DNA from: Pseudarthrobacter sp. NS4
Lineage (GTDB): Bacteria > Actinomycetota > Actinomycetes > Actinomycetales > Micrococcaceae
NCBI RefSeq assembly: GCF_024758005.1
Contig: NZ_CP103288.1
Location: forward strand, 620,001 to 684,000
Reading direction: 5' to 3'
DNA: 64,000 bases
In this document: positions 1-64,000 of the stretch, in pieces
Numbering within the stretch: the stretch's first letter is position 1
Layout: the number at the start of each line of letters is the position of its first letter
The notes under the pieces: model-generated
The model's input: only the letters and a program-made list of their open reading frames with translations
What the model was told of the DNA's origin: nothing
The model's database searches: none
Program-made: the position numbers and the translations under genes

Positions 1-443
1 GCCTGGGCAACCGGAAGAACATTATCTTCAACGACATCGTCAGCGCGGGCGTTGAACCGTTCGAGGGCTCAGTGCATTTCCTCCAGGCCGTGCTGGAACG
101 CGGACTGAAGGTCGCCGTCGTCTCTTCCTCCAGGAACGCCCCGGCAGTCCTGAAGGCTGCCGGACTCAGCCACCACTTCGCCGTAGTGGTTGATGGCGTG
201 GTGGCTGCCAGGGAAGGCCTTCCCGGAAAACCAAGCCCGGCCACCTACGACTATGCCGCCCACCTGCTGGAGCTGCCCAGCGGGGAGTGCGTGGTGGTGG
301 AAGACGCAGTGTCGGGTGTGCAGGCAGGCCAGGCAGGATCGTTCCATTCCGTTATCGGGGTGGACCGCGGCGCCGGACGGCAGACACTCCTGGACGCCGG
401 GGCAACCCTGGTAGTGAACGACCTCCAGGAATTGCTTCCCTAA
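1..443 (+). CDS. Beta-phosphoglucomutase-like HAD hydrolase, 3' part
   Basis: The 5' end lies outside the window; the frame is open from base 3 and ends at TAA 441-443. The visible 146 residues carry HAD motifs: the Ser-rich motif II (VVSSSRNAP), the motif III lysine in GKPSP and the acidic motif IV in VVEDAVSGV. The LGNRKN segment just after the left edge is typical of beta-phosphoglucomutases. Such enzymes convert beta-glucose 1-phosphate to glucose 6-phosphate. The next gene is a GH65 phosphorylase that releases beta-glucose 1-phosphate, so the pair makes a coherent disaccharide phosphorolysis pathway. The exact substrate is inferred from the neighbour. Confidence 0.85.
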   Translation, partial: LGNRKNIIFNDIVSAGVEPFEGSVHFLQAVLERGLKVAVVSSSRNAPAVLKAAGLSHHFAVVVDGVVAAREGLPGKPSPATYDYAAHLLELPSGECVVVEDAVSGVQAGQAGSFHSVIGVDRGAGRQTLLDAGATLVVNDLQELLP

Positions 444-586
444 GCCGCCTGCCGCTTTCCCTGCCGCCTTCCCCCGGGCGGCACTGCTGCCACCCCCGGC
501 AGCGCCAATCCAAGTACCCCACCCCCTACGAATACCCTGTGCCGGCCCTGCCGGTTGTACAGCACACGCCAAAGGACCCCAACACC

Positions 587-2932
587 ATGGCTATCATCAC
601 CGCGGACCGCGAACGGTTCCCTAACACCCCCTGGCAGCTCGTGGAAACACGCCATGAACCGGGTGACGCCGGAACGTTGGAGACGCTCTTTTCCCTGGGC
701 AACGGACATTTGGGCATCCGCGGTGCCCACTGGGCTGCTGCGGACTCGGACCTTCCGGGCAGCTTCATCAACGGCCTGCACGAGATCTGGGACATTAAGC
801 ATGCCGAGAATGCGTTCGGGTTCGCCCGGACGGGCCAGCGCATCCTGTACATTCCCGATGCCAACAACTTCACCTTGATCATCGACGGCGAGGCCATGAC
901 CCTGGCCGCATCCGAGGTGCTGGACTACCGCCGGACCGTTGATTTCGCCACCGGAGTTTACGAGTGCCGGATCACCTGGCAGTGCCGTTCCGGCGCCGTG
1001 GTGACCACCACGGAACGAAGGGCCCTGGGATTCGCTTCCCGTGGCAGCCTGGGGATTTCGCTGCATGTGGCAACCGACCGTGACGTGTCGCTGGACGTAA
1101 CCTCCTCGGTCATCAACCGGCAGGACCAGCCGGTGGAGGACCACTCCGTGCATGATCCGCGCCGCGCCGGCCGACACGCCGGACGTGTGCTGCTGCCTCT
1201 GCGGCTCGACGGCGGTGACGGCTCGCTTCGCCTCGCGTGGGAAGCCGCCGAGTCCAAGCAGCGGGTAGGCATTGCGGTGGACCACTGGATCTCGGCCGGC
1301 TACCAGCCTTTTGAAACGCAGGTGGACCAGGACGACAGCAACGTCCGCTACGTCCTGGTTGTTAGCGCTGACGTACCGTTCACGCTGGAGAAAAGCGTCA
1401 GTTATGCGGCGGGACCGGCAATCCAGGATCCCGCAGCCGATGCTGCAGCCGTGGCCGAAGCAGGCCTGCGGTCTGTCCGGGAAATTTTTGCCGAAAGCGA
1501 AGCGCACTACCGCGACTACTGGGCCACCTCGGACATTGTGGTTAACGGCGGCAACCCGGAGCTGCAGCAGGCCATCCGGTGGAACCTGTTCCAGCTCGCC
1601 CAGGCAACGGCCCAGGCCGGCGTGGCCGGCATCCCCGCCAAGGGCGTAACCGGCTCCGGCTACGAGGGCCACTACTTCTGGGACCAGGAGGTGTACCTCC
1701 TGCCATACATGACCTACACCAACCCGGAGGGTGCCCGCCAGGTCCTGGAATTCCGCCACCGCATACTGCCGGAGGCCAAGATCCGGGCCAAGGAGCTGAG
1801 CGTGGACGGCGCGCTGTTCCCGTGGCGCACCATTAACGGGCTGGAGGCCAGCGCGTACTACGCAGCCGGCACCGCGCAGTTCCACATTGCGGCTGCCATC
1901 GCGTTCGCCGCCAACCGGTACCTGTGGGCCACCGGAGACACCGCCTTCCGCGACGGGATGGGCGCCGAGTTGCTGATCGAAACGGCACGCATGTGGATCT
2001 CGCTGGGCTTCTTCGGCAAGGACGGGCTCTTCCACATCCACGGTGTCACCGGGCCGGACGAGTACACCGCCGTGGTCAACGACAACCTTTACACCAACGT
2101 CATGGCCCGCTTCAACCTCCGGGCCGCTGCCGCCCTGGAGCATGCCGGCGTCACCCAGGAAGAGCGGCAGCTGTGGGAGGCTGCCGCCGGCCGGATGCAG
2201 TTGCCGTTCGACGACCGCATGCAGGTGCATTCCCAGGACAACGACTTCATGACCCTGGAACCCTGGGACTGGACCACACCCCGCTCGAAGTACCCGCTGC
2301 TGCTGCATTTCCACCCGCTGGTGATTTACCGCCACCAGGTCCTCAAGCAGGCGGACACTGTCCTGGCGATGTTCCTGCAGTGGCAGGACTTCACGGCTGA
2401 GGAAAAACAGCGGGCCTTCGACTTCTACGATCCCATCACCACGGGCGATTCCACCCTGTCCGCGTGCGTGCAGGGCATCATGGCCGCCGAGGTGGGCTAC
2501 TCGAAGGAAGCGCTGGAGCACTTCACCAACGCCGTGTTCATCGACCTTGATGACACCCACGGCAACACGATCGACGGCGTCCACATCGCCTCCACGGGTG
2601 GGGTGTGGAGTTCGCTGGTCTGCGGCTTTGCCGGCCTGCGGGACCAGGGGCCTGTACCGTACTTCGATCCGCGGCTGCCCGGCGAGTGGGATGGGCTGAC
2701 CTTCCATCTGAAGATCCGGGGCCGGCTGCTGCTGGTGCAGCTGTCTAAAGACTCCATCACCCTGACCGTCCAGGACGGTGAAGCCCTCGAGGTGGATGTC
2801 CGGGGCCAGGTGCTCTCAGTTGGCAGCGACCCTGTCCAGGTGGTACTTGAGCCCGTGGCCGAGCCGGAGCCCACCGTCTTCCCGAGCGGACTTCCGACGG
2901 CGAGCATCCCGGTGGTGCGCGGCAACAGCTGA
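587..2932 (+). CDS. Glycoside hydrolase family 65 disaccharide phosphorylase (maltose/trehalose/kojibiose type)
   Basis: 781 residues, the usual size for GH65. I chose ATG 587 because AAAGGA sits 10 bases upstream and the N-terminus then matches the family; the frame is open further upstream but lacks a start signal. The family general acid is Glu492 in GPDEYTAVVNDN. A GYEGHYFWDQEVY block is at 358-370 and the phosphate-binding HIASTGG loop begins at His666. GH65 enzymes cleave alpha-linked glucose disaccharides with phosphate to give beta-glucose 1-phosphate and glucose, in the cytoplasm. The beta-phosphoglucomutase-like gene upstream handles the product. Which disaccharide is used cannot be read from the sequence. 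Confidence 0.92.
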   Translation: MAIITADRERFPNTPWQLVETRHEPGDAGTLETLFSLGNGHLGIRGAHWAAADSDLPGSFINGLHEIWDIKHAENAFGFARTGQRILYIPDANNFTLIIDGEAMTLAASEVLDYRRTVDFATGVYECRITWQCRSGAVVTTTERRALGFASRGSLGISLHVATDRDVSLDVTSSVINRQDQPVEDHSVHDPRRAGRHAGRVLLPLRLDGGDGSLRLAWEAAESKQRVGIAVDHWISAGYQPFETQVDQDDSNVRYVLVVSADVPFTLEKSVSYAAGPAIQDPAADAAAVAEAGLRSVREIFAESEAHYRDYWATSDIVVNGGNPELQQAIRWNLFQLAQATAQAGVAGIPAKGVTGSGYEGHYFWDQEVYLLPYMTYTNPEGARQVLEFRHRILPEAKIRAKELSVDGALFPWRTINGLEASAYYAAGTAQFHIAAAIAFAANRYLWATGDTAFRDGMGAELLIETARMWISLGFFGKDGLFHIHGVTGPDEYTAVVNDNLYTNVMARFNLRAAAALEHAGVTQEERQLWEAAAGRMQLPFDDRMQVHSQDNDFMTLEPWDWTTPRSKYPLLLHFHPLVIYRHQVLKQADTVLAMFLQWQDFTAEEKQRAFDFYDPITTGDSTLSACVQGIMAAEVGYSKEALEHFTNAVFIDLDDTHGNTIDGVHIASTGGVWSSLVCGFAGLRDQGPVPYFDPRLPGEWDGLTFHLKIRGRLLLVQLSKDSITLTVQDGEALEVDVRGQVLSVGSDPVQVVLEPVAEPEPTVFPSGLPTASIPVVRGNS

Positions 2933-2948
2933 GCGCCGGCCTGCCGCG

Positions 2949-4265
2949 TTACCTTCCTGCCGCCGTCGTCCGTTCCATCTCAGGTGACCGGTCGAGGGGG
3001 TGGGCCAGTTCGTCGTCGGGCATGCGTGCCACGGCCATGGCCACAACCGCCATGATGGGGCACACGCCGCCCGCCACCAGGAAGATCAGCCAGATGGGCA
3101 GCACCTCCGCCGCGGGGCCGGCCAGCGCCATGGACACGGGCATCAGGGCCAGCGAGACGAAGAAATCCAGGCTGGAGATCCGGCCCAGCAGGTGCGGTGG
3201 AACCCGCCGCTGGAGCAGCGTGCCCCAGATGACCATCCCCACACTGCCGGTGGCCCCGAAGATAAAGACTGCCGCGGCAATCGCCCAGAAGCTGTCCATG
3301 ATGCCGACGGCGGCCAGCGGCAGGCTGCCGGCGCCCCAGGACACCATCATCACCGTAAGGTAGCGCCGCGGCAGCCGGAGCGATGCCGTGGCCAGGGAAC
3401 CCATCGCAGCGCCCACGCCCATCACGGCCAGAAGGAAGCCGAACATGCGGGAGTCGCCGCCGAGCTGGTCCCGGACCACGAACGGCAACAGGACCTCGAT
3501 GGGACCAATCAGGAACAGCACCGAGATGCACGCCCAGATCAGGGTCCACAGCAGCCACGGCGTGCGTACGGTGTAGCGGACGCCTTCGCGAAGGTCCTGG
3601 ATAAACGTCGACTTGCTGCGTGCGCCACCGCCTGCAGATTCCCCGTATTCCGCGCCGTTGACCGGTGCCTCCAGCGCGTGCTGGCCGAGGAAGTTGAGCA
3701 CAATAAACGCCAGGAGGTGGCACAGCGCCACCGCGGTGACGGCATGCGACGGCGAGAGTGCCGCCACCAGGATGCCGGCGATGGCAGGGCCGGCTGCCTG
3801 CTGCAGGACCGGACGCATGGACCCTTCCATGCCGTTGGCCGCCAGCAGGTCCTCCGCGGGGAGGATGCGCGGCAGGATGGCCGAGTAGGCCGGGAAGAAG
3901 AAGGCAGCCCCCACACCCAGCACGAAGGCACCTGCCGCCAGGTGCCACAGCTGCAGCCACCCTGTCATCGCCAGTGCGCTGATGGCCGCGATGACTGCAA
4001 GGTTGGCACCTTCAACCGCGATGATCAGCCTGCGCTGCGGCACCCGGTCAGCAGCGATCCCGCCGGCCAGGACGAACGCCACCAGGCCTACGCTGCCGGC
4101 GGCCGCCACCATGGAAAGCTCCAGGGGGCCGCCGCCCAGGTGGATCACCTGGTAGACCATGGCCACGGCCCACATGCCTGAACCGAATATGGAGATGGCA
4201 AGCGCTGCGATCAGTACCCGGTACTCGCGGTGGGCAAAGGGGCGCAGGGCTTTGGGGGCGGGCAT
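2949..4265 (-). CDS. MFS transporter (EntS/DHA3-like exporter)
   Basis: 438 residues with about 12 hydrophobic segments. An N-terminal MFS half with the loop GGIAADRVPQRRLI, an MFS motif A variant, is followed by a second half after a hydrophilic linker around residues 200-215. The FxxxYSAILPRILP region resembles MFS_3 / enterobactin-exporter-like proteins. The gene converges with the GH65 gene, with only 16 bases between stop codons, and lies 80 bases downstream of lipA on the same strand, so it may receive read-through from that operon. The substrate is unknown. No strong ribosome binding site precedes ATG 4265. Confidence 0.85.
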   Translation of the reverse strand: MPAPKALRPFAHREYRVLIAALAISIFGSGMWAVAMVYQVIHLGGGPLELSMVAAAGSVGLVAFVLAGGIAADRVPQRRLIIAVEGANLAVIAAISALAMTGWLQLWHLAAGAFVLGVGAAFFFPAYSAILPRILPAEDLLAANGMEGSMRPVLQQAAGPAIAGILVAALSPSHAVTAVALCHLLAFIVLNFLGQHALEAPVNGAEYGESAGGGARSKSTFIQDLREGVRYTVRTPWLLWTLIWACISVLFLIGPIEVLLPFVVRDQLGGDSRMFGFLLAVMGVGAAMGSLATASLRLPRRYLTVMMVSWGAGSLPLAAVGIMDSFWAIAAAVFIFGATGSVGMVIWGTLLQRRVPPHLLGRISSLDFFVSLALMPVSMALAGPAAEVLPIWLIFLVAGGVCPIMAVVAMAVARMPDDELAHPLDRSPEMERTTAAGR

Positions 4266-4345
4266 AAGGGTAAGTCTAGGCTTTGGAGCATCACCGGGGG
4301 AGCGCCCGCAGCCCCTTTCCGGTGCCGCTCGCCCTGCAGGTCCGC

Positions 4346-5359
4346 CTAGCCGGCGAGGAGGGTGCTGGCTTCCTGGCGGGTGGTGCCGGAGTCCTGGATG
4401 CCGTCGGCGATGTGGGCGAGTTCGGCGGGGATGTCGCGGCCTTTTTTGCGCATTGCGGTGGCCCAGAGCCGGCCGGCGCGGTAGGAGGAGCGGACCAGGG
4501 GCCCGGACATGACGCCGAGGAAGCCGATCTCTTCGGCTTCGTGCTGGAGGTCAACGAATTCCTGGGGTTTGACCCAGCGGTCCACGGGCAGGTGCCGTTC
4601 GGACGGGCGCAGGTACTGGGTGATGGTGATCAGGTCGCAGCCGGCGGTGTGCAGGTCGCGGAGGGCTTCGGAGATTTCCCCGCGGGTTTCGCCCATGCCC
4701 AGGATCAGGTTGGACTTGGTGACCATGCCCAGGTCCCGGCCCTGGGTGATGACGTCCAGGGAGCGTTCGTAGCGGAACGCCGGACGGATGCGCTTGAAGA
4801 TCCTTGGCACGGTCTCGACGTTGTGGGCGAACACCTCGGGCCTGGAGTCGCAGATCGCGGCGATGTGTTCGGGTTTGCCGGAGAAGTCCGGGATGAGCAG
4901 TTCCACCCCGGTGCCGGGGTTCAGTTCGTGGATCTTGCGGACCGTTTCGGCGTAGAGCCAGACGCCTTCGTCTTCCAGGTCGTCCCGGGCCACGCCGGTG
5001 ACGGTGGCGTAGCGCAGCTGCATGGCCTGGACCGAGCGGGCCACCTTGGTGGGTTCGAACCTGTCCACGGGGGAGGGTTTGCCGGTGTCGATCTGGCAGA
5101 AGTCGCAGCGGCGGGTGCATTCGGAGCCGCCGATCAGGAAGGTGGCTTCCTTGTCTTCCCAGCATTCGAAGATGTTGGGGCAGCCGGCCTCTTCACAGAC
5201 GGTGTGCAGGCCTTCCTTTTTCACCAGGTTCTTCAGCCCGACGAACTCCGGGCCCATCTGGACCTTGGCCTTGATCCAGTCCGGCTTCCGCTCCACCGGG
5301 GTGGCCGCGTTGCGCTGCTCAATCCGCAGCATCTTCCGGCCTTCAGGTGCCAATGTCAT
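4346..5359 (-). CDS. lipA: Lipoyl synthase
   Basis: 337-residue radical SAM enzyme that inserts two sulfur atoms into octanoyl groups on lipoyl domains. Both iron-sulfur motifs are complete: the auxiliary cluster Cys55, Cys60, Cys66 and the radical SAM CX3CX2C Cys81, Cys85, Cys88. The C-terminal SSYRAG carries the serine ligand expected for the auxiliary cluster. AAAGGA precedes ATG 5359. It is the last gene of the gcvPTH-glyA-sdaA-lipA run, so synthesis of the lipoyl cofactor for GcvH appears linked to glycine cleavage. No lipB or lplA is seen in the window. Confidence 0.97.
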
Positions 5360-5431
5360 GGTTGTTGTCCTTTGTTCGTGCGGGGTTGTCGCCCGGGGCC
5401 GGCGGTCCGGGTTGCATCGGGCGGACGGTGG

Positions 5432-6859
5432 TCAGCATGCGACGACGTTGACGGCGAGGCCGCCCATGGCGGTTTCCTTGTATTTGGAGCTCATGTCCTT
5501 GCCGGTTTCGCGCATGGTGATGATGACCTCATCGAGGGACACCCGGTGCGAGCCGTCGCCCCAGAGCGCCATTTTCGCGGCGTTGATCGCTTTCGCGGCG
5601 GCGATCGCGTTCCGTTCGATGCACGGGACCTGGACCAGCCCGCCGATCGGATCACACGTCAGGCCCAGGTTGTGTTCCATCGCGATTTCCGCGGCGTTCT
5701 CCACCTGCGCCGGGGTCCCGCCCATCACCTCGGCCAGGCCCGCGGCGGCCATCGACGACGCCGAGCCGACCTCGCCCTGGCAGCCCACCTCGGCCCCGGA
5801 GATCGAGGCCTGTTCCTTGTACAGCACCCCGACCGCGCCCGCGGCCAGCAGGAACTTCACCACCACATCATCCCGGTCCTGCTGCGTGGCTTGGTCCATC
5901 CCCGGCGCGAAATGCAGCGCGTAAAACAGCACCGCCGGAATGATCCCCGCCGCACCGTTCGTCGGCGCGGTCACCACCCGGCCGCCGGAGGCGTTCTCCT
6001 CGTTCACCGCCAGGGCGATCAGGTTAACCCATTCCTGCCAGTACTTCTGTTCATAGAAATCCCCGTCCTGGCTTTCACCGCCGGGCCGCGCACTTTCCTT
6101 CTTCAGCCGGTCATACCAGTCCGGGGCACGACGGCGGACCTTCAGCCCGCCCGGCAACACACCCTCACGCTTCAGCGACGTGGCCACGCAGGCCTCCATC
6201 ACCGAGTAGATGTGCAACAAACCTTCCCGGATTTCCTCCGGGGTACGGCTGTCCTCCTCGTTGACCCGCATCACCTCACTGATGCCCAGCCCGGTGTTCC
6301 GGCAATGCTCCAGCAACTCCGCGGCGGTCCGGAACGGCAGCGGCAGCTCCTTCTTGGACTCATCCAGTTCCTGCTGCGCCGCGTCCTCCTCGCCCTCCCG
6401 GACAATGAACCCGCCGCCCACCGAGAAGAACGTCGCCGTATGCAGCACCTCACCCCCGGCGCCGGTGACGGTGAACGTCATCCCGTTGGTATGCCGCGGC
6501 AGGATGGTCAACGGCCGCAACACCATATCCTTCACCCCATACGGCAACGGCACAGCCCCGGCCAGCCGCAGCGTCCCGGTCTCGGCGATCGCGGCCAGCC
6601 GGGCCTCGACCTCATCGGGCAGGATCAGCTCCGGATGAAACCCCTCCAACCCCAGCAAAACCGCGGTCATCGTCCCGTGCCCGTGCCCCGTGGCCGCGAG
6701 CGACCCGTACAGGTCCACCCGCAACCCCGCCACCTCCGCCAGGACCCCGGAAGCCTTCAACTCCTCCGCGAACACAGCAGCAGCCCGCATCGGCCCCACA
6801 GTATGGGAACTCGAAGGCCCGATTCCGATGGAAAAGAGGTCGAAGACTCCAACAGCCAT
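5432..6859 (-). CDS. sdaA: L-serine ammonia-lyase, iron-sulfur type
   Basis: 475 residues. ATG 6859 gives the family N-terminus [20 protein letters not shown], with AAGGA about 9 bases upstream; the frame runs 17 codons further up without support. The N-terminal beta domain is followed by the alpha catalytic domain. Probable 4Fe-4S ligands lie in GCQGE, TCDPIGG and PCIERN. The enzyme deaminates L-serine to pyruvate and ammonia. It follows glyA in a glycine-riboswitch operon, so serine made from glycine can enter central metabolism. A palindrome at 6896-6930 lies between it and glyA. Confidence 0.96.
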
Positions 6860-6895
6860 GACAAAAATCCTTACTAGAGGTTGGTGCTGCCGGGT

Positions 6896-6930
6896 TTCGA
6901 CGGGCTCCACCGGTGGTTGAGCCCGTCGAA
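6896..6930. repeat. Palindromic intergenic element, 12-bp perfect arms
   Basis: TTCGACGGGCTC is followed after 11 bases by its exact reverse complement. It sits 6 bases after the glyA stop codon and about 37 bases before the sdaA start. The TTTCGACGGGCTC/GAGCCCGTCGAA form recalls short palindromes scattered between genes of Micrococcales (from memory, not searched). It may act as a REP-like element or transcript-stabilising hairpin. There is no T-run, so termination is unlikely. Confidence 0.7.
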
Positions 6931-6936
6931 TCCAGG

Positions 6937-8265
6937 TCAGCTAAGTGGTGCGACGCCCGGGTAGAGCGGGTGGGCTTTGGCAAGTGCCTCAACGCGGTTC
7001 CGCAGCCCGGAAAGGTCCGTGCCGGCGTCGGCCATTAAAGCCTCGGCGATGATGTTCGCGACCTCTGCGAAGGCTTCTTCACCGAAGCCACGGGTGGCCA
7101 GGGCGGGGGTGCCGATGCGTAGGCCGGAGGTGACCATGGGCGGGCGCGGGTCGAAGGGTACGGCGTTGCGGTTGACCGTGATGTCGATCGCGGCGAGCCG
7201 GTCCTCGGCCTGCTGCCCGTCCAGTTCGCAGTTCCGAAGGTCCACCAGGACCAGGTGCACGTCCGTGCCGCCCGAAATGACGTTGATGCCCTTGGCTGTG
7301 ACATCCGGCCGGACCAGGCGGTCGGCCAGGATCCGGGCCCCGGCCAGGACGCGCTGCTGGCGTTCCTTGAACTCGGCGGACGCCGCGATCTTGAAGGCAA
7401 CCGCCTTGCCGGCGATGACGTGCTCCAGCGGCCCGCCCTGCTGGCCCGGGAACACCGCTGAGTTGATCTTCTTGGCGACGTCGGCGTCGTTGGACAGGAT
7501 GATCCCGCCACGCGGACCGGCGAGGGTCTTGTGCGTGGTGGACGTTGTTACATGGGCGTGCGGCACCGGTGAGGGGTGCAAACCGGCGGCCACGAGTCCC
7601 GCAAAGTGGGCCATGTCCACCATCAGGTAGGCACCCACCGAGTCGGCAATCCGGCGGAATTCGGCGAAGTCCAGTTGACGCGCGTAAGCGGACCAGCCGG
7701 CCACAATCAGCTGCGGCTTGTGCTCCTGGGCCAGGCGCTCCACTTCGGCCATATCAATGGTGTGCGTGTCTTCGCGGACCTGGTAGGGGACCACGTTGTA
7801 CAGCTTGCCGGAGAAGTTGATTTTCATCCCGTGCGTGAGGTGCCCGCCGTGGGCCAGGTTCAGGCCCATGATGGTGTCGCCCGGTTTGATCAGCGCGTGC
7901 ATGACGGACGCGTTCGCCTGGGCGCCGGAGTGCGGCTGGACATTCGCGAACTCCGCCCCGAACAGGGCCTTCAGACGGTCGATCGCCAACTGCTCGATCA
8001 CGTCCACGTGCTCGCAGCCGCCGTAGTAGCGCTTGCCCGGGTAACCCTCGGCGTACTTGTTGGTCAGCACCGATCCCTGGGCCTGCATTACTGCCACGGC
8101 AGTGTGGTTCTCGGACGCGATCATCTCCAGGCCGTCGCGTTGGCGGCCCAGTTCGTCGTCGATCTTCGCCGCGATCTCAGGATCCAGCGCGGCGAGCGTG
8201 GCGTTCAGGCTGCCTGACTCCACCTGCTGGAACGCAACGGTTCCGGCTGCGGTCCCGGCGCTCAC
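6937..8265 (-). CDS. glyA: Serine hydroxymethyltransferase
   Basis: 442-residue PLP enzyme that interconverts glycine plus methylene-THF with serine plus THF. The PLP lysine is Lys246 in [15 protein letters not shown]. Family blocks [31 protein letters not shown] and [14 protein letters not shown] are intact. It starts with GTG 8265, which overlaps the gcvH stop codon as GTGA, so the two are translationally coupled. In this operon it probably consumes the methylene-THF made by glycine cleavage to form serine, which SdaA then deaminates. Confidence 0.97.
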
Positions 8266-8645
8266 AGCTCGCCGCCGTTTGCCGCCGCGTACTCTTCAGC
8301 AGACATGAGGGGGCCTTCTTCGGTGATGGCCACTTTGAAGAGCCAACCGGCACCATACGGGTCGCTGTTGATCAGGGCGGGGTCCGAGACCACGCCGTCG
8401 TTGATCTCGGTGACCTCGCCGGTGACCGGGGCGTACAGGTCGGAGACGGACTTGGTGGATTCCACCTCGCCGCAGGTTTCGCCGGCCGTCACGGTGGAGC
8501 CGACCTCGGGCAGGTCCACGTACACAATGTCGCCCAGGGCCTCGGCGGCCACGGCCGAGATGCCGATCCCAGCGGGCCCGGATCCGTCAGCAGCAACCCA
8601 TTCGTGCTCAGCGGAGTACTTCAGTTCAGCTACAACTTTAGCCAT
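8262..8645 (-). CDS. gcvH: Glycine cleavage system H protein
   Basis: 127-residue carrier protein whose lipoyl arm shuttles the aminomethyl group between GcvP, GcvT and dihydrolipoamide dehydrogenase. The lipoylated residue is Lys65 in [13 protein letters not shown]. Length and the EHEW start region are typical. AAGGAAA precedes ATG 8645. The stop codon overlaps the glyA GTG start. LipA, which makes its cofactor, is encoded at the end of the same operon. Confidence 0.97.
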
Positions 8646-8734
8646 GTGTATTTCCTTTACTTTGATGAAAAGTGAGAGAGCGTTGGCGCAAAGCCCGTGA
8701 AAGGTGAGAGAGCGTCCGAACCGGATCTCGGTAT

Positions 8735-9883
8735 TTACTTGGCGCGCTTGTAGAACGGCAGCTCAACAACCTCGAAGCGTTCAGGTTTGCCGCGGAGGTC
8801 TATATCGAGGACGGTTCCGGGGGAAGCGAATTCGACGGCGACATAGGCCATGGCCACCGGGTAGCCGAGTGTCGGGCTGGGCTGGCCGGAGGTGACTTCG
8901 CCGACCAGGGTGCCGTCCCTGAGGACGGGGTAGTGGGCTCGGGCGGCGCGGCGGCCCATGCCCTTGAGCCCCACGAGCTTCTGGCCGATGGTCGAGCCAA
9001 ACCCGGCAGCCTTGATTGCCGCCAGCGCCTCCCTGCCCACGAACTCGCTTTCCTTTGCCAGCGAAACAACGCGTCCCAGGCCCGCGGCGTAGGCGTTGAC
9101 ATGGCGGGACAGTTCGTTGCCGTACAGCGGCATGCCCGCTTCGAGGCGGAGCGAGTCGCGGGCTGCAAGACCAGCCGGAATCAGGCCGGCGGCTTCCCCT
9201 GCCTCCAGCAGCGCCTCCCAAAGCCCTGCCGCGTCCAGGTTGCCGATGTAGATCTCGAACCCGTCCTCTCCCGTGTAGCCGGTGCGGGCCAGGAGGAGAT
9301 CCTGGACGCCACCGTTGACGCTGATCCCCACCTCTACGGCAGCGTAGTAATTGAGCTCCGTCACCAAAGCGTGTTGGTGGGACGGGATGAGCTTCAGGAG
9401 GATGGCTTCTGCCATGGGTCCCTGGACGGCGATCAGTGAGGTGTCGGCGGAGGCGTCCTGGACCTCGACGTCGAAGTCCGCGGCACGTCCCACTAGCGCG
9501 GCAGCCACAGCCTTGGCGTTGCCGGCATTCGGAACCACGAGGTACCTGTCCACGCCTTCCTCCGGGGACGGGCGGCGGTAGGTGATGAGGTCGTCGATGA
9601 TGCCGCCGTCGGAGTCGCAGATCAGCGAGTACTTGGCCTTGCCCACCGCAACTGAGGACAGTTTGCCGGTCAGGGCGTAGTCCAGGAAGGCGGCTGCATC
9701 CGGGCCGGTCACCCAGACTTCGCCCATGTGGGAGAGGTCGAACAGGCCGGCACGATTGCGGACGGCGTGGTGTTCGGCGAGCTCTGAATCGTATTTGAGC
9801 GGCATCTGCCAGCCGCCGAAATCCGTGAAGGATGCACCGGCTTTTTTGTGCTGCTCGTACAGGGCAGTGTACTTCTCGGTCAT
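8735..9883 (-). CDS. gcvT: Glycine cleavage system T protein, aminomethyltransferase
   Basis: 382 residues. GcvT transfers the methylene carbon from the H-protein arm to tetrahydrofolate and releases ammonia. Typical blocks are visible: [19 protein letters not shown] near the N-terminus, [11 protein letters not shown] mid-protein, and the C-terminal [17 protein letters not shown] barrel. AAGGAC lies upstream of ATG 9883, and only 11 bases separate it from gcvP. An 89-base gap separates it from gcvH. Confidence 0.97.
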
Positions 9884-9894
9884 GGCGTAAGTCC

Positions 9895-12747
<2,853 letters not shown>

Positions 12748-12799
12748 GAGGAACTCCCGGTCTGGCCGGCCACGGGTGGCACGGCATGGTTTGGGTTCC

Positions 12800-13015
12800 T
12801 CCCCGCTCTGTATTGGACCTGAGAGATTCCGGGGAACCTGCTTGTGGCAGGGACCCCTTGCACCGTCGGTGAGTCCGGGCCCCTGTTAACGGGGGCTGGC
12901 CGGGCTGCTTTCCAGAGTTGCCTCGCTGTGACGGTACATGGGCCTGAGAGATTCCTGGGGAGGACTTGCTCCTACGGCGCCTGCCCGGTGCGGTCCGGGA
13001 GGGCTCTCCCGTCAC
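12800..13015 (-). promoter_or_regulatory. Tandem glycine riboswitch
   Basis: Read on the minus strand, the leader of gcvP has two glycine aptamers in series. Each ends with CTCTCAGG (plus-strand complements at 12943-12950 and 12818-12825, exactly 125 bases apart). The first starts with GACGGGAGAG (about 13006-13015) and has the core GCGCCGTAGGAGCAAG (about 12965-12980). The second has the core CACCGACGGTGCAAGGGG (about 12854-12871). GTGACGG/CCGTCAC closes the P1 stem of aptamer 1. In known cases glycine binding turns the gcv operon on. The expression platform lies in the 52 bases before the gcvP ATG and was not resolved. Confidence 0.93.
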
Positions 13016-13180
13016 AGCTCGAAAGGCTTATTCAAATGTGGGTGATTCGCCTCACAAGGTACAGGCTGAGGGGCCCGAAAGCAAATCCGGGCCGGCATGA
13101 CCTGCCGTGATCGCGACCGTTTACCCATGCACGTTCAAACAACCTGGCGAACGGAAACCCGCAGTTCACGACGTAGAAGT

Positions 13181-13192
13181 TAAGCATGCTTA
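13181..13192. promoter_or_regulatory. Perfect 12-bp palindrome TAAGCATGCTTA
   Basis: Located 70 bases before the start of the following membrane-protein gene, in an otherwise GC-rich gap. Related AAGCAT-N2-TTA sequences occur at 26598-26607 and 63065-63074, both also in promoter regions. This could be a protein-binding site. No regulator is assigned. Confidence 0.45.
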
Positions 13193-13261
13193 GTGTTGAT
13201 CCACTTAGGATGGAGAAGCACGGCAGCCCTCCGCTGCAGGTCGATTTGAATGAAGGTGACC

Positions 13262-14074
13262 ATGGCCAAGCGCAGCAATCCCGCAGTACGAATCGCACAG
13301 GAAACCGCCCACAACGCGGTATTCGACGCCGATGGCAAGCCCAAGCCGGGCGTCCACAACATGCTCCTGAGGGCGGTGGAGATCCAGCGTCCGCTGGTGG
13401 TTGCCTACATCCGCCGGCTGCAAAAGAAACATCCCCGTGCCACCGCGGCGCAGCTGGCCGACATCCTGGAACGCGACTACCTCCGCGCCGTCACCGGTGG
13501 CGGGGCAGTGGTAGGCGCAACCGCCGTCGTCCCCGGTGTGGGAACAGTGGCGTCGCTGGGGCTTTCCGCGGCCGCGACCGTAGGTTTCCTTGAAGCAACG
13601 GCCCTGTACGCCACATCGCTGGCAGAGCTCCACGGCATCCGCCTGACCAATCCCGAGAAGGCCAGCACCATGGTTATGGCCATCATGCTGGGTGAGGAGG
13701 GGGCATCGCTGCTGGGAACACTCAGCGGCCCGGCAGCGGGCAGCGGCGTCAACGCCACCAAGGCCTGGGGCAGCACGCTCTCCAAGTCCATGCCAATGCC
13801 GGGCTTCAGCAGCATTCGGAGCCGGATCCAGAAAGCTTTCCTCAAGAACCTCCTCAAGCGCCAGGGCACGGCACTGTTCGGCAGGGCCCTCCCGTTTGGT
13901 ATCGGCGCAGTGGTGGGTGGAGCAGGTAACCTCATGATGGGCCGCGCGGTGGTGTCCAACGCCAAGGAAGCGTTCGGTCCCATGCCGGACACCATTCCGG
14001 GCGAGCTGAAGGCCACCGCTGCGGCTCCGGACAACCTGACGCTGGAAGGCAACACACTTGGACCTCAACGCTGA
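13262..14074 (+). CDS. Uncharacterised protein with a hydrophobic central region
   Basis: 270 residues. I prefer ATG 13262 (MAKRSNPAVRIAQ) because GAAGG lies 5 bases upstream; ATG 13250 is possible. Residues about 80-125 contain a long Gly/Ala/Val-rich hydrophobic stretch (GGGAVVGATAVVPGVG, then LSAAATVGFLEATALYATSL) and another lies near 215-235 (FGIGAVVGGAGNLMMG), suggesting membrane association. The remainder is basic. I do not recognise a family. Its 3' end overlaps the start of the next gene by 17 bases. Confidence 0.8.
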   Translation: MAKRSNPAVRIAQETAHNAVFDADGKPKPGVHNMLLRAVEIQRPLVVAYIRRLQKKHPRATAAQLADILERDYLRAVTGGGAVVGATAVVPGVGTVASLGLSAAATVGFLEATALYATSLAELHGIRLTNPEKASTMVMAIMLGEEGASLLGTLSGPAAGSGVNATKAWGSTLSKSMPMPGFSSIRSRIQKAFLKNLLKRQGTALFGRALPFGIGAVVGGAGNLMMGRAVVSNAKEAFGPMPDTIPGELKATAAAPDNLTLEGNTLGPQR

Positions 14075-14807
14075 CCTCGGCGAATCATTCGGCTCCTGGA
14101 CCATGGGAGACGACGCTTCAATGTTCCAGCTGGTGACCAGCGCCAACGTCGCATGCGGTTTCCACGCGGGCGACCCTGTCACCATGCTGGACAGCTGCCG
14201 GGCAGCCTACGAGCTCGACGTCACGGTCGGCGCGCACGTCGGCTACCGTGACCTGGCCGGTTTTGGCAGGCGCTCCCTGGACGCGAGTTTCGACGAGCTG
14301 TTCGGCGATGTGCTGTACCAGCTGGGCGCGCTCGACGGCGTTGCCCACGCGGTGGGTGCCTCTGTGGACTATGTGAAGCCCCACGGTGCGCTGTACAACC
14401 GGCTGGTCCACGATGCTGAGCAGGCCTCGGCAGTCGTGGCGGCCGTGAACGCCTACGACCCGGGGCTGCCCATTCTGGGCCTGCCGGGCTCGGAGCTGCT
14501 GAAGCAGGCACAGGAAGCCGGGCACCCCGTGTTCACCGAGGCCTTCGTGGACCGCGCCTACCGTGGGGACGGCACGCTGGTGCCGCGTTCGCAGGAGGGT
14601 GCCGTCCTGCACGACGTCGCCGCGATCGTTGAGCGGGCAGTCCGCCTTGCCACTAAGGGTGAAGTGGTGGCCGTTGACGGAACAGTGGTGCAGGTCCGGC
14701 CGGATTCCCTGTGTATCCACGGCGACACCCCAGGTGCTGTTGAGATGGCTGCAGGCGTGCGGGCAGGACTCAAGGCCGCCGGCGTGGAACTGGATTCCTT
14801 CGCGTAG
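14058..14807 (+). CDS. pxpA: LamB/YcsF family protein, 5-oxoprolinase subunit A
   Basis: 249 residues matching PxpA from end to end: MDLNADLGESFG, ANVACGFHAGDP, VDYVKPHGALYN and the C-terminal CIHGDTPGAVEMA. PxpA works with PxpB and PxpC to hydrolyse 5-oxoproline to glutamate with ATP. The start is TTG 14058, inside the end of the previous gene, with GGAAGG about 9 bases upstream; the conserved N-terminus begins exactly there. pxpB and pxpC are not next to it, which is unusual. Confidence 0.92.
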   Translation: MDLNADLGESFGSWTMGDDASMFQLVTSANVACGFHAGDPVTMLDSCRAAYELDVTVGAHVGYRDLAGFGRRSLDASFDELFGDVLYQLGALDGVAHAVGASVDYVKPHGALYNRLVHDAEQASAVVAAVNAYDPGLPILGLPGSELLKQAQEAGHPVFTEAFVDRAYRGDGTLVPRSQEGAVLHDVAAIVERAVRLATKGEVVAVDGTVVQVRPDSLCIHGDTPGAVEMAAGVRAGLKAAGVELDSFA

Positions 14808-14836
14808 GTGCAGCTTCGCTGACACGCGCATCCGGT

Positions 14837-14857
14837 CGACGCCGATTTTCGGTGTCG
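14837..14857. terminator. Possible bidirectional terminator hairpin
   Basis: CGACGCCGA and TCGGTGTCG form a 9-bp stem with one G-T pair and a 3-base TTT loop, between the convergent pxpA and DUF445 genes. No clear T-run follows on either strand. Confidence 0.4.
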
Positions 14858-14866
14858 CCCCAGCTT

Positions 14867-16216
14867 TCACCCGAAGATCTGGTGCGCCACCGTAAAGATC
14901 ACCAGTCCCGCCAGGGACCCCACCACGGTGCCGTTGATCCGGATGAACTGCAGGTCCTTGCCCACCTGGAGCTCGATCTTCCGGGAGGTTTCCTCCGCAT
15001 CCCACCGGGCAACCGTGTCCGTGATGACCCCCGCAATGTCGGAGCGGTACGTGCGCACCAGGTAACTTGCGGCGTCGGCAATCCAGGCGTTGACCTTGCC
15101 GGCGAGTTCGGGGTCGTTGACGAGCCTGGAACCGAAGTCGCGGACGGCTGCCTTGAACTTGATGGTGAGTTCGCTGGTGGGGTCCTCCACGGCGCCAAGC
15201 AGCGCATTCTTCACGGTTCCCCACGTGCGGGACGCCAGTTCACGGACCTCCGGGTCGCCAAGGACCTGGGCCTTGATGTCCTCGGCGCGGGCAATCATGG
15301 CAGGGTCGTGCTGCAGGTCCTGGGCAAGGTCGTTCAGGTACTTGTCGATGGACTGCCGGACCTGGTGGTTCGGGTCGGACTGCACGGCCCGGACGAATTT
15401 GAGGAATTCGATGTAGACCTTGTCGCCCACCAGGCCGTCGACGAACTGCGGAACCCAGGTGGGCGAACGCTCCGAGACCAGCCGGCTCACCGTCTCGTGG
15501 TTTTCGCTGACCCAGTCGGCCGCGCGGTCCACCAGCAGGTCCACCAGTTTGTGGTGGTGCCCGTCATGGAAAATCCGCTCGGCCATCCTGCCCACGGGAG
15601 GTCCCCACGGCGGAGCCAGGAGGTGCTTACGCACCATACCCTCGATGACGGCCTGGACGTCGTCGTCGTTCAGGACCTTGAAGGTGCCCCGGATGATGGC
15701 CGCACCCTCCTTGGCCACCCGGTCAGCGCCGGCCGGCGTGGCCAGCCACTCGCCTGCCCTGCGGGCGATGTTGACGCTGGCCAGCTTTTCCTGCACCACT
15801 TGTTCGGAGAGGAAGTTCGTTTCCACGAACTCGCCCAGCGAGGCTCCGATCTGGTCCTTACGGCGCGGAATGATCGCCGTGTGCGGAATTTTGATACCCA
15901 TCGGGTACTTGAACAGCGCGGTCACGGCGAACCAGTCAGCCAGCGCGCCCACCATGCCGCCCTCCGCGGCCGCGCGGACGTACTGCAGCCACGGGTACTC
16001 CTTCTGGAGCGCGAACGCGAAGACGAAAATCACGGCCATGACAATAAGCAAGGCCAAGGCCACAAGCTTCATTTTCCGCAGCGCTGCTGCCTTTTCGGCA
16101 TCACTTTCGCTGAATTGGCGGCCGACGACGGCGGGACCAGGCTGTGCGTCGGCCGGAATCGGGCGCGCTGGCTGTGCCGGGGCTTCCTTGGTAGTTGGCT
16201 CAGAGTTCACCTGCAT
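14867..16216 (-). CDS. DUF445 family membrane protein
   Basis: 449 residues. A hydrophilic Pro/Ala-rich N-terminus of about 45 residues is followed by a membrane segment (VALALLIVMAVIFVFAFAL), then the family signature AAAEGGMVGALADWFAVTALF and GIKIPHTAIIPRRKDQI. A second membrane segment is at the C-terminus (VVGSLAGLVIFTVAH). The long middle part is soluble and helical. The family is widespread and its function is not established. It is transcribed divergently from the GDPD gene, 49 bases away. Confidence 0.9.
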   Translation of the reverse strand: MQVNSEPTTKEAPAQPARPIPADAQPGPAVVGRQFSESDAEKAAALRKMKLVALALLIVMAVIFVFAFALQKEYPWLQYVRAAAEGGMVGALADWFAVTALFKYPMGIKIPHTAIIPRRKDQIGASLGEFVETNFLSEQVVQEKLASVNIARRAGEWLATPAGADRVAKEGAAIIRGTFKVLNDDDVQAVIEGMVRKHLLAPPWGPPVGRMAERIFHDGHHHKLVDLLVDRAADWVSENHETVSRLVSERSPTWVPQFVDGLVGDKVYIEFLKFVRAVQSDPNHQVRQSIDKYLNDLAQDLQHDPAMIARAEDIKAQVLGDPEVRELASRTWGTVKNALLGAVEDPTSELTIKFKAAVRDFGSRLVNDPELAGKVNAWIADAASYLVRTYRSDIAGVITDTVARWDAEETSRKIELQVGKDLQFIRINGTVVGSLAGLVIFTVAHQIFG

Positions 16217-16265
16217 GTGCCAAGCCTAGCCCCGCTGCAGGGGCGTAGTCGGCTACCGTGTCTCC

Positions 16266-17165
16266 ATGACAAGTGAGGAGTCAGTGACCCAGCGGCCCTT
16301 GGTCCTTGCCCACCGCGGCGCGAGCGCCGCTTTCGCCGAACATACCCGCGCCGCCTACCTGCAGGCATTGGCGGATGGTGCGGACGGCGTCGAGTGCGAT
16401 GTCCACCTCACGCGCGACCAGCACGTGGTCCTCCTCCATGACGCCAACCTGGACCGCACCTCCGACGGAACGGGGCCGGTGGCCGAGCGGACCCTTCGCG
16501 ACCTGCGGCACCTGGACTTTTCCTCGTGGAAGGGAGTGCGCATCCCGGAAATGTATGGTGCACGCTCGGAGCAGCTCCTGACCCTTCCGCAGCTGTTGGA
16601 TATCCTCCGGGGGGCGGGGCGGCCGGTACAGCTCGCCATCGAGCTGAAGCACCCCAGTCCGTACCAGCTCAAGCTGGAAGACAGGGTGCTCGCGGTGCTG
16701 CGGAGTGAAGGGTGGGACCCCGCGGACTCAACTGTGGACAACATAGCCGTGACGTTCATGAGTTTCAGCCCGGATTCCGTCCGGCACCTGCTTCGTTCGG
16801 TTCCGGCGCAATACGTCTGCCAGCTGGTGGACGACATCAACATCCACGAGATACGCGGCGGGCTGGGCCTGGGGCTGATCACCGGCGGAGCGATCGCCAA
16901 CCTCATGAGGGCAACCCAGCTGGAAGGTGAGCGGATACTCGACGCACGGATGGCCGGCCTTGCAGGGCCGGGCATCGACTACGTCCGGGAGCACCCGGAC
17001 ACGGTCCAGCGATGGCTGGACTCCGGCCGGCGGCTGCGGGTGTGGACCGTGGACTCCGCGGAGGATGTGGCGCTGTGCCAGGAGCTGGGCATCCATGAGA
17101 TCACCACCAACGTGCCCGCCCGGGTCCTCGGTCAACTGCATGTGGCCTCGACGCAGGGAAGGTAG
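16266..17165 (+). CDS. Glycerophosphodiester phosphodiesterase
   Basis: 299 residues with the GDPD barrel. Metal and catalytic residues are visible in LAHRGASAAFAEHT, ADGVECDVHLTRD and VLLHDANLDRTSDGTG; the C-terminus has the usual RRLRVWTVDSAEDV and ITTNVPARV blocks. It hydrolyses glycerophosphodiesters to glycerol 3-phosphate and an alcohol. No signal peptide is visible, so it is probably cytoplasmic. Confidence 0.93.
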   Translation: MTSEESVTQRPLVLAHRGASAAFAEHTRAAYLQALADGADGVECDVHLTRDQHVVLLHDANLDRTSDGTGPVAERTLRDLRHLDFSSWKGVRIPEMYGARSEQLLTLPQLLDILRGAGRPVQLAIELKHPSPYQLKLEDRVLAVLRSEGWDPADSTVDNIAVTFMSFSPDSVRHLLRSVPAQYVCQLVDDINIHEIRGGLGLGLITGGAIANLMRATQLEGERILDARMAGLAGPGIDYVREHPDTVQRWLDSGRRLRVWTVDSAEDVALCQELGIHEITTNVPARVLGQLHVASTQGR

Positions 17166-17349
17166 GGACGGCGGGCTGCGCTGCGTCCGCCCCCTCTGCT
17201 AATGGAGGGCCGCCGGCTCGACTACGGCAATCGTCCTCCGCCCTAGGGCAGTTCCGGGCTGGCGTGGGCCTGACGCCCTTCAGCTCCTCTCAAACCCAAG
17301 GACGCAGGCGCGGTTTTAACCGCCACCATCCCTGTGATTGAGTGGAGCC

Positions 17350-17892
17350 ATGTCCTTTCCCCGCTCCGGCCAGGCTGCCCGGAACCTCTCCGCCGCAGCC
17401 ATGAGCGCCTTGCTCCTGGCCAGCGCCAGGCAGCACTTCCGGAGCCCCGGATTCTATCGCCAAGTGGTTCCCGACTTCCTCTGCCGCGAAGACCCATCCG
17501 CTGCCGCGGGTGGCCGCACTGACAGCACCGCGGGGACGTCCGACGGCGGCCCTAACCAAGGTGCGCCCAGCCAAGGTGCCCCGCGGCGGCCGCTGGCTGT
17601 TCTCTCACGCGAGGAATGGATCGCGGCCAGCGGGCTGCTGGAACTGGCCGCCGCCGTCGGAATTCTTGTCCCGCAGACGCGGAAGGTGGCCGCCACCGGA
17701 CTCGCTGCGATGTTCACAGCATTCCTGGCAGGACATGTGGATGCGCTCCGGCGGGCCTATGGTCCGAACGGTACTCCTGCCCAGCGGAAGATCCATACGC
17801 TGCGCCTTCCACTCCAGGCCCCGCTCATCCTGTGGGCATGGAGCCTTCGTAAGCCAGCGCCCGTCAGCGCGGCAGTGCGGTTCCGGCCGTGA
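17350..17892 (+). CDS. DoxX-like small membrane protein
   Basis: 180 residues. ATG 17350 is preceded by GAGTGGAG; a TTG 12 bases upstream is also in frame. Four hydrophobic segments are visible: LSAAAMSALLLASA, ASGLLELAAAVGILV, VAATGLAAMFTAFLAGHV and LPLQAPLILWAWSL. A 45-residue hydrophilic Gly/Ser/Pro insert follows the first. The ExxAxxGLLELAAAVGIL and GHVDALRRAY blocks recall the DoxX/MauE group, but the assignment is tentative. It overlaps azlC by GTGA. Confidence 0.65.
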   Translation: MSFPRSGQAARNLSAAAMSALLLASARQHFRSPGFYRQVVPDFLCREDPSAAAGGRTDSTAGTSDGGPNQGAPSQGAPRRPLAVLSREEWIAASGLLELAAAVGILVPQTRKVAATGLAAMFTAFLAGHVDALRRAYGPNGTPAQRKIHTLRLPLQAPLILWAWSLRKPAPVSAAVRFRP

Positions 17893-18719
17893 AGCTCCTG
17901 GCGTCTCCGGCGGTGCGCGTGGGTATTTCCATCAGCATCGCCACCGGCCTGTACGGGGTGTCCTTCGGGGCGTTGTCCGTCACGTCCGGGCTGGACATCT
18001 GGCAGACCATGGCCCTGAGCCTGCTGCTGTTCAGCGGCGGCTCGCAGTTCGCGTTCATCGGGGTGGTTGGGGGCGGCGGCTCCGGCATCGCGGCGATGAG
18101 TGCAGCCACCCTGCTGGGCATGCGCAACGGGATCTACGGCATGCAGCTGAACGCCCTGCTGCGCCCCTCGGGCTGGCGAAAGTACGTCGGCGCCCAACTG
18201 ACCATCGACGAATCCACGGCCACCAGCACAGGCCAGACCGATCCTGCCGAACAGCGCCGCGGATTCTGGGCCGCGGGCATCGGCATTTACGTTTTGTGGA
18301 ACCTCTTCACTGCCGTGGGGGCGCTCGCCGGAAGCGGGCTGGGTGACCCTAAGCAGTGGGGACTGGATGGTGCTGCCGTGGCCGCTTTCCTGGCACTCCT
18401 GTGGCCGCGGCTCAAGGGCCGGGAACCCGTCGCCATCGCCGTGGTGTGCGCGGTGGCCACGGTGATCACCGTGCCGTTTGTCCCTGCCGGCATCCCCATC
18501 CTGGTGGCTGCCGTGGTGGCGGCAGCCATCGGCTGGTTCAGCCACGGCCGCAGCGACGAGGGCCTTGAACCGGACGTCGACCCCTACCGCGGGCATGATG
18601 GCCACGACGGCCACCGCCGGGACCAGCAGGACGACCGCACCCATCAGGACGGTCAGGGCGGCCGCGACGGCGGACAGCACCACCGCCATGACGGCACCGT
18701 TACGGGGGCGGAGACATGA
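17889..18719 (+). CDS. azlC: AzlC family branched-chain amino acid exporter subunit with His/Asp-rich tail
   Basis: 276 residues, GTG start overlapping the previous stop codon. The membrane core (about residues 1-215) has AzlC hallmarks: LLLFSGGSQFAFIGVVGGGG and GMRNGIYGMQLN. AzlC pairs with AzlD, encoded next with an ATGA overlap, to export branched-chain amino acids or analogues. From about residue 235 there is a 40-residue tail very rich in His, Asp, Gly and Gln (RGHDGHDGHRRDQQDD, then GGQHHRHDG). Such a tail is not part of the usual AzlC fold. Confidence 0.9.
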   Translation: MKLLASPAVRVGISISIATGLYGVSFGALSVTSGLDIWQTMALSLLLFSGGSQFAFIGVVGGGGSGIAAMSAATLLGMRNGIYGMQLNALLRPSGWRKYVGAQLTIDESTATSTGQTDPAEQRRGFWAAGIGIYVLWNLFTAVGALAGSGLGDPKQWGLDGAAVAAFLALLWPRLKGREPVAIAVVCAVATVITVPFVPAGIPILVAAVVAAAIGWFSHGRSDEGLEPDVDPYRGHDGHDGHRRDQQDDRTHQDGQGGRDGGQHHRHDGTVTGAET

Positions 18720-19027
18720 ACCTTTGGTTTTGGCTCTTGCTTGCCTGCCTGTTGGCGTACGCCTGGAAGCTGGTGGGCTATTTCGTGCCTGCCAGGTTTT
18801 TGGAGGACCCACGGATGTCCCGGATCGCCGGCACCATGACCATCGGTTTGCTCGCGTCCCTGACCATGGTGAACGCGGCGGCGTCCGGCCAGGCGCTGGT
18901 TGCCGACGCACGCCTGGGCGCCCTGGCCGCGGCGGCTGTTGCCCTGGCGCTCCGGGCCCCGTTCCTGGTGGTTGTGCTCGCCGGCGCGGGCACGGCGGCC
19001 CTGCTGCGGATCCTCGGCTGGAACTGA
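18716..19027 (+). CDS. azlD: AzlD family branched-chain amino acid exporter subunit
   Basis: 103 residues, nearly all hydrophobic, with about 4 membrane segments and the family motif YFVPARFLEDPRM near residue 22. It is the small partner of AzlC, and its ATG overlaps the azlC stop codon (ATGA), which supports a stoichiometric pair in the membrane. Confidence 0.9.
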   Translation: MNLWFWLLLACLLAYAWKLVGYFVPARFLEDPRMSRIAGTMTIGLLASLTMVNAAASGQALVADARLGALAAAAVALALRAPFLVVVLAGAGTAALLRILGWN

Positions 19028-19183
19028 GGGCGGAACTCATTCCCCTTTGGCGTAAACGAATCAGTACCAAGGTTAGAACCTGCACGGCAGGGGAACGCTT
19101 GCAGTGACGTGGGTCACGTCGAATGAGTGGCGCCGGTTGTACTATGAAAAAGGCTATGCAGTTGGCCGTGGAATATCTTGTGA

Positions 19184-19450
19184 ATGGCGACCATGGACAA
19201 TCCGCTGCACGCTGCCGGAGAACGGGCCGGCAGGCTCCACCACAAAAACGCCCGACGGCGGGCGGGGCTTCCAGCCAAACGCTTCTTTACCCGTTTTAGG
19301 CGCCTGTCCGACGTTCCGCCGGAGGACCTGGAATTGCTCTCCGAGAGCCTGCGCAACGCGCTTGATGTTGATCCCTCGTCGCCGGTTCCGGACCTTCAGG
19401 CCCTGGTGCGGCAGGAGTTCCGGAACAGGGGAGAGGCGGGCCACGGCTGA
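19184..19450 (+). CDS. Small basic uncharacterised protein
   Basis: 88 residues. An Arg/Lys/His-rich first half (RLHHKNARRRAGLPAKRFF) is followed by an acidic helical second half (DVPPEDLELLSESLRNAL). The composition looks like a real protein rather than a shadow frame, but there is no clear ribosome binding site before ATG 19184; ATG 19193 is an alternative. Other frames are open across this stretch too. I do not recognise a family. Confidence 0.45.
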   Translation: MATMDNPLHAAGERAGRLHHKNARRRAGLPAKRFFTRFRRLSDVPPEDLELLSESLRNALDVDPSSPVPDLQALVRQEFRNRGEAGHG

Positions 19451-19534
19451 CATCCTGCCAGCATTTATGGGCCCACGTGTGGTGGACTGGAGAAAAGCCG
19501 CAGCCGAACACCGCGGCCAGGAGGAGGAATCGAG

Positions 19535-19822
19535 ATGAACGAACAGTCACGGCCTGTAGAGCCGGAAGACGGCCAGGACACCGAGGACGCCACAAAGAAA
19601 TCCGCCGAAAAGCAGTTTCCGGCGGGGGAGCATTACGGAAAAACCCGCCCCGGCTATCTTGACCCGAGCGGCTCCGAAGCCACCCGGGAGATGCGGGACA
19701 CCGCGCGCCGCCGCCGGGATGCCGAGGAGAAACTGCAGCAGCATCTCCTCGAGGCGAAGGACCACGTCCCCAATGAGCACCACGAGCACCATGGGCATGG
19801 CAGCTCCGGCCATCACGGTTAG
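19535..19822 (+). CDS. Small hydrophilic protein with His-rich C-terminus
   Basis: 95 residues behind a strong ribosome binding site, GGAGGAATCGAG-ATG. The protein is highly charged and probably largely disordered or helical: an acidic N-terminus, an Arg-rich central helix (MRDTARRRRDAEEKLQQHL) and a final HHEHHGHGSSGHHG. The His cluster could bind metal ions. No family is recognised. Confidence 0.7.
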   Translation: MNEQSRPVEPEDGQDTEDATKKSAEKQFPAGEHYGKTRPGYLDPSGSEATREMRDTARRRRDAEEKLQQHLLEAKDHVPNEHHEHHGHGSSGHHG

Positions 19823-19914
19823 CAGGGAAAGGGCCGCCAAGAAAGAGCTCTACGAAAAAAGCCCTGGTGGGCAGGGAACGGCTGTGATGCGGGAAGCCCG
19901 GGGGTGGGGGTCGG

Positions 19915-20139
19915 CTATGCCACTCCGTGGGCGGCGCCATCCGGCGCAACGGCTCTGCGGCAGCTCTCTTCGACTGCCAGGTCATACCAGGCCTGGGCGC
20001 CAAATTCCGGTTCGGGGGTGTCCAGGTTCTGGAAGAGCGCGTCCAGCAGGTCTGCCAGTTCCTCCGCCGTCAGGGTGGGGAGGACTTCCTCGGGATCACG
20101 CGGGTGGTTGAGGTAGCGGAAGAGCTTCGAGCTGTTCAT
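19915..20139 (-). CDS. Small acidic uncharacterised protein
   Basis: 74 residues with an acidic helical middle (PTLTAEELADLLDALFQN). It has no good ribosome binding site of its own. Its ATG overlaps the stop codon of a 15-codon upstream frame (ATGA), so translation is probably coupled to that frame. No family is recognised. Confidence 0.6.
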   Translation of the reverse strand: MNSSKLFRYLNHPRDPEEVLPTLTAEELADLLDALFQNLDTPEPEFGAQAWYDLAVEESCRRAVAPDGAAHGVA

Positions 20140-20183
20140 CGCTGCGTGGCCGTCGCGAGCCGGAAGTGCAAAAACTGCTTCAT
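20136..20183 (-). CDS. Putative 15-residue leader peptide
   Basis: ATG 20183 has GGAG five bases upstream and encodes MKQFLHFRLATATQR before a TGA that overlaps the next gene's ATG. The good start signal and precise overlap suggest translational coupling or an attenuating leader. It is too short to judge by composition. Confidence 0.4.
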   Translation of the reverse strand: MKQFLHFRLATATQR

Positions 20184-20309
20184 GGTCGCTCCATATCGGA
20201 AGTACAGAGGCTGACTGCGTAACCCTCTAGAAGTCTATTGCACGTGTTCGGCGCCCACAATGGGGCGGCATTCCGGGCAGGAATGCCGCCTGTGGCGGGC
20301 AGCCGGCAG

Positions 20310-20957
20310 CTAGCCGCGCAGGATATCTGCCTGGGCTCCAGCGGAGGCGGAAGCCGGGACTGGCACATGGACCGGAAGCGGACGGGTTGGCCGCACGGTG
20401 CGGATGGCATCCTCCACCAGCGCCAACGGACGCTGCCAGGCATCCGACCCCGGCTCCATCGTGTCCACCACCCCGATCAGCATGGCCAGCAAGCGGAACA
20501 TATCACTCATTGAGATATCCGGCCGCAGGCTTCCCTGGCCCTGGCCGCGCACCAGCAGGACGCTGATCGAGTCCATCAATGAGCCGGTGATGCCGGTCAG
20601 GAGCTCGCGCCGCCCGGCAACGGCACCCAGCAGGTTGGCGTCCGCGCTGGCTGCATCCATCAGTGACTCCAGCACCCGGAACAGTCCTGCGGCGGCGTCG
20701 ATGTCTGCCAGCGCTCCATCAATGACGGGATCCACGGTGAGCCGGAGTTGCCGGTTCAACGCGGCAAGGACCAGTTCCTCCTTGTCCGCAAAGTTCCGGA
20801 AGAGGGTGGCCGGGCCAACGCCGGCAGTGACTGCGATGGTCTGCAGTGGTACGTCCGGACCAAATTCACGGAAGCACTGCCGCGCCGCTGTAATGATCTT
20901 GTCCACGTTTCGCGCTGCATCTGCGCGAAGGGGTTTGCGGGCGACTGCGAGACTCAT
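20310..20957 (-). CDS. TetR family transcriptional regulator
   Basis: 215 residues. The N-terminal helix-turn-helix spans about residues 15-60, with the family pattern IITAARQCFREFGPDVPLQTIA and AGVGPATLFRNFADKEEL. The C-terminal ligand domain is divergent. The target is not apparent: the neighbour on the 5' side is a divergent thiamine-binding protein gene, 121 bases away. Confidence 0.9.
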   Translation of the reverse strand: MSLAVARKPLRADAARNVDKIITAARQCFREFGPDVPLQTIAVTAGVGPATLFRNFADKEELVLAALNRQLRLTVDPVIDGALADIDAAAGLFRVLESLMDAASADANLLGAVAGRRELLTGITGSLMDSISVLLVRGQGQGSLRPDISMSDMFRLLAMLIGVVDTMEPGSDAWQRPLALVEDAIRTVRPTRPLPVHVPVPASASAGAQADILRG

Positions 20958-21078
20958 GCGAAAAGGTTAGCAATGCAGCTGCAGGGGTTCACCGTTACCG
21001 AAGGGTAGGCGCTTATGTGACGGCAGCAGCTCCCGTCGGGTCCTGCCCTGCAGGGGGGCGGCATGGCAGACTGGCTAT

Positions 21079-21402
21079 ATGCTGCTTGCGTTTTCTGTTG
21101 CCCCTTCCGGCACCCCCAGTGAAGGATCCCGGCCCGGTGATGCGTCCGTGCACGACGCCGTTGCCGCCGCAGTGAAAATCGTGCGGGAGTCGGGGCTGCC
21201 CAACCAGACGGATTCGATGTTCACCACCATCGAAGGGGACTGGGATGAAGTGTTCGACGTCGTCAAGCGCGCTACCGAGGCGGTAGGTCAGTACGGCAGC
21301 CGGGTATCCCTGGTGATCAAGGCTGATATCCGGCCAGGCTACACCGGGGAGCTCACGGCAAAGGTGGATCGCCTGGAGGAAGCCCTCGGCGACGAGTCCT
21401 GA
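21079..21402 (+). CDS. MTH1187 family thiamine-binding protein
   Basis: 107 residues with the YqgV/MTH1187 (DUF77) pattern: a beta-alpha-beta ferredoxin-like start MLLAFSVAPSG, the central SGLPNQTDSMFTTIEGDWDEVF and the late SRVSLVIKADIRPG. Family members bind thiamine or its precursors and are thought to take part in their uptake or handling. No thiamine genes or TPP riboswitch are seen nearby. Confidence 0.85.
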   Translation: MLLAFSVAPSGTPSEGSRPGDASVHDAVAAAVKIVRESGLPNQTDSMFTTIEGDWDEVFDVVKRATEAVGQYGSRVSLVIKADIRPGYTGELTAKVDRLEEALGDES

Positions 21403-21476
21403 GACGTTGCCCTTGCGCAGGCCGCGGCACCCGCTAACCTCTGGACCCGCAAGTCTGCCCGTGCCAGACTGTGGCA

Positions 21477-22154
21477 ATGTTCGAGCACAAGCCCCGGCCG
21501 GAGTGGGTTGCCACTGAAGAGTTCCTGTCGCGCGTGGTGGTTCATCCTGACCACGCCCTGGAGCAGGCCATCCGGTCGGCGGCCGAGGCAGGCATGCCCG
21601 CCATCGAGGTGGCGCCGAACGCGGGGAAGCTCCTCAAGCTCCTGGTCCAGCTGTCCGGCGCCCGCCGGGTGCTGGAAATAGGGACCCTTGCCGGTTTCAG
21701 CACCATCTGGATGGGCCGTGGACTTCCCGGCGACGGCATTCTGGTCACGTGCGAATTCCTGCCCAAGCACGCCGAAGTGGCCTGGGCAAATATTGATGCT
21801 GCCGGCTTGGGTGAAAAGGTGGAGATCCGGCTGGGTCCCGCGCTGGACACGCTGGCGGCGCTCGAAGAAGAAGGGCGTGAGCCCTTCGACTTCATCTTCA
21901 TTGATGCTGACAAAGAGAACAACAGCCGGTACCTGGAATGGGCGGTCCGGCTGGGCAGGCCGGGTGCCACCGTGGTGCTGGACAACACCATCTGGGAGGG
22001 CGCAGTCCTGAACCCGGACATGGACCCTGTCAATGCTCCCGGCATCCTGGAGGCCCTCAAACTGTTGGGGGAGCACCCGCGGCTGGACGCCACCGTCATC
22101 CAGACTGTAGGCGCCAAGGGCTGGGATGGATTTGCGCTTGCACGGATCACCTGA
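21477..22154 (+). CDS. Class I SAM-dependent O-methyltransferase
   Basis: 225 residues from ATG 21477; an in-frame GTG lies 6 bases upstream and no clear ribosome binding site marks either. The SAM-binding motif I is VLEIGTLAGFSTIWMG, the catechol-type metal/substrate Asp is in FIFIDADKENN, and VVLDNTIWEG follows. This pattern matches the caffeoyl-CoA/catechol O-methyltransferase group (Methyltransf_3). The substrate is unknown. Confidence 0.9.
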   Translation: MFEHKPRPEWVATEEFLSRVVVHPDHALEQAIRSAAEAGMPAIEVAPNAGKLLKLLVQLSGARRVLEIGTLAGFSTIWMGRGLPGDGILVTCEFLPKHAEVAWANIDAAGLGEKVEIRLGPALDTLAALEEEGREPFDFIFIDADKENNSRYLEWAVRLGRPGATVVLDNTIWEGAVLNPDMDPVNAPGILEALKLLGEHPRLDATVIQTVGAKGWDGFALARIT

Positions 22155-22236
22155 CGCCGTGTGTACTGCACGGGTGACCGAACCGGCGTCCTAAGTAGGG
22201 GTACGTCTCCTCCCGCGCGACAAGGCCGGACAGGCA

Positions 22237-22269
22237 AAAGGGCTGCTGCGGTAAACGCGGCAGCCCTTT
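22237..22269. terminator. Bidirectional terminator
   Basis: AAAGGGCTGCTGCG and CGCGGCAGCCCTTT form a 14-bp stem with one mismatch and a 5-base loop between the convergent methyltransferase and CsbD genes. The T-run on either strand is only three bases within the stem foot. Confidence 0.75.
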
Positions 22270-22278
22270 CGCCTGGAC

Positions 22279-22455
22279 CTAGTCCTTCTTGAAGGCGTCC
22301 TTGATCTTCTCGCCGGCCTGCTTCAGATCGGCCTTGCTCTGGTCCATCCTGCCTTCGGCTTCAAGCCCCTGATCATCCGATGCCCGGCCGGAGGCTTCTT
22401 TGGCCTTGCCACCAAGCTTCTCGGCAGCGTTATCAATCTTGTCGTCCAAACCCAT
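22279..22455 (-). CDS. CsbD family stress protein
   Basis: 58 residues from ATG 22455, chosen because AAGGAG lies 7 bases upstream and the protein then begins with the family signature MGLDDKIDNAAEKLGGKAKE. CsbD proteins are small, highly charged helical proteins induced by general stress, often under SigB. It is the first of several stress-type genes in the 22-29 kb region. Confidence 0.93.
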   Translation of the reverse strand: MGLDDKIDNAAEKLGGKAKEASGRASDDQGLEAEGRMDQSKADLKQAGEKIKDAFKKD

Positions 22456-22594
22456 GGCTGTTCTCCTTAGGGTGCTGCCGGTGGCATCCACGCCGCCGGT
22501 CACTTTCATGCTAGCCAGCGGGGTTCCGTTGGAACAGCACGAAAACAACACGCAGACGCACTGACCAGCAGCGGGAGGCTACGGGGGCGTCAGG

Positions 22595-22852
22595 TCAAAC
22601 CAGGTCCGGAGCGCTGGCCACGATGTAGTCGGCGGCAGCAGGGCCGGTCATTGACAGGTTATTGCTGTCCGGGTTGATTCCCTGGTCCTGCAACGCCTCC
22701 CAGAGAGCTTCCGGCGGCTGGAGTTGGGCTTTGTGGAGGAGGCACCAGCTGGTGTAGAGCCCGTAGAGCTCATCGCGTCCAAGGCCCAGTCCGGGCTCCC
22801 TGTCCGGAACAACTGCTTCGGCAAGAAAATCTTCAAAATGGGTAGCAGGCAT
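22595..22852 (-). CDS. Small uncharacterised protein
   Basis: 85 residues, acidic, predicted helical (RDELYGLYTSWCLLHKAQ). The composition and codon pattern support a real gene; GAGCGG lies just before ATG 22852. The DELYGLYTSWC pattern faintly recalls winged-helix tails of phage primases, but this is too weak to use. Confidence 0.6.
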   Translation of the reverse strand: MPATHFEDFLAEAVVPDREPGLGLGRDELYGLYTSWCLLHKAQLQPPEALWEALQDQGINPDSNNLSMTGPAAADYIVASAPDLV

Positions 22853-23116
22853 GTCCGCTCATTAAGGGTCGACCGTGATGCCGCCGTATCTGCTTCAGCG
22901 GCCCTGCCGACACCAAACGGGCCAGCAGAGTAATCATGAAAGTATTGCAGTCCGGATGACTTTGTCCAGTCGGCCGCTGAATTCGCCTTGCCCCGCCACT
23001 TCTCATGGAGTGAGGGGGCCGACGGCGACTGGGGGGACTGGCCTCGGTCTCAGAAGAGGCCATCTCACCGCCGGCCCCGCTTGGCCCCGGGCCACGTGCA
23101 ACCCGGGAAAAATCAA
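22853..23116. other. Intergenic stretch without a recognised gene
   Basis: About 260 bases between the 85-residue protein gene and the YihY terminator. Short frames here lack start signals and coding character. I see no RNA gene. Confidence 0.5.
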
Positions 23117-23157
23117 CAGGACCTCCACAACAATTTTCCCTTATTGTGGAGGTCCTG
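23117..23157 (-). terminator. Strong rho-independent terminator of the YihY gene
   Basis: A 14-bp perfect stem, CAGGACCTCCACAA with its exact complement, around a 13-base AT-rich loop. It lies 25 bases after the YihY stop codon, and on the minus strand it is followed by TTGATTTTTC. Confidence 0.9.
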
Positions 23158-23181
23158 CCTAGTGCCTATGGGTGCCGTCTG

Positions 23182-24315
23182 CTACCGGCCGCGGTTGCCC
23201 TGGCCCTCGCCGGAGCCCCCGCTGTTATCGGTGTCCTGGCCCTGGTCGCCATCCGCCCCGTTGTACTTTTCGCGGAGTTCGCGGCCGTGCTTGATGTCTT
23301 CTTCTTCCTGCGCCTGCATCTTTTCGCTCTTCTTCGTGTCGCGCGGGGGCAGCTGGATGGTTTCCTCCGCCTTGATGCCTGCCTGCAGCTGGCGGCCACG
23401 TTCCATCTCGGCATCAAACTCTGCACCGAAGAGCAGCGACATGTTCAGGATCCAGAGCCACAGCAGCATCACGATGACGCCGCCCAGCGCGCCGTAGGTC
23501 CTGTTGTAATTCCCGAAGTTGCCCACGTAGAACCCGAAGCCCACCGAGGCAAGCAGGAAAACGAACAGGGCAATGCCGGAACCCATGCTCATCCACCTGA
23601 ACTTCGGCTGTTTTACGTTGGGCGTGGCGTAGTAAAGGACAGCGATGATGACGATGATGAGTCCCACCATGACCGGCCACTTGACGATGTCCCAGATAGC
23701 GAGGAAAACGCCGCTGAGCCCGATGAGGCCGCCAACCGCCTCTGCCACCGGACCGCTGAGCACCAGCATGCCCGCCAGGATTGTCACGATGACAACAGCC
23801 AGCAGCGTGACCACCAGCATGGTGCCGCGCAGCTTAACGAACCGCCGTCCCTCGTCAACCTCGTACACGCGGTTCATGGCCCGGCCGAAGGCGCTTACGT
23901 AGCCGGAAGCCGACCAGAGCGCGGTGGCAAGACCGAGAACCAGGGTCAAGCCGGCCGCTGGTGCGCTGGCCAGTTCGCTGACGGGGCCGCTGAGCGTATT
24001 AGCGGTCTCAGCCGGGGCGAATCCCCGAACGATCTCCAGCAGGGCCGTGGTTGTCCTCTGCGGGTCCCCGAAGAGGCCTATCAGCGAGACGATCGCGAGC
24101 AGTGCCGGAAACAGCGACAGCACAGCGAAATACGTCAGCGCCGCCGCAAGGTCCGGGCACTGGTCCTTGCTGAACTCCCGGAAGGTCTTCTTGGCGATGT
24201 ACTTCCAGTTCGGCTTGTCCAGGTCCTTGGGGCTGTCCGGCTTCCGGGAGTCGTCGGGGGCGGGTGCCTGCCCTGCTTTTGCTGTGCTGCTCTCGGATGC
24301 GTCATGAGTGGCCAT
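23182..24315 (-). CDS. YihY/BrkB family membrane protein
   Basis: 377 residues. After a charged N-terminus, KKTFREFSKDQCPDLAAALTYF marks the start of the family domain, followed by about 6 membrane segments up to residue 305. LLGATLWSASGYVSAFGRAMN-like and GGVIVMLLWLWILNMSLLFGA-like regions are typical. The final 70 residues are a charged tail rich in Glu, Lys, Gly and Asp. The family was once called ribonuclease BN by mistake; its role is unclear, possibly envelope-related. A strong terminator follows. Confidence 0.92.
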   Translation of the reverse strand: MATHDASESSTAKAGQAPAPDDSRKPDSPKDLDKPNWKYIAKKTFREFSKDQCPDLAAALTYFAVLSLFPALLAIVSLIGLFGDPQRTTTALLEIVRGFAPAETANTLSGPVSELASAPAAGLTLVLGLATALWSASGYVSAFGRAMNRVYEVDEGRRFVKLRGTMLVVTLLAVVIVTILAGMLVLSGPVAEAVGGLIGLSGVFLAIWDIVKWPVMVGLIIVIIAVLYYATPNVKQPKFRWMSMGSGIALFVFLLASVGFGFYVGNFGNYNRTYGALGGVIVMLLWLWILNMSLLFGAEFDAEMERGRQLQAGIKAEETIQLPPRDTKKSEKMQAQEEEDIKHGRELREKYNGADGDQGQDTDNSGGSGEGQGNRGR

Positions 24316-24345
24316 GGGGTGTCCTCTCGGTCAGGGGCTAATACG

Positions 24346-24383
24346 GACAGGCCGGCTCCGCGGGTTGGCGGGGCCGGCCTGTC
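24346..24383. terminator. Hairpin between DUF3618 and YihY genes
   Basis: GACAGGCCGGC and GCCGGCCTGTC form an 11-bp perfect stem 41 bases after the DUF3618 stop codon on the minus strand. There is no T-run, so it may attenuate or protect transcripts rather than terminate. Confidence 0.5.
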
Positions 24384-24423
24384 TGTGGTGCAGTTGCCTT
24401 ACGTTTGCCGCGGGGGCCTGGGT

Positions 24424-25119
24424 CTAGGTGTTTTGGACGTTGGTTTTGGCGTCGGTGGCGCGGTCCTTGACGTCGGTGGCGGCGTGTTGGCCTTCGGCTT
24501 TGACGTTTTGGGCTGCGTCGGTGGCGGTGGCTGTGACGTTGTCCATGGCTTCCTGGGCCGGTTCCTTGAGGTCCTGGACCATGTCCTTGGCGGCGTCGGT
24601 GACCTGGGTGGCCAGGGGCTGCGCGGCGGTTTTGAGCTGGTCGGCCGCTTCGCGCTCCTTCTGGCTTGGCGGGATCAGGGACGAGACGAGCATTCCGGCG
24701 CCGAACGCGATCAGGCCGGCGGCCAGGGGGTTGCCCTGGGTTTTGGCTTTGACCTGGTCTGGTGCCTGGGAGATCGCGGTCCCGGCGTCGGAGAGCCTGG
24801 CGGAGACGGTTTCGCCGGCACCGGAAAGTTTGGCGGCGGCGTTGTCCTTGGCCCCGTGCAGGGTGTCACCGGTGCTGTGCAGGGCGCCGCTGGTTTGCCC
24901 GGTGCCGGAGGAGACCTTGTCCTGGACCCGGGTGGTGGCGTTGTCTGCTGCTCCCATGATTTTCTCCTTCACCCCGGTGACGGCGTCTTTGACCTTGTCG
25001 GTTTGCCGCTGGACGACATTGGCTGGGGTGACCTTGTCCGCGACGGCGTCCACGTTGGTGCCCAGGCGTGCCCGGGTGGCTTCAATATCTGAACGGATTG
25101 CGTCCGGGTTATCGCTCAT
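24424..25119 (-). CDS. DUF3618 domain protein with LEA-like C-terminal repeats
   Basis: 231 residues. The N-terminal DUF3618 motif (DAIRSDIEATRARLGTNVDA) is followed by amphipathic helical segments and one membrane segment at about 131-151 (NPLAAGLIAFGAGMLVSSLI). The C-terminal 80 residues contain repeated Ala/Thr/Asp/Lys-rich helices (TDAAKDMVQDLKEPAQEA, ATDVKDRATDAKTNVQ) like LEA or apolipoprotein helices. Its ATG overlaps the Holin-X stop codon (ATGA), so it is coupled to that gene. Presumably a membrane-associated stress protein. Confidence 0.88.
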   Translation of the reverse strand: MSDNPDAIRSDIEATRARLGTNVDAVADKVTPANVVQRQTDKVKDAVTGVKEKIMGAADNATTRVQDKVSSGTGQTSGALHSTGDTLHGAKDNAAAKLSGAGETVSARLSDAGTAISQAPDQVKAKTQGNPLAAGLIAFGAGMLVSSLIPPSQKEREAADQLKTAAQPLATQVTDAAKDMVQDLKEPAQEAMDNVTATATDAAQNVKAEGQHAATDVKDRATDAKTNVQNT

Positions 25120-25547
25120 CGGTTTACCTCACCTGGTTTTAGGGTTGGGGGGATCTCGGAAAGTGTTTCGCCGGTCTGGGGCATGCCCTGGATCTGCTTG
25201 AGTTTCTTGCGGCCGATCGCTGCCAGGACGGCGGCGATGATGCCCCAGATCACGGCGACGATCACGGCGGCCCAGCCCAGCGGCATCAGGGCGCCCAGGG
25301 CGAACATCAGCGCCAGGGACAGGAAGACCAGGACGAAGTGCCCGGCCACGCCGGCGCCGGCGAGCATGCCCGCGCCCTTGCCTGCCTTCGTGGCGGACTG
25401 CTTGGCCTCTGCCTTGGCCAGCTCCAATTCCTGGCGCATCAGCGTGGACAGGTCCCGGGTCACATCACCCAGCAACTCACCCAACGAGGCGTTATCGGCC
25501 TTCACATGCGCTTCACTCGGAGGAGGCTCCGGAATCTGGCTGCTCAT
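25116..25547 (-). CDS. Actinobacterial Holin-X family protein
   Basis: 143 residues. SLGELLGDVTRDLSTLMRQE and ELAKAEAKQSATKAGKGAG are the family's N-terminal amphipathic helices, followed by two membrane segments (about 65-90 and 92-115). Despite the name (Phage_holin_3_6) these are chromosomal proteins usually next to DUF3618 genes; they are not shown to be holins. The start overlaps the previous stop codon as TGATG and its own stop overlaps DUF3618, making a coupled trio. Confidence 0.9.
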   Translation of the reverse strand: MSSQIPEPPPSEAHVKADNASLGELLGDVTRDLSTLMRQELELAKAEAKQSATKAGKGAGMLAGAGVAGHFVLVFLSLALMFALGALMPLGWAAVIVAVIWGIIAAVLAAIGRKKLKQIQGMPQTGETLSEIPPTLKPGEVNR

Positions 25548-26530
25548 CAGAGCCCGCCTGACTGGCCGTCTGCGCGCCGGTCACGGGTCAGTGGATCGTC
25601 GTCCATCGGAGCATCAGCCAGGGTGCGGTTTCCCAGGGGGTCGTCAGCGATCTCGTTCCCGGACCATGGCTCTTCAACCAACTGGGGGCTGTCAAGGGCG
25701 CTGGCGGGACGTGTGGGGTCACTGTAGCTGCTGCCGGGAGCACCACCGTCGTACCCTGCCGTTGTGGTAGCGGGGCCGGGGAGCTGGACCGGGGGAGGCG
25801 GAACGGTGCCGCCGGCCGGAGCGTAGGACTCGCTGTACTGATCGCCATACTGGGTGCCGGAATACCCGGTGCCGGAGTATTGTCCGGCCAGGCCGGCGGA
25901 CTGGCCACTGGGGGAGGAGCTCTCGGTGGCGCCGGCGGTGAGGCCGCGGGTGAGGCGGCCTGCCAGGACGCCTGCGCCTGCTGCCAGCAGCAGGAAGGTG
26001 CCGGGACGGTTGCGGGCGAACCTCTGGACTTCGCCGAGCAGGTCGCCCGGTTCCTTGTTCTCGAGCCATGAAGCCACGGATTCGCTGCGCTGGGCAGCCT
26101 GCCGGATGAGGTCGCTGGCCATGCCCTGCTGGTCCGGTGCGTCCGCCATGCTCTGCAGCTGGCTGGAGATGGTCCGGATACCCTCGGCGGCCTTCTGCTG
26201 CTGGGTACCGGCCTGGCTGCTCAGTCCCGACTTTGCCTGGCCAAGGAGGTCCTGTGCGCTGGACTTCGCCTCGGAGGCAACGTTGGCTGCCTCTTCCTTG
26301 GCAGTCTGGGCTACATTCTGGGCGGAGCCTTTGGCCGTACGTGCTACGTCTGCTGCTTCTTCCTTCGCCGCGTCCTTGCGGGACGCCCCTGAGGTGTCAC
26401 CGGTCTGCGTACCTCCGGCTTGCGGCGTGGCGGCGGCTGGAAAGGTGGTGGCTGTTCGCTCGCCCGGATTTCCTGTAGAGGCCGGGGGAGCCGTGTAAGC
26501 GGGGTCCTCGGGCCATTGGTTCTCTGTCAT
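25547..26530 (-). CDS. LEA-like coiled-coil protein with one membrane segment
   Basis: 327 residues from ATG 26530, where a GA-rich ribosome binding region (AAGAGAGAGCGAAG) precedes. Residues about 45-105 hold 11-residue-like repeats (AAKEEAADVARTAKGSAQ, VAQTAKEEAANVASEAKSS) as in LEA proteins. A membrane segment lies at about 168-188 (GTFLLLAAGAGVLAGRL), and the C-terminal half is disordered, rich in Gly, Ser, Tyr and Pro. It heads the coupled trio with Holin-X and DUF3618, probably protecting the cell envelope under stress (inference). Confidence 0.85.
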   Translation of the reverse strand: MTENQWPEDPAYTAPPASTGNPGERTATTFPAAATPQAGGTQTGDTSGASRKDAAKEEAADVARTAKGSAQNVAQTAKEEAANVASEAKSSAQDLLGQAKSGLSSQAGTQQQKAAEGIRTISSQLQSMADAPDQQGMASDLIRQAAQRSESVASWLENKEPGDLLGEVQRFARNRPGTFLLLAAGAGVLAGRLTRGLTAGATESSSPSGQSAGLAGQYSGTGYSGTQYGDQYSESYAPAGGTVPPPPVQLPGPATTTAGYDGGAPGSSYSDPTRPASALDSPQLVEEPWSGNEIADDPLGNRTLADAPMDDDPLTRDRRADGQSGGL

Positions 26531-26622
26531 CTTCGCTCTCTCTTTCCAAGAAGGCCGGTTGTTGATCAAGAACCAGCAATACTGGCCGTAAAATAATAAG
26601 CATGATTACTAATAAAAGGTAA

Positions 26623-26647
26623 GTACCCTTGCTAAGCGAGTTATAAC
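26623..26647 (-). promoter_or_regulatory. Candidate SigB/SigF-type promoter of the stress trio
   Basis: On the minus strand GTTA, then 15 bases, then GGGTAC, close to the actinobacterial SigB/SigF pattern (G-T-T-T, 14-17, GGGTAY). It lies about 95 bases before ATG 26530. A SigB/F-family sigma factor is encoded 2 kb away. Confidence 0.45.
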
Positions 26648-26715
26648 GGTTCCAAAAAGTGTCATCCGGAACGGCGCAGGCCTGCCCGGTCACATCGAAG
26701 TGGAAAGTGGTGGGA

Positions 26716-27321
26716 ATGTTGGAAATAGCTCCATGGGTTTGGGTGGTAGTAGCGATTGTTGTGGTGGCGTTGATCCTGCTGCTGCTGCTAACCGGACGGC
26801 GACGGAAAGCAATGCAGCAAAAACGGGAAGAAGGGCAGCGGGAAAAGGCAGCGGAAATTCGTCGCGAGGCGGAAAAGATGGAACTTGACGCACGTGAGCG
26901 TGAGGCAAAGGCAGCCCGCGCACGTGCGGACGCTGAACAGGCCCAGGTGGACGCAGCGCGGCTCCAGCAGGAAGCAGATTCGACTGCTCAGGAAGCGCAA
27001 TCACTTCGCTCCGATGTTGCGAACCGCGCCCGCAAGGCGGACGAGGTGGATCCTGATATCGGGAAGGACGGGAGCAGGCGGAACGCCCGCCCCCGTGCCG
27101 ACGCCGCCGGGGCAGGGGATAGAGCACGCTCTGAGGGTGGCTCCCACCTGGACCGGGAACGGGCGGCTGGTGACGAAGCCCGCCGTGCCGACGAGGGTCC
27201 CCGGAGCGGTACCCAGGGTGCGAACGACGGGCGCAACCCGGTCCACGGCGGCGCTGCCGCTGACGCTGCACGGGATGAAGCCGTCCGCACGGACAGGGAA
27301 AACCCGCGAAGCGGCATCTAG
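26716..27321 (+). CDS. Membrane-anchored charged coiled-coil protein
   Basis: 201 residues from ATG 26716 (GGTGGGA just upstream). One N-terminal membrane segment (VWVVVAIVVVALILLLLLTG) is followed by a highly charged helix from about 30 to 115 (AAEIRREAEKMELDAREREA), probably a coiled coil. The remainder is a disordered Arg/Asp/Gly/Ala-rich tail. It is divergent from the LEA-like trio and shares its promoter region. Likely a stress or envelope protein; no named family. Confidence 0.8.
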   Translation: MLEIAPWVWVVVAIVVVALILLLLLTGRRRKAMQQKREEGQREKAAEIRREAEKMELDAREREAKAARARADAEQAQVDAARLQQEADSTAQEAQSLRSDVANRARKADEVDPDIGKDGSRRNARPRADAAGAGDRARSEGGSHLDRERAAGDEARRADEGPRSGTQGANDGRNPVHGGAAADAARDEAVRTDRENPRSGI

Positions 27322-27399
27322 CCGGAGTATGCGTTAGCGCCCGCTGGGCGGCCCGGATGATGATGGGCGCCGCGGTCTAAGCTATAGGGGCCGACAGCC

Positions 27400-28440
27400 T
27401 TAGGGCCGACGCGGCTTGAGGACAGGGGAGGGGCTCACGCCCTTCCCCTTTCCCATGCCCTCAAGGACTTCCCTGACGGCATCGATGGCGGAAATTTTCG
27501 CTTCCCATCCAAGGATCCGGCGGGCGCGGCTGGTGTCCATGATGGGAACCCCGGCTGCCATCACAACCCATCCTGAATCCGTGGGCTGAAGCCGCGCCCT
27601 CCAGGCGACGTCCGCGGCCTTGTGGAGAAATCCCATGGGGATGGGGAGAATCCGCCGGGCTCCCAGGATCCTGGCGAGTTCCTGGGGCGTGAGGACAGGT
27701 TCGGCCGCGATGTTGAATGCGCCGCTGGCGCGCTGGTCGATGACCCGCCAGTAGGCCTCCGCGACGTCATCGGCATGGACCGCCTGGAAAATCAGGTTAT
27801 CCGGCGCAGGCAGGAGTGGGACCTTGGGTTTGGCCGGCAGGAGCCGCGGGTACACCGGCCCCAGGAAATACCTCCCGACTTCACTGCCTGCGTCCCGCTG
27901 AAAAATCAGGGCGGGCCGCAGCCTGGCCACGGAAATCCCCGGCTCCGCCTCCGCAAAAAGGTCCAGGAGCTTTTCCTGTTCGGCCTTGTGCCGGCTGTAA
28001 TGGGAGCCCGCCATACCCTCCGCGGGCCACGACTCATCGGTGCGCCGGTCCTTGGGGCCCTTGCTGTAAGCGCCCACCGACGAGGCGCAGACGATCTGCT
28101 TGACGCCAGCGGCCTTGGCTGCCTCCAGGACGTTTCTGGTGCCGGTCACGTTGGTGCGGTACAGCTGGTCCAGGTCCCGGTTGGGCTGGATCTGCCACGC
28201 GAGGTGAACCACGGCGTCCACTCCTGCCAACGCTGCTTCCAGTCCTGCGCGGTCACTCTCAAGGCCCACGTCCAGGGTGTGCCATTCAACCCCTGCGTAT
28301 GGCGCCTGTGAAGTGTCCGGAAGGCGGCGGCTGATGCCCCTTACCTGCAGGCTTCCCGGCTTTTTGGACAGCTGGCCCTGAAGGTTGCGGAGGAGGGCTG
28401 TTCCGGCGTTTCCACTTGCTCCGGTGATGGCGATGCGCAT
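27400..28440 (-). CDS. NAD-dependent epimerase/dehydratase family protein
   Basis: 346 residues from ATG 28440 (AAGGAG upstream). The Rossmann motif ITGASGNAGTALLRNL is at the N-terminus, the catalytic-type YSRHKAEQEK is near 155, and VDAVVHLAWQIQPNRD precedes it. It belongs to the extended SDR superfamily acting on nucleotide sugars or similar compounds; the substrate is unknown. It is divergent from the sigma factor gene. Confidence 0.88.
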   Translation of the reverse strand: MRIAITGASGNAGTALLRNLQGQLSKKPGSLQVRGISRRLPDTSQAPYAGVEWHTLDVGLESDRAGLEAALAGVDAVVHLAWQIQPNRDLDQLYRTNVTGTRNVLEAAKAAGVKQIVCASSVGAYSKGPKDRRTDESWPAEGMAGSHYSRHKAEQEKLLDLFAEAEPGISVARLRPALIFQRDAGSEVGRYFLGPVYPRLLPAKPKVPLLPAPDNLIFQAVHADDVAEAYWRVIDQRASGAFNIAAEPVLTPQELARILGARRILPIPMGFLHKAADVAWRARLQPTDSGWVVMAAGVPIMDTSRARRILGWEAKISAIDAVREVLEGMGKGKGVSPSPVLKPRRP

Positions 28441-28584
28441 GAAAAAGCTCCTTGGCAGGGGTAGGCAATTCCGCTTACAAGCTGAGCCTATAGCGGGCGA
28501 GGATTGTTTTATAAGCAACCTTATGATTTCCTACTGCTAAGTCTTGCCGCAGGCTTCGGAACCAGACCGAGGGAACCAACGACA

Positions 28585-29502
28585 ATGCCCGAATACCTTG
28601 CCGCGCTTGCCGTGGATGCTACGCCAGTGCCCCAGCAGGAGGCAGAACTTCATCAAAATAACCCTTTGCCCGCCAAGTCAGGACGGCTGCGGCAGACCTT
28701 CGAGAACGACCTGGTCCTGAGCTACCTCGACCTGGCTGAAGCCCTGGCCGCCCGCTTCGAAGCCCGCGGACGTGAACGCGCGGACTTGAACCAGGTGGCC
28801 TACCTTGGCCTGGTCAAGGCAGCCCGCGGCTTCGACCAGTCCAAGGGCGAAAGCTTTCCCGCCTACGCTGCCCCCACCATCACCGGAGAGTTGAAGCGGT
28901 ACCTCCGTGACCGGACCTGGGTTGTCCGGCCGCCCCGGCATATCCAGGACCTTCGGACCCGGATGTTCCGTGCTGAACCGGAGTTGACGCAGACCCTGGG
29001 AAGGAACCCCAGCGTGGCCGAGCTGGCCGGCGAATTGGGGACGGACCCGGCAGAGGTGCAGGAGGCCATCTCCGCATCGAGCAGCATGCATCCGGACTCG
29101 CTGGATGCCGTTAACCCACACTCCGACGCACCGTCCATGGGCGAAGTGCTGGCCTGTCCTGATACGCCCCTGGAGCGGCTTGAAGAGCTCGCCTGCCTGC
29201 GTGAGGCGATGCAGGACCTGAACGCTGCGGACCGGGAACTTCTCTACCGCCGCTACTTCTGTGAAGAGACCCAGGTGCAGCTGGGCAAGCGCCTGGGCAT
29301 GTCCCAGATGCAGGTTTCACGCCGGCTGGCCCGGGTGCTCGTGGAACTCCAGCGCCGGCTGGAAAGCAGTTCGCACTCCAGTGCAGCCGCCGGTGATGCG
29401 GGCGCCCCTGCTTCCTTTGGGGCTGCCCGCCGTGCCGCAAACTCCGCGTTGACAGGTACAGACGCGGACCGAAGAATCGGTGCCAGATCCAGGACCAGGT
29501 AG
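28585..29502 (+). CDS. RNA polymerase sigma factor, SigB/SigF/SigG subfamily
   Basis: 305 residues from ATG 28585 (GAGGGAACC upstream). Region 2 is recognisable in YLGLVKAARGFDQSKGESF and the DNA-contact segment GELKRYLRDRTWVVRPPR. Region 3 follows (NPSVAELAGELGTDPAEV), and region 4 (LGKRLGMSQMQVSRRLARVL) has the helix-turn-helix for the -35 element. This subfamily controls general stress genes in actinobacteria. No anti-sigma gene is adjacent. CsbD, YihY and the LEA/Holin-X/DUF3618 trio lie within 6 kb and are natural candidate targets. Confidence 0.92.
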   Translation: MPEYLAALAVDATPVPQQEAELHQNNPLPAKSGRLRQTFENDLVLSYLDLAEALAARFEARGRERADLNQVAYLGLVKAARGFDQSKGESFPAYAAPTITGELKRYLRDRTWVVRPPRHIQDLRTRMFRAEPELTQTLGRNPSVAELAGELGTDPAEVQEAISASSSMHPDSLDAVNPHSDAPSMGEVLACPDTPLERLEELACLREAMQDLNAADRELLYRRYFCEETQVQLGKRLGMSQMQVSRRLARVLVELQRRLESSSHSSAAAGDAGAPASFGAARRAANSALTGTDADRRIGARSRTR

Positions 29503-29680
29503 CGGCCGGAGCACCGGAATCCATTGAAGGAGGGCAGCTCCCCGTCCCGCTGAAAAGCGGCGGCAGCAGTCACTGAAATTCCTATCTTGCCTGTTCAACG
29601 GCTCGGAACTTCTCCATCCGAAAGCCGAGAAAAGCCCGCGGTCCTGTTTAGCAGAAGCAGCAGTGGGGAACGGGGTGGAT

Positions 29681-30217
29681 ATGGGAAGCTCCGTAACCTC
29701 CAAACTCCGGGCTGTCCTGTTCGACCGGGACGGGACCCTGGTGATCGATGTGCCCTACAACGGGGACCCCGCGTCGGTCAGGCCGATGCCGGGCGCCAAA
29801 GCCGTGCTGGACAGCCTCCGGGCCGAGGGCATAGCAACCGGCGTCATCAGCAACCAGTCGGGCATTGCGCGTGGCCTGATCACAGAGGCTGACGTGGCAG
29901 GGGTCAACGCCAGGGTGGAAGAACTCCTGGGACCCTTTGACGTGTGGGAAGTGTGTCCGCACTCCGAGCAGGATGGCTGCGCCTGCCGGAAGCCCGCACC
30001 CGGCATGGTCCACAGCGCCTGCCGGAAACTCGGCATCCATGAATCCGAGGCCGCATTGATCGGGGACATCGGGGCCGACGTCGGGGCTGCGGAAGCTGCT
30101 GGAGCAACAGGCGTGCTGGTTCCCACTCCGGTGACCCGGGCCGAGGAGGTGGCTGCAGCGCGGCTGGTGGCCCGTGACCTGGCGGCAGCCGTCGGCCTGC
30201 TGCAGGGGGCGCCCTGA
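29681..30217 (+). CDS. GmhB-like heptose bisphosphate phosphatase (HAD-IIIA)
   Basis: 178 residues from ATG 29681 (GGGGTGG upstream; an in-frame GTG lies at 29663). HAD motif I is VLFDRDGTLV and motif II SNQSGIARG. The zinc-type loop CPHSEQDGCACRKPAPGM matches GmhB with its Cys-X-His...Cys-X-Cys ligands, and motif IV is IGDIGADVGA. GmhB removes the 7-phosphate of D-glycero-D-manno-heptose 1,7-bisphosphate. It opens a tightly packed operon with GmhA- and HldE-like genes, and the next ATG overlaps its stop codon (TGATG). Confidence 0.88.
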   Translation: MGSSVTSKLRAVLFDRDGTLVIDVPYNGDPASVRPMPGAKAVLDSLRAEGIATGVISNQSGIARGLITEADVAGVNARVEELLGPFDVWEVCPHSEQDGCACRKPAPGMVHSACRKLGIHESEAALIGDIGADVGAAEAAGATGVLVPTPVTRAEEVAAARLVARDLAAAVGLLQGAP

Positions 30218-31305
30218 TGGGCCGCGTCCTGGTGGCACGGCTGGACAGCATGGGCGATGTCCTGCTTGCAGGGCCTGCTGTGCGTGCTGTGGCAAACGGC
30301 CTGATCCTTGACGGCAGCGCCGCGAACCACGTGGTGATGCTGTGCGGCCGTCAAGGGGAGGCTGTGGCCGGCCTGCTGCCCGGGGCTGCGGAGGTCTACA
30401 GCTGGGACAGCCCCTGGATCATGAATCCTGCGCCAAAGATGACCGGTCCACATGCAGACCGGCTTATCGATTACGTCCGTAATTCCAGGATTACCGAAGC
30501 CGTCATCCTGACCTCCTTCCACCAGTCCCCGCTGCCGCTGGCATTGCTGCTCAGGCTTGCCGGCGTGGAACGGATCACCGGCGCGTCCACCGACTACGCC
30601 GGCTCCCTGCTGGATGTCCGGCTGAAGCCAGGTGAGGACTTTCCGGAGGACCAGCCCGAGGCGGAACGCGCGCTGGGCATCGCCCAGGCCGCCGGGTTCC
30701 GGCTGCCCGCCGGCGACGACGGCAAGCTCCATCTGGCATCCGTGCCCGATGCCCGGGGGCTGGTGGGGAACGAACCTTATGTGGTGGTCCATCCGGGTGC
30801 TGCCGTTCCGGCCAGGGCCTGGCCGCCGCTGCACCACGCGGCCGCTGTCGAACTCCTGCAGGGTGCGGGCCACCGGGTGGTGGTAACCGGCGGCCCGGGT
30901 GAAACCTCCCTGACCGCAACCGTTGCAGGTCCCTCCGCACTGGACCTCGGCGGACGTACCGACCTGCACATGTTGGCAGGTGTCATGGCAGGGGCACAGG
31001 CCGTGGTCACAGGCAACACCGGTCCGGCGCATCTGGCGGCCGCCGTGGGGACGCCAGTCGCCTGCCTCTTCGCACCTGTGGTGCCGGCTATCCGCTGGGC
31101 ACCCTACGGGGTGCCGCTGGAACTGCTCGGCGACCAGAACGCAGCCTGCCGGATGACCCGTGCCCGCGTCTGCCCGGTCCCGGGCCACCCCTGCCTTGAC
31201 TCCGTCTCTCCTGAGGAAGTGGTGGCAGCCGTGGAACGGCTGATCGGCGGAGTGAGCTCCTTCAGTACCCACGTCAGTACCCGTAGAAAGGCCCGCAACA
31301 GATGA
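30217..31305 (+). CDS. Glycosyltransferase family 9 (heptosyltransferase-like)
   Basis: 362 residues. MGRVLVARLDSMGDVLLAGPAVRA is the GT9 N-terminus, and the C-terminal nucleotide-binding region has VVTGGPGETSL, the TDLHMLAGVMAGAQ block and GNTGPAHLAAAVGTP. GT9 enzymes in Gram-negatives transfer heptose from ADP-heptose to lipid A core. Here, with GmhA/GmhB/HldE-like genes, it probably uses a heptose nucleotide with another acceptor. It overlaps genes on both sides by 1 and 4 bases. Confidence 0.9.
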   Translation: MGRVLVARLDSMGDVLLAGPAVRAVANGLILDGSAANHVVMLCGRQGEAVAGLLPGAAEVYSWDSPWIMNPAPKMTGPHADRLIDYVRNSRITEAVILTSFHQSPLPLALLLRLAGVERITGASTDYAGSLLDVRLKPGEDFPEDQPEAERALGIAQAAGFRLPAGDDGKLHLASVPDARGLVGNEPYVVVHPGAAVPARAWPPLHHAAAVELLQGAGHRVVVTGGPGETSLTATVAGPSALDLGGRTDLHMLAGVMAGAQAVVTGNTGPAHLAAAVGTPVACLFAPVVPAIRWAPYGVPLELLGDQNAACRMTRARVCPVPGHPCLDSVSPEEVVAAVERLIGGVSSFSTHVSTRRKARNR

Positions 31306-32336
31306 AAATCCTGCTCTGGCATGTCCACGGTTCCTGGACGGACGCCTTTGTGCGTGGCCGTCACGAGTACCTGCTTCCCGTGCTGCCGGAAGGTGGTGCC
31401 TGGGGGCTTGGCCGTGCGGGCAGGGACTGGCCGGCTTCAGTGCGGGAGGTGGACCTGGCGACGCTCGACGCCGACGCCGTTGACGCCGTCGTACTCCAGC
31501 GCCCCGATGAAATCGGGGAGGTCACCCGGATACTCGGAAGAACCCCCGGCGTCGACCTGCCCGCGGTGTACGTCGAACACAACACACCCAAGGGGGACTT
31601 CCCATTCACCACCCACCCGCTTGCGGACCAGCACAGCATCCCGATCGTCCACGTGACCCACTTCAACAGGCTCGCCTGGGACAACGGTTCCGCTTCCACC
31701 CTGGTCATCGAGCACGGCATCCCGGACCCCGGCCAGCTCTACACGGGGGAGCTCGCCGAACTGGGCGTGGTGGTCAATGAGCCGGTACGCCGCGGCCGGG
31801 TCACGGGTACCGACCTGCTTCCAGCATTCGCCTCAGTCGCGCCGCTGCAGGTCTTTGGCATGAAGACGGACGGACTCGCAGCCGCCACCGGGATCGGGGA
31901 ATCCCGCCTGACGGCCCGCGGGGACCTGCGGACGCAGGAACTGCACCGTGAACTGGCGCGTTGCCGCGTCTACGTACACCCGATGCGCTGGACTTCCCTG
32001 GGACTGTCCCTCCTGGAAGCCATGCACCTGGGAATGCCGGTGGTTGCCCTGGCAACTACCGAAGCGCCGCGGGCGGTGCCGCCCGAGGCCGGCGCCGTCT
32101 CCGCCGATATCGACGAGCTGCTCCGCTGCGCGCGGCGGCTGGTCACCAATCCGGATGAAGCCCGACGGCGGGGCATTGCCGCCCGTGAGGCGGCACTGGA
32201 ACGTTACGGCCTGGGCAAGTTCCAGGACCGCTGGGATGAGCTCCTGGCGGACCTGCGCAGCCTGCCCCGGCACTCCGTCAACGAGCACCGGGACGAGCGG
32301 ATCCTTGTCCCGGCGCGAGAGAGGAAGACCCCATGA
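31302..32336 (+). CDS. Glycosyltransferase, GT4-like
   Basis: 344 residues, ATGA-coupled to the GT9 gene. The N-terminal half is unusual ([20 protein letters not shown]), with [14 protein letters not shown] resembling bacterial glycosyltransferases of surface glycans. The C-terminal half has the GT-B donor site: [20 protein letters not shown] with the Glu-containing [12 protein letters not shown] loop. Substrate and acceptor are unknown; the operon context suggests a heptose-containing glycan. Confidence 0.85.
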
Positions 32337-33586
32337 AAATCGCGATGATTTCCGAGCACGCCAGTCCGCTGGCGGCACTGGGCGGGGTGGATGCCGGGGG
32401 GCAGAACGTCCATGTTGCGGCGCTTTCCGAGGCACTCGCCAAACGGGGCCACCACGTCACCGTCTACACCCGCAGGGATGCAACGGAGCTTCCCTCCCGG
32501 GTGCAGGTAAGCCGGCGGTTCGAAGTGGTCCATATCGATGCGGGCCCTGCCCGCCATGTCCCCAAGGACGAGCTGCTTCCCTATATGGGAGAGCTCGCGG
32601 AGAGCGTGGCCAGGGACTGGGGGCAGCGGCCGCCGGATGTGGTGCACGGGCACTTTTGGATGTCCGGGCTGGCTGCGCTGGAGGCAGCGCGGCGGCCCGA
32701 TGCCGGATACCGCGTCCCGGTCATCCAGACCTTCCACGCCCTGGGCACCGTCAAGCGGCGGCACCAGGGTGCCGAGGACACCAGCCCTGCGGAACGCCGC
32801 TGGCTGGAACCCGGTGTGGGGCGTTCCGCGGACAGGATCATAGCCACCTGCTCGGACGAGGTCTTCGAACTCAAGGCCATGGGCATCGCCACCGGCAAGA
32901 TTTCGATTGCCCCCTGCGGCGTGGACCTTGGCTTCTTCTCGGCAGACGGGCCCGTCGACACCAGGAAACGCCGCCACCGCATCCTTTCCGTAGGCCGCCT
33001 GGTGCCGCGGAAGGGCGTGGACCTGGTGATCCGCGCCCTGCCGTACCTGCGCGAGGCCGGGTTCGACGACGTCGAACTGCTGATTGTGGGCGGCGGCGGG
33101 GACTCGTACGTGCTGCACGCCGATCCTGAGGTGCGGCGCCTGTTGGACCTGGCCGCCGAGCTGGGAGTTTTGGACCACGTTTCGCTGCACGGCCAGGTTT
33201 CCCGGGGTGAAATGCCAGGGATCTTCCGAAGCGCCGATGCAGTGGTCTGCGCGCCCTGGTACGAACCGTTCGGCATCGTCCCGCTGGAGGCCATGGCCTG
33301 CGGTGTTCCCGTTGTTGCGGCGGCCGTAGGCGGCCTGCGGGACACAGTGGTGGACCATGGCACCGGGCTGCACGTGCCGCCACGGGACCCGGAGGCCATC
33401 GCTTCCGCCCTCGCCATGCTGCTTGAAAACCCAAGCCTGCAGGCGGAGCTTGGCAAAGCGGGCCAGAAGCGCGCCCGTACCCGGTATTCCTGGGACCGGG
33501 TGGCCGCAGAAACCGAAAAGGCCTACCAGCTTGCCGTGGCGGAGGCCCCGGCCGGCGTCGTTCCCATGGAAGGAGCCGTGCTGTGA
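32333..33586 (+). CDS. Glycosyltransferase family 4 (MshA/sucrose-phosphate-synthase-like)
   Basis: 417 residues, ATGA-coupled. The N-terminal [20 protein letters not shown] and [11 protein letters not shown] blocks resemble sucrose-phosphate-synthase-type and MshA-like GT4 enzymes. The donor domain has [19 protein letters not shown] and the EX7E loop [20 protein letters not shown]. It likely adds a sugar to a surface or soluble glycan. The donor is not deducible from sequence alone. Confidence 0.9.
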
Positions 33587-34311
33587 CTGCTGAATGGTCC
33601 CTGAGGGAAGCCGACCTGCGGGCTTTGACCACGCCGTCCGCGTTGCCTGGCGTATTGCCAGGTTCCGCGTTCGTGGATGCTGCCAGCGCCGATGCCGTCC
33701 GGATCCACCTGGACAACGTGCTGCCGGCGCTCGACTCGCTGCGAAACCAGTCCGGCAGGCTCGCCGCCTGGGGTGTGGAGCTGGCCCAGCGCCTGCTCCG
33801 CGGCCAGCGGCTCCTCGCCGCCGGCAATGGCGGTTCGGCTGCCGAGGCGCAGCACCTCACCGCCGAATTGGTAGGCAGGTTCGACGGCGAGCGCGTCCCG
33901 TTCTCCGCTATCTCCCTGCACGCCGAGTCGTCGGCGGTGACCGCCATCGCCAACGATTACGGTTACGACGACGTCTTCGCCCGGCAGGTGCGGGCACATG
34001 CCCGCTCCGGCGATGTGCTGATGCTCCTGTCCACCAGCGGCAAGAGCCCCAACCTGCTGCGGGCTGCCGAGGTGGCGTCCCGGCTCAACGTGACTACCTG
34101 GGCACTGACCGGTGCGGGACCCAACCCGCTGGCCGACGCCTGCAATGAGGCCGTCATGATCGAGGCCCTCAACGCCAACGCGCAGGAAGGACACCTGATC
34201 GCGCTGCACGCCTTGTGCCGCGCCTTTGACCTGGAGGTGGCCCGCCGCAGTCCCGCCGTTGCGCCCGTACCCGGCAAAGCCGGATTGCCCAAGGGAGGTG
34301 GCCGACCATGA
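33583..34311 (+). CDS. GmhA-like sedoheptulose 7-phosphate isomerase (SIS domain)
   Basis: 242 residues, GTG start overlapping the previous stop codon (GTGA). The SIS domain shows [36 protein letters not shown] and the C-terminal [20 protein letters not shown]; the AEAQH and QEGHL residues are those of GmhA active sites. GmhA converts sedoheptulose 7-phosphate to D-glycero-D-manno-heptose 7-phosphate, the first committed heptose step. About 40 extra N-terminal residues precede the domain. Confidence 0.9.
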
Positions 34312-35795
34312 GGATTGTGGTGGTTGGCGACGTCATGCTGGACGTGGACCTGTCCGGTGAGGCCACGCGGTTGAGCCCCGACGCCCCGGTTCCGGTAGTG
34401 GATGTTTCCGGCGTCCGGCGACGCGCCGGGGGTGCCGGACTGGTGGCCCGGATGCTGGCCGAGGACGGCTGGCCTGTCACCCTGGTGACCGTGCTGGGCG
34501 ACGACGACGCCGGGCGGCAGCTCCAGGAGCACCTTGCCGGAGTGCGCCTGGTGTCAGGCCCCAGCGGCTACCCCTCGCCGGTCAAGACACGGGTCCGGGC
34601 GGGATCGCACCCCGTGGTCCGTTTCGACCAGGGATGCGAAAAGACGCCGGTTCCCGACGTCAGCCCCGCCATGCTCCGCGCCGTGGAAAAGGCTGGAGTG
34701 ATCATCGTTGCCGATTACGGCAGGGGAGTGGCAGCCAACCCGCAGCTCCGGGAACTCCTGGCCCGGCTGGCGGATCAGGTTCCCATCATCTGGGACCCCC
34801 ATCCCGCCGGGCCGGACCCCGTGCCCGGGGTCGCCGTGGTTACTCCGAACCTCGCCGAAGCGATCAAAGCCGCCCAGTCCCGGATGCCGGATGATGCGCA
34901 ACCCGGGAAAAGCGGTGCGGCCAACGCCGCTAAGCAGGAACCGCAGGCCGGGGACCCGCAGGACGATGCACAGCCTGACGGTTCACCCCAGGACCAGGCC
35001 GCCGAGGTTGGCCGGATCCTTTTGGACCAATGGCACAGCCGGGCAGTCCTGGTCACCAAGGGGGAGCAGGGCGCGGTCCTGCTGCGCGGGAACCACCCGT
35101 CCCCGCACCCCGTTCCCGCCCCGCGCGTGGAAGCCGGGGATCCGTGCGGAGCGGGCGACCGCCTGGCAGCCGGGCTCGCGGTGCACCTCCTGGCCGGGCG
35201 CACCCTTGAGGAAGCAGCCGAACTGGCGGTCCATGACGCCGCGGACTTCCTGGCCGCGGGAGGGGTCTCAGCGCTTCCGGACCGCACAACAAAACCTGCG
35301 GGGCGGAAACCTGAATCCTCCGCGGCAGCACGGCGCCGATCCACGGAACCGCTGCTGCTGGCCCGCTCGATCCGGCAGAACGGCGGAACCGTGGTGGCCA
35401 CCGGCGGTTGCTTCGACCTCCTGCATGCCGGACACGTCCGGTCCCTTACCGCAGCCCGTGAGCTGGGGGACTGCCTGATCGTTTGCCTGAACTCGGACGA
35501 TTCGGTGCGGCGGCTCAAGGGCCCCGAGCGTCCCATCATCGGCCAGCATGACAGGGCCGAACTCCTGCTCGCCATGGAATGCGTGGACGCGGTGCTGGTC
35601 TTCGAGGAAGACACCCCGGAGGCCGCCCTGGAGCGCCTGCGCCCGGACATCTGGGTCAAGGGCGGCGATTACAAAGGGGCCCGTCTCCCCGAGGCAGACC
35701 TGGTGGAAAGCTGGGGCGGCCGCTGCCTCACCGTGCCCTTCCATCCGGCACGTTCCACCACGGGACTTGCCGATGCGCTCGCCAAGGTGAGCTGA
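34308..35795 (+). CDS. HldE-like heptose kinase/adenylyltransferase, divergent paralogue 1
   Basis: 495 residues, ATGA-coupled. The N-terminal PfkB-type kinase domain ([19 protein letters not shown]) is followed from about residue 360 by a nucleotidyltransferase domain with the HxGH motif (His373-Ala-Gly-His376) and LKGPERPIIGQHDRAELL. The catalytic Asp284 in CGAGDR is kept, but the usual GAGDTF is GAGDR and the substrate-binding GGAANxAxNLA is GGAGLVARMLA. An acidic Pro/Gln-rich insert of about 40 residues sits near 195-235. It may act on a different sugar or be kinase-weak. A canonical paralogue lies 2.2 kb downstream. Confidence 0.85.
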   Translation: MRIVVVGDVMLDVDLSGEATRLSPDAPVPVVDVSGVRRRAGGAGLVARMLAEDGWPVTLVTVLGDDDAGRQLQEHLAGVRLVSGPSGYPSPVKTRVRAGSHPVVRFDQGCEKTPVPDVSPAMLRAVEKAGVIIVADYGRGVAANPQLRELLARLADQVPIIWDPHPAGPDPVPGVAVVTPNLAEAIKAAQSRMPDDAQPGKSGAANAAKQEPQAGDPQDDAQPDGSPQDQAAEVGRILLDQWHSRAVLVTKGEQGAVLLRGNHPSPHPVPAPRVEAGDPCGAGDRLAAGLAVHLLAGRTLEEAAELAVHDAADFLAAGGVSALPDRTTKPAGRKPESSAAARRRSTEPLLLARSIRQNGGTVVATGGCFDLLHAGHVRSLTAARELGDCLIVCLNSDDSVRRLKGPERPIIGQHDRAELLLAMECVDAVLVFEEDTPEAALERLRPDIWVKGGDYKGARLPEADLVESWGGRCLTVPFHPARSTTGLADALAKVS

Positions 35796-35829
35796 CAAAT
35801 TTCTTGTATTCCCCATCGAAAGGAACACC

Positions 35830-36531
35830 ATGACTGCAGACTCCAAAACCCCTGGCCGCGTACTGGTCACGGGAGGTGCCTCCGGACTGGGAGCCGCCGT
35901 CGTCGACGCCGTCCTGAAGGCAGGCGGAACACCGGTGGTGCTGGACCGCAACATCAGCAACGTGTCCGCCGTGAAGGCGTTTGAAGTGGACGTCTCGGAC
36001 CGCCTGGCTGTGGAAGAGGCAGTGCGGGAAGCCGCCGAATCCATGGGCGGCCTGGACGCCGTTGTGACCGCGGCCGGCATCGACCGCTGCGGCAAGTTGG
36101 CCGACGTCGAAGCCGCCGAGTGGGAAAAGGTCATCGGGGTGAACCTGATGGGCACAGTATCGGTGGTGCGTGCCGCCCTGCCCTACCTCAAATCCACCCA
36201 TGGAAGGGTACTGACGGTCGCATCCACGCTGGGCAAGCGCGCGGTGGCCGATGCAACGGCGTACTGCGCCTCCAAGTTCGGGGTGGTGGGCTTCAGCCAC
36301 GCGCTCGCCGCGGAGACCGGCGGGGAAATCGGCGTCACCACCATGATCCCCGGCGGAATGAAGACGCGCTTCTTCGACGACCGCACCGAGCAGTACAAGC
36401 CCCAGGACGACTCACGCCTCAACGACCCCGGCAACGTGGCCCAGGCCATCATGTTCGCGCTGTCGCAGCCGACCGGGTGTGAAGTCCGCGAAATGCTGAT
36501 TTGCCACGAGGAAGAGGGCTCCTGGCCCTAA
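35830..36531 (+). CDS. Classical short-chain dehydrogenase/reductase
   Basis: 233 residues, AAAGGAACACC before ATG 35830. The coenzyme motif is VTGGASGLGAAVVDA; AAGID replaces the usual NNAG; the catalytic Ser is in LTVASTLGKRAVADA and the YxxxK in AYCASKFG. It lies inside the heptose operon, between two HldE-like genes and next to an aldehyde dehydrogenase. It is not an HldD-type epimerase, which would be a longer extended SDR. Probably oxidises or reduces a sugar or linker intermediate (inference). Confidence 0.9.
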   Translation: MTADSKTPGRVLVTGGASGLGAAVVDAVLKAGGTPVVLDRNISNVSAVKAFEVDVSDRLAVEEAVREAAESMGGLDAVVTAAGIDRCGKLADVEAAEWEKVIGVNLMGTVSVVRAALPYLKSTHGRVLTVASTLGKRAVADATAYCASKFGVVGFSHALAAETGGEIGVTTMIPGGMKTRFFDDRTEQYKPQDDSRLNDPGNVAQAIMFALSQPTGCEVREMLICHEEEGSWP

Positions 36532-36572
36532 GCCCGCAAACGGACTAAAACGGAATCGTCGGGAGGAAAACC

Positions 36573-38045
36573 ATGCCTACAACTGCCACCGAAGTGACCA
36601 CAAGCCGGGAATCAGCCGAGGGCTCCGGCATCACCATCCGCGACCCGCGCACCGGCGAAGTCCTGTGGACTGTGCCGGAAGCCGGACCCGCTGCGGTGAC
36701 CCAGGCCGTGGAGGTGGCGCGAAGCGCCGCCGGTGACTGGGCTGCCACAGCCCCGGCCGAGCGGGGTGCCGCGCTCCGCACCGCCGCGAAGGCCCTCGAC
36801 GCTGCGGCGGAGGAATTGGCCGGGCTCAACGCCAGCGAAACGGGACGTCCGGTCCAGGAAGCGCTGGCCGGGATTGCCGCCGGTGTCTCCACCCTGGAAC
36901 AGTACGCTGAACTGGGCCCGGTGCACCGCGGCCACAGCCTGCGGGGCAACCGGCTTGCCTCTGACTACACAGTGGCGGAACCGAGGGGCGTGGCCGTCCT
37001 CCTGACTCCGTGGAACGATCCCGTGGCCGTGGCCTGCGGCCTGATCGGTGCAGCGCTGGTCACCGGCAACACCGTCATCCACAAACCCAGCGAGCGCTGC
37101 CCGCGCCTGGGGGAGGCACTTGGCGAGGTCCTGGCGCCGGCCTTCCCGCCGGGCGTGTTCCTGACTCTCTCCGGCGGAGCGGACGTCGGTGCGCTCCTGT
37201 CCCAGGCGGAAGTGGATGTGCTGGCGCATGTGGGTTCCAGTGCGTCCGGTGCCCGGATCGCCCGTGCGGGCGCCTTGACCGGAGCCCACGTCATCAGGGA
37301 AAACGGCGGAAATGATCCCCTGCTGGTGGACCGCGACGTGGACCCGGCGTGGGCGGCTGAGCAGGCTGCAATCGGTGCCTTCAGCAACAGCGGCCAGATC
37401 TGCGTGGCCGTCGAGCGGATTTATGTGCACGAGGCCATCGCCGCCGAGTTCTGCGCTGCGCTTGAAGCGGAAGCGGCATTGCGCAACAGCAACGGCACGG
37501 TGGCTCCGCTGGTTGACCTGCGGATGCGGGATGAAGTCCACGCCCAGGTCACGGACGCCCTCAACCAGGGTGCACGGGTGGTGGAGGGCGGTGTCCTTCC
37601 GGACGGGCAGGGCTCCTTCTACCCGGCCACCGTATTGCTTGATTGCACCGGGCAGATGCAGGTGATGACGGAGGAAACCTTCGGCCCGGTTGCCCCGGTA
37701 CAGGTGGTCAAAACGTTCGACGACGGCCTGCGCCTGGCCTGCAGCGGCAAGTACGGCCTGGCCGCCACAGTCCTGACCGGCAACATGGCCCACGTCCAGC
37801 AGGCCGTTGCGTCCCTGCCTGTGGGCACCGTAAAGATCAACGAGGTTTTCGGCGGCGCGCCCGGCGGGGCGGCCCAGCCACGCGGCGAGAGCGGGCACGG
37901 ATTCGGCTACGGGCCCGAACTGCTGGATGAGTTCAGTCAGGTGAAGGTGGTGCACATCGCGGCTCCTCCTGCTGCTGCCATGCGCGGGGCCGGGCCGGAA
38001 GAATCCGCGGGGGACGAAGCCATTGAAGAACAGGACCAGCAATGA
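36573..38045 (+). CDS. Aldehyde dehydrogenase family protein
   Basis: 490 residues, GGAGGAAAACC before ATG 36573. The family blocks are present: LLTPWNDPVAVACGLIGAAL, the catalytic Glu in IRENGGNDP and the nucleophile Cys in SNSGQICVAVERIYV. The Glu motif is altered from the usual LELGGKNP. A disordered acidic tail closes the protein. It is coupled to the second HldE-like gene by ATGA. Its position suggests oxidation of an aldehyde or sugar intermediate within the glycan pathway; the substrate is unknown. Confidence 0.9.
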   Translation: MPTTATEVTTSRESAEGSGITIRDPRTGEVLWTVPEAGPAAVTQAVEVARSAAGDWAATAPAERGAALRTAAKALDAAAEELAGLNASETGRPVQEALAGIAAGVSTLEQYAELGPVHRGHSLRGNRLASDYTVAEPRGVAVLLTPWNDPVAVACGLIGAALVTGNTVIHKPSERCPRLGEALGEVLAPAFPPGVFLTLSGGADVGALLSQAEVDVLAHVGSSASGARIARAGALTGAHVIRENGGNDPLLVDRDVDPAWAAEQAAIGAFSNSGQICVAVERIYVHEAIAAEFCAALEAEAALRNSNGTVAPLVDLRMRDEVHAQVTDALNQGARVVEGGVLPDGQGSFYPATVLLDCTGQMQVMTEETFGPVAPVQVVKTFDDGLRLACSGKYGLAATVLTGNMAHVQQAVASLPVGTVKINEVFGGAPGGAAQPRGESGHGFGYGPELLDEFSQVKVVHIAAPPAAAMRGAGPEESAGDEAIEEQDQQ

Positions 38046-39586
38046 GCATGTCCCCGGAAACCGTGGACCTCTCCAGCCAGCGGGCGTTGTCCGAATGGCT
38101 CCCAGGGAGGCTGGCAGCGGAAGAACCACGCATCCTGGTGATCGGCGACGTGATGCTGGACGGCTGGTGGAGCGGCAGCATCGAACGGCTTTGCCGGGAG
38201 GCTCCGGCCCCGGTGGTGGACATCCAGGCCCGGGAATCAGTGCCCGGTGGTGCCGCCAATACCGCCATGAACCTGGCCGCCCTGGGTGCCAGGGTCTCGG
38301 TGGCGGGGATCATCGGGTCCGACGACGCCGGAGTGGACCTGAAGAACCAGCTGGTGGCCGCCGGCATCGACGTCCGCCACCTGCACTCCCACCCGGACAT
38401 GGTGACCACCACCAAGATCCGGATCAGCAGCGGCGGCCAGGTGATGCTCCGCCTCGACGACTCCGCCAAAACCGTGCCGGACGATGCGCTGGCCGCGCTC
38501 GCGGCCTCGGTGCGTGCCGCCGTCGAACGCCAGGACGCTGTGCTGGTATGCGACTACGGAACAGGCGTCCTGGCGGATCCGGTGCATGCCGTGTTGGTGG
38601 ACGCCCTTGCCGCAGGCCCTCGGCGCGGGGACGGTAAAAGGCGCAGCCCATTGGTCGTGGTCGACTCCCACGACCCGCGCCCGTGGGCGCCGCTGCGTCC
38701 GGACCTGGTGACGCCGAATGCCCAGGAAACCGCGCGGATGCTGGACAGGCGGCTTCCCGACGGCCAGGAGCGGGTTGAAGCCGTGGGCGGACACGCCGAC
38801 GCGCTGCTGGCGGCCACCGGTGCCCGGGCCGTGGTGGTCACACTGGACCGCGACGGCACAGTGCTCCTGACTTCCGATGGCGTCAGGCACCGGACGTGGG
38901 CGCGCCCGGCAGCGGAGAAGCAGGCATCCGGCGCGGGCGACACCTTCGTTGCAGCTCTTACGCTGGCCCGATCGGCCGGACTTCCGCTCACGGCGAGCCT
39001 GGACCTGGCGCAGTCCGCTGCCGACGTGGTGGTGCACCAGCCGGGCACATCGGTCTGCAGCACCGAACAGCTCAGCCGCTACCTGCGGGCATTCGCGGAT
39101 ACGGCGCTGGGTGCGGACGAACTGGAACGGCAGATTGAGGTGCACAGGGCACAGGGGCAACGGATTGTGCTGACCAACGGCTGCTTCGATGTCCTGCACA
39201 GCGGCCATACCCGCTATCTCAACCAGGCCAAGCAGTTGGGCGACATCCTGGTGGTGGCCCTCAACAGTGACGAGTCGGTCCGTCGGCTCAAGGGCTCGGG
39301 CCGGCCCATCAACTCAGTGGCCGACCGCGCAGCCGTGGTGGCGGCCCTGAGCTGTGTGGACTACGTAACGGTCTTTGACACGCCCACGGCAGCGCCCCTC
39401 ATCAAGCAGCTTCGGCCCGAGGTGTACGCCAAGGGCGGGGACTACACCCCGGAAATGCTGGCGGAAACCCCCGCAGTTGAGGAGTACGGCGGCCGGGTGG
39501 CCATCCTGGACTATGTGGCGGAACGGTCCACCACCGCCGTCGTGAACCGTATCCGGGACGGGCAGGGCGCCGCGACGGCGACGTGA
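38042..39586 (+). CDS. HldE-like bifunctional heptose kinase/adenylyltransferase, canonical paralogue 2
   Basis: 514 residues, ATGA-coupled. The kinase domain keeps the HldE pattern: VIGDVMLDGWWSGS, PGGAANTAMNLAALGARVS and SGAGDTF with catalytic Asp300. The nucleotidyltransferase domain begins near residue 375 (LTNGCFDVLHSGHTRYLNQA; HSGH at 386-389) and has LKGSGRPINSVADRAAV and YAKGGDYTPEML. HldE phosphorylates heptose 7-phosphate at C1 and later adenylylates heptose 1-phosphate. With the GmhA- and GmhB-like genes this completes a route to ADP-heptose. Confidence 0.92.
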   Translation: MSMSPETVDLSSQRALSEWLPGRLAAEEPRILVIGDVMLDGWWSGSIERLCREAPAPVVDIQARESVPGGAANTAMNLAALGARVSVAGIIGSDDAGVDLKNQLVAAGIDVRHLHSHPDMVTTTKIRISSGGQVMLRLDDSAKTVPDDALAALAASVRAAVERQDAVLVCDYGTGVLADPVHAVLVDALAAGPRRGDGKRRSPLVVVDSHDPRPWAPLRPDLVTPNAQETARMLDRRLPDGQERVEAVGGHADALLAATGARAVVVTLDRDGTVLLTSDGVRHRTWARPAAEKQASGAGDTFVAALTLARSAGLPLTASLDLAQSAADVVVHQPGTSVCSTEQLSRYLRAFADTALGADELERQIEVHRAQGQRIVLTNGCFDVLHSGHTRYLNQAKQLGDILVVALNSDESVRRLKGSGRPINSVADRAAVVAALSCVDYVTVFDTPTAAPLIKQLRPEVYAKGGDYTPEMLAETPAVEEYGGRVAILDYVAERSTTAVVNRIRDGQGAATAT

Positions 39587-39660
39587 GGCATTGTGCCCGG
39601 GGCCCTGGTGGCGGGGGCGTTCGTCTAGGGTTGAAGCATGACTGAGGCGCGGCACGGGTA

Positions 39661-40614
39661 ATGGCGAAACGCGGGAAGTCAGGAGGCCGGGCAGGCCGTC
39701 CGACGGCGGGCGTCGTGGAAGTGCCGAAGGGAACCAGGCCAAACGGTCCTGTGGAGGGTGTCTATTACATCGATACCGGTGACTGCGAGCTGATTGCGGA
39801 CCAGGACAATTCCACCGGCTGGCTCCTGAAGATTAACGGCGTCATGAGCTCGCACATCGACCTCGCGGACCCGCTTTTCCTGGACTTCGAGTACATGCGC
39901 TGGATGGCGGCGCTCATCGAGTCGCGCTGGCCGCCGTCGTCCACATCTCCTGCCGGCCCGTCCTTAGCGACTGCCGGCCCCTCCCCACGGCTGCGCGGGT
40001 TGCACCTGGGCGGCGGCGCCTGTTCGCTTGCGCGCTACTTCGCCGCCGTCTACCCGGACGCCCGGCAGGTGGTGGTGGAACTGGACGGGAAGCTCGCAGA
40101 ATACGTGCGCGGGTGGTTCGACCTGCCCAAGGCGCCCCTGCTCCGCCTGCGGGTGGGGGAGGCCCGTGAGGTGACGGAAACCCTCACGGCCGACACACGG
40201 GACTTCATCATTCGGGACGTCTTTGCCGGTGCCCTGACTCCCCGTTCCCTGACCACCGCGGAGTTCACCCAGCATGTGCGGCGGGTCCTGGCCCCGGGCG
40301 GCCTCTATGTGGTGAACTCCGGTGACGCCCTGGACCTGAAGAGCGCGCGCGAGGACGCCGCCACCATCGCGGCCACTTTCAAACACACCGTCATCATCGC
40401 GGACCCCGCCATGCTGAAGGGCCGGCGTTACGGAAACATGGTGATGGCCGGCAGCGATGTTCCCTTCGCGGATGACCCGCAGCTTGCCCGCCGGCTCCTG
40501 GGCGGGGCCGTTCCGGCGCACCTGTGGGACGACGCGCAGGTCCGCGCTTTCGCCACAGGGTCGCCGGTCCGCCACGATCCCGCCCCGGGGGTCGGACCTC
40601 CCGGAAACGCTTAG
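39661..40614 (+). CDS. Spermidine synthase-like methyltransferase-fold protein
   Basis: 317 residues. The domain spans about 95-270 with LRGLHLGGGACSLARYF (nucleotide loop), VVVELDGKLAEYVR and the FIIRDVFAGALTPRSLTT segment seen in SpeE-like proteins lacking a confirmed aminopropyltransferase function. The basic, Gly-rich N-terminus is not part of the fold. It overlaps the convergent LysR gene by 4 bases. True spermidine synthase activity is doubtful. Confidence 0.8.
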   Translation: MAKRGKSGGRAGRPTAGVVEVPKGTRPNGPVEGVYYIDTGDCELIADQDNSTGWLLKINGVMSSHIDLADPLFLDFEYMRWMAALIESRWPPSSTSPAGPSLATAGPSPRLRGLHLGGGACSLARYFAAVYPDARQVVVELDGKLAEYVRGWFDLPKAPLLRLRVGEAREVTETLTADTRDFIIRDVFAGALTPRSLTTAEFTQHVRRVLAPGGLYVVNSGDALDLKSAREDAATIAATFKHTVIIADPAMLKGRRYGNMVMAGSDVPFADDPQLARRLLGGAVPAHLWDDAQVRAFATGSPVRHDPAPGVGPPGNA

Positions 40615-41507
40615 CCCCTGCCCAGCAGTTTTTCCCGGTGCGCGGCCATCTGCTCCCGCAGCGCCTGGACCACAGCCGCGACGGCGGGCCGCCGGAAAGA
40701 ATCGGGCCGGAGCACCATCCAGTAGGGGAGCAGTTCGGCGATCTCGCCGGGCAGCAGCCGGACCAGGTCATCGTGAAGGTCAGCCATGAAGCAGGGCAGG
40801 AACCCAATGCCGGCTCCGGCCCGGGTGGCCTCCACATGGACGAAGACGTTGGTTGACGTCAGCCCGTCCCGCATGGCAGGAACCAGCCGCCGCGGCGCGT
40901 CCAGGTCGTCCACCTGCAGCATCGAGTCCACGAAGTACACCAGGGGATGCCCATTGAGCTCCGCAACGCCGGCCGGTGTCCCGTGCTCGGCGAGGTAGGC
41001 CCGCGAGGCATACATCCCCAGCATGTAGTCGCCCAGCCGGATAGCCTCTGCACGGTGCACCTGCGGCTCGCCCACCACCACCTCGATGTCCAGCCCGGAG
41101 CGCTGCTGCAGCGCCCGCCGGGTCATGGTCACCACCTCCACGCTCAACCCGGGGTGCTCGCGGCGCAGCCGCGCCACGGCAGGGGCAGCGATATAGGCGC
41201 TGAACCCGTCCGTGGCTGTCATGCGCACGACGCCGGTAATGGGGTCCGGTGCCTTCCCCGCCGGCCCCAGCGTGCCCAGGACCGCCTCCACCTGCTCCGC
41301 AACGCGCACTGCCTGCTGGCCAAGCTCGGTCAGCTCCCAGCCACCTGTCGCCCTCGCCAGGACTCTTCCGCCCAGCGCCTTCTCCAGCGCGGCGATCCGG
41401 CGGGAAACGGTGGTGTGGTTCAGGCCCAATGTCTGGGCCGCCGTCGTAAATTTGGCGGAGCGGGATACCGCGAGCAGGACCAGAAGGTCGTCCGGATTGG
41501 CGTTCAT
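40611..41507 (-). CDS. LysR family transcriptional regulator
   Basis: 298 residues from ATG 41507, which places the helix-turn-helix (SRSAKFTTAAQTLGLNHTTVSR) at residues 11-32 as usual; upstream in-frame ATGs add an unlikely extension. The C-terminal effector domain is complete. It is divergent from the 3-hydroxybutyrate dehydrogenase gene. The 154-base gap contains TGTGCACA at 41517-41524 and TTGTGCAGCAA further on, possible LysR half-sites. Likely controls the dehydrogenase. Confidence 0.9.
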   Translation of the reverse strand: MNANPDDLLVLLAVSRSAKFTTAAQTLGLNHTTVSRRIAALEKALGGRVLARATGGWELTELGQQAVRVAEQVEAVLGTLGPAGKAPDPITGVVRMTATDGFSAYIAAPAVARLRREHPGLSVEVVTMTRRALQQRSGLDIEVVVGEPQVHRAEAIRLGDYMLGMYASRAYLAEHGTPAGVAELNGHPLVYFVDSMLQVDDLDAPRRLVPAMRDGLTSTNVFVHVEATRAGAGIGFLPCFMADLHDDLVRLLPGEIAELLPYWMVLRPDSFRRPAVAAVVQALREQMAAHREKLLGRG

Positions 41508-41661
41508 ATCTGCAATTGTGCACATAGTTGGTGCCGCTTTGGTCATTGAAGCGACATGTTTGTGCAGCAATACTCAGGAAAGTCAGGGACGGCTTCCGGC
41601 TGCCAGGCACTGAGCGGCCTGGCCGTTGCACCGATTGACTACGCGCACGATGGGAACAGGA

Positions 41662-42411
41662 ATGGAACACAACTTGAATGGGCGCAAGGCACTTGTCACC
41701 GGCGGTGCCAGCGGCATCGGCGCTGCGTGCGTGCGGGAACTTGCGTCCCGCGGGGCGAAGGTGGTGGTGGCCGACGTCGACTCCGCCGGTGCCGCAACCC
41801 TCGCCGATGAGGTGGGCGGCACCGCCTGGGCCGTGGACCTGCTGGACGTGGACTCACTCGCCACCCTGAGCCTGGACTGCGACATCCTGGTGAACAACGC
41901 CGGGATCCAGCGCATCAGCCCCATCCAGGAGTTCGATCCCGTCCACTTCCGGCGGATCCTCACCCTGATGCTGGAGGCGCCGTTCCTGCTCATCCGGGCA
42001 GCCCTGCCGCACATGTATGCCAATAAGTTCGGGCGCATTATCAATGTGTCCTCGGTGCACGGCATCCGCGCCTCCCCGTTCAAGAGTGCCTACGTCTCCG
42101 CGAAGCACGGCCTGGAAGGACTAAGCAAGGTGACGGCCCTGGAGGGCGGAGAGCACGGGGTAACCTCCAACTGCATCAATCCCGGCTACGTCCGTACGCC
42201 GTTGGTGGAGAAGCAGTTGGCTGACCAGGCCTCGGTACACGGCATCCCGGAATCCGAGGTACTGGCCAAGGTCATGCTCACCGAGTCAGCCATCAAGCGC
42301 TTGGTGGAGCCTGAGGAAGTGGCGTCGCTGGTTGCCTGGCTTTCGTCCAGCCATGCCGGCATGGTCACCGGCGCCAGCTACACCATGGATGGTGGCTGGT
42401 CCGCCCGGTAG
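41662..42411 (+). CDS. 3-hydroxybutyrate dehydrogenase-like SDR
   Basis: 249 residues from ATG 41662, chosen for TGGGA 6-7 bases upstream; ATG 41650 is in frame without a good signal. The coenzyme motif is VTGGASGIGAACV, then ILVNNAGIQRISPIQEF, IINVSSVHGIRASPFKSAY and YVSAKHGLEGL. The HGIRASPFKSAYVSAKHG pattern is characteristic of D-3-hydroxybutyrate dehydrogenase, which makes acetoacetate. The LysR gene opposite is the probable regulator. Confidence 0.88.
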   Translation: MEHNLNGRKALVTGGASGIGAACVRELASRGAKVVVADVDSAGAATLADEVGGTAWAVDLLDVDSLATLSLDCDILVNNAGIQRISPIQEFDPVHFRRILTLMLEAPFLLIRAALPHMYANKFGRIINVSSVHGIRASPFKSAYVSAKHGLEGLSKVTALEGGEHGVTSNCINPGYVRTPLVEKQLADQASVHGIPESEVLAKVMLTESAIKRLVEPEEVASLVAWLSSSHAGMVTGASYTMDGGWSAR

Positions 42412-42461
42412 AGGACGCCTTGCCTGAAGATCCCGCAGCCGGGCTGGCCGCATCACCGCGG

Positions 42462-42746
42462 CTAGTCCAGCTGCTTCAGCTGTCGATGGTCGTAGAAGAA
42501 GACGCCGTGGGCAGTCTCCACCCCCACCGACGTTCCCTGCCGGGATACGATGACGCCCTCCCGCCTGCCGTTGAACGGATCGTCGCCTACTACCGCGTCC
42601 CCTATGCGGTAGGGCGAGCGCGGCCCAAAGCGCTTTTGCACCCTGTTACGGGTCCTGCCCCACGTTCTCATCACGGCGGTAGCCAGGCTGATGGGGCGGC
42701 CCATGCCGGACATATCTTCTACAGAGCCCTTGACCATGCGTACCAA
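42462..42746 (-). CDS. Small uncharacterised protein
   Basis: 94 residues; GAGGAG lies 9 bases before ATG 42746. A basic N-terminal half is followed by a beta-rich half (RIGDAVVGDDPFNGRREGVI, SRQGTSVGVETAHGVFFY) that could be a small barrel domain. A frame on the opposite strand is open here but has no motif or good start. No family is recognised. Confidence 0.6.
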   Translation of the reverse strand: MVRMVKGSVEDMSGMGRPISLATAVMRTWGRTRNRVQKRFGPRSPYRIGDAVVGDDPFNGRREGVIVSRQGTSVGVETAHGVFFYDHRQLKQLD

Positions 42747-42956
42747 CTCCTCGGACGGCGAAATGCCGCTTCCTGGCGGTGCTGGTTGCCGGAAGTCTCA
42801 CAGCAGAGGATGGTCCTCCTATTCCGGCCGGCACCTTACGCCAAAGCTATGCGCTATTCACATCAGTCACACCAGTAACAGGTACTCGTTTTTTGGGAAG
42901 CCACTACTTGCCAACCCGAGTACCGGCCTTTTCGGGATCAAGTGGGCTGGTAGAGG

Positions 42957-43334
42957 TCAGCGGGGTCCGTTGATGATGTCCTCGGCGTTGTCGAACGCCC
43001 AGCCAACAAGCGGAACGAGCAATGCGCTGAGCTCGTAGCCCTTCTCAGTAAGGCTGTAATCCACCCGCGGCGGAATGACCGGCTGGGCGTGCCGGCTGAC
43101 CAGGCCGTCGCGTTCAAGTGTCTTGAGCGTCTGGGCGAGCATCTTCTCGCTGATGCCTTCGGCCCGCCGTCGTAATTCGCTCCACCGCTGCTCGCCTTCG
43201 GACAATGACAGCAGGATCAGCACGCCCCATTTACTGGTGATGTGGTCCAGCAGGGTCCGGCTGGGGCACCCGGCCGGGAAGACGCCGTCGGCAAAATTCA
43301 TGGGCAGGGGAGACGGATGCGTTGTTGCTTCCAT
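42957..43334 (-). CDS. HxlR (DUF24) family redox-type transcriptional regulator
   Basis: 125 residues with a winged helix: CPSRTLLDHITSKWGVLILL, EGISEKMLAQTLKTLERDGLV, and VPLVGWA near the end. The single Cys23 just before the first helix is at the place of the redox-sensing cysteine of QorR/HypR-type proteins. It is divergent from a QorB-like gene, the same arrangement as E. coli ytfH-ytfG and Corynebacterium qorR-qor2. Likely represses that gene until oxidised by quinone-type compounds. Confidence 0.92.
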   Translation of the reverse strand: MEATTHPSPLPMNFADGVFPAGCPSRTLLDHITSKWGVLILLSLSEGEQRWSELRRRAEGISEKMLAQTLKTLERDGLVSRHAQPVIPPRVDYSLTEKGYELSALLVPLVGWAFDNAEDIINGPR

Positions 43335-43356
43335 GCGTCCAGCTTACCGCGGGGTC

Positions 43357-43381
43357 AGTACCTTACTTCAAAGTGCGTACT
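43357..43381. promoter_or_regulatory. Candidate HxlR operator
   Basis: AGTACCTTACTT and AAAGTGCGTACT form an imperfect inverted repeat (AGTAC-N2-3-ACTT on both arms) around CA, 22 bases upstream of the regulator's ATG and 75 bases before qorB. The position suits repression of both genes. Confidence 0.5.
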
Positions 43382-43455
43382 CTTTTCTGGGAAGTAATGC
43401 TGCCATTGCCTGGTTATGCCCTTTGACAACCCCGTACTTCCCGAAAGGATTACTC

Positions 43456-44319
43456 GTGAGCATCGTTATAACAGGAGCTACCGGACAGCTTGGCCGCCAC
43501 GTCATTGAGGCTCTGCTGGAGCGCAACGTTCCCGCCAGCGACATCGTCGCGACCGGCCGTTCGGTGCACAAACTGGCGGACTTCGCCGGGCAGGGCGTCC
43601 AGGTCCGCGCCATTGACTACTCGGACCCCACCTCCGTGGCCGCGGTCCTCAAGGGAGCCCGTCGGGTACTCCTGATCTCGGGCACGGACATAGGCCAGCG
43701 GGTGGAACAGCACCGCACTGTCATTGAGGCCGCCAAGGCCGAAGGCGTGGAGTTGCTTGCTTACACCAGCATTGCCAACGCCGATACCACCGGCATGAAA
43801 CTGGCGGCCGAGCACCAGGCTACCGAGGCCGTTCTTCGCGAATCCGGTGTCCCCTTCGTTCTGCTCCGCAACGGATGGTACCTGGAGAACTACACCGACC
43901 AACTGCCCGGGACCCTGGCGCAGGGCGCCCTCTCAGGCAGCGCCGGCGACGGCAAGGTCAGCGGTGCGGCCCGGGCCGACTACGCCCACGCAGCCGCAGC
44001 TGTGCTGGTAGCCGACGGCCAGGCCGGCAAGGTGTATGAGCTGGGCGGGGACGAAGCGTTCACCATGGCCGATCTCGCGGCCGAAATCACCGCCGCGACG
44101 GGCAAGGGCATCACCTACAACAACCTGCCTGCCGAGGACTACGCCGGCCTGCTGAAGGGTGTTGGTATTCCCGGAGCTTTCGCAGAGATCCTGGCAGATT
44201 CAGACCTGGGTATTGCCCGCGGCGACCTCCTGGTCAGCACGGGTGACCTTCGCAAGCTGATCGGCCGCCCGGCCACGTCACTTGCCGAGGCTCTGCGGTC
44301 CGCCGCAGCTTCGGCCTAG
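43456..44319 (+). CDS. NAD(P)H:quinone oxidoreductase, QorB/YtfG-like
   Basis: 287 residues, close to QorB. GTG 43456 is preceded by AAAGGA 8 bases away. The atypical SDR (NmrA-like) fold shows IVITGATGQLGRHVIEALL, ISGTDIGQRVEQHRTVIEAA and LRNGWYLENYT. It reduces quinones with NAD(P)H, limiting redox cycling. The divergent HxlR gene and the operator-like repeat between them indicate quinone- or thiol-stress control. A strong terminator follows. Confidence 0.9.
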   Translation: MSIVITGATGQLGRHVIEALLERNVPASDIVATGRSVHKLADFAGQGVQVRAIDYSDPTSVAAVLKGARRVLLISGTDIGQRVEQHRTVIEAAKAEGVELLAYTSIANADTTGMKLAAEHQATEAVLRESGVPFVLLRNGWYLENYTDQLPGTLAQGALSGSAGDGKVSGAARADYAHAAAAVLVADGQAGKVYELGGDEAFTMADLAAEITAATGKGITYNNLPAEDYAGLLKGVGIPGAFAEILADSDLGIARGDLLVSTGDLRKLIGRPATSLAEALRSAAASA

Positions 44320-44330
44320 ACGGAAATGGG

Positions 44331-44367
44331 AAGGTGTCCGGTCCCCGCGGGGACCGGGCACCTTTTT
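44331..44367 (+). terminator. Rho-independent terminator of qorB
   Basis: A 16-bp stem with one T-G pair (AAGGTGTCCGGTCCCC and its partner) around a 2-base centre, followed by TTTTT. It lies 11 bases after the stop codon. Confidence 0.92.
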
Positions 44368-44556
44368 GCGTCGTTGGGATCGATGTTGGAGTGGGGCGTG
44401 TCAGTTGCCTGTCTTGGAGCTCAGGACTTGCTGCCGGTCAGGCCTTGACTGGATGCCGGCTTTTCCTTACGTTTGGGGCCTGCTCTTGAGCCCGACGAAT
44501 GAGACAGAACTGCCTGAGGATGTATCCCTGTACCAGCAGGTCGAAGGAGATCGAGC

Positions 44557-45528
44557 ATGAAAGCTGTCGTGCAGGACGTCTATGGATCAGCAGATGAGCT
44601 CGAGCTGCGCGACGTAACCCGGCCCGTGCCAACGAAGGGTGAAGTACTTATCCGGGTGCGGGCGGCCGGCGTCGACCAGGGGGTGTGGCACCTGATGACC
44701 GGGCTGCCGTTCCTGATTCGGCTCTTCGGCTATGGACTCAGGAAGCCCAAGGTTCCCGTGCGCGGCCGTGAAGTGGCCGGCATTGTGGAGGCTGTGGGAG
44801 CGGGGGTAAGCCGCTTCCGGGCAGGTGATGAAGTGTACGGAACCTGTGAAGGGTCCTTCGCGGAATATGTCTGCGCGAAGGAGGACAAAGTGGCGCCGAA
44901 GCCCGCGAATCTTACGTTCGAGGAAGCGGCCGCGGCACCCATTTCCGGCGTCACTGCCCTTCAGGCTGTCCGGGATGCGGGGGAGGTAACCGTGGGCCAG
45001 AAGGTGCTGGTTATTGGAGCGGGCGGGGGAGTGGGGTCCTTTGCCGTTCAGTTGGCCAAAGCCTTTGGGGCTGAGGTAACCGGAGTCTGCGGTACCGGCA
45101 AGGTGGATTTTGTCCGGTCCCTGGGCGCTGATGCAGTTATCGACTACACCAAGGAGGACATATCCAGCGCCGGGGTGCGGTACGACGTCATCCTGGATAC
45201 GGCCGGCAACAGGCCGTTGTCCATCCTGCGGCGCGTGCTCGCGGCAAAGGGGACGCTGGTCCTCATTGGAGGCGAAAGGGGTGGCAAGCTGACCGGCGGC
45301 TTTGAGCGCTCACTCGGTGCGCCCTTTGTTTCGCTTTTCTCCGGCCAGAAATTCAAAGGGCTCGTCTCTAAGGAAACCCACCTGGATCTTGAGGCCCTGA
45401 CTTCGCTGATTGAAGCCGGCAGCGTGAAGCCGGCGCTGGACAAGGTCTTTCCCCTTGCTGAAGCTCCGGCCGCCATTACCTACCTGCGTGCGGGGCGAAG
45501 CCGCGGCAAAGTTGTTGTCAGCGTCTGA
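44557..45528 (+). CDS. Zinc-independent MDR superfamily NAD(P)H reductase
   Basis: 323 residues, GAAGGAGATCGAGC before ATG. The GroES-like N-terminal domain includes RGREVAGIVEAVGAGVSRF; the Rossmann domain has VLVIGAGGGVGSFAVQLAKA. No structural or catalytic zinc cysteines are seen, so it belongs to the quinone-reductase-like group. The substrate is unknown. It stands alone between the qorB terminator and the DUF222-HNH remnant. Confidence 0.9.
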   Translation: MKAVVQDVYGSADELELRDVTRPVPTKGEVLIRVRAAGVDQGVWHLMTGLPFLIRLFGYGLRKPKVPVRGREVAGIVEAVGAGVSRFRAGDEVYGTCEGSFAEYVCAKEDKVAPKPANLTFEEAAAAPISGVTALQAVRDAGEVTVGQKVLVIGAGGGVGSFAVQLAKAFGAEVTGVCGTGKVDFVRSLGADAVIDYTKEDISSAGVRYDVILDTAGNRPLSILRRVLAAKGTLVLIGGERGGKLTGGFERSLGAPFVSLFSGQKFKGLVSKETHLDLEALTSLIEAGSVKPALDKVFPLAEAPAAITYLRAGRSRGKVVVSV

Positions 45529-45875
45529 CGCGGCTGCGGGGCTCTGACGGTATTGGGATGTAGCTCCTTCTCTCGTTTCAGAGGACATGGACACCCTGCG
45601 TTTTTGTCAGACCCTCCGGGGATGCTTTGGGTATGGAAATGAACCCGGTGGTGGTGGAGGCGGAGGAAGCGGTTGAGGCTTCGGTCGCTGCCTTTGCTGC
45701 TGTCTTGACGGGCAGGGAGGTTGCCCCGTCCGGTGCTGCTGGCGGACCTGATGAGGGAGCCGGGTGCTGGGCTGCGGTCGGGACCAATGATGGGCTGCAG
45801 CGTCTTGCTGATGGGGCGTTGGATGCCCTTGCCGCGGTGGCCCGGTCGGAAGCGAAGCTGGCGGCAGTAAAAGCG

Positions 45876-45883
45876 CAGGCCGT
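45876..45883 (+). repeat. Target-site duplication, left copy
   Basis: CAGGCCGT, repeated at 47357-47364. The identity extends to a ninth base because the first base of the element equals the next base of the target. Confidence 0.88.
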
Positions 45884-47356
45884 GAGCCTGTCAAGTTGTT
45901 TGTGTAAGTGAGGTGGAGTCTTATCGGTTGAGGTAGGGCCCGAGTCTGTCGGGGTAGTTCAGGACGAGGACGCCAAGGGCCTCACTCCATCCTTGCGTGA
46001 AGGTTCCTTCGATAAGTTTTTCGACTGTCTTGGAACGGTTTCCCCGGGCCTTGCCTTCGAGTCTCGCGCGGTCGCTGGCGCGTTTGTCTTCGATGTTGCA
46101 GATGGCCAGCCAGAGGAGTTTCACGGCAGCCTGGTCGTTGGGAAAGTGCCCGCGGTTCTTGATGATCTTGCGTAGCTGGTAGTTCAGCGACTCGATCGCG
46201 TTGGTGGTGTAGATGATGCGCCTAACCGGTGGGGGGAAGGCCAGGAATGGGATGAATTTCTCCCAGCCGTTGCGCCAGGTCCGGACCGTTGCGGGGTATT
46301 TCCTGCCGAGGTCGGAGGCCTCGAACGCGTCCAGGGCGTCTTGGGCGGCCTCGGCTGTCGGGGCGGTGTACACCGGCCGCAGCGCGGAAGCGACCTTCCT
46401 GCGGTCCTGGTAGCCGATGAAGCGCATCGAGGCCCGGATCAGGTGCACGACGCAGGTCTGGACGGTCGCGGCCGGCCATGTCGCTGCGATGGCCTCGGGG
46501 AAGCCGGTGAGTCCGTCGCAGCAGACAATCAGTACGTCCTTCACGCCGCGGTTGGCCAGTTCGGCGCAGACCCCGGCCCAGAACCTCGCGCCCTCGGTGG
46601 CTTCGACCCAGATGCCCAGGACGTGCTTGATGCCGTCCATGTCCACGCCCACCGCGATGTGCGCGGCACGGTTCTGCACCTGGTGTCCGTCCCGGACTTT
46701 GACGACGATCGCGTCCAGGTACAGGATCGGATACAGCGGCTCCAGAGGCCGTTTCTGCCATTCCATGACCTCATCCAGGACCGCGTCGGTGATCTTGGAA
46801 ATCGTCTCGTGTGAAAGCTCGGTCCCCAGCGTGGATTGCAGATGATGGGCAATGTCCCGCACCGTCATCCCACCGGCGTAAAGGCTGATGATCATGTCAT
46901 CCAGGCCCCCGGTGCGGCGGGCACCTTTCGGGACCAGATGCGGGGTGAACGACCCGTCGCGGTCCCTTGGCACGGCCAGATCCACGTCCCCGGCGGAGGT
47001 CCCCAGCGTCTTGGCATACGACCCGTTCCGGGAGTTGGGCAGGAAACGGCCGATCGGATCGCCCTTGTCATAGCCCAAATGCCCGGAGAGCTCGGCCTGC
47101 AATCCGCGTTCCAGGGAGGCCTTGATCAGCTGCTGGATGAAACCGTCCTTGCCATCGAGTTCGAGCTGGCCGGAATCGATCTGCGCCATCAGCTCATCAA
47201 ACGCGCCGGAAGCCTTCAGCGCATCCATGCTGCCGGCCGCCGCTGCACGACGGGCCAGGTCCTCCGCCAGCTCTTCACGGGGTTTCGTCATAGCCACAAT
47301 GATTCTCCAATCATCCAGCGACTACAGCTCTCCTACACAAACAATCTGACACCCCC
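45884..47356 (-). mobile_element. IS256-family insertion sequence, 1473 bp
   Basis: One transposase gene bounded by imperfect inverted ends: the left end has TGTCAAGTTGTTTGTGTAAG and the right end, read inward, TGTCAGATTGTTTGTGTAGG, both 5 bases inside the border and sharing an 11-base core TTGTTTGTGTA. An 8-bp direct repeat flanks it. Intact transposase and intact duplication indicate a recent, possibly still mobile, insertion. Confidence 0.93.
45921..47297 (-). CDS. IS256-family transposase
   Basis: 458 residues, full length. The DDE triad fits Asp195 (LYLDAIVVKVRDG), Asp261 (VCCDGLTGFPEAI) and Glu369 (TTNAIESLNYQLRK). The PS01007-type Mutator region with VQTCVVHLIRASMRFI is present. It copies or moves the surrounding element by a DDE cut-and-paste or copy-out mechanism. 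Transcribed against the gene it interrupts. Confidence 0.97.
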   Translation of the reverse strand: MAMTKPREELAEDLARRAAAAGSMDALKASGAFDELMAQIDSGQLELDGKDGFIQQLIKASLERGLQAELSGHLGYDKGDPIGRFLPNSRNGSYAKTLGTSAGDVDLAVPRDRDGSFTPHLVPKGARRTGGLDDMIISLYAGGMTVRDIAHHLQSTLGTELSHETISKITDAVLDEVMEWQKRPLEPLYPILYLDAIVVKVRDGHQVQNRAAHIAVGVDMDGIKHVLGIWVEATEGARFWAGVCAELANRGVKDVLIVCCDGLTGFPEAIAATWPAATVQTCVVHLIRASMRFIGYQDRRKVASALRPVYTAPTAEAAQDALDAFEASDLGRKYPATVRTWRNGWEKFIPFLAFPPPVRRIIYTTNAIESLNYQLRKIIKNRGHFPNDQAAVKLLWLAICNIEDKRASDRARLEGKARGNRSKTVEKLIEGTFTQGWSEALGVLVLNYPDRLGPYLNR

Positions 47357-47364
47357 CAGGCCGT
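47357..47364 (+). repeat. Target-site duplication, right copy
   Basis: CAGGCCGT, matching 45876-45883; it keeps the reading frame of the interrupted gene. Confidence 0.88.
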
Positions 47365-48974
47365 GGCGGTGCTCGCCGAGGCCACCAGGTCGCTGAATTC
47401 TCCAGCCCGGTCGCCGCAGGAGGCCACAGCGCAGGAGCGGAACCTGGTGGCCGAGGTCGGGTGCGTACTGGCCATCGGTGACCGGGCCGCGGGTGCCCTG
47501 CTGGGCGAGTCCCATGCCCTGACCACGTCGTTGCCCCGCACGCTGGCCGCCCTGCAGGCCGGGACGATCTCCTGGCAGTACGCCCGGACCATGGTCGAGC
47601 AAACCCTGAGCCTTGGCCCTGCCGCGGCCGCCGCCCTGGAGGCGCACTTCCTGGACCCCGAGGCGCCCAACGCCGACCGCGGGTGTCCGGTCGGGCAGAT
47701 GCCGGCGTACCGTTTCAAGGCCAAAGCCAGGATCTGGCGCGAACGCCACCACCTGGAGAGCCTGGAGAAGCGCCACGTCAGGTCCGTCGCTGACCGGCGG
47801 GTGGAACACTGCCCGGACCATGACGGGATGGCCTGGATCTCAGCCTGCCTGCCGGCGGTCACCGCCGAAGCGATCTGGAACCGGCTCACGGCCCTTTCCA
47901 GAGGAATGCAGGGACCTGACGAGCACCGCACACTTTCCCAGCTGCGGGCCGACGAATTCTCCTCAACACTCCTCACCGGCGCAAACAATACCGGCGGAAA
48001 CAATGCCCGCGCTGCCGCTGCCGGTGCCAACGCCGACGGCGACGGGGACGGGGAAGGCGCAGGTCCCGGGCCGTTATCTTCGATCCGGCCGCAGGTGCTG
48101 GTCACCGTTCCCGTGTTCTCGCTGCCGGGCCTGACCGACGAGCCGGCGACCCCCGAAGGGTACGGGCCGATCCCCGCCTCGATGGCCAGGGACCTCGTCG
48201 CCGGGGGTGCGGACTCCTTCCACCGGGTGCTGGTGGACCCGAGGGACGGCGTGCCCCTGGAAATCGGCCGGACCAGTTACCGGGTCATCAAAGCCATGCG
48301 GAACTGGCTGCAGATGCGGGACGGCAAATGCCCGTTCCCCGGCAGCAGCAACCACTCCCTCGACAACGACGCCGACCACCTCCTCGCCTGGCACAAGGGC
48401 GGTACCACCGGGATCAGCAACCTCGGCCAGCCCTGCCCCAAACACCACAAGCTCCGACACACCAGCGCCTGGAAACCCACACGAACCACCAAAAACGAAC
48501 CACCCGGCTGGATCTCCCCCATGGGCCCGCACTACAAAAGCGAACACCAGGACTGGGAACCACCACACTGGCCACCAGCGCTCCGCGAATCGGAAACCTC
48601 GCCTCCCTGGAAACTTCCTGCTGCCAACCTTCCAGCGGCTGTGCACCTGCAGCTGCCGGCACTCCAGCCTCAGGATTCCCCGCTTCATTCTGATCCGTGG
48701 GCGGATGTTGCACCCGGCGACCTTTTAACCGCCGATGATTTTTCACCTGAAGAGCTCCGGTGGGAGGACCTTCATGACGTACCTGAAGTCCTGCCCGTCG
48801 ACCCGTTCGGGGACTGGGAGTTGTTCCTGGCCTCGGAAGCAGTCCTCCGACTCTAAAGCTGCGCGAACTCTGCCCAAAAGCCAGCTTTGAGGACCGAATG
48901 CGGCCAGGCCACATGTACACCCAGGCTGCACGTCCAGGCCTGCTGCAGCGCCCACCCACTCCAAAGCCGCTTCT

Positions 48975-48991
48975 GTCTGGAATATCAGACA
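48975..48991. promoter_or_regulatory. Candidate operator, copy 1 (upstream of the IclR gene)
   Basis: GTCTGGAATATCAGACA lies at the centre of a longer perfect 10-bp inverted repeat (48970-48995), about 100 bases before the IclR GTG. A close copy precedes hutU at 50020-50036 (14 of 17 bases identical). This suggests autoregulation. Confidence 0.65.
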
Positions 48992-49093
48992 GAAGCACAG
49001 TCTTCGTTCGGCCGTTGGCGACGGTGAGGGTGCATGGTTAAGTACGGGATCCCGGATAGGTCGGGGGCCACGTGAGGCATTAAGGAGCATACG

Positions 49094-49927
49094 GTGTTAG
49101 CTACGGAAGCAGGACCGCAAGCCATCGGCGCAACAAGCGTGGCACCTAAGGTGGCATCCAAAGTCCCGGCCGCCGAGAACACCCTGCGCATCCTCAAACT
49201 GTTGGCATCACGCCGGGGACCCATGGCGGCGTCGCAAATTGCTTCTTCCCTGGGCCTGCCACGGTCCAGTGTGTACCACCTGCTGGGCGTGATGGAGGCA
49301 AACGGATTTGTGCTCCATCTCCATGAAGAGCAGCGGTATGGGCTCGGCATCAGTGCCTTCGAGCTGAGTTCTGCATACTCGCGGCAGGAACCGTTGTCCC
49401 GCCTCGGACGCCCATTGCTCGCCTCCCTCGTGGACGCCCTCGGGGAGAGCGCGCACCTGGCAGTGCTCCACGGCCGGGACGTCCTGTACATCGTGGAGGA
49501 GCGGGCTAAAAACCGCCCTTCCCTGGTGACCGATGTCGGCGTTCGACTCCCCAGCCACCTCACCGCCAGCGGACGGGCCATCCTTGCGGCACTGCCCAAG
49601 TCCCAGGTGCGGGCGTTGTACCCCAACGCCGCTGCCTTCACCGCCCGGCACGAGGTGGAAGGGGCCATCATGAAGTACTCGGCCCTGTCCTCCCACCTCG
49701 ACCAGGTAAGGCAACGCGGATACGCCACCGAACATGGCGAGGTCACTCCCGGCTTTGGCTCCATAGCCGCCGCCGTGACAGACCACCTTGGATGGCCCAC
49801 GGCGGCTGTTGCGGTCACCTTCCTGGAGGACAAGTTGCAGGCCGACGAATGGCCGGTCCTGGCAGCACGCGTCCAAAAGGTCGCAGACGAGCTTTCGGTC
49901 CGCATCCACGGCCGCCCCGGAAAGTAA
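49094..49927 (+). CDS. IclR family transcriptional regulator, probable regulator of hut genes
   Basis: 277 residues. GTG 49094 has AAGGAG 7 bases upstream. The N-terminal winged helix (MAASQIASSLGLPRSSVYHLL) lies at about 44-64 and the effector domain has HLTASGRAILAALP and GYATEHGEVTPGFGSIAA. It directly precedes hutU-hutH on the same strand, and both its own promoter region and that of hutU hold a matching palindrome, so histidine or urocanate-responsive control is likely. Confidence 0.93.
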   Translation: MLATEAGPQAIGATSVAPKVASKVPAAENTLRILKLLASRRGPMAASQIASSLGLPRSSVYHLLGVMEANGFVLHLHEEQRYGLGISAFELSSAYSRQEPLSRLGRPLLASLVDALGESAHLAVLHGRDVLYIVEERAKNRPSLVTDVGVRLPSHLTASGRAILAALPKSQVRALYPNAAAFTARHEVEGAIMKYSALSSHLDQVRQRGYATEHGEVTPGFGSIAAAVTDHLGWPTAAVAVTFLEDKLQADEWPVLAARVQKVADELSVRIHGRPGK

Positions 49928-50019
49928 CCGACCCTCCTGCCACCTGCGCTGCCAGTTATGGCTCCTGTTCAACCCCTTTCGGGCGTCCATGGAGACAGTG
50001 CGAACACGGTGGGAGGAGC

Positions 50020-50036
50020 GTCTGGCATACCGGACA
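50020..50036. promoter_or_regulatory. Candidate operator, copy 2 (upstream of hutU)
   Basis: GTCTGGCATACCGGACA, about 100 bases before the hutU ATG and 14 of 17 identical to the site at 48975-48991. The symmetry GTC(T/C)GG...CC(A/G)GAC suits a dimeric IclR protein. Confidence 0.65.
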
Positions 50037-50134
50037 CCGTCCTTCCGAAACCCCTATAAAGCCCGCCCGCCAAGGGCTTTAGTTGATACAGAACTTCTCC
50101 TGCACCACAGACGCACGATGAAAAGGAGCCCATC

Positions 50135-51853
50135 ATGGCACCCGCCGATTTCACCACCGGTGCCCGCCCGGTCAAAGCAGCCCGCGGCACCGAGCTCACC
50201 GCCAAGAGCTGGCAGACCGAAGCACCGCTGCGCATGCTGATGAACAACCTGGACCCGGAGGTTGCCGAGCGTCCGGACGACCTGGTGGTCTACGGCGGCA
50301 CCGGCCGTGCAGTGCGTTCGTGGGCCGCGTTCGACGCCATCACCCGCACCCTCGAAACCATGGAGAAGGACGAGACGCTGCTGGTCCAGTCCGGCAAACC
50401 CGTGGGCGTCTTCCGCACCAATGAGTGGGCCCCGCGCGTCCTGCTGGCCAACTCCAACCTGGTGGGGGACTGGGCAACGTGGCCCGAGTTCCGCCGGCTC
50501 GAGGCCGAAGGCCTCATGATGTACGGGCAGATGACCGCGGGCTCCTGGATCTACATCGGCACCCAGGGCATCCTGCAGGGCACTTTCGAGACCTTCGCCG
50601 CGATCGCGCGCAAGCTCACGGGCGATGAGAACGGCACCCTCGCAGGCACCCTTACCCTCACCGGCGGCTGCGGTGGCATGGGCGGCGCCCAGCCCCTCGC
50701 CGTCACCCTGAACGATGGCGCCTGCCTCATTGTCGACGTCGATGAGACCCGCCTGCGCCGCCGCGCCGGAAAGCGCTACCTGGATGAGGTGGAAACCGAT
50801 CTCGACGCCGCCATTGCCAAGGTGCTCAAAGCCAAGGAAGAGCGCCGCGGCTGGTCCGTCGGCTACGTCGGCAACGCTGCCGAGGTGTTTCCTGAGATCC
50901 TGCGCCGGCACAAGGCGGGCGAACTGGCCGTGGACATCGTGACGGACCAGACCTCCGCCCACGATCCGCTGAGCTACCTCCCGGAGGGCGTCTCCGTGGA
51001 GGAATGGCACCGCGAAGCCGAAGCGGACCCGGAAGGCTTCACCAAGAAGGCCCAGGCGTCCATGGCGCGGCACGTCCAGGCCATGGTGGAATTCCAGGAC
51101 GCCGGAGCCGAGGTCTTCGATTATGGCAACTCCATCCGCGACGAGGCGCGCAAGGGCGGTTACACCCGGGCCTTCGAGTTCCCCGGCTTCGTCCCGGCCT
51201 ACATCCGCCCGCTGTTCTGCGAGGGCCTGGGCCCGTTCCGCTGGGTGGCGCTGTCCGGGGATCCCGAAGATATCCGGGTCACCGATGAGGCCATCAAGGA
51301 ACTCTTCCCGGAGAACAAGCACCTGCACCGCTGGATCGACGCCGCCCAGGAACGGGTGGAGTTCGAAGGCCTGCCCGCCCGCATCTGCTGGCTGGGCTAC
51401 GGCGAACGCGCCAAGGCCGGGCTCCTCTTCAACCGGCTGGTCAAGGAAGGCAAGGTCAAGGCACCCATCGTGATCGGCCGCGACCATCTGGACTCCGGCT
51501 CCGTCGCCTCCCCCTACCGCGAAACAGAGGCCATGGCCGACGGTTCCGACGCCATCGCCGACTGGCCAATGCTGAACGCCCTGCTCAACACCGCTTCCGG
51601 TGCCACCTGGGTCTCGCTGCACCACGGCGGCGGCGTGGGCATCGGCCGATCCATCCACGCCGGCCAGGTCTCCGTCGCGGACGGCACCGACCTCGCCGCC
51701 CTGAAGCTCGAGCGCCTCCTGACCAACGACCCCGGCATGGGCGTCATCCGCCATGCCGACGCCGGCTACGACCGCGCCCTCGACGTGGCCCAGGAACGCG
51801 GCGTCCGCATCCCCATGAAGGAATCCGCAGATTCCGCAGAATCCAAGAAGTAG
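50135..51853 (+). CDS. hutU: Urocanate hydratase
   Basis: 572 residues, AAAAGGAG before ATG. Urocanase uses bound NAD+ as an electrophile to convert urocanate to imidazolonepropionate. Visible blocks: [17 protein letters not shown] near the N-terminus, [19 protein letters not shown], the Cys-containing [15 protein letters not shown] and the final [12 protein letters not shown]. hutH starts 9 bases downstream, so the two form one transcript for the first two steps of histidine degradation. Confidence 0.98.
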
Positions 51854-51862
51854 GAACCACAA

Positions 51863-53566
51863 GTGACACTCTCCACGAACTCCCTAACCTCGCACGGCCC
51901 CACCGGCTCCCAGCCTTCGCAAGCTCAGGCCGGGTCCCTCGCCGATCTGGGCCCACGGCCAGGGAACCCTGTTCGCATGGCCCCATCCCATCAACCGCTG
52001 ACCGTCACCCTCGGCTCCAGCGGCGTTACGGCCGAAGATGTTGTCGCCGTCGCACGCCACAACTCCAAGGTGGCCATCGCCCCGGAAGCCCTCAACAACG
52101 TTGCCAAAGTGCGCGCCCACATTGACGGCCTCGCCTCCAGCGACGTCCCGGCCTACGGCATCTCCACGGGGTTCGGTGCCCTCGCCAACCGGCACATCCC
52201 CAACGAGCTGCGAACCCAGCTGCAGAAATCGTTGATCCGCAGCCATGCCGCGGGCATGGGCCCGGCAGTGGAACGCGAGGTGGTGCGCGGCATCATGTTC
52301 CTGCGTGCCAAAACCCTCGCCTCCGGCCGTACGGGAGTCCGTCCCGTGGTCCTGCAGACCATGGTGGATGTCCTCAACGCCGGCATCACACCGGTGGTGC
52401 GTGAATTCGGCTCCCTGGGCTGCTCCGGGGACCTTGCCCCGCTTTCGCACTGCGCCCTTGTGCTGATGGGAGAAGGGGAAGCGGAGGGGCCCGACGGCGA
52501 ATTGGTCGGCGCCGCCGGCCAGCGCACCGTTGCGGAGCTGCTCGCCGAGCACGGCATTGAGCCGGTCACCCTCGCTGAGAAGGAAGGCCTGGCCCTGGTG
52601 AACGGCACCGAGGGCATGCTGGGCATGCTGCTGATGGCTATCGCAGACCTCCGCCAGTTGCTGACGACGGCGGATATCACCGCCGCGCTCAGTGTCGAGG
52701 CGCTGCTGGGGACGGACCAGGTGTTCCTGCCCGAACTCCATGCCGCCCTGCGTCCACACCCCGGACAGGCTGCAAGCGCGGACAACATGCTGCGTGTCCT
52801 GTCCGGTTCGCCCATCGTTGCCTCGCACCGGGTGGGCGATTCCCGCGTGCAGGACGCCTACTCGCTCCGTTGCGCCCCGCAGGTGGCCGGCGCCGTCAGG
52901 GACACCATCGACCACGCCGAACTGGCGGCATCCCGTGAGCTGGCCGCGGCCATCGATAACCCCGTGGTACTGCCCGACGGCCGCGTCAGTTCCAACGGCA
53001 ACTTCCACGGGGCACCGGTGGCCTATGTCCTGGACTTCCTGGCCATCGCCGTAGCTGACCTCAGCTCCATCGCGGAACGGCGGACGGACCGCATGCTGGA
53101 TCCCGCCCGTTCCCACGGTCTCCCGGCTTTCCTTGCGGCTGATCCCGGAGTGGACTCCGGGCTTATGATCGCCCAGTACACGCAGGCCGGCCTGGTGTCC
53201 GACAACAAGCGGCTCGCAGTCCCGGCATCCGTCGACTCCATCCCCAGCTCCGCGATGCAGGAAGATCACGTGTCCATGGGGTGGCACGCTGCCCGTAAGC
53301 TTCGCAAGGCCGTTGAAAACCTGCGCCGCGTCCTGGCCATTGAACTGGTCACCTCGGCACGGGCGCTGGACATCCGCACCCAGCTCTCCGGCGGCGTTCT
53401 GACGCCGGGAGCGGCGGGCACCGCCGTCGTCAATGCACTGCGCGAGGTAGTGGATGGGCCGGGAACGGACCGCTTCCTCTCGCCGGAGCTTGAAGCGGCA
53501 GACCGGCTGGTGGCCTCAGGGGAGGTGCGCAGGGCAGCCGAATCAGCCGTCGGCGCCCTTGCCTGA
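51863..53566 (+). CDS. hutH: Histidine ammonia-lyase
   Basis: 567 residues from GTG 51863, which has AGGAA 7 bases upstream; an ATG at 51977 (529 residues) fits the usual family length better and cannot be excluded. The enzyme releases ammonia from histidine to give urocanate using the self-made MIO group. The MIO tripeptide reads Cys187-Ser188-Gly189 in SLGCSGDLAPLSH instead of the textbook Ala-Ser-Gly. Other blocks YGISTGFGALAN, GSNGNFHG-like SSNGNFHGAPVAY and QEDHVSMG are intact. Confidence 0.97.
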   Translation: MTLSTNSLTSHGPTGSQPSQAQAGSLADLGPRPGNPVRMAPSHQPLTVTLGSSGVTAEDVVAVARHNSKVAIAPEALNNVAKVRAHIDGLASSDVPAYGISTGFGALANRHIPNELRTQLQKSLIRSHAAGMGPAVEREVVRGIMFLRAKTLASGRTGVRPVVLQTMVDVLNAGITPVVREFGSLGCSGDLAPLSHCALVLMGEGEAEGPDGELVGAAGQRTVAELLAEHGIEPVTLAEKEGLALVNGTEGMLGMLLMAIADLRQLLTTADITAALSVEALLGTDQVFLPELHAALRPHPGQAASADNMLRVLSGSPIVASHRVGDSRVQDAYSLRCAPQVAGAVRDTIDHAELAASRELAAAIDNPVVLPDGRVSSNGNFHGAPVAYVLDFLAIAVADLSSIAERRTDRMLDPARSHGLPAFLAADPGVDSGLMIAQYTQAGLVSDNKRLAVPASVDSIPSSAMQEDHVSMGWHAARKLRKAVENLRRVLAIELVTSARALDIRTQLSGGVLTPGAAGTAVVNALREVVDGPGTDRFLSPELEAADRLVASGEVRRAAESAVGALA

Positions 53567-53728
53567 CGCCGAATCATCTTCAGCATCTGCGCTGCCCCTG
53601 TCCAAGGAGTGGAATTTCCGGCAACACGGTCAGCTGTACGCCGGGGAGTGTAGTAGAACTGAAGATGTAGTAAAAGTCACATCAAAGAGGCTGTGGCGCA
53701 GAACGTATACAAAGGGGTAGAAGTTCAA

Positions 53729-53965
53729 ATGAAAGCACGTGGGGCAGTTTTATCGAACCGCAACGCCCATTCCGCCGTGGTAGCCAACTGGAAGGCCCTC
53801 CAGGTTGGTGACCGCGTCGAGATCATCAAGCATGCGCATGTGGTCGCGGCCGGGGAGGTGGAAGAGGTGTCCCAGAGCGGAAACGTTCTGTGGCTTGTGC
53901 CGGCGGGTCCGGCGGAAAAGCAGCTCTTCCTGAAGTCCGACGGCGTGCAGGTCCGCCGCGGTTAG
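53729..53965 (+). CDS. Small uncharacterised protein
   Basis: 78 residues from ATG 53729 (AAAGGGG and AGAAG lie upstream); a GTG at 53693 is in frame. The sequence is beta-rich (LQVGDRVEIIKHAHVVAAGE, GNVLWLVPAG) like a small SH3-type barrel. It is followed by a clear terminator, so it is likely a single-gene unit. Function unknown. Confidence 0.7.
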   Translation: MKARGAVLSNRNAHSAVVANWKALQVGDRVEIIKHAHVVAAGEVEEVSQSGNVLWLVPAGPAEKQLFLKSDGVQVRRG

Positions 53966-53988
53966 CAGCCACTGAAGATATAACGACG

Positions 53989-54021
53989 AATCCCCGCACT
54001 GCCTTGGGCAGGGCGGGGATT
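53989..54021 (+). terminator. Rho-independent terminator
   Basis: AATCCCCGC and GCGGGGATT with an inner CTGCC/GGCAG stem separated by one A-G mismatch and a 3-base loop; followed by TTGTGTTGT. It lies 24 bases after the small gene's stop codon and also faces the convergent gene at 54056. Confidence 0.8.
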
Positions 54022-54055
54022 TGTGTTGTATGGGTTCCTGCTGTGGCCCGGCGGA

Positions 54056-54316
54056 TCAGGCGGCGATGGCCTCGTAGGTTTCGCCGAACGGAACTGATTG
54101 GTCCAGGGCCACGGTGTAGCGTCCCGGGTGAAGCCTGGTCACCAGGATTCCGCAGCCTGCGTCCTTGGCTGCCACCTCGATCAGTTCGGAAACCGCCTCT
54201 TCCAGCCCGGCGTGTACCTCGCGGGCGCTGGAGAATTCCAGGTCGATGGACCGGGTGGCCGGTGCTTCTTCGGAGTCTGCAACGGCCGGAAGGTGTTCCA
54301 AAGTGGCTGTCATCAT
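54056..54316 (-). CDS. Small acidic uncharacterised protein
   Basis: 86 residues; AGGA lies just upstream of two adjacent ATG codons (54316 and 54313). An acidic helical region (VHAGLEEAVSELIEVAAKDA) precedes a strand-like C-terminus (GILVTRLHPGRYTVALD). The amino acid pattern supports a real gene. No family is recognised. Confidence 0.65.
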   Translation of the reverse strand: MMTATLEHLPAVADSEEAPATRSIDLEFSSAREVHAGLEEAVSELIEVAAKDAGCGILVTRLHPGRYTVALDQSVPFGETYEAIAA

Positions 54317-54548
54317 GTCCTGAACTTTCTCTGTTTGGTGCCGGAGGGCTGGACCAGTCTACCGGCCACGGCTGCAAATGTCAGATGACCGTTGTCTCCC
54401 CCCGTTGTTTCGAGGCGCCACGAGACCCGGGCCGGATGCTGCCCAGCACCTGCCGGTCAGTCACAAACGGTGGGTTTGGCGGCGTGGGGAGTGGGGCGCC
54501 ACGATGGGAATCTGTCATAACAGAAACCCGGATCAGAGGAGATTCACT

Positions 54549-55415
54549 ATGCGGATCATGCGCCTGGGCGAACCTGGCCAGGAGCAGCCGGCCGTGATGC
54601 TGGCTGCTGCCGATGGCTCCCGCCAGTACTTCAGCCTGCTTCCCCTGACCGGGGACGTGGACGGTGCCTTCCTGGCATCCGGCGGGCTGGACAAGGTCCG
54701 GGATGCGCTGGCAGCCGGAACGCTGCCGGTCCTGGACAGTGCCGAAAGCGTCCGGGTGGGCGCTCCAGTGGCCAGGCCGGGAACTGTGGTGGGTATCGGC
54801 ATGAACTATGCAGCCCATGCAGCGGAATCGGGCGCAGCACCACCCGAGATTCCGGTGGTTTTCCTCAAGCCCAGCAACACCGTAGCCGGACCCTACGACC
54901 CCGCTGCCGTCCCGCCACGATCCAATAAGTACGACTGGGAGGTTGAACTCGGCATCGTCATCGGCCGGGAAGCCAGCTACCTCGGGGGCAAGGAAGAAGC
55001 AGCCGCCTGTATCGCCGGCTACGTCACGGCGAACGATCTCTCCGAGCGTGAGTACCAGCTTCCCGGGGCGGCCGGCCAGTGGACCAAGGGCAAAACCTTG
55101 CCGGGCTCAACGCCGCTGGGCCCGTGGCTTGTGCCGGCGGCTGACATCAATGGCGGCAACCTCCAGCTGCGCAGCTGGGTCAACGGTGAACCGCGCCAGG
55201 ATTCCACCACCTCGCAACTCATTTTCGACGCCCCCACCCTGGTCCACCACTGCAGCCAGTACATGCGGCTGGAGCCCGGCGACGTGATTCTCACCGGGAC
55301 TCCAGAGGGGGTGGCGCTGAGCGGCCGCTTCCCCTACCTCCAGCCGGGCGATGTGGTGGAGGTAGAGGTGGAAGGCCTGGGCCGACAGCGCCAGGAGCTG
55401 TTCCGCGCGAACTGA
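54549..55415 (+). CDS. Fumarylacetoacetate hydrolase family protein
   Basis: 288 residues from ATG 54549, with GAGGAG 7 bases upstream; the open frame extends 57 codons further without start signals. The FAH domain (about 75-285) has GIGMNYAAHAAESG, VFLKPSNTVAGPYD, the metal-binding DWEVELGIVIG and NDLSEREYQ. Family members cleave or decarboxylate beta-keto acids and 2-oxo-enoates, usually in aromatic or sugar-acid catabolism. The substrate is not indicated by the neighbours. Confidence 0.92.
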   Translation: MRIMRLGEPGQEQPAVMLAAADGSRQYFSLLPLTGDVDGAFLASGGLDKVRDALAAGTLPVLDSAESVRVGAPVARPGTVVGIGMNYAAHAAESGAAPPEIPVVFLKPSNTVAGPYDPAAVPPRSNKYDWEVELGIVIGREASYLGGKEEAAACIAGYVTANDLSEREYQLPGAAGQWTKGKTLPGSTPLGPWLVPAADINGGNLQLRSWVNGEPRQDSTTSQLIFDAPTLVHHCSQYMRLEPGDVILTGTPEGVALSGRFPYLQPGDVVEVEVEGLGRQRQELFRAN

Positions 55416-55421
55416 GTTTGT

Positions 55422-55814
55422 CTAGCCGGCCTTCACCGCCAGGACCGGGCAGTCGGCCTCCAGCAGGATCCGCTGCGACACGCTGCCCATGATCAGCTTG
55501 CCCACCGGCGTACGCCGGCGCAGGCCTATCACGATCAGCTCGGCGTTGTTCTCCTCCGCGGCATCCAACACCTCGGCGGCGGCATCGTGTCCACGGACCG
55601 GCTGCTTGATCACGTGGTCGATGCCCTGGATGGCCAGCCGGTCCTCGATACTCTGGATCTCTGGCTCCTGGGCGTAACGGTTGTCCACCAGCGCGTCCCC
55701 CTTGGACGAGTTGATGACCAGCAGTTTGGTGTTGTTCTTCCGGGCTTCAGTGATGGCCTGGGTCAGGGCTGCTTCGCCCTCGGGGGTCGGGACATAGCCC
55801 ACCACGATGGTCAT
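55422..55814 (-). CDS. Universal stress protein
   Basis: 130 residues with the ATP-binding motif G-2x-G-9x-GS type: [20 protein letters not shown]. Start [13 protein letters not shown] and end CPVLAV are typical. Its ATG overlaps the tctA stop codon (ATGA), so it is made with the tricarboxylate transporter, which is an uncommon pairing. Confidence 0.93.
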
Positions 55815-57412
55815 GGCGTCTCCTTCTTGTCTGGATGGACAGAGCTATCTGAGTGGACAGGCAGGTTTGCATGAGCTGAGCTGCCTGAAGGTGCGGCCGG
55901 AGCGGCCGGAGCCGCTGCGGCAACAACCGGACGGTCGCGCCGGATCAGCTTGAAGAGCAACGGCCAGGCCAGGATCAGCGCCAGGATGATGTAGATAACG
56001 ACGGCGATCGGCTCGCCCAGAAGACCGGCGGGATCACCGGCGCTGAGCTGGAGGCTCTTGCGAAGCTGGCCTTCGATCCGCGGCCCAAGGATGACGCCGA
56101 GGATGAGTGGCAACACCGGCAGTCCGAAGCGGCGCATCATGAAGCCCAGTGCGCCGAGCACCAGCAGGAGCATCAGGTCGAACGCCTGCAGGTTGACCGA
56201 GTAGGCACCCAGGGTGGCGAAGAACAGGATCCCTGCATACAGGTATGGCCGCGGGAGCTGCAGGATTTTCGCCCACATTGGTGCCAGGGGCAGGTTGATG
56301 AGCAGGAGCAGGAAGTTACCGATGAAGAGGCTCGCGATCAGCGCCCACACCAGCGGTCCCTCGGTGGCAAACAGCAGCGGCCCCGGCTGGATGCCGAACT
56401 GGACAAACGCTGCAAGCATCACGGCAGCAGTGGCATTGGTAGGCAGGCCCAGGGCAAGCAGGGGGGTCATCGTGCCGGCAGCCGCGGCATTGTTGGCCGC
56501 TTCCGGCCCGGCAACACCCTCGATGGCGCCCTTGCCGAATTCCTCCGGATGCTTGCTGAGGCGCTTTTCCGTGACGTAAGAGAGGAACGTGGGGATCTCG
56601 GCTCCGCCCGCCGGGAGTGCGCCGAAGGGGAAACCGAACGCCGTTCCGCGGAGCCAGGGCTTCCATGAGCGCTTCCAGTCCTGTTTGCCCATCCACGGAC
56701 GGCCTACCGGGATGACATGCAAGGGAGTGCGCCGCATGTGCGCGGCAACCCACAGTGCTTCGCCCACGGCGAAGATGGCCACTGCCACCACCACGATGTC
56801 CAGGCCATCGGCGAGCAGGGGCTGGCCGAAGGTGAGGCGGCGCTGGCCGGTGACGGAGTCCATGCCTACCAGGCCGATCGCCAGCCCGAGGCCCAGCGAG
56901 GCAAAGCCCCTGAGCCGGGAAGATCCAAGGACGGCGGTGACTGCCACAAGTGCGAGCACCATGATGGCAAAGTAGCTTGGCGAGCCCAGGCTGACTGCGA
57001 ACGCCACTACGATCGGTGCGAAGACAGCCAGCAGTGCAGTGCCGATGGTGCCGGCGACGAATGAGCCGATGGCTGCCGTTGCGAGAGCCTGTGCCGCCCT
57101 GCCGGCTTTCGCCATCTTGTTGCCCTCGATGGCAGTGACAACAGACGACGATTCCCCTGGTGTGTTGAGCAGGATGGACGTCGTGGACCCGCCGTACATG
57201 CCGCCGTAGTAGATACCGGCGAACATAATGAAGGCGCTGGTGGGTTCCAGGACATAGGTGACCGGAAGCAGCAAGGCGATGGTCATGGCCGGGCCAAGGC
57301 CGGGGAGCACGCCAACGGCGGAACCCAGGATCACGCCAATGACGGCGTAGAGGAGATTCATCGGGGTCAGGGCGGTGGCGAAACCGTCCATGAGGGAGGC
57401 GAAGACATCCAT
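55811..57412 (-). CDS. tctA: Tripartite tricarboxylate transporter large permease TctA
   Basis: 533 residues with about 11-12 membrane segments. Family signatures: [54 protein letters not shown] and [23 protein letters not shown] regions. TctA and TctB form the sodium-driven membrane part; TctC delivers the substrate. It overlaps tctB by one base (TGATG) and the stress protein gene by four. A Ala/Pro/Ser-rich tail ends the protein. Confidence 0.96.
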
Positions 57413-57924
57413 CAGAGAATCCCTTCCAGGAGGCCGGCGGGCAGCGGGATGCCGAGGCCGAGGTAGAAACCGTAAAAGGTGAGCACGGAGAGGGCAAGGG
57501 AAATGAGTCCGTCACGGACATAGTGCCGGCTGCCCAGGGCCCAGGCGCTGCCCCAGAACAGGATGGTCCCCGAGATCACCCATCCGGCCCAATCAATCAG
57601 CAGGATGTTGGCCAGGAAGGCTCCCACCAGCGGCAGGATGGTCTTCCAGTCGGCGGGGTGTGAGAGATCCACGTCCTCGCCGCCTTCGGCTTCGCCCTGC
57701 CCGCCGCGCAGCACATTGACTGCCAGCAGGAAGGCGCAGACCAGGAGCAGGCCGGCCACGATGTACGGCAGCGTCTTCGGACCCACAGGATCCGACTGGG
57801 AGTACGGGGTTACCAGGGCGATGGCGTCCACCAGGACAAGGATGCCCACCGCCCCGAGCAGGAGGGCAACCCCCAGCTCGGAGCGGCCTTTGAGCCTGGA
57901 AGTCAAAGTTGGGGAGGAGCTCAC
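57412..57924 (-). CDS. tctB: Tripartite tricarboxylate transporter small permease TctB
   Basis: 170 residues with four membrane segments, one at about 16-38 ([20 protein letters not shown]). GTG 57924 overlaps the tctC stop codon as GTGA. TctB is the poorly conserved small subunit; position between tctC and tctA supports the call. Confidence 0.92.
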
Positions 57925-58931
57925 GCCAGGCCAAGCTTCGTGAGGACGTCCGCCACCCGCTTGTCCTGCTCGGTCAGGAAGGACTCGAACTCGTCGCCGG
58001 TGATGAAGGCGTCAGTCCAGCTGTTCTTCACAAGGGCTTCCTTCCAGGCATCTGTGCCGTGCATTTCCTCAAGCGCGGCAATCAGCTTGGCCTTGTCGTC
58101 GTCGCTGATTCCCGGAGGAGCCACGATGCCGCGCCAGTTGGTGAACACCAGGTCGATCCCGGATTCCTTCAGGGTCGGTGCGTCCACACCTTCGAGCCGT
58201 TCCTCACCGCTGGTTGCCAGGACGCGGACGTCGCCGGACTTGATCTGCTGCAGGTACTCGCCGGCACCGGAGGCCGCGAAGCCCACCTTGTTGCCCAGGA
58301 TGGCCGGGAGGAGGTCTCCACCGCCGTCGTAGGACACGAAGTTCACCTTGGTGGCGTCAATTCCTACGGCTCCTGCAAGCTGCATGGGGAGCAGGTGGTC
58401 CGGGCCGCCGGGTGAGGAACCGCCGCCTACGGCGATTGAACCCGGGTCTGCCTTCCAGGCGGTGACCAGGTCATCGATGGTTTTGTAGGGCGAGTCCTTG
58501 CTGACCATGATGGCGCCGGGTTCTTCGATGAGCCGGGCCAGCGGGGTGGTGTCTGTCAGTTTGGCCTCGGACTTGTTGGTGTAGCTCGCGCCCACCACGC
58601 CCAGGCCCATGAGCATGGTGAGGTCACCATTGCCCTTTTCGTTGACGACTCGGGCCAGGCCGACAGTTCCGCCTGCGCCGGCGAGGTTGAAGACCTCGGT
58701 ATTGGTGGCAACCTTCTCATCGTCGAGAACCTTGGCCGCGACGCGGGCCGTGGTGTCGTAGCCGCCACCCGGAGTGTTGGGGACCATGATCTGGAGACCG
58801 GTCACCGGCCCGGCAGCAGCGCCGGGGCTGGAAGTATTGGTGGAGCTGCCGCCGGTGGCACCGCAGCCGGTGGCCATCAGGGCGATGCCGGCGGCGACGG
58901 CGGCAATCCGCAATGCGCGGTTCTGGCGCAT
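57921..58931 (-). CDS. tctC: Tripartite tricarboxylate transporter substrate-binding lipoprotein TctC
   Basis: 336 residues from ATG 58931 (AGAGGAAC upstream). The N-terminus is a lipoprotein signal with lipobox MATGC. The mature protein has the TctC/Bug pattern: GLQIMVPNTPGGGYDTTARV, GVVGASYTNKSEAKL and AWKADPGSIAVGGGSSPGGPDH. It binds a carboxylate outside the membrane for TctBA. The opposite-strand two-component genes probably sense the same compound. Confidence 0.95.
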   Translation of the reverse strand: MRQNRALRIAAVAAGIALMATGCGATGGSSTNTSSPGAAAGPVTGLQIMVPNTPGGGYDTTARVAAKVLDDEKVATNTEVFNLAGAGGTVGLARVVNEKGNGDLTMLMGLGVVGASYTNKSEAKLTDTTPLARLIEEPGAIMVSKDSPYKTIDDLVTAWKADPGSIAVGGGSSPGGPDHLLPMQLAGAVGIDATKVNFVSYDGGGDLLPAILGNKVGFAASGAGEYLQQIKSGDVRVLATSGEERLEGVDAPTLKESGIDLVFTNWRGIVAPPGISDDDKAKLIAALEEMHGTDAWKEALVKNSWTDAFITGDEFESFLTEQDKRVADVLTKLGLA

Positions 58932-59217
58932 GGTGTTCCTCTTCTCGTGAAAAATGATCAGCAAGACTGACTGGTGATTTCGATGCTAGGTTCTGCCGTG
59001 ATGCCGGTCACTCTTGTGTACGCAGAGAAAGTTAAGTTCATTGCGTTCACGTTTCCGGGATCCATCGGGGCTGTTGCTGCCGGCTCTGGAAAGCCGCTGA
59101 ACCGTAGCCTGGTGCTGCCTGCGGTATAGTTCCGATACGCCGGGAGGGGCCGGCTGCGCACTCCTGCACGCGTGTCTTCACGCAGGTACTTGAACCACCA
59201 CTAAAGGAATCCACGCA

Positions 59218-60810
59218 GTGACTCGACGAAGAGGAATGTCCCTCGCCGGGCAGTACCTTGTGCTGCAGTTGCTGATTGTCCTGGCCGTCCTGGTGGCTGT
59301 GGTTGCTATTTCCCTGGCCCAGTCCGCCGCTGCGTTCGAACGGATCGAAGGCCGGCGGGCCCTCTCCGCCGCCGAAGCCCTGGGCAGCAACCCCACGGTA
59401 CGGGAACTGCTGCCGGATGCAGAACCCCGTGTGGGGGCGGCTCTTCCCGCGGTTGCCGAGTCCGTCCGGACTGTCTCGGGTTCATCACATGTGGCACTCG
59501 CCAAAATGGACGGCAGCGTGGTTGTCGCCTCGGACCCGGGACTGGTGGGCAGACCCCTGGAACTGGGTGCGAGCCGGGTAATGGAAGGGCGGGCCTGGAC
59601 CGGTGTGGTGGGTGGAAGCGGGTCTCCCGTCCTCTCTGCCCATGTACCAGTCCTCGATGATGCGGGACGGATGATTGGCATCGCCTCCGTCAGCCGCAAC
59701 TACCCCTCCACCCTTGAACGGTTCGGTGACGCCGTTCCCAACCTCCTGACCTATCTCGGCGTAGCCAGCGTCCTGGGAGTTGCGGGGTCACTGCTGCTGT
59801 CCCGGCGCGTCAAGAGGCAGACCCTGGGCATGGAGCCCAGCGAGATCACCGGGTTGGTGGAAAACCGGGAGGCCATGCTGCACGGGCTCAAGGAAGGCGT
59901 GGTGGCCCTCGATCCAAATGAGCGCATCACCGTGGCCAATGACAGCGCCCGGGAACTGCTGGGACTGCCGGCAGACTGCGTGGGCAAGAGAGTCGCGTCG
60001 CTTCCCGTGGATCCCGCACTGAAAGTGGTGCTGACCCGCGACCAGCCGGACCCCGACCAGCTCGTGTTGGTGGGGGAGCGCCTGGTGGTTGCGAACCGTG
60101 TCCCCATCCGCTCGCGGGGCCGCGACATCGGCTCGGTCACCACGCTGAGGGACCGGACGGAGCTGTCATCCCTGGAGCGGGAGCTGGGAGCCACCCGCAC
60201 CGCCACCGACACCCTCCGCGCCCAGGCGCACGAGTTCGCCAACCAGCTGCACGTGATCTCGGGCCTGATCCAGATCGGGGAATACGATTCGGTAGTGCAG
60301 TTCGTCAACGGAGCCACGGTGGACCGGACCAGGCTAAATGACGAGGTCACGGGCAGGATCCAGGACCCTGCCCTGGCCGCCCTGTTGATTGCCAAGTCAA
60401 GCCTGGCAACGGAACGCGGCGTAACGCTCCAGCTGGATCCCGAGTCCGCCCTGGCTCCCGTGAGTGATGACCTCTCCCGGGACCTGGCCACCGTGGCGGG
60501 GAACCTGGTGGACAACGCGTTCGACGCCGTTGCCGGGGTTGGGCAGGCCACCGTCCGGGTGCTCGTGGAGGACAGCGGCGGCCAGGTCACCGTCACCGTC
60601 CGGGACAATGGCCCGGGCGTTCCGCCGGACGCCGTAGACGACATCTTCCGGCAGGGATTCACCACGAAGGATTCCTGGCGGGAGGGCGGCCGAGGCTTCG
60701 GCCTCGCCCTCTCACGTGTAGTCTGCCGCAGATCAGGCGGCGACCTGACGGTGGCCAACGACAACGGCGCGGTATTTACAGCACGATTCAAAAGAGGTGC
60801 ACAAAAATGA
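59218..60810 (+). CDS. CitA/DcuS-type sensor histidine kinase
   Basis: 530 residues, GTG start with AAAGGAA 8 bases upstream. Two membrane segments (about 16-37 and 180-200) enclose an extracytoplasmic PAS-like sensor. Then come a cytoplasmic PAS (about 215-320) and the kinase core: phospho-acceptor His338 in AQAHEFANQLHVISGLIQIG, N-box NLVDNAFDAV, DNGPGVP and GRGFGLALSR. It belongs to the group sensing di- and tricarboxylates. It is divergent from tctCBA and ATGA-coupled to its response regulator. Confidence 0.94.
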   Translation: MTRRRGMSLAGQYLVLQLLIVLAVLVAVVAISLAQSAAAFERIEGRRALSAAEALGSNPTVRELLPDAEPRVGAALPAVAESVRTVSGSSHVALAKMDGSVVVASDPGLVGRPLELGASRVMEGRAWTGVVGGSGSPVLSAHVPVLDDAGRMIGIASVSRNYPSTLERFGDAVPNLLTYLGVASVLGVAGSLLLSRRVKRQTLGMEPSEITGLVENREAMLHGLKEGVVALDPNERITVANDSARELLGLPADCVGKRVASLPVDPALKVVLTRDQPDPDQLVLVGERLVVANRVPIRSRGRDIGSVTTLRDRTELSSLERELGATRTATDTLRAQAHEFANQLHVISGLIQIGEYDSVVQFVNGATVDRTRLNDEVTGRIQDPALAALLIAKSSLATERGVTLQLDPESALAPVSDDLSRDLATVAGNLVDNAFDAVAGVGQATVRVLVEDSGGQVTVTVRDNGPGVPPDAVDDIFRQGFTTKDSWREGGRGFGLALSRVVCRRSGGDLTVANDNGAVFTARFKRGAQK

Positions 60811-61475
60811 TCAAGGTCCTGATAGTCGATGACGACTTCATGGTGGCCAAGGTCCACGCCGGCTTCATTCAGCGGACCCCCGGCTTCAGGGTGGTGGGTG
60901 CGGCGCATACCGGAGCGCAGGCAGTGGTCGAAACTGAAAGGCTCCAGCCGGACCTGGTCCTGCTGGACATTCACCTCCCGGACATCAACGGACTGGACCT
61001 CATGCAGAAGCTGCGTGATGTTGCCCCGGAGCTGGATGTGCTGGTCATCAGCGCTGCCCGTGAAGTGGAAACCGTTCGGAAGGCACTGCGCGGCGGTATC
61101 GTCCACTACCTGATCAAGCCCTTTTCGCAGACCGACCTGCAGGAGCGGCTGGAACACTATCGGAACGCGTACCACGGCCTCGACTCGTCCAAGGATGTCG
61201 CGGAGCAGTCGGACGTCAACCGGGTGTTCGGGCTGGACCGCAGCGATCGGCCGTTGCCCAAGGGCTGCAGCGTGGAGACCCTGAAACTGGTGGAGGCTGC
61301 ATTGGGCGCGTCGCCGGGCGACCTCTCGGCCGCGGAGCTGGCCGAGCAGCTCGGAACCTCCCGTGTCAGTGCCCGCCGCTATCTCGAGTACCTTCACGAC
61401 GAGGGCACCCTGGAGGTCCGGCTCAAGTACGGAGTAGGGCGTCCGGAGCGGCGGTACGTCCTGAAAGGCCAGTAA
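60807..61475 (+). CDS. CitB/DcuR-type response regulator
   Basis: 222 residues. The receiver domain has phospho-acceptor Asp54 in LLDIHLPDINGLD, with the conserved Lys in HYLIKPFSQ. The C-terminal part (about 150-222) carries a helix-turn-helix (SAAELAEQLGTSRVSARRYLEY). Pair with the kinase upstream; the likely target is the tctCBA-usp operon starting 290 bases on the other side of the kinase gene. Confidence 0.94.
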   Translation: MIKVLIVDDDFMVAKVHAGFIQRTPGFRVVGAAHTGAQAVVETERLQPDLVLLDIHLPDINGLDLMQKLRDVAPELDVLVISAAREVETVRKALRGGIVHYLIKPFSQTDLQERLEHYRNAYHGLDSSKDVAEQSDVNRVFGLDRSDRPLPKGCSVETLKLVEAALGASPGDLSAAELAEQLGTSRVSARRYLEYLHDEGTLEVRLKYGVGRPERRYVLKGQ

Positions 61476-61511
61476 GGACCGGCTTCCAGGACGCCCCGAC
61501 GTCCGCCTGCG

Positions 61512-62520
61512 TCAGCGCTCGCCGCCGGACGTGGCACCGGGAAGGAACTCGGAGGGCAGCTCCGCCACCGGAACGATCACCATGTCCTGGACTTTCCAGT
61601 CCATGGCAATGCAGGCTTCACGTGCCGCTTCGAGCTGGTCGAGGGTGGGCATGGTCCCTGCCGCCGGAACCACGAACGACTCCACATGGAATACATGTCC
61701 TTCATCGCGAATCCGTGACTTGGCGTCCGCTGTCCAGTCCAGGCTGCGCAGATAGGTGTCCAGTTGCCGGCCCAGCGGATGGGATTCGCCGTCGTCGTAG
61801 GTCATGGCCTGCTTGTCCATAAGTGCGGAGACGGCGGCGTTGGTGTTCTTGAAGCCGTCCCGCAGGATGCTGGCTGATATCACCAACGCCGCAGCGTAGT
61901 CCGCCCACCACAGGCCGATTCCGATGCCCGCCACCCCGGCTGCCGCTGCCAGCGCCGTCATCCAGTCAGCCTTGTTCATATCCGCGTCGGCGTAAAGGAC
62001 CTTGTCGTGCAGTTTCTCCGCTAGCTTCATCTTGGCCCTGCCGAGGAACACCGGGGGCGCCGCGGTGAGGATCATGACGGCAATCATCAGCCAACCGAGC
62101 CAGATAGTGCTGCCGAAAAGCTGGATGCCTCCAATGGTCGGGTGCTCGGCTTTCAGCAGGCCCAGGCGGACTCCACCAGGAGGTAGCCGCCCATGGCGGT
62201 CAGCGCAACGGCAGCCACCAGGTGGGCCACGCCGGTGGACCGGTGATAACCATAGGGGTGGTCCTCCGAGGGAGGCTTTCGGATGATGCGGGTGGCCAGC
62301 AGGAAGGAGATGGGCGGCAGGAAGGAGAGCAGGTCCTCGATCCAGGCGGCTTTCATGGCCTGGGATTGCCCAGGACCAGGAACACAAGGGTTGTGGTGAC
62401 CGCCAGGAAACCCATAGTGGCCCATTCAAGCCTGGCCGCTTTCCGGAGTGCCTTCTGCTGTTCCTCCGGCAGTTTCGTGTGCCCGAACCGCACTGCATCG
62501 CTGCTCTTGATGCCGCTCAC
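61512..62520 (-). pseudogene. Cation diffusion facilitator (CDF) transporter with two frameshifts
   Basis: The gene starts with GTG 62520, overlapping the upstream stop codon (GTGA), and reads VSGIKSSDAVRFGHTKLPEE into a first membrane helix. At about 62360-62372 (GNPRP-stop where GNSQAMKAAW is expected) one base is missing; at about 62158-62168 (VESAWAC-stop, then LLKAEHPTIGG) another is missing. Restoring both gives one 336-residue CDF-like frame with HPYGYHRSTGVAHL, the DADMNKADW metal site region and a soluble C-terminal domain. Either a recent pseudogene or sequencing errors in short runs. Confidence 0.85.
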
Positions 62521-63023
62521 TGTGACTCCTTCACACCCATCAGGAACTTGTCCAGTTCCAAAAGGAAGGCATTCTCGCCATGTGGCACCAGCATGACGTG
62601 CTTGTGGAGATCTCCACGCTGGTCACGTGACTCGGCATAGGGCCGGGTGAGCCCGGCGTGGGTTACCCAGGGCGTCTTGTCATCAAGTCCGCCAATCACC
62701 AGGTCCAGCCCGCCATGCTTGAGCTCTTCGGCCAGGACCTGTTCCGTCCCCTGTTTCCACTCGATCCCGGCGCCGAGCTGGGCTGCGAAGCGCCTGACCA
62801 GGTCCGCATCGGGGCCTTGTACGGCATCATTGTGGACATCATTGCCGCTGCCGGACGCCGTAATCCGGACCCGGTCCGGATGTGGACTGACGCCCACCCG
62901 CAAGGTTCCGCCCTGCACCTTCTCGAGGGTTCCTCCGGGATCGGCAGGGAAGGAGGTCCCGCAGCCCGACAGGAACATCATCGCGGCCAACAGCAGTCCG
63001 GCCACCAATCGTTGACCCCGCAT
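62517..63023 (-). CDS. Short SBP3-like lipoprotein
   Basis: 168 residues from ATG 63023; an in-frame ATG lies at 63053. A lipoprotein signal ends in lipobox FLSGC. The mature part has the opening lobe of family 3 solute-binding proteins (GTLRVGVSPHP, GPDADLVRRFAAQLGA, ELKHGGLDLVIGGL), but at about 145 residues it is half the usual length and lacks the second lobe. It is translationally coupled to the CDF gene, suggesting a joint role at the membrane, perhaps in metal handling (inference). Confidence 0.8.
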   Translation of the reverse strand: MRGQRLVAGLLLAAMMFLSGCGTSFPADPGGTLEKVQGGTLRVGVSPHPDRVRITASGSGNDVHNDAVQGPDADLVRRFAAQLGAGIEWKQGTEQVLAEELKHGGLDLVIGGLDDKTPWVTHAGLTRPYAESRDQRGDLHKHVMLVPHGENAFLLELDKFLMGVKESQ

Positions 63024-63101
63024 TCCGCCGGCTCCCTTCCACCGATATGACATCCGGTATTGGAAAGCATACTTATTTTTTGTGGCAGGGCGGGCTGTGC
63101 C

Positions 63102-64000
63102 TCAGCGCAGCAACGTGTCCAGCAGGCGTGCCGCCACCCTTGCTGTCCGGCCGTCGATGTCGAATGCCGGGTTCAGTTCCGCGATGTCCAGGTGGAGCAG
63201 CTTCCCGCTCCATGCCACTTGCCTGCAGATGGCACCAATGACCGGCAGTGGCACGCCGTAGCCAGCGGGCGCACTGACTCCCGGGGCCACCGCCGCCGGA
63301 AGCACATCCAGGTCAATGGTCAGGTACAGGATGTCGATGTCTGCCAGGAAAGAGGCCACGAATGCCCGGACACGCTCCGCCTCGCAGTCCTCGTCCAGCA
63401 GGTAGCGGACCCCCAAACGCCCTGCAGTGTCAAAGAGGGCCCGGGTGTTGCTGGCTTCAGAGATACCGACGACGGCGTACCGGAAGTCCCGGCCGGCGGC
63501 TGCTTCGGCCCGGGCCATCTGGAGGAACGGGGTTCCGGAGCTGGGAACCGGCTCGTCCCGGAGGTCAAAGTGGGCATCGAGGTTCAGGACGCCGAGCCGC
63601 AGGCCGTCCTGCACTGCCTGGGAGCCGCTGACTCCCAAATAGCTGGCGTAGGCGGTTTCGTGGCCGCCGCCCAGCACCACGGTCAGGTGTCCGGCGTCGA
63701 GCAGTTCCGTGACGGCGCTGCCCAGGCGTGCCTGGCCAGCTTCGAGCGCTCCGCCGGACACTACGACGTCACCGGCATCTGCGACGGTACGGTCCAGATG
63801 GAATGCCAGGGGGCCCAGGGCTTTTCGCAGGGCAGCAGGTGCGGCAGATGCACCGGTGCGGCCTTTGTTCCGGCGCACCCCTTCATCGCTGGCAAAGCCC
63901 AGCAGGGCAGCGGGTTTGGGTGCGTCCGCAGAGGCAGCAGGGGCGTCTTCCACCGCCTCATCGACTCCCGCGCCAGTGCAGGGGGTGACCGCCTGCCACC
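63102..64000 (-). CDS. hutG: Formimidoylglutamase, 5' end beyond the window
   Basis: Arginase-family enzyme hydrolysing formimidoylglutamate to glutamate and formamide in histidine degradation. The frame is open to the right edge with WQAV near it, matching the family start region, so the gene continues outside; a GTG at 63953 is internal. LLGFASDEGVRRNKGRTGA is characteristic. Manganese ligands are in GGGHETAY, NLDAHFDLRD and TIDLDVLPA. It lies about 9.5 kb from hutUH, the other hut genes of this window. Confidence 0.92.
   Translation of the reverse strand, partial: WQAVTPCTGAGVDEAVEDAPAASADAPKPAALLGFASDEGVRRNKGRTGASAAPAALRKALGPLAFHLDRTVADAGDVVVSGGALEAGQARLGSAVTELLDAGHLTVVLGGGHETAYASYLGVSGSQAVQDGLRLGVLNLDAHFDLRDEPVPSSGTPFLQMARAEAAAGRDFRYAVVGISEASNTRALFDTAGRLGVRYLLDEDCEAERVRAFVASFLADIDILYLTIDLDVLPAAVAPGVSAPAGYGVPLPVIGAICRQVAWSGKLLHLDIAELNPAFDIDGRTARVAARLLDTLLR

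Follow-up and report, generated by a model that had tools for sequence, protein, structure and literature searches.

A candidate heptose and envelope-glycan operon in Pseudarthrobacter and its likeness to the actinobacterial cwg operon

What does a Gram-positive soil actinomycete make with homologues of the enzymes for nucleotide-activated (NDP-) heptose? The question is raised by an operon in the window, the 64,000-nucleotide stretch of Pseudarthrobacter sp. NS4 DNA analysed here. A preliminary description had placed one mostly overlapping plus-strand operon at 29681-39586, and the coordinates proved right: it runs from the ATG of the first gene at 29681 to the final stop at 39586, and holds nine genes separated in order by -1, -4, -4, -4, -4, +34, +41 and -4 bases, with overlap at 6 of the 8 junctions. 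The products are, in order, GmhB, GT9, two GT4 transferases (GTx and GTm), GmhA, HldE1, a short-chain oxidoreductase (SDR), an aldehyde dehydrogenase (ALDH) and HldE2. We propose, with a probability of roughly 70%, that this is the Arthrobacter-group form of the actinobacterial cwg operon, joining NDP-heptose supply to envelope-glycan assembly under a SigB/F-type sigma factor.

Distribution and upstream region

Actinomycetota share the conserved block gmhB-GT9-GTx-GTm-gmhA-hldE1-SDR. Gene-order conservation, which the preliminary description had proposed to check, holds for these seven core genes: 61 of the 80 named loci keep all of them collinear within a span of 8 genes, an arrangement far beyond chance. 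The locus sets (L039-L070, L101-L140 and the named L141-L220) overlap partly, L039 and L141 being the same contig, and the relatives are not independent, so that counts and Fisher values here are descriptive. Among 396 Actinomycetota genomes, 39 had GTx (E 1e-25), and 37 of these also had an HldE match (E 1e-30); of the 357 genomes without GTx, 13 had an HldE match. The block comes and goes as a whole: it is absent from 12 of 37 same-genus genomes, and all 12, which are without the two HldE, also lack GTx. One non-carrier has the sigma gene and a spermidine-synthase-like gene 67 bases apart, with nothing between them. Searches for mobile DNA gave one weak plasmid match at the DNA level, while at the protein level 13 records of plasmids or second replicons carried relatives of GTx; on an Arthrobacter replicon of 1.0 Mb the GTx relative is 65% identical, and about 2 kb further along lies a relative of GmhA at 77%. 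The papers listed in our literature search included none on the operon in Micrococcaceae.

The classical SDR (35830..36531, plus strand; PF00106, 142 bits) is common in the module, occurring in 102 of the 126 loci grouped for this tally (118 of them with an anchor gene), and is missing from the Streptomyces-type operons seen (L224 and L116). The accessory ALDH (36573..38045, plus strand; PF00171, 346 bits) occurs in 52 of the 126. Neither of these genes, nor the second full-length HldE fusion or the cwg precedent, appeared in the preliminary description. Ten neighbouring genes were also scanned, and none was named as an S-layer protein or S-layer glycan gene. Further GT9 genes lie at a second chromosomal locus, one of them split between frames.

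A gene for a SigB/SigF-family sigma factor (28504..29502, plus strand; TIGR02980 216 bits, cut-off 234) lies directly upstream, with its coding signal starting at 28585. It was found upstream in 24/24 same-genus carriers with the upstream stretch covered (E 1e-5), and since 2 of the 12 same-genus non-carriers retain it (E 1e-20), it is not strictly tied to the operon. Before gmhB stands a footprint conserved in the Arthrobacter group, the SigB/F-type promoter element GTTTAG-N14-GGGAAC (29646..29671, plus strand), whose GTTTAG and GGGAAC are identical in 15/15 aligned loci. An alternative GTG start at 29663 falls within this element; the ATG at 29681 is the start kept among relatives. Of the 66 named loci with a readable region upstream of gmhB, 47 have the looser pattern GTTT-N14-19-GGG(A/T)A(C/T) there and 19 lack it (the region is unreadable in the other 14 of the 80). 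No sigma-E-like promoter matched in the 402 bases up to gmhB, where the SigB/F-type element stands instead. A weak sigma-E-like site in L224 proves nothing.

A genome search with GTTTN{15,17}GGGAAC returned 26 matches, against 13 for the reversed control; 19 fell inside called genes and 7 were intergenic. A wider regulon for the element was rejected: among the intergenic sites, the one upstream of gmhB is alone in adjoining the start of a gene; for two of the other six a start follows at a distance of 78 or 190 bases, and for the remaining four no start is called. The other intergenic GTTTAG match overlaps the end of an opposite-strand gene, which we take to be glgC-like. Transcription would start at a single promoter recognised by a sigma factor of the SigB/F type, probably that encoded next to the operon, and because such a factor would drive the operon, the glycan may be made under stress in this organism.

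The predicted heptose pathway and its transferases

The operon proteins match Pfam/NCBIfam models for HAD-IIIA/GmhB-like, GT9, two GT4, SIS/GmhA-like and PfkB plus nucleotidyltransferase families, and about 100 aligned relatives keep their catalytic residues almost without change. GmhA, GmhB, the kinase domains and GT9 score clearly below curated equivalog cut-offs; judged by sequence, GmhA, GmhB and the HldE proteins are family members with intact catalytic residues and probably have the corresponding activities. The preliminary description had reported a full complement of homologues for NDP-heptose synthesis standing beside GT9 and further transferases in a Gram-positive organism; this is upheld, and the active sites are intact.

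GmhA (33583..34311, plus strand; PRK13936 152 bits, cut-off 276), which would convert sedoheptulose 7-phosphate to heptose 7-phosphate, keeps the zinc ligands H91, E95, Q201 and H209 in 100/100 aligned relatives, in agreement with those of N. gonorrhoeae GmhA as given in passages of PMC5387315. The HldE kinase domains would then form heptose 1,7-bisphosphate, from which GmhB would take off the 7-phosphate. In this 178-aa HAD phosphatase (29681..30217, plus strand; PRK08942 106 bits, cut-off 178), the zinc loop C92 H94 C100 C102 is present in 99/99 and D15 in 97/97 aligned relatives; it also exceeds a histidinol-phosphatase domain-model cut-off (99 vs 84), and its best solved-structure relative by sequence match is an unnamed HAD hydrolase, ahead of GmhB. 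One distant actinobacterium has GmhB fused to GT2; GmhB fusions (508-509 aa) were tallied as gmhB.

The HldE nucleotidyltransferase domains are predicted to yield NDP-heptose. Both proteins are fusions of the heptose 7-phosphate kinase / heptose 1-phosphate nucleotidyltransferase type: HldE1 (34308..35795, plus strand) carries the motif FHPARSTT and HldE2 (38042..39586, plus strand) the motif YVAERSTT. The TIGR02199 cut-off of 181.5 bits is passed by the HldE2 nucleotidyltransferase domain alone (194.6 bits; HldE1 180.8), and identity to E. coli HldE is about 35%. Of 105 loci with hldE1 taken into the pair tables, 102 HldE1 and 66 HldE2 rows were left after those of 380 residues or fewer were dropped; the kinase and HxGH residues are invariant in the former and nearly so in the latter. 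By sequence match, the best solved-structure relative is a phosphoheptose isomerase for GmhA and a heptose 7-phosphate kinase for HldE2; that of HldE1 is a 'putative cytidylyltransferase', matched on the second domain, with a heptose kinase third. Placement of the SIS and PfkB proteins in non-heptose families, named in the preliminary description as what would count against its reading, was therefore not what the sequence comparison gave. HldE2 forms a clade separate from HldE1 with support 100/100, and on this tree it is anciently diverged; the deep separate clades rule out a recent tandem copy. No ADP-heptose 6-epimerase HldD exceeded the cut-off in the genome (best 91 bits vs 274.6), and therefore only the D-glycero form is expected.

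At the nucleotide motif the window proteins have arginine where E. coli has Cys, and a motif for NTP promiscuity of heptose nucleotidyltransferases, with arginine, has been published (passages of PMC11461863 and PMC11573728). Compared with the STTR5 motif (F/L)XXGRSTT, both window proteins keep Arg; G is A in HldE1 and E in HldE2, and F/L is Y in HldE2. The pathway may serve CDP/UDP-heptose besides ADP-heptose. The arginine is present in 94/102 HldE1 rows and 29/66 HldE2 rows, the window's own HldE2 being one that carries it, and this difference suggests two nucleotide-heptose donors. The most speculative part of our account is that each of the two HldE might supply an NDP-heptose of its own, a view prompted by the arginine being retained in HldE1 and often missing from HldE2. 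Outside the 105 loci, L139 has HldE2 together with a carbamoyltransferase, which speaks against strict exclusion.

Among the transferases, the GT9 heptosyltransferase-like protein (30217..31305, plus strand; PF01075 78 bits, cut-off 22) has the N-terminal Asp D14, presumably catalytic, in 125/125 aligned rows; it, and perhaps the second-locus GT9 proteins, would transfer heptose to a putative acceptor. To this acceptor GTx and GTm could add heptose or other sugars. GTx (31302..32336, plus strand; PF13692 44 bits, cut-off 27), a short GT4-like transferase and the hallmark of the module, shows about 50-63% identity across the phylum in loci of the hldE1 type. The GT4 transferase GTm (32333..33586, plus strand) has EX7E in 111/111 aligned relatives and matches MshA and sucrose-phosphate-synthase models. 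MshA of mycothiol synthesis was rejected for it: its best NCBIfam match, TIGR03449 (MshA), gives 243 bits against a cut-off of 462.5, and the genome's MshA lies elsewhere at 514 bits.

Weighing the explanations

Our preferred reading is that the operon probably produces activated heptose for incorporation into a glycan of the cell envelope. The nine genes include no flippase, polymerase or ligase, so export of a glycan is unexplained, and the families that recur around the block (those in at least 8 loci) include none for export, polymerase or ligase functions. This would suit a soluble or secreted heptose small molecule, such as a stress solute, glycoside or natural product, as would the match of GTm to small-glycoside enzymes and the use of ADP-heptose for natural products in Streptomyces (passages of PMC10221265). 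We consider that product rather unlikely: the extra GT9 genes at the other locus and the two GT4 suggest a longer chain, conservation within the phylum and in Burkholderiales is unlike that of a natural-product cluster, and cwg lies within a cell-envelope stress regulon according to passages of PMC6767563. Sub-cut-off scores and the cytidylyltransferase match of HldE1 would fit a reading in which the SIS, HAD and PfkB-nucleotidyltransferase proteins act on another sugar phosphate and no heptose is involved; the invariant GmhA zinc ligands, the HldE kinase and HxGH residues, co-occurrence of the whole pathway with GT9, and two Burkholderiales clusters in which the transferases are retained and precisely the genes for heptose supply are missing make this improbable. 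A recently acquired Gram-negative LPS-type cassette with no fixed role is very improbable. The LPS-type enzyme names, the patchy presence within the genus and the GTx relatives on plasmids or second replicons would fit it, whereas order is kept across families, the promoter is conserved, and the HldE tree disfavours it, HldE1 and HldE2 each appearing as an old clade of actinobacterial rows apart from E. coli, the sole Gram-negative row.

Beyond the envelope-glycan reading, we tentatively entertain a broader one: a stress-controlled heptose envelope glycan, carbamoylated in many lineages, might be common to Actinobacteria and some Burkholderiales, the Gram-positive version having its own heptose supply and the Arthrobacter-group HldE pair serving different transferases with two nucleotide-heptoses (for instance, HldE1 with CDP/UDP-heptose and HldE2 with ADP-heptose). 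If the two-donor part is true, CDP/UDP-heptose would gain a physiological role. The roles of these sugars are called elusive in a 2024 commentary, which advises examining genes beside heptose enzymes (PMC11573728); the operon is a concrete case for that approach in a culturable group. If the heptose reading is true, common actinobacteria of soil may be a source of ALPK1 agonists. The earlier statement that such a product was 'not yet described' went too far, as S. coelicolor cwg is in print and NDP-heptose enzymes were reported to be widely distributed among bacteria (Tang 2024, through commentaries). The label 'putative' has been attached to the cwg glycan since 2002. If its product is read as a heptose glycan, the structure would become directly testable, given the defined minimal gene set, the counterpart in Gram-negatives and the promoter footprint. 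We infer a surface glycan as the product.

Comparison with known systems

The S. coelicolor cwg operon is reportedly the subject of Hong et al. 2002. Passages of PMC5839063 and PMC6767563 give it as SCO6179-6190, vancomycin-induced and partly sigma-E-dependent, with 12 genes, a phosphoheptose isomerase 8th and a bifunctional enzyme 9th. L116 and L224 (the latter on a Streptomyces plasmid) have 12-gene runs of epimerase-carbamoyltransferase-GT2-gmhB-GT9-GTx-GTm-gmhA-hldE-GT9-GT2-GT2, which appear to fit the published cwg and contain the first six genes of the window operon in the same order. The likeness, drawn from gene order and printed annotation with these Streptomyces-type relatives standing in for S. 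coelicolor sequence, lies in the contiguous order HAD-GT9-GTx-GTm-phosphoheptose isomerase-HldE, a putative cell wall glycan and control by an alternative sigma factor. The window operon differs in lacking the epimerase, carbamoyltransferase (no match in its own genome) and linked GT2 genes, in having its other GT9 genes at a separate locus, in adding SDR, ALDH and HldE2, and in its SigB/F-type promoter, in contrast to sigma-E for cwg.

With the Gram-negative ADP-heptose/LPS inner-core pathway (GmhA, HldE, GmhB, HldD, WaaC/WaaF) it shares the four activities predicted to lead to NDP-heptose and GT9, whereas the window genome has no HldD match above cut-off, two HldE and the motif arginine. ADP-heptose is also made in Gram-positive actinomycetes, two Streptomyces using it for septacidin and hygromycin B (passages of PMC10221265), a system likened here by description and differing in its natural-product context. 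In Burkholderia and Caballeronia, two replicons carry most of the module, with transferases and phosphatase present and no gmhA or hldE in the stretch: these Burkholderiales GT9/carbamoyltransferase clusters (L223, L225) hold homologues of GmhB, GT9, a second GT9, GTx, GTm, GT2 and carbamoyltransferase at 31-49% identity, with other regulators; SDR occurs in L223 only, where GTm and GT2 lie on the opposite strand some 3-10 kb off.

Operon organization and enzyme homologies

The chromosome that holds the window is 4.44 Mb long, of which the window covers 620001-684000, and the closest named relatives, judged by GTx, were Arthrobacter and Pseudarthrobacter. GTx (a short GT4-like transferase, the hallmark of the module), GTm (a GT4 transferase, MshA-like but not MshA), HldE1 and HldE2 are labels coined for the present analysis. 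The preliminary description had placed the operon correctly at 29681-39586, though its single HldE gives way to two HldE-like kinase/nucleotidyltransferase fusions, HldE1 (34308-35795) and HldE2 (38042-39586). Nine plus-strand genes follow in the order gmhB, GT9, GTx, GTm, gmhA, hldE1, SDR, ALDH and hldE2, with intergenic gaps of -1, -4, -4, -4, -4, +34, +41 and -4.

At the level of sequence, the GmhA, HldE and GmhB homologies are clear, and most of the profile scores missed the curated equivalog cut-offs: 152 against 276 for GmhA, 106 against 178 for GmhB, and 152 (HldE1) and 222 (HldE2) against 345 for the kinase domains, with the nucleotidyltransferase domains at 180.8 and 194.6, respectively, against 181.5. 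As read from the alignments, the active sites are intact. The zinc ligands H91, E95, Q201 and H209 of GmhA were found in 100/100 rows and align with H61, E65, Q175 and H183, named as ligands of the gonococcal enzyme in a passage of PMC5387315; the GmhB zinc-loop residues were retained in 99/99 rows, and Asp14 of GT9 in all 125 aligned rows, six further rows being gapped there. The PfkB aspartate was present in 102/102 HldE1 and 66/66 HldE2 rows, and the HxGH histidines were both present in 102/102 HldE1 rows and in 64/66 and 66/66 HldE2 rows. Within the kinase domain of window HldE1 there is also an insert, about 40 residues long and rich in Gln, Asp and Ala, that is apparently shorter in relatives, as judged by split hits.

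Conservation and architectures

Both HldE copies were detected in 25 of the 37 same-genus genomes (own included), and the other 12 lacked them; GTx was absent from all 12, which gave generic hits of 19-35 bits only. Among 396 Actinomycetota genomes, GTx was observed in 39, HldE in 50 and both in 37. The seven core genes (gmhB to SDR) were all ordered within eight genes in 61 of the 80 named loci, with at least six in order in 71; the corresponding figures were 10 and 22 for 46 further order- and phylum-level loci, a set that includes other clusters (L130-L136, L138-L140) and some short contigs. These other actinobacterial clusters harbor an HldE2-type enzyme, and in six of them (L133, L134, L135, L138, L139, L140) relatives of gmhA, gmhB and GT9 are present too, arranged differently.

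Two architectures were recognized. Many distant lineages place a carbamoyltransferase (PF02543/PF16861) before the block and a second GT9 after it, and in the Arthrobacter group and several other families the block comes with HldE2, divergent GT9 genes and, in many cases, ALDH. The 105 loci with hldE1 comprised 57 with hldE2, 28 with the carbamoyltransferase, 20 with neither and none with both; the two occur together in L139, a locus without hldE1. No match to the carbamoyltransferase was detected anywhere in the window genome, whose other GT9 genes are clustered at 2.174-2.176 Mb, one being split between two frames. In the extracted region L222 (8710-10827; about 2.1737-2.1758 Mb of the same chromosome) these appear as two adjacent genes, the first frame-split in the assembly, related to the operon-flanking GT9 genes of related genomes. 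In a distantly related actinobacterium within the phylum (L113:3634-5157), the GmhB-like phosphatase has a GT2 glycosyltransferase fused to its N-terminus.

Promoter, paired HldE proteins and probable product

The element GTTTAG-N14-GGGAAC ends 9 bases upstream of the ATG at 29681 and resembles SigB/SigF promoters. Both boxes are identical in 15/15 aligned loci (the window and 14 others) with varying flanks, and the pattern recurs in 9/9 further readable genus loci, once as GTTTGA, locus L061 being cut. The looser GTTT-N14-19-GGG(A/T)A(C/T) was found in 47/66 named loci, including some Microbacteriaceae, against a chance expectation of about 0.005 matches per region, reckoned from the density of a nearly identical pattern. 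Directly upstream lies the gene for a sigma factor of the SigB/F/G type (216 bits; cut-off 234), present in 24/24 carriers with readable upstream sequence (own included) versus 2/12 non-carriers, and we infer that this linked factor uses the gmhB promoter. The non-carrier L255 lacks the promoter pattern and has a spermidine-synthase-like gene 67 bases after its sigma gene, the other flanking genes being in place. DUF3618 and Holin-X genes lie upstream on the minus strand (24427-25547), and in many relatives, as well as in L255, Holin-X stays close to the sigma gene.

In a tree of 52 HldE rows, HldE1 and HldE2 split with full support, and Escherichia coli, the sole Gram-negative row, fell on the HldE2 side of the midpoint root. 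Two commentaries (PMC11461863, PMC11573728), one of them by authors of the motif study (Tang et al. 2024), attribute NTP promiscuity to the arginine of (F/L)XXGRSTT, with a commentary on that study stating that the arginine is not strictly required. It was found in 94/102 HldE1 and 29/66 HldE2 rows (His in 19), E. coli having Cys. The two proteins may hypothetically differ in nucleotide use, no more firmly put since both window copies have the arginine and neither matches the full motif. Most likely, the operon directs synthesis, under stress, of an envelope glycan or glycolipid that contains heptose, a soluble heptoside being the main rival.

Comparison with related clusters

Replicons of Burkholderia multivorans (L223) and Caballeronia (L225) harbor homologues of GmhB, GT9, a second GT9 and GT2, together with those of GTx (35-36% identity), GTm (43-44%) and the carbamoyltransferase (48-49%). 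SDR is present in L223 but not L225, and GTm and GT2 of L223 lie on the opposite strand, about 3-10 kb off. Neither gmhA nor hldE was found in these two stretches; the simplest reading would be that a second heptose supply is superfluous in hosts that already make heptose for LPS. Near the transferase clusters of both lie genes for an ABC transporter and a PIG-L deacetylase; in L223 the ABC transporter includes a response-regulator domain, and BON-domain, DUF892 and DUF2795 genes occur there too.

The Streptomyces-type locus L116 is a 12-gene run with the isomerase 8th and HldE 9th, a Streptomyces plasmid (L224) carries the same 12 genes, and SDR is absent from both. The putative cell wall glycan operon (cwg) of S. 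coelicolor comprises, in the portion of PMC5839063 that describes it, the 12 genes SCO6179-6190, with SCO6186 annotated as phosphoheptose isomerase, SCO6187 as bifunctional synthase/transferase, SCO6180, 6181, 6183, 6185 and 6188 as transferases and SCO6182 as dehydratase. Judged by its gene order, the window operon is classed here as a variant of cwg.
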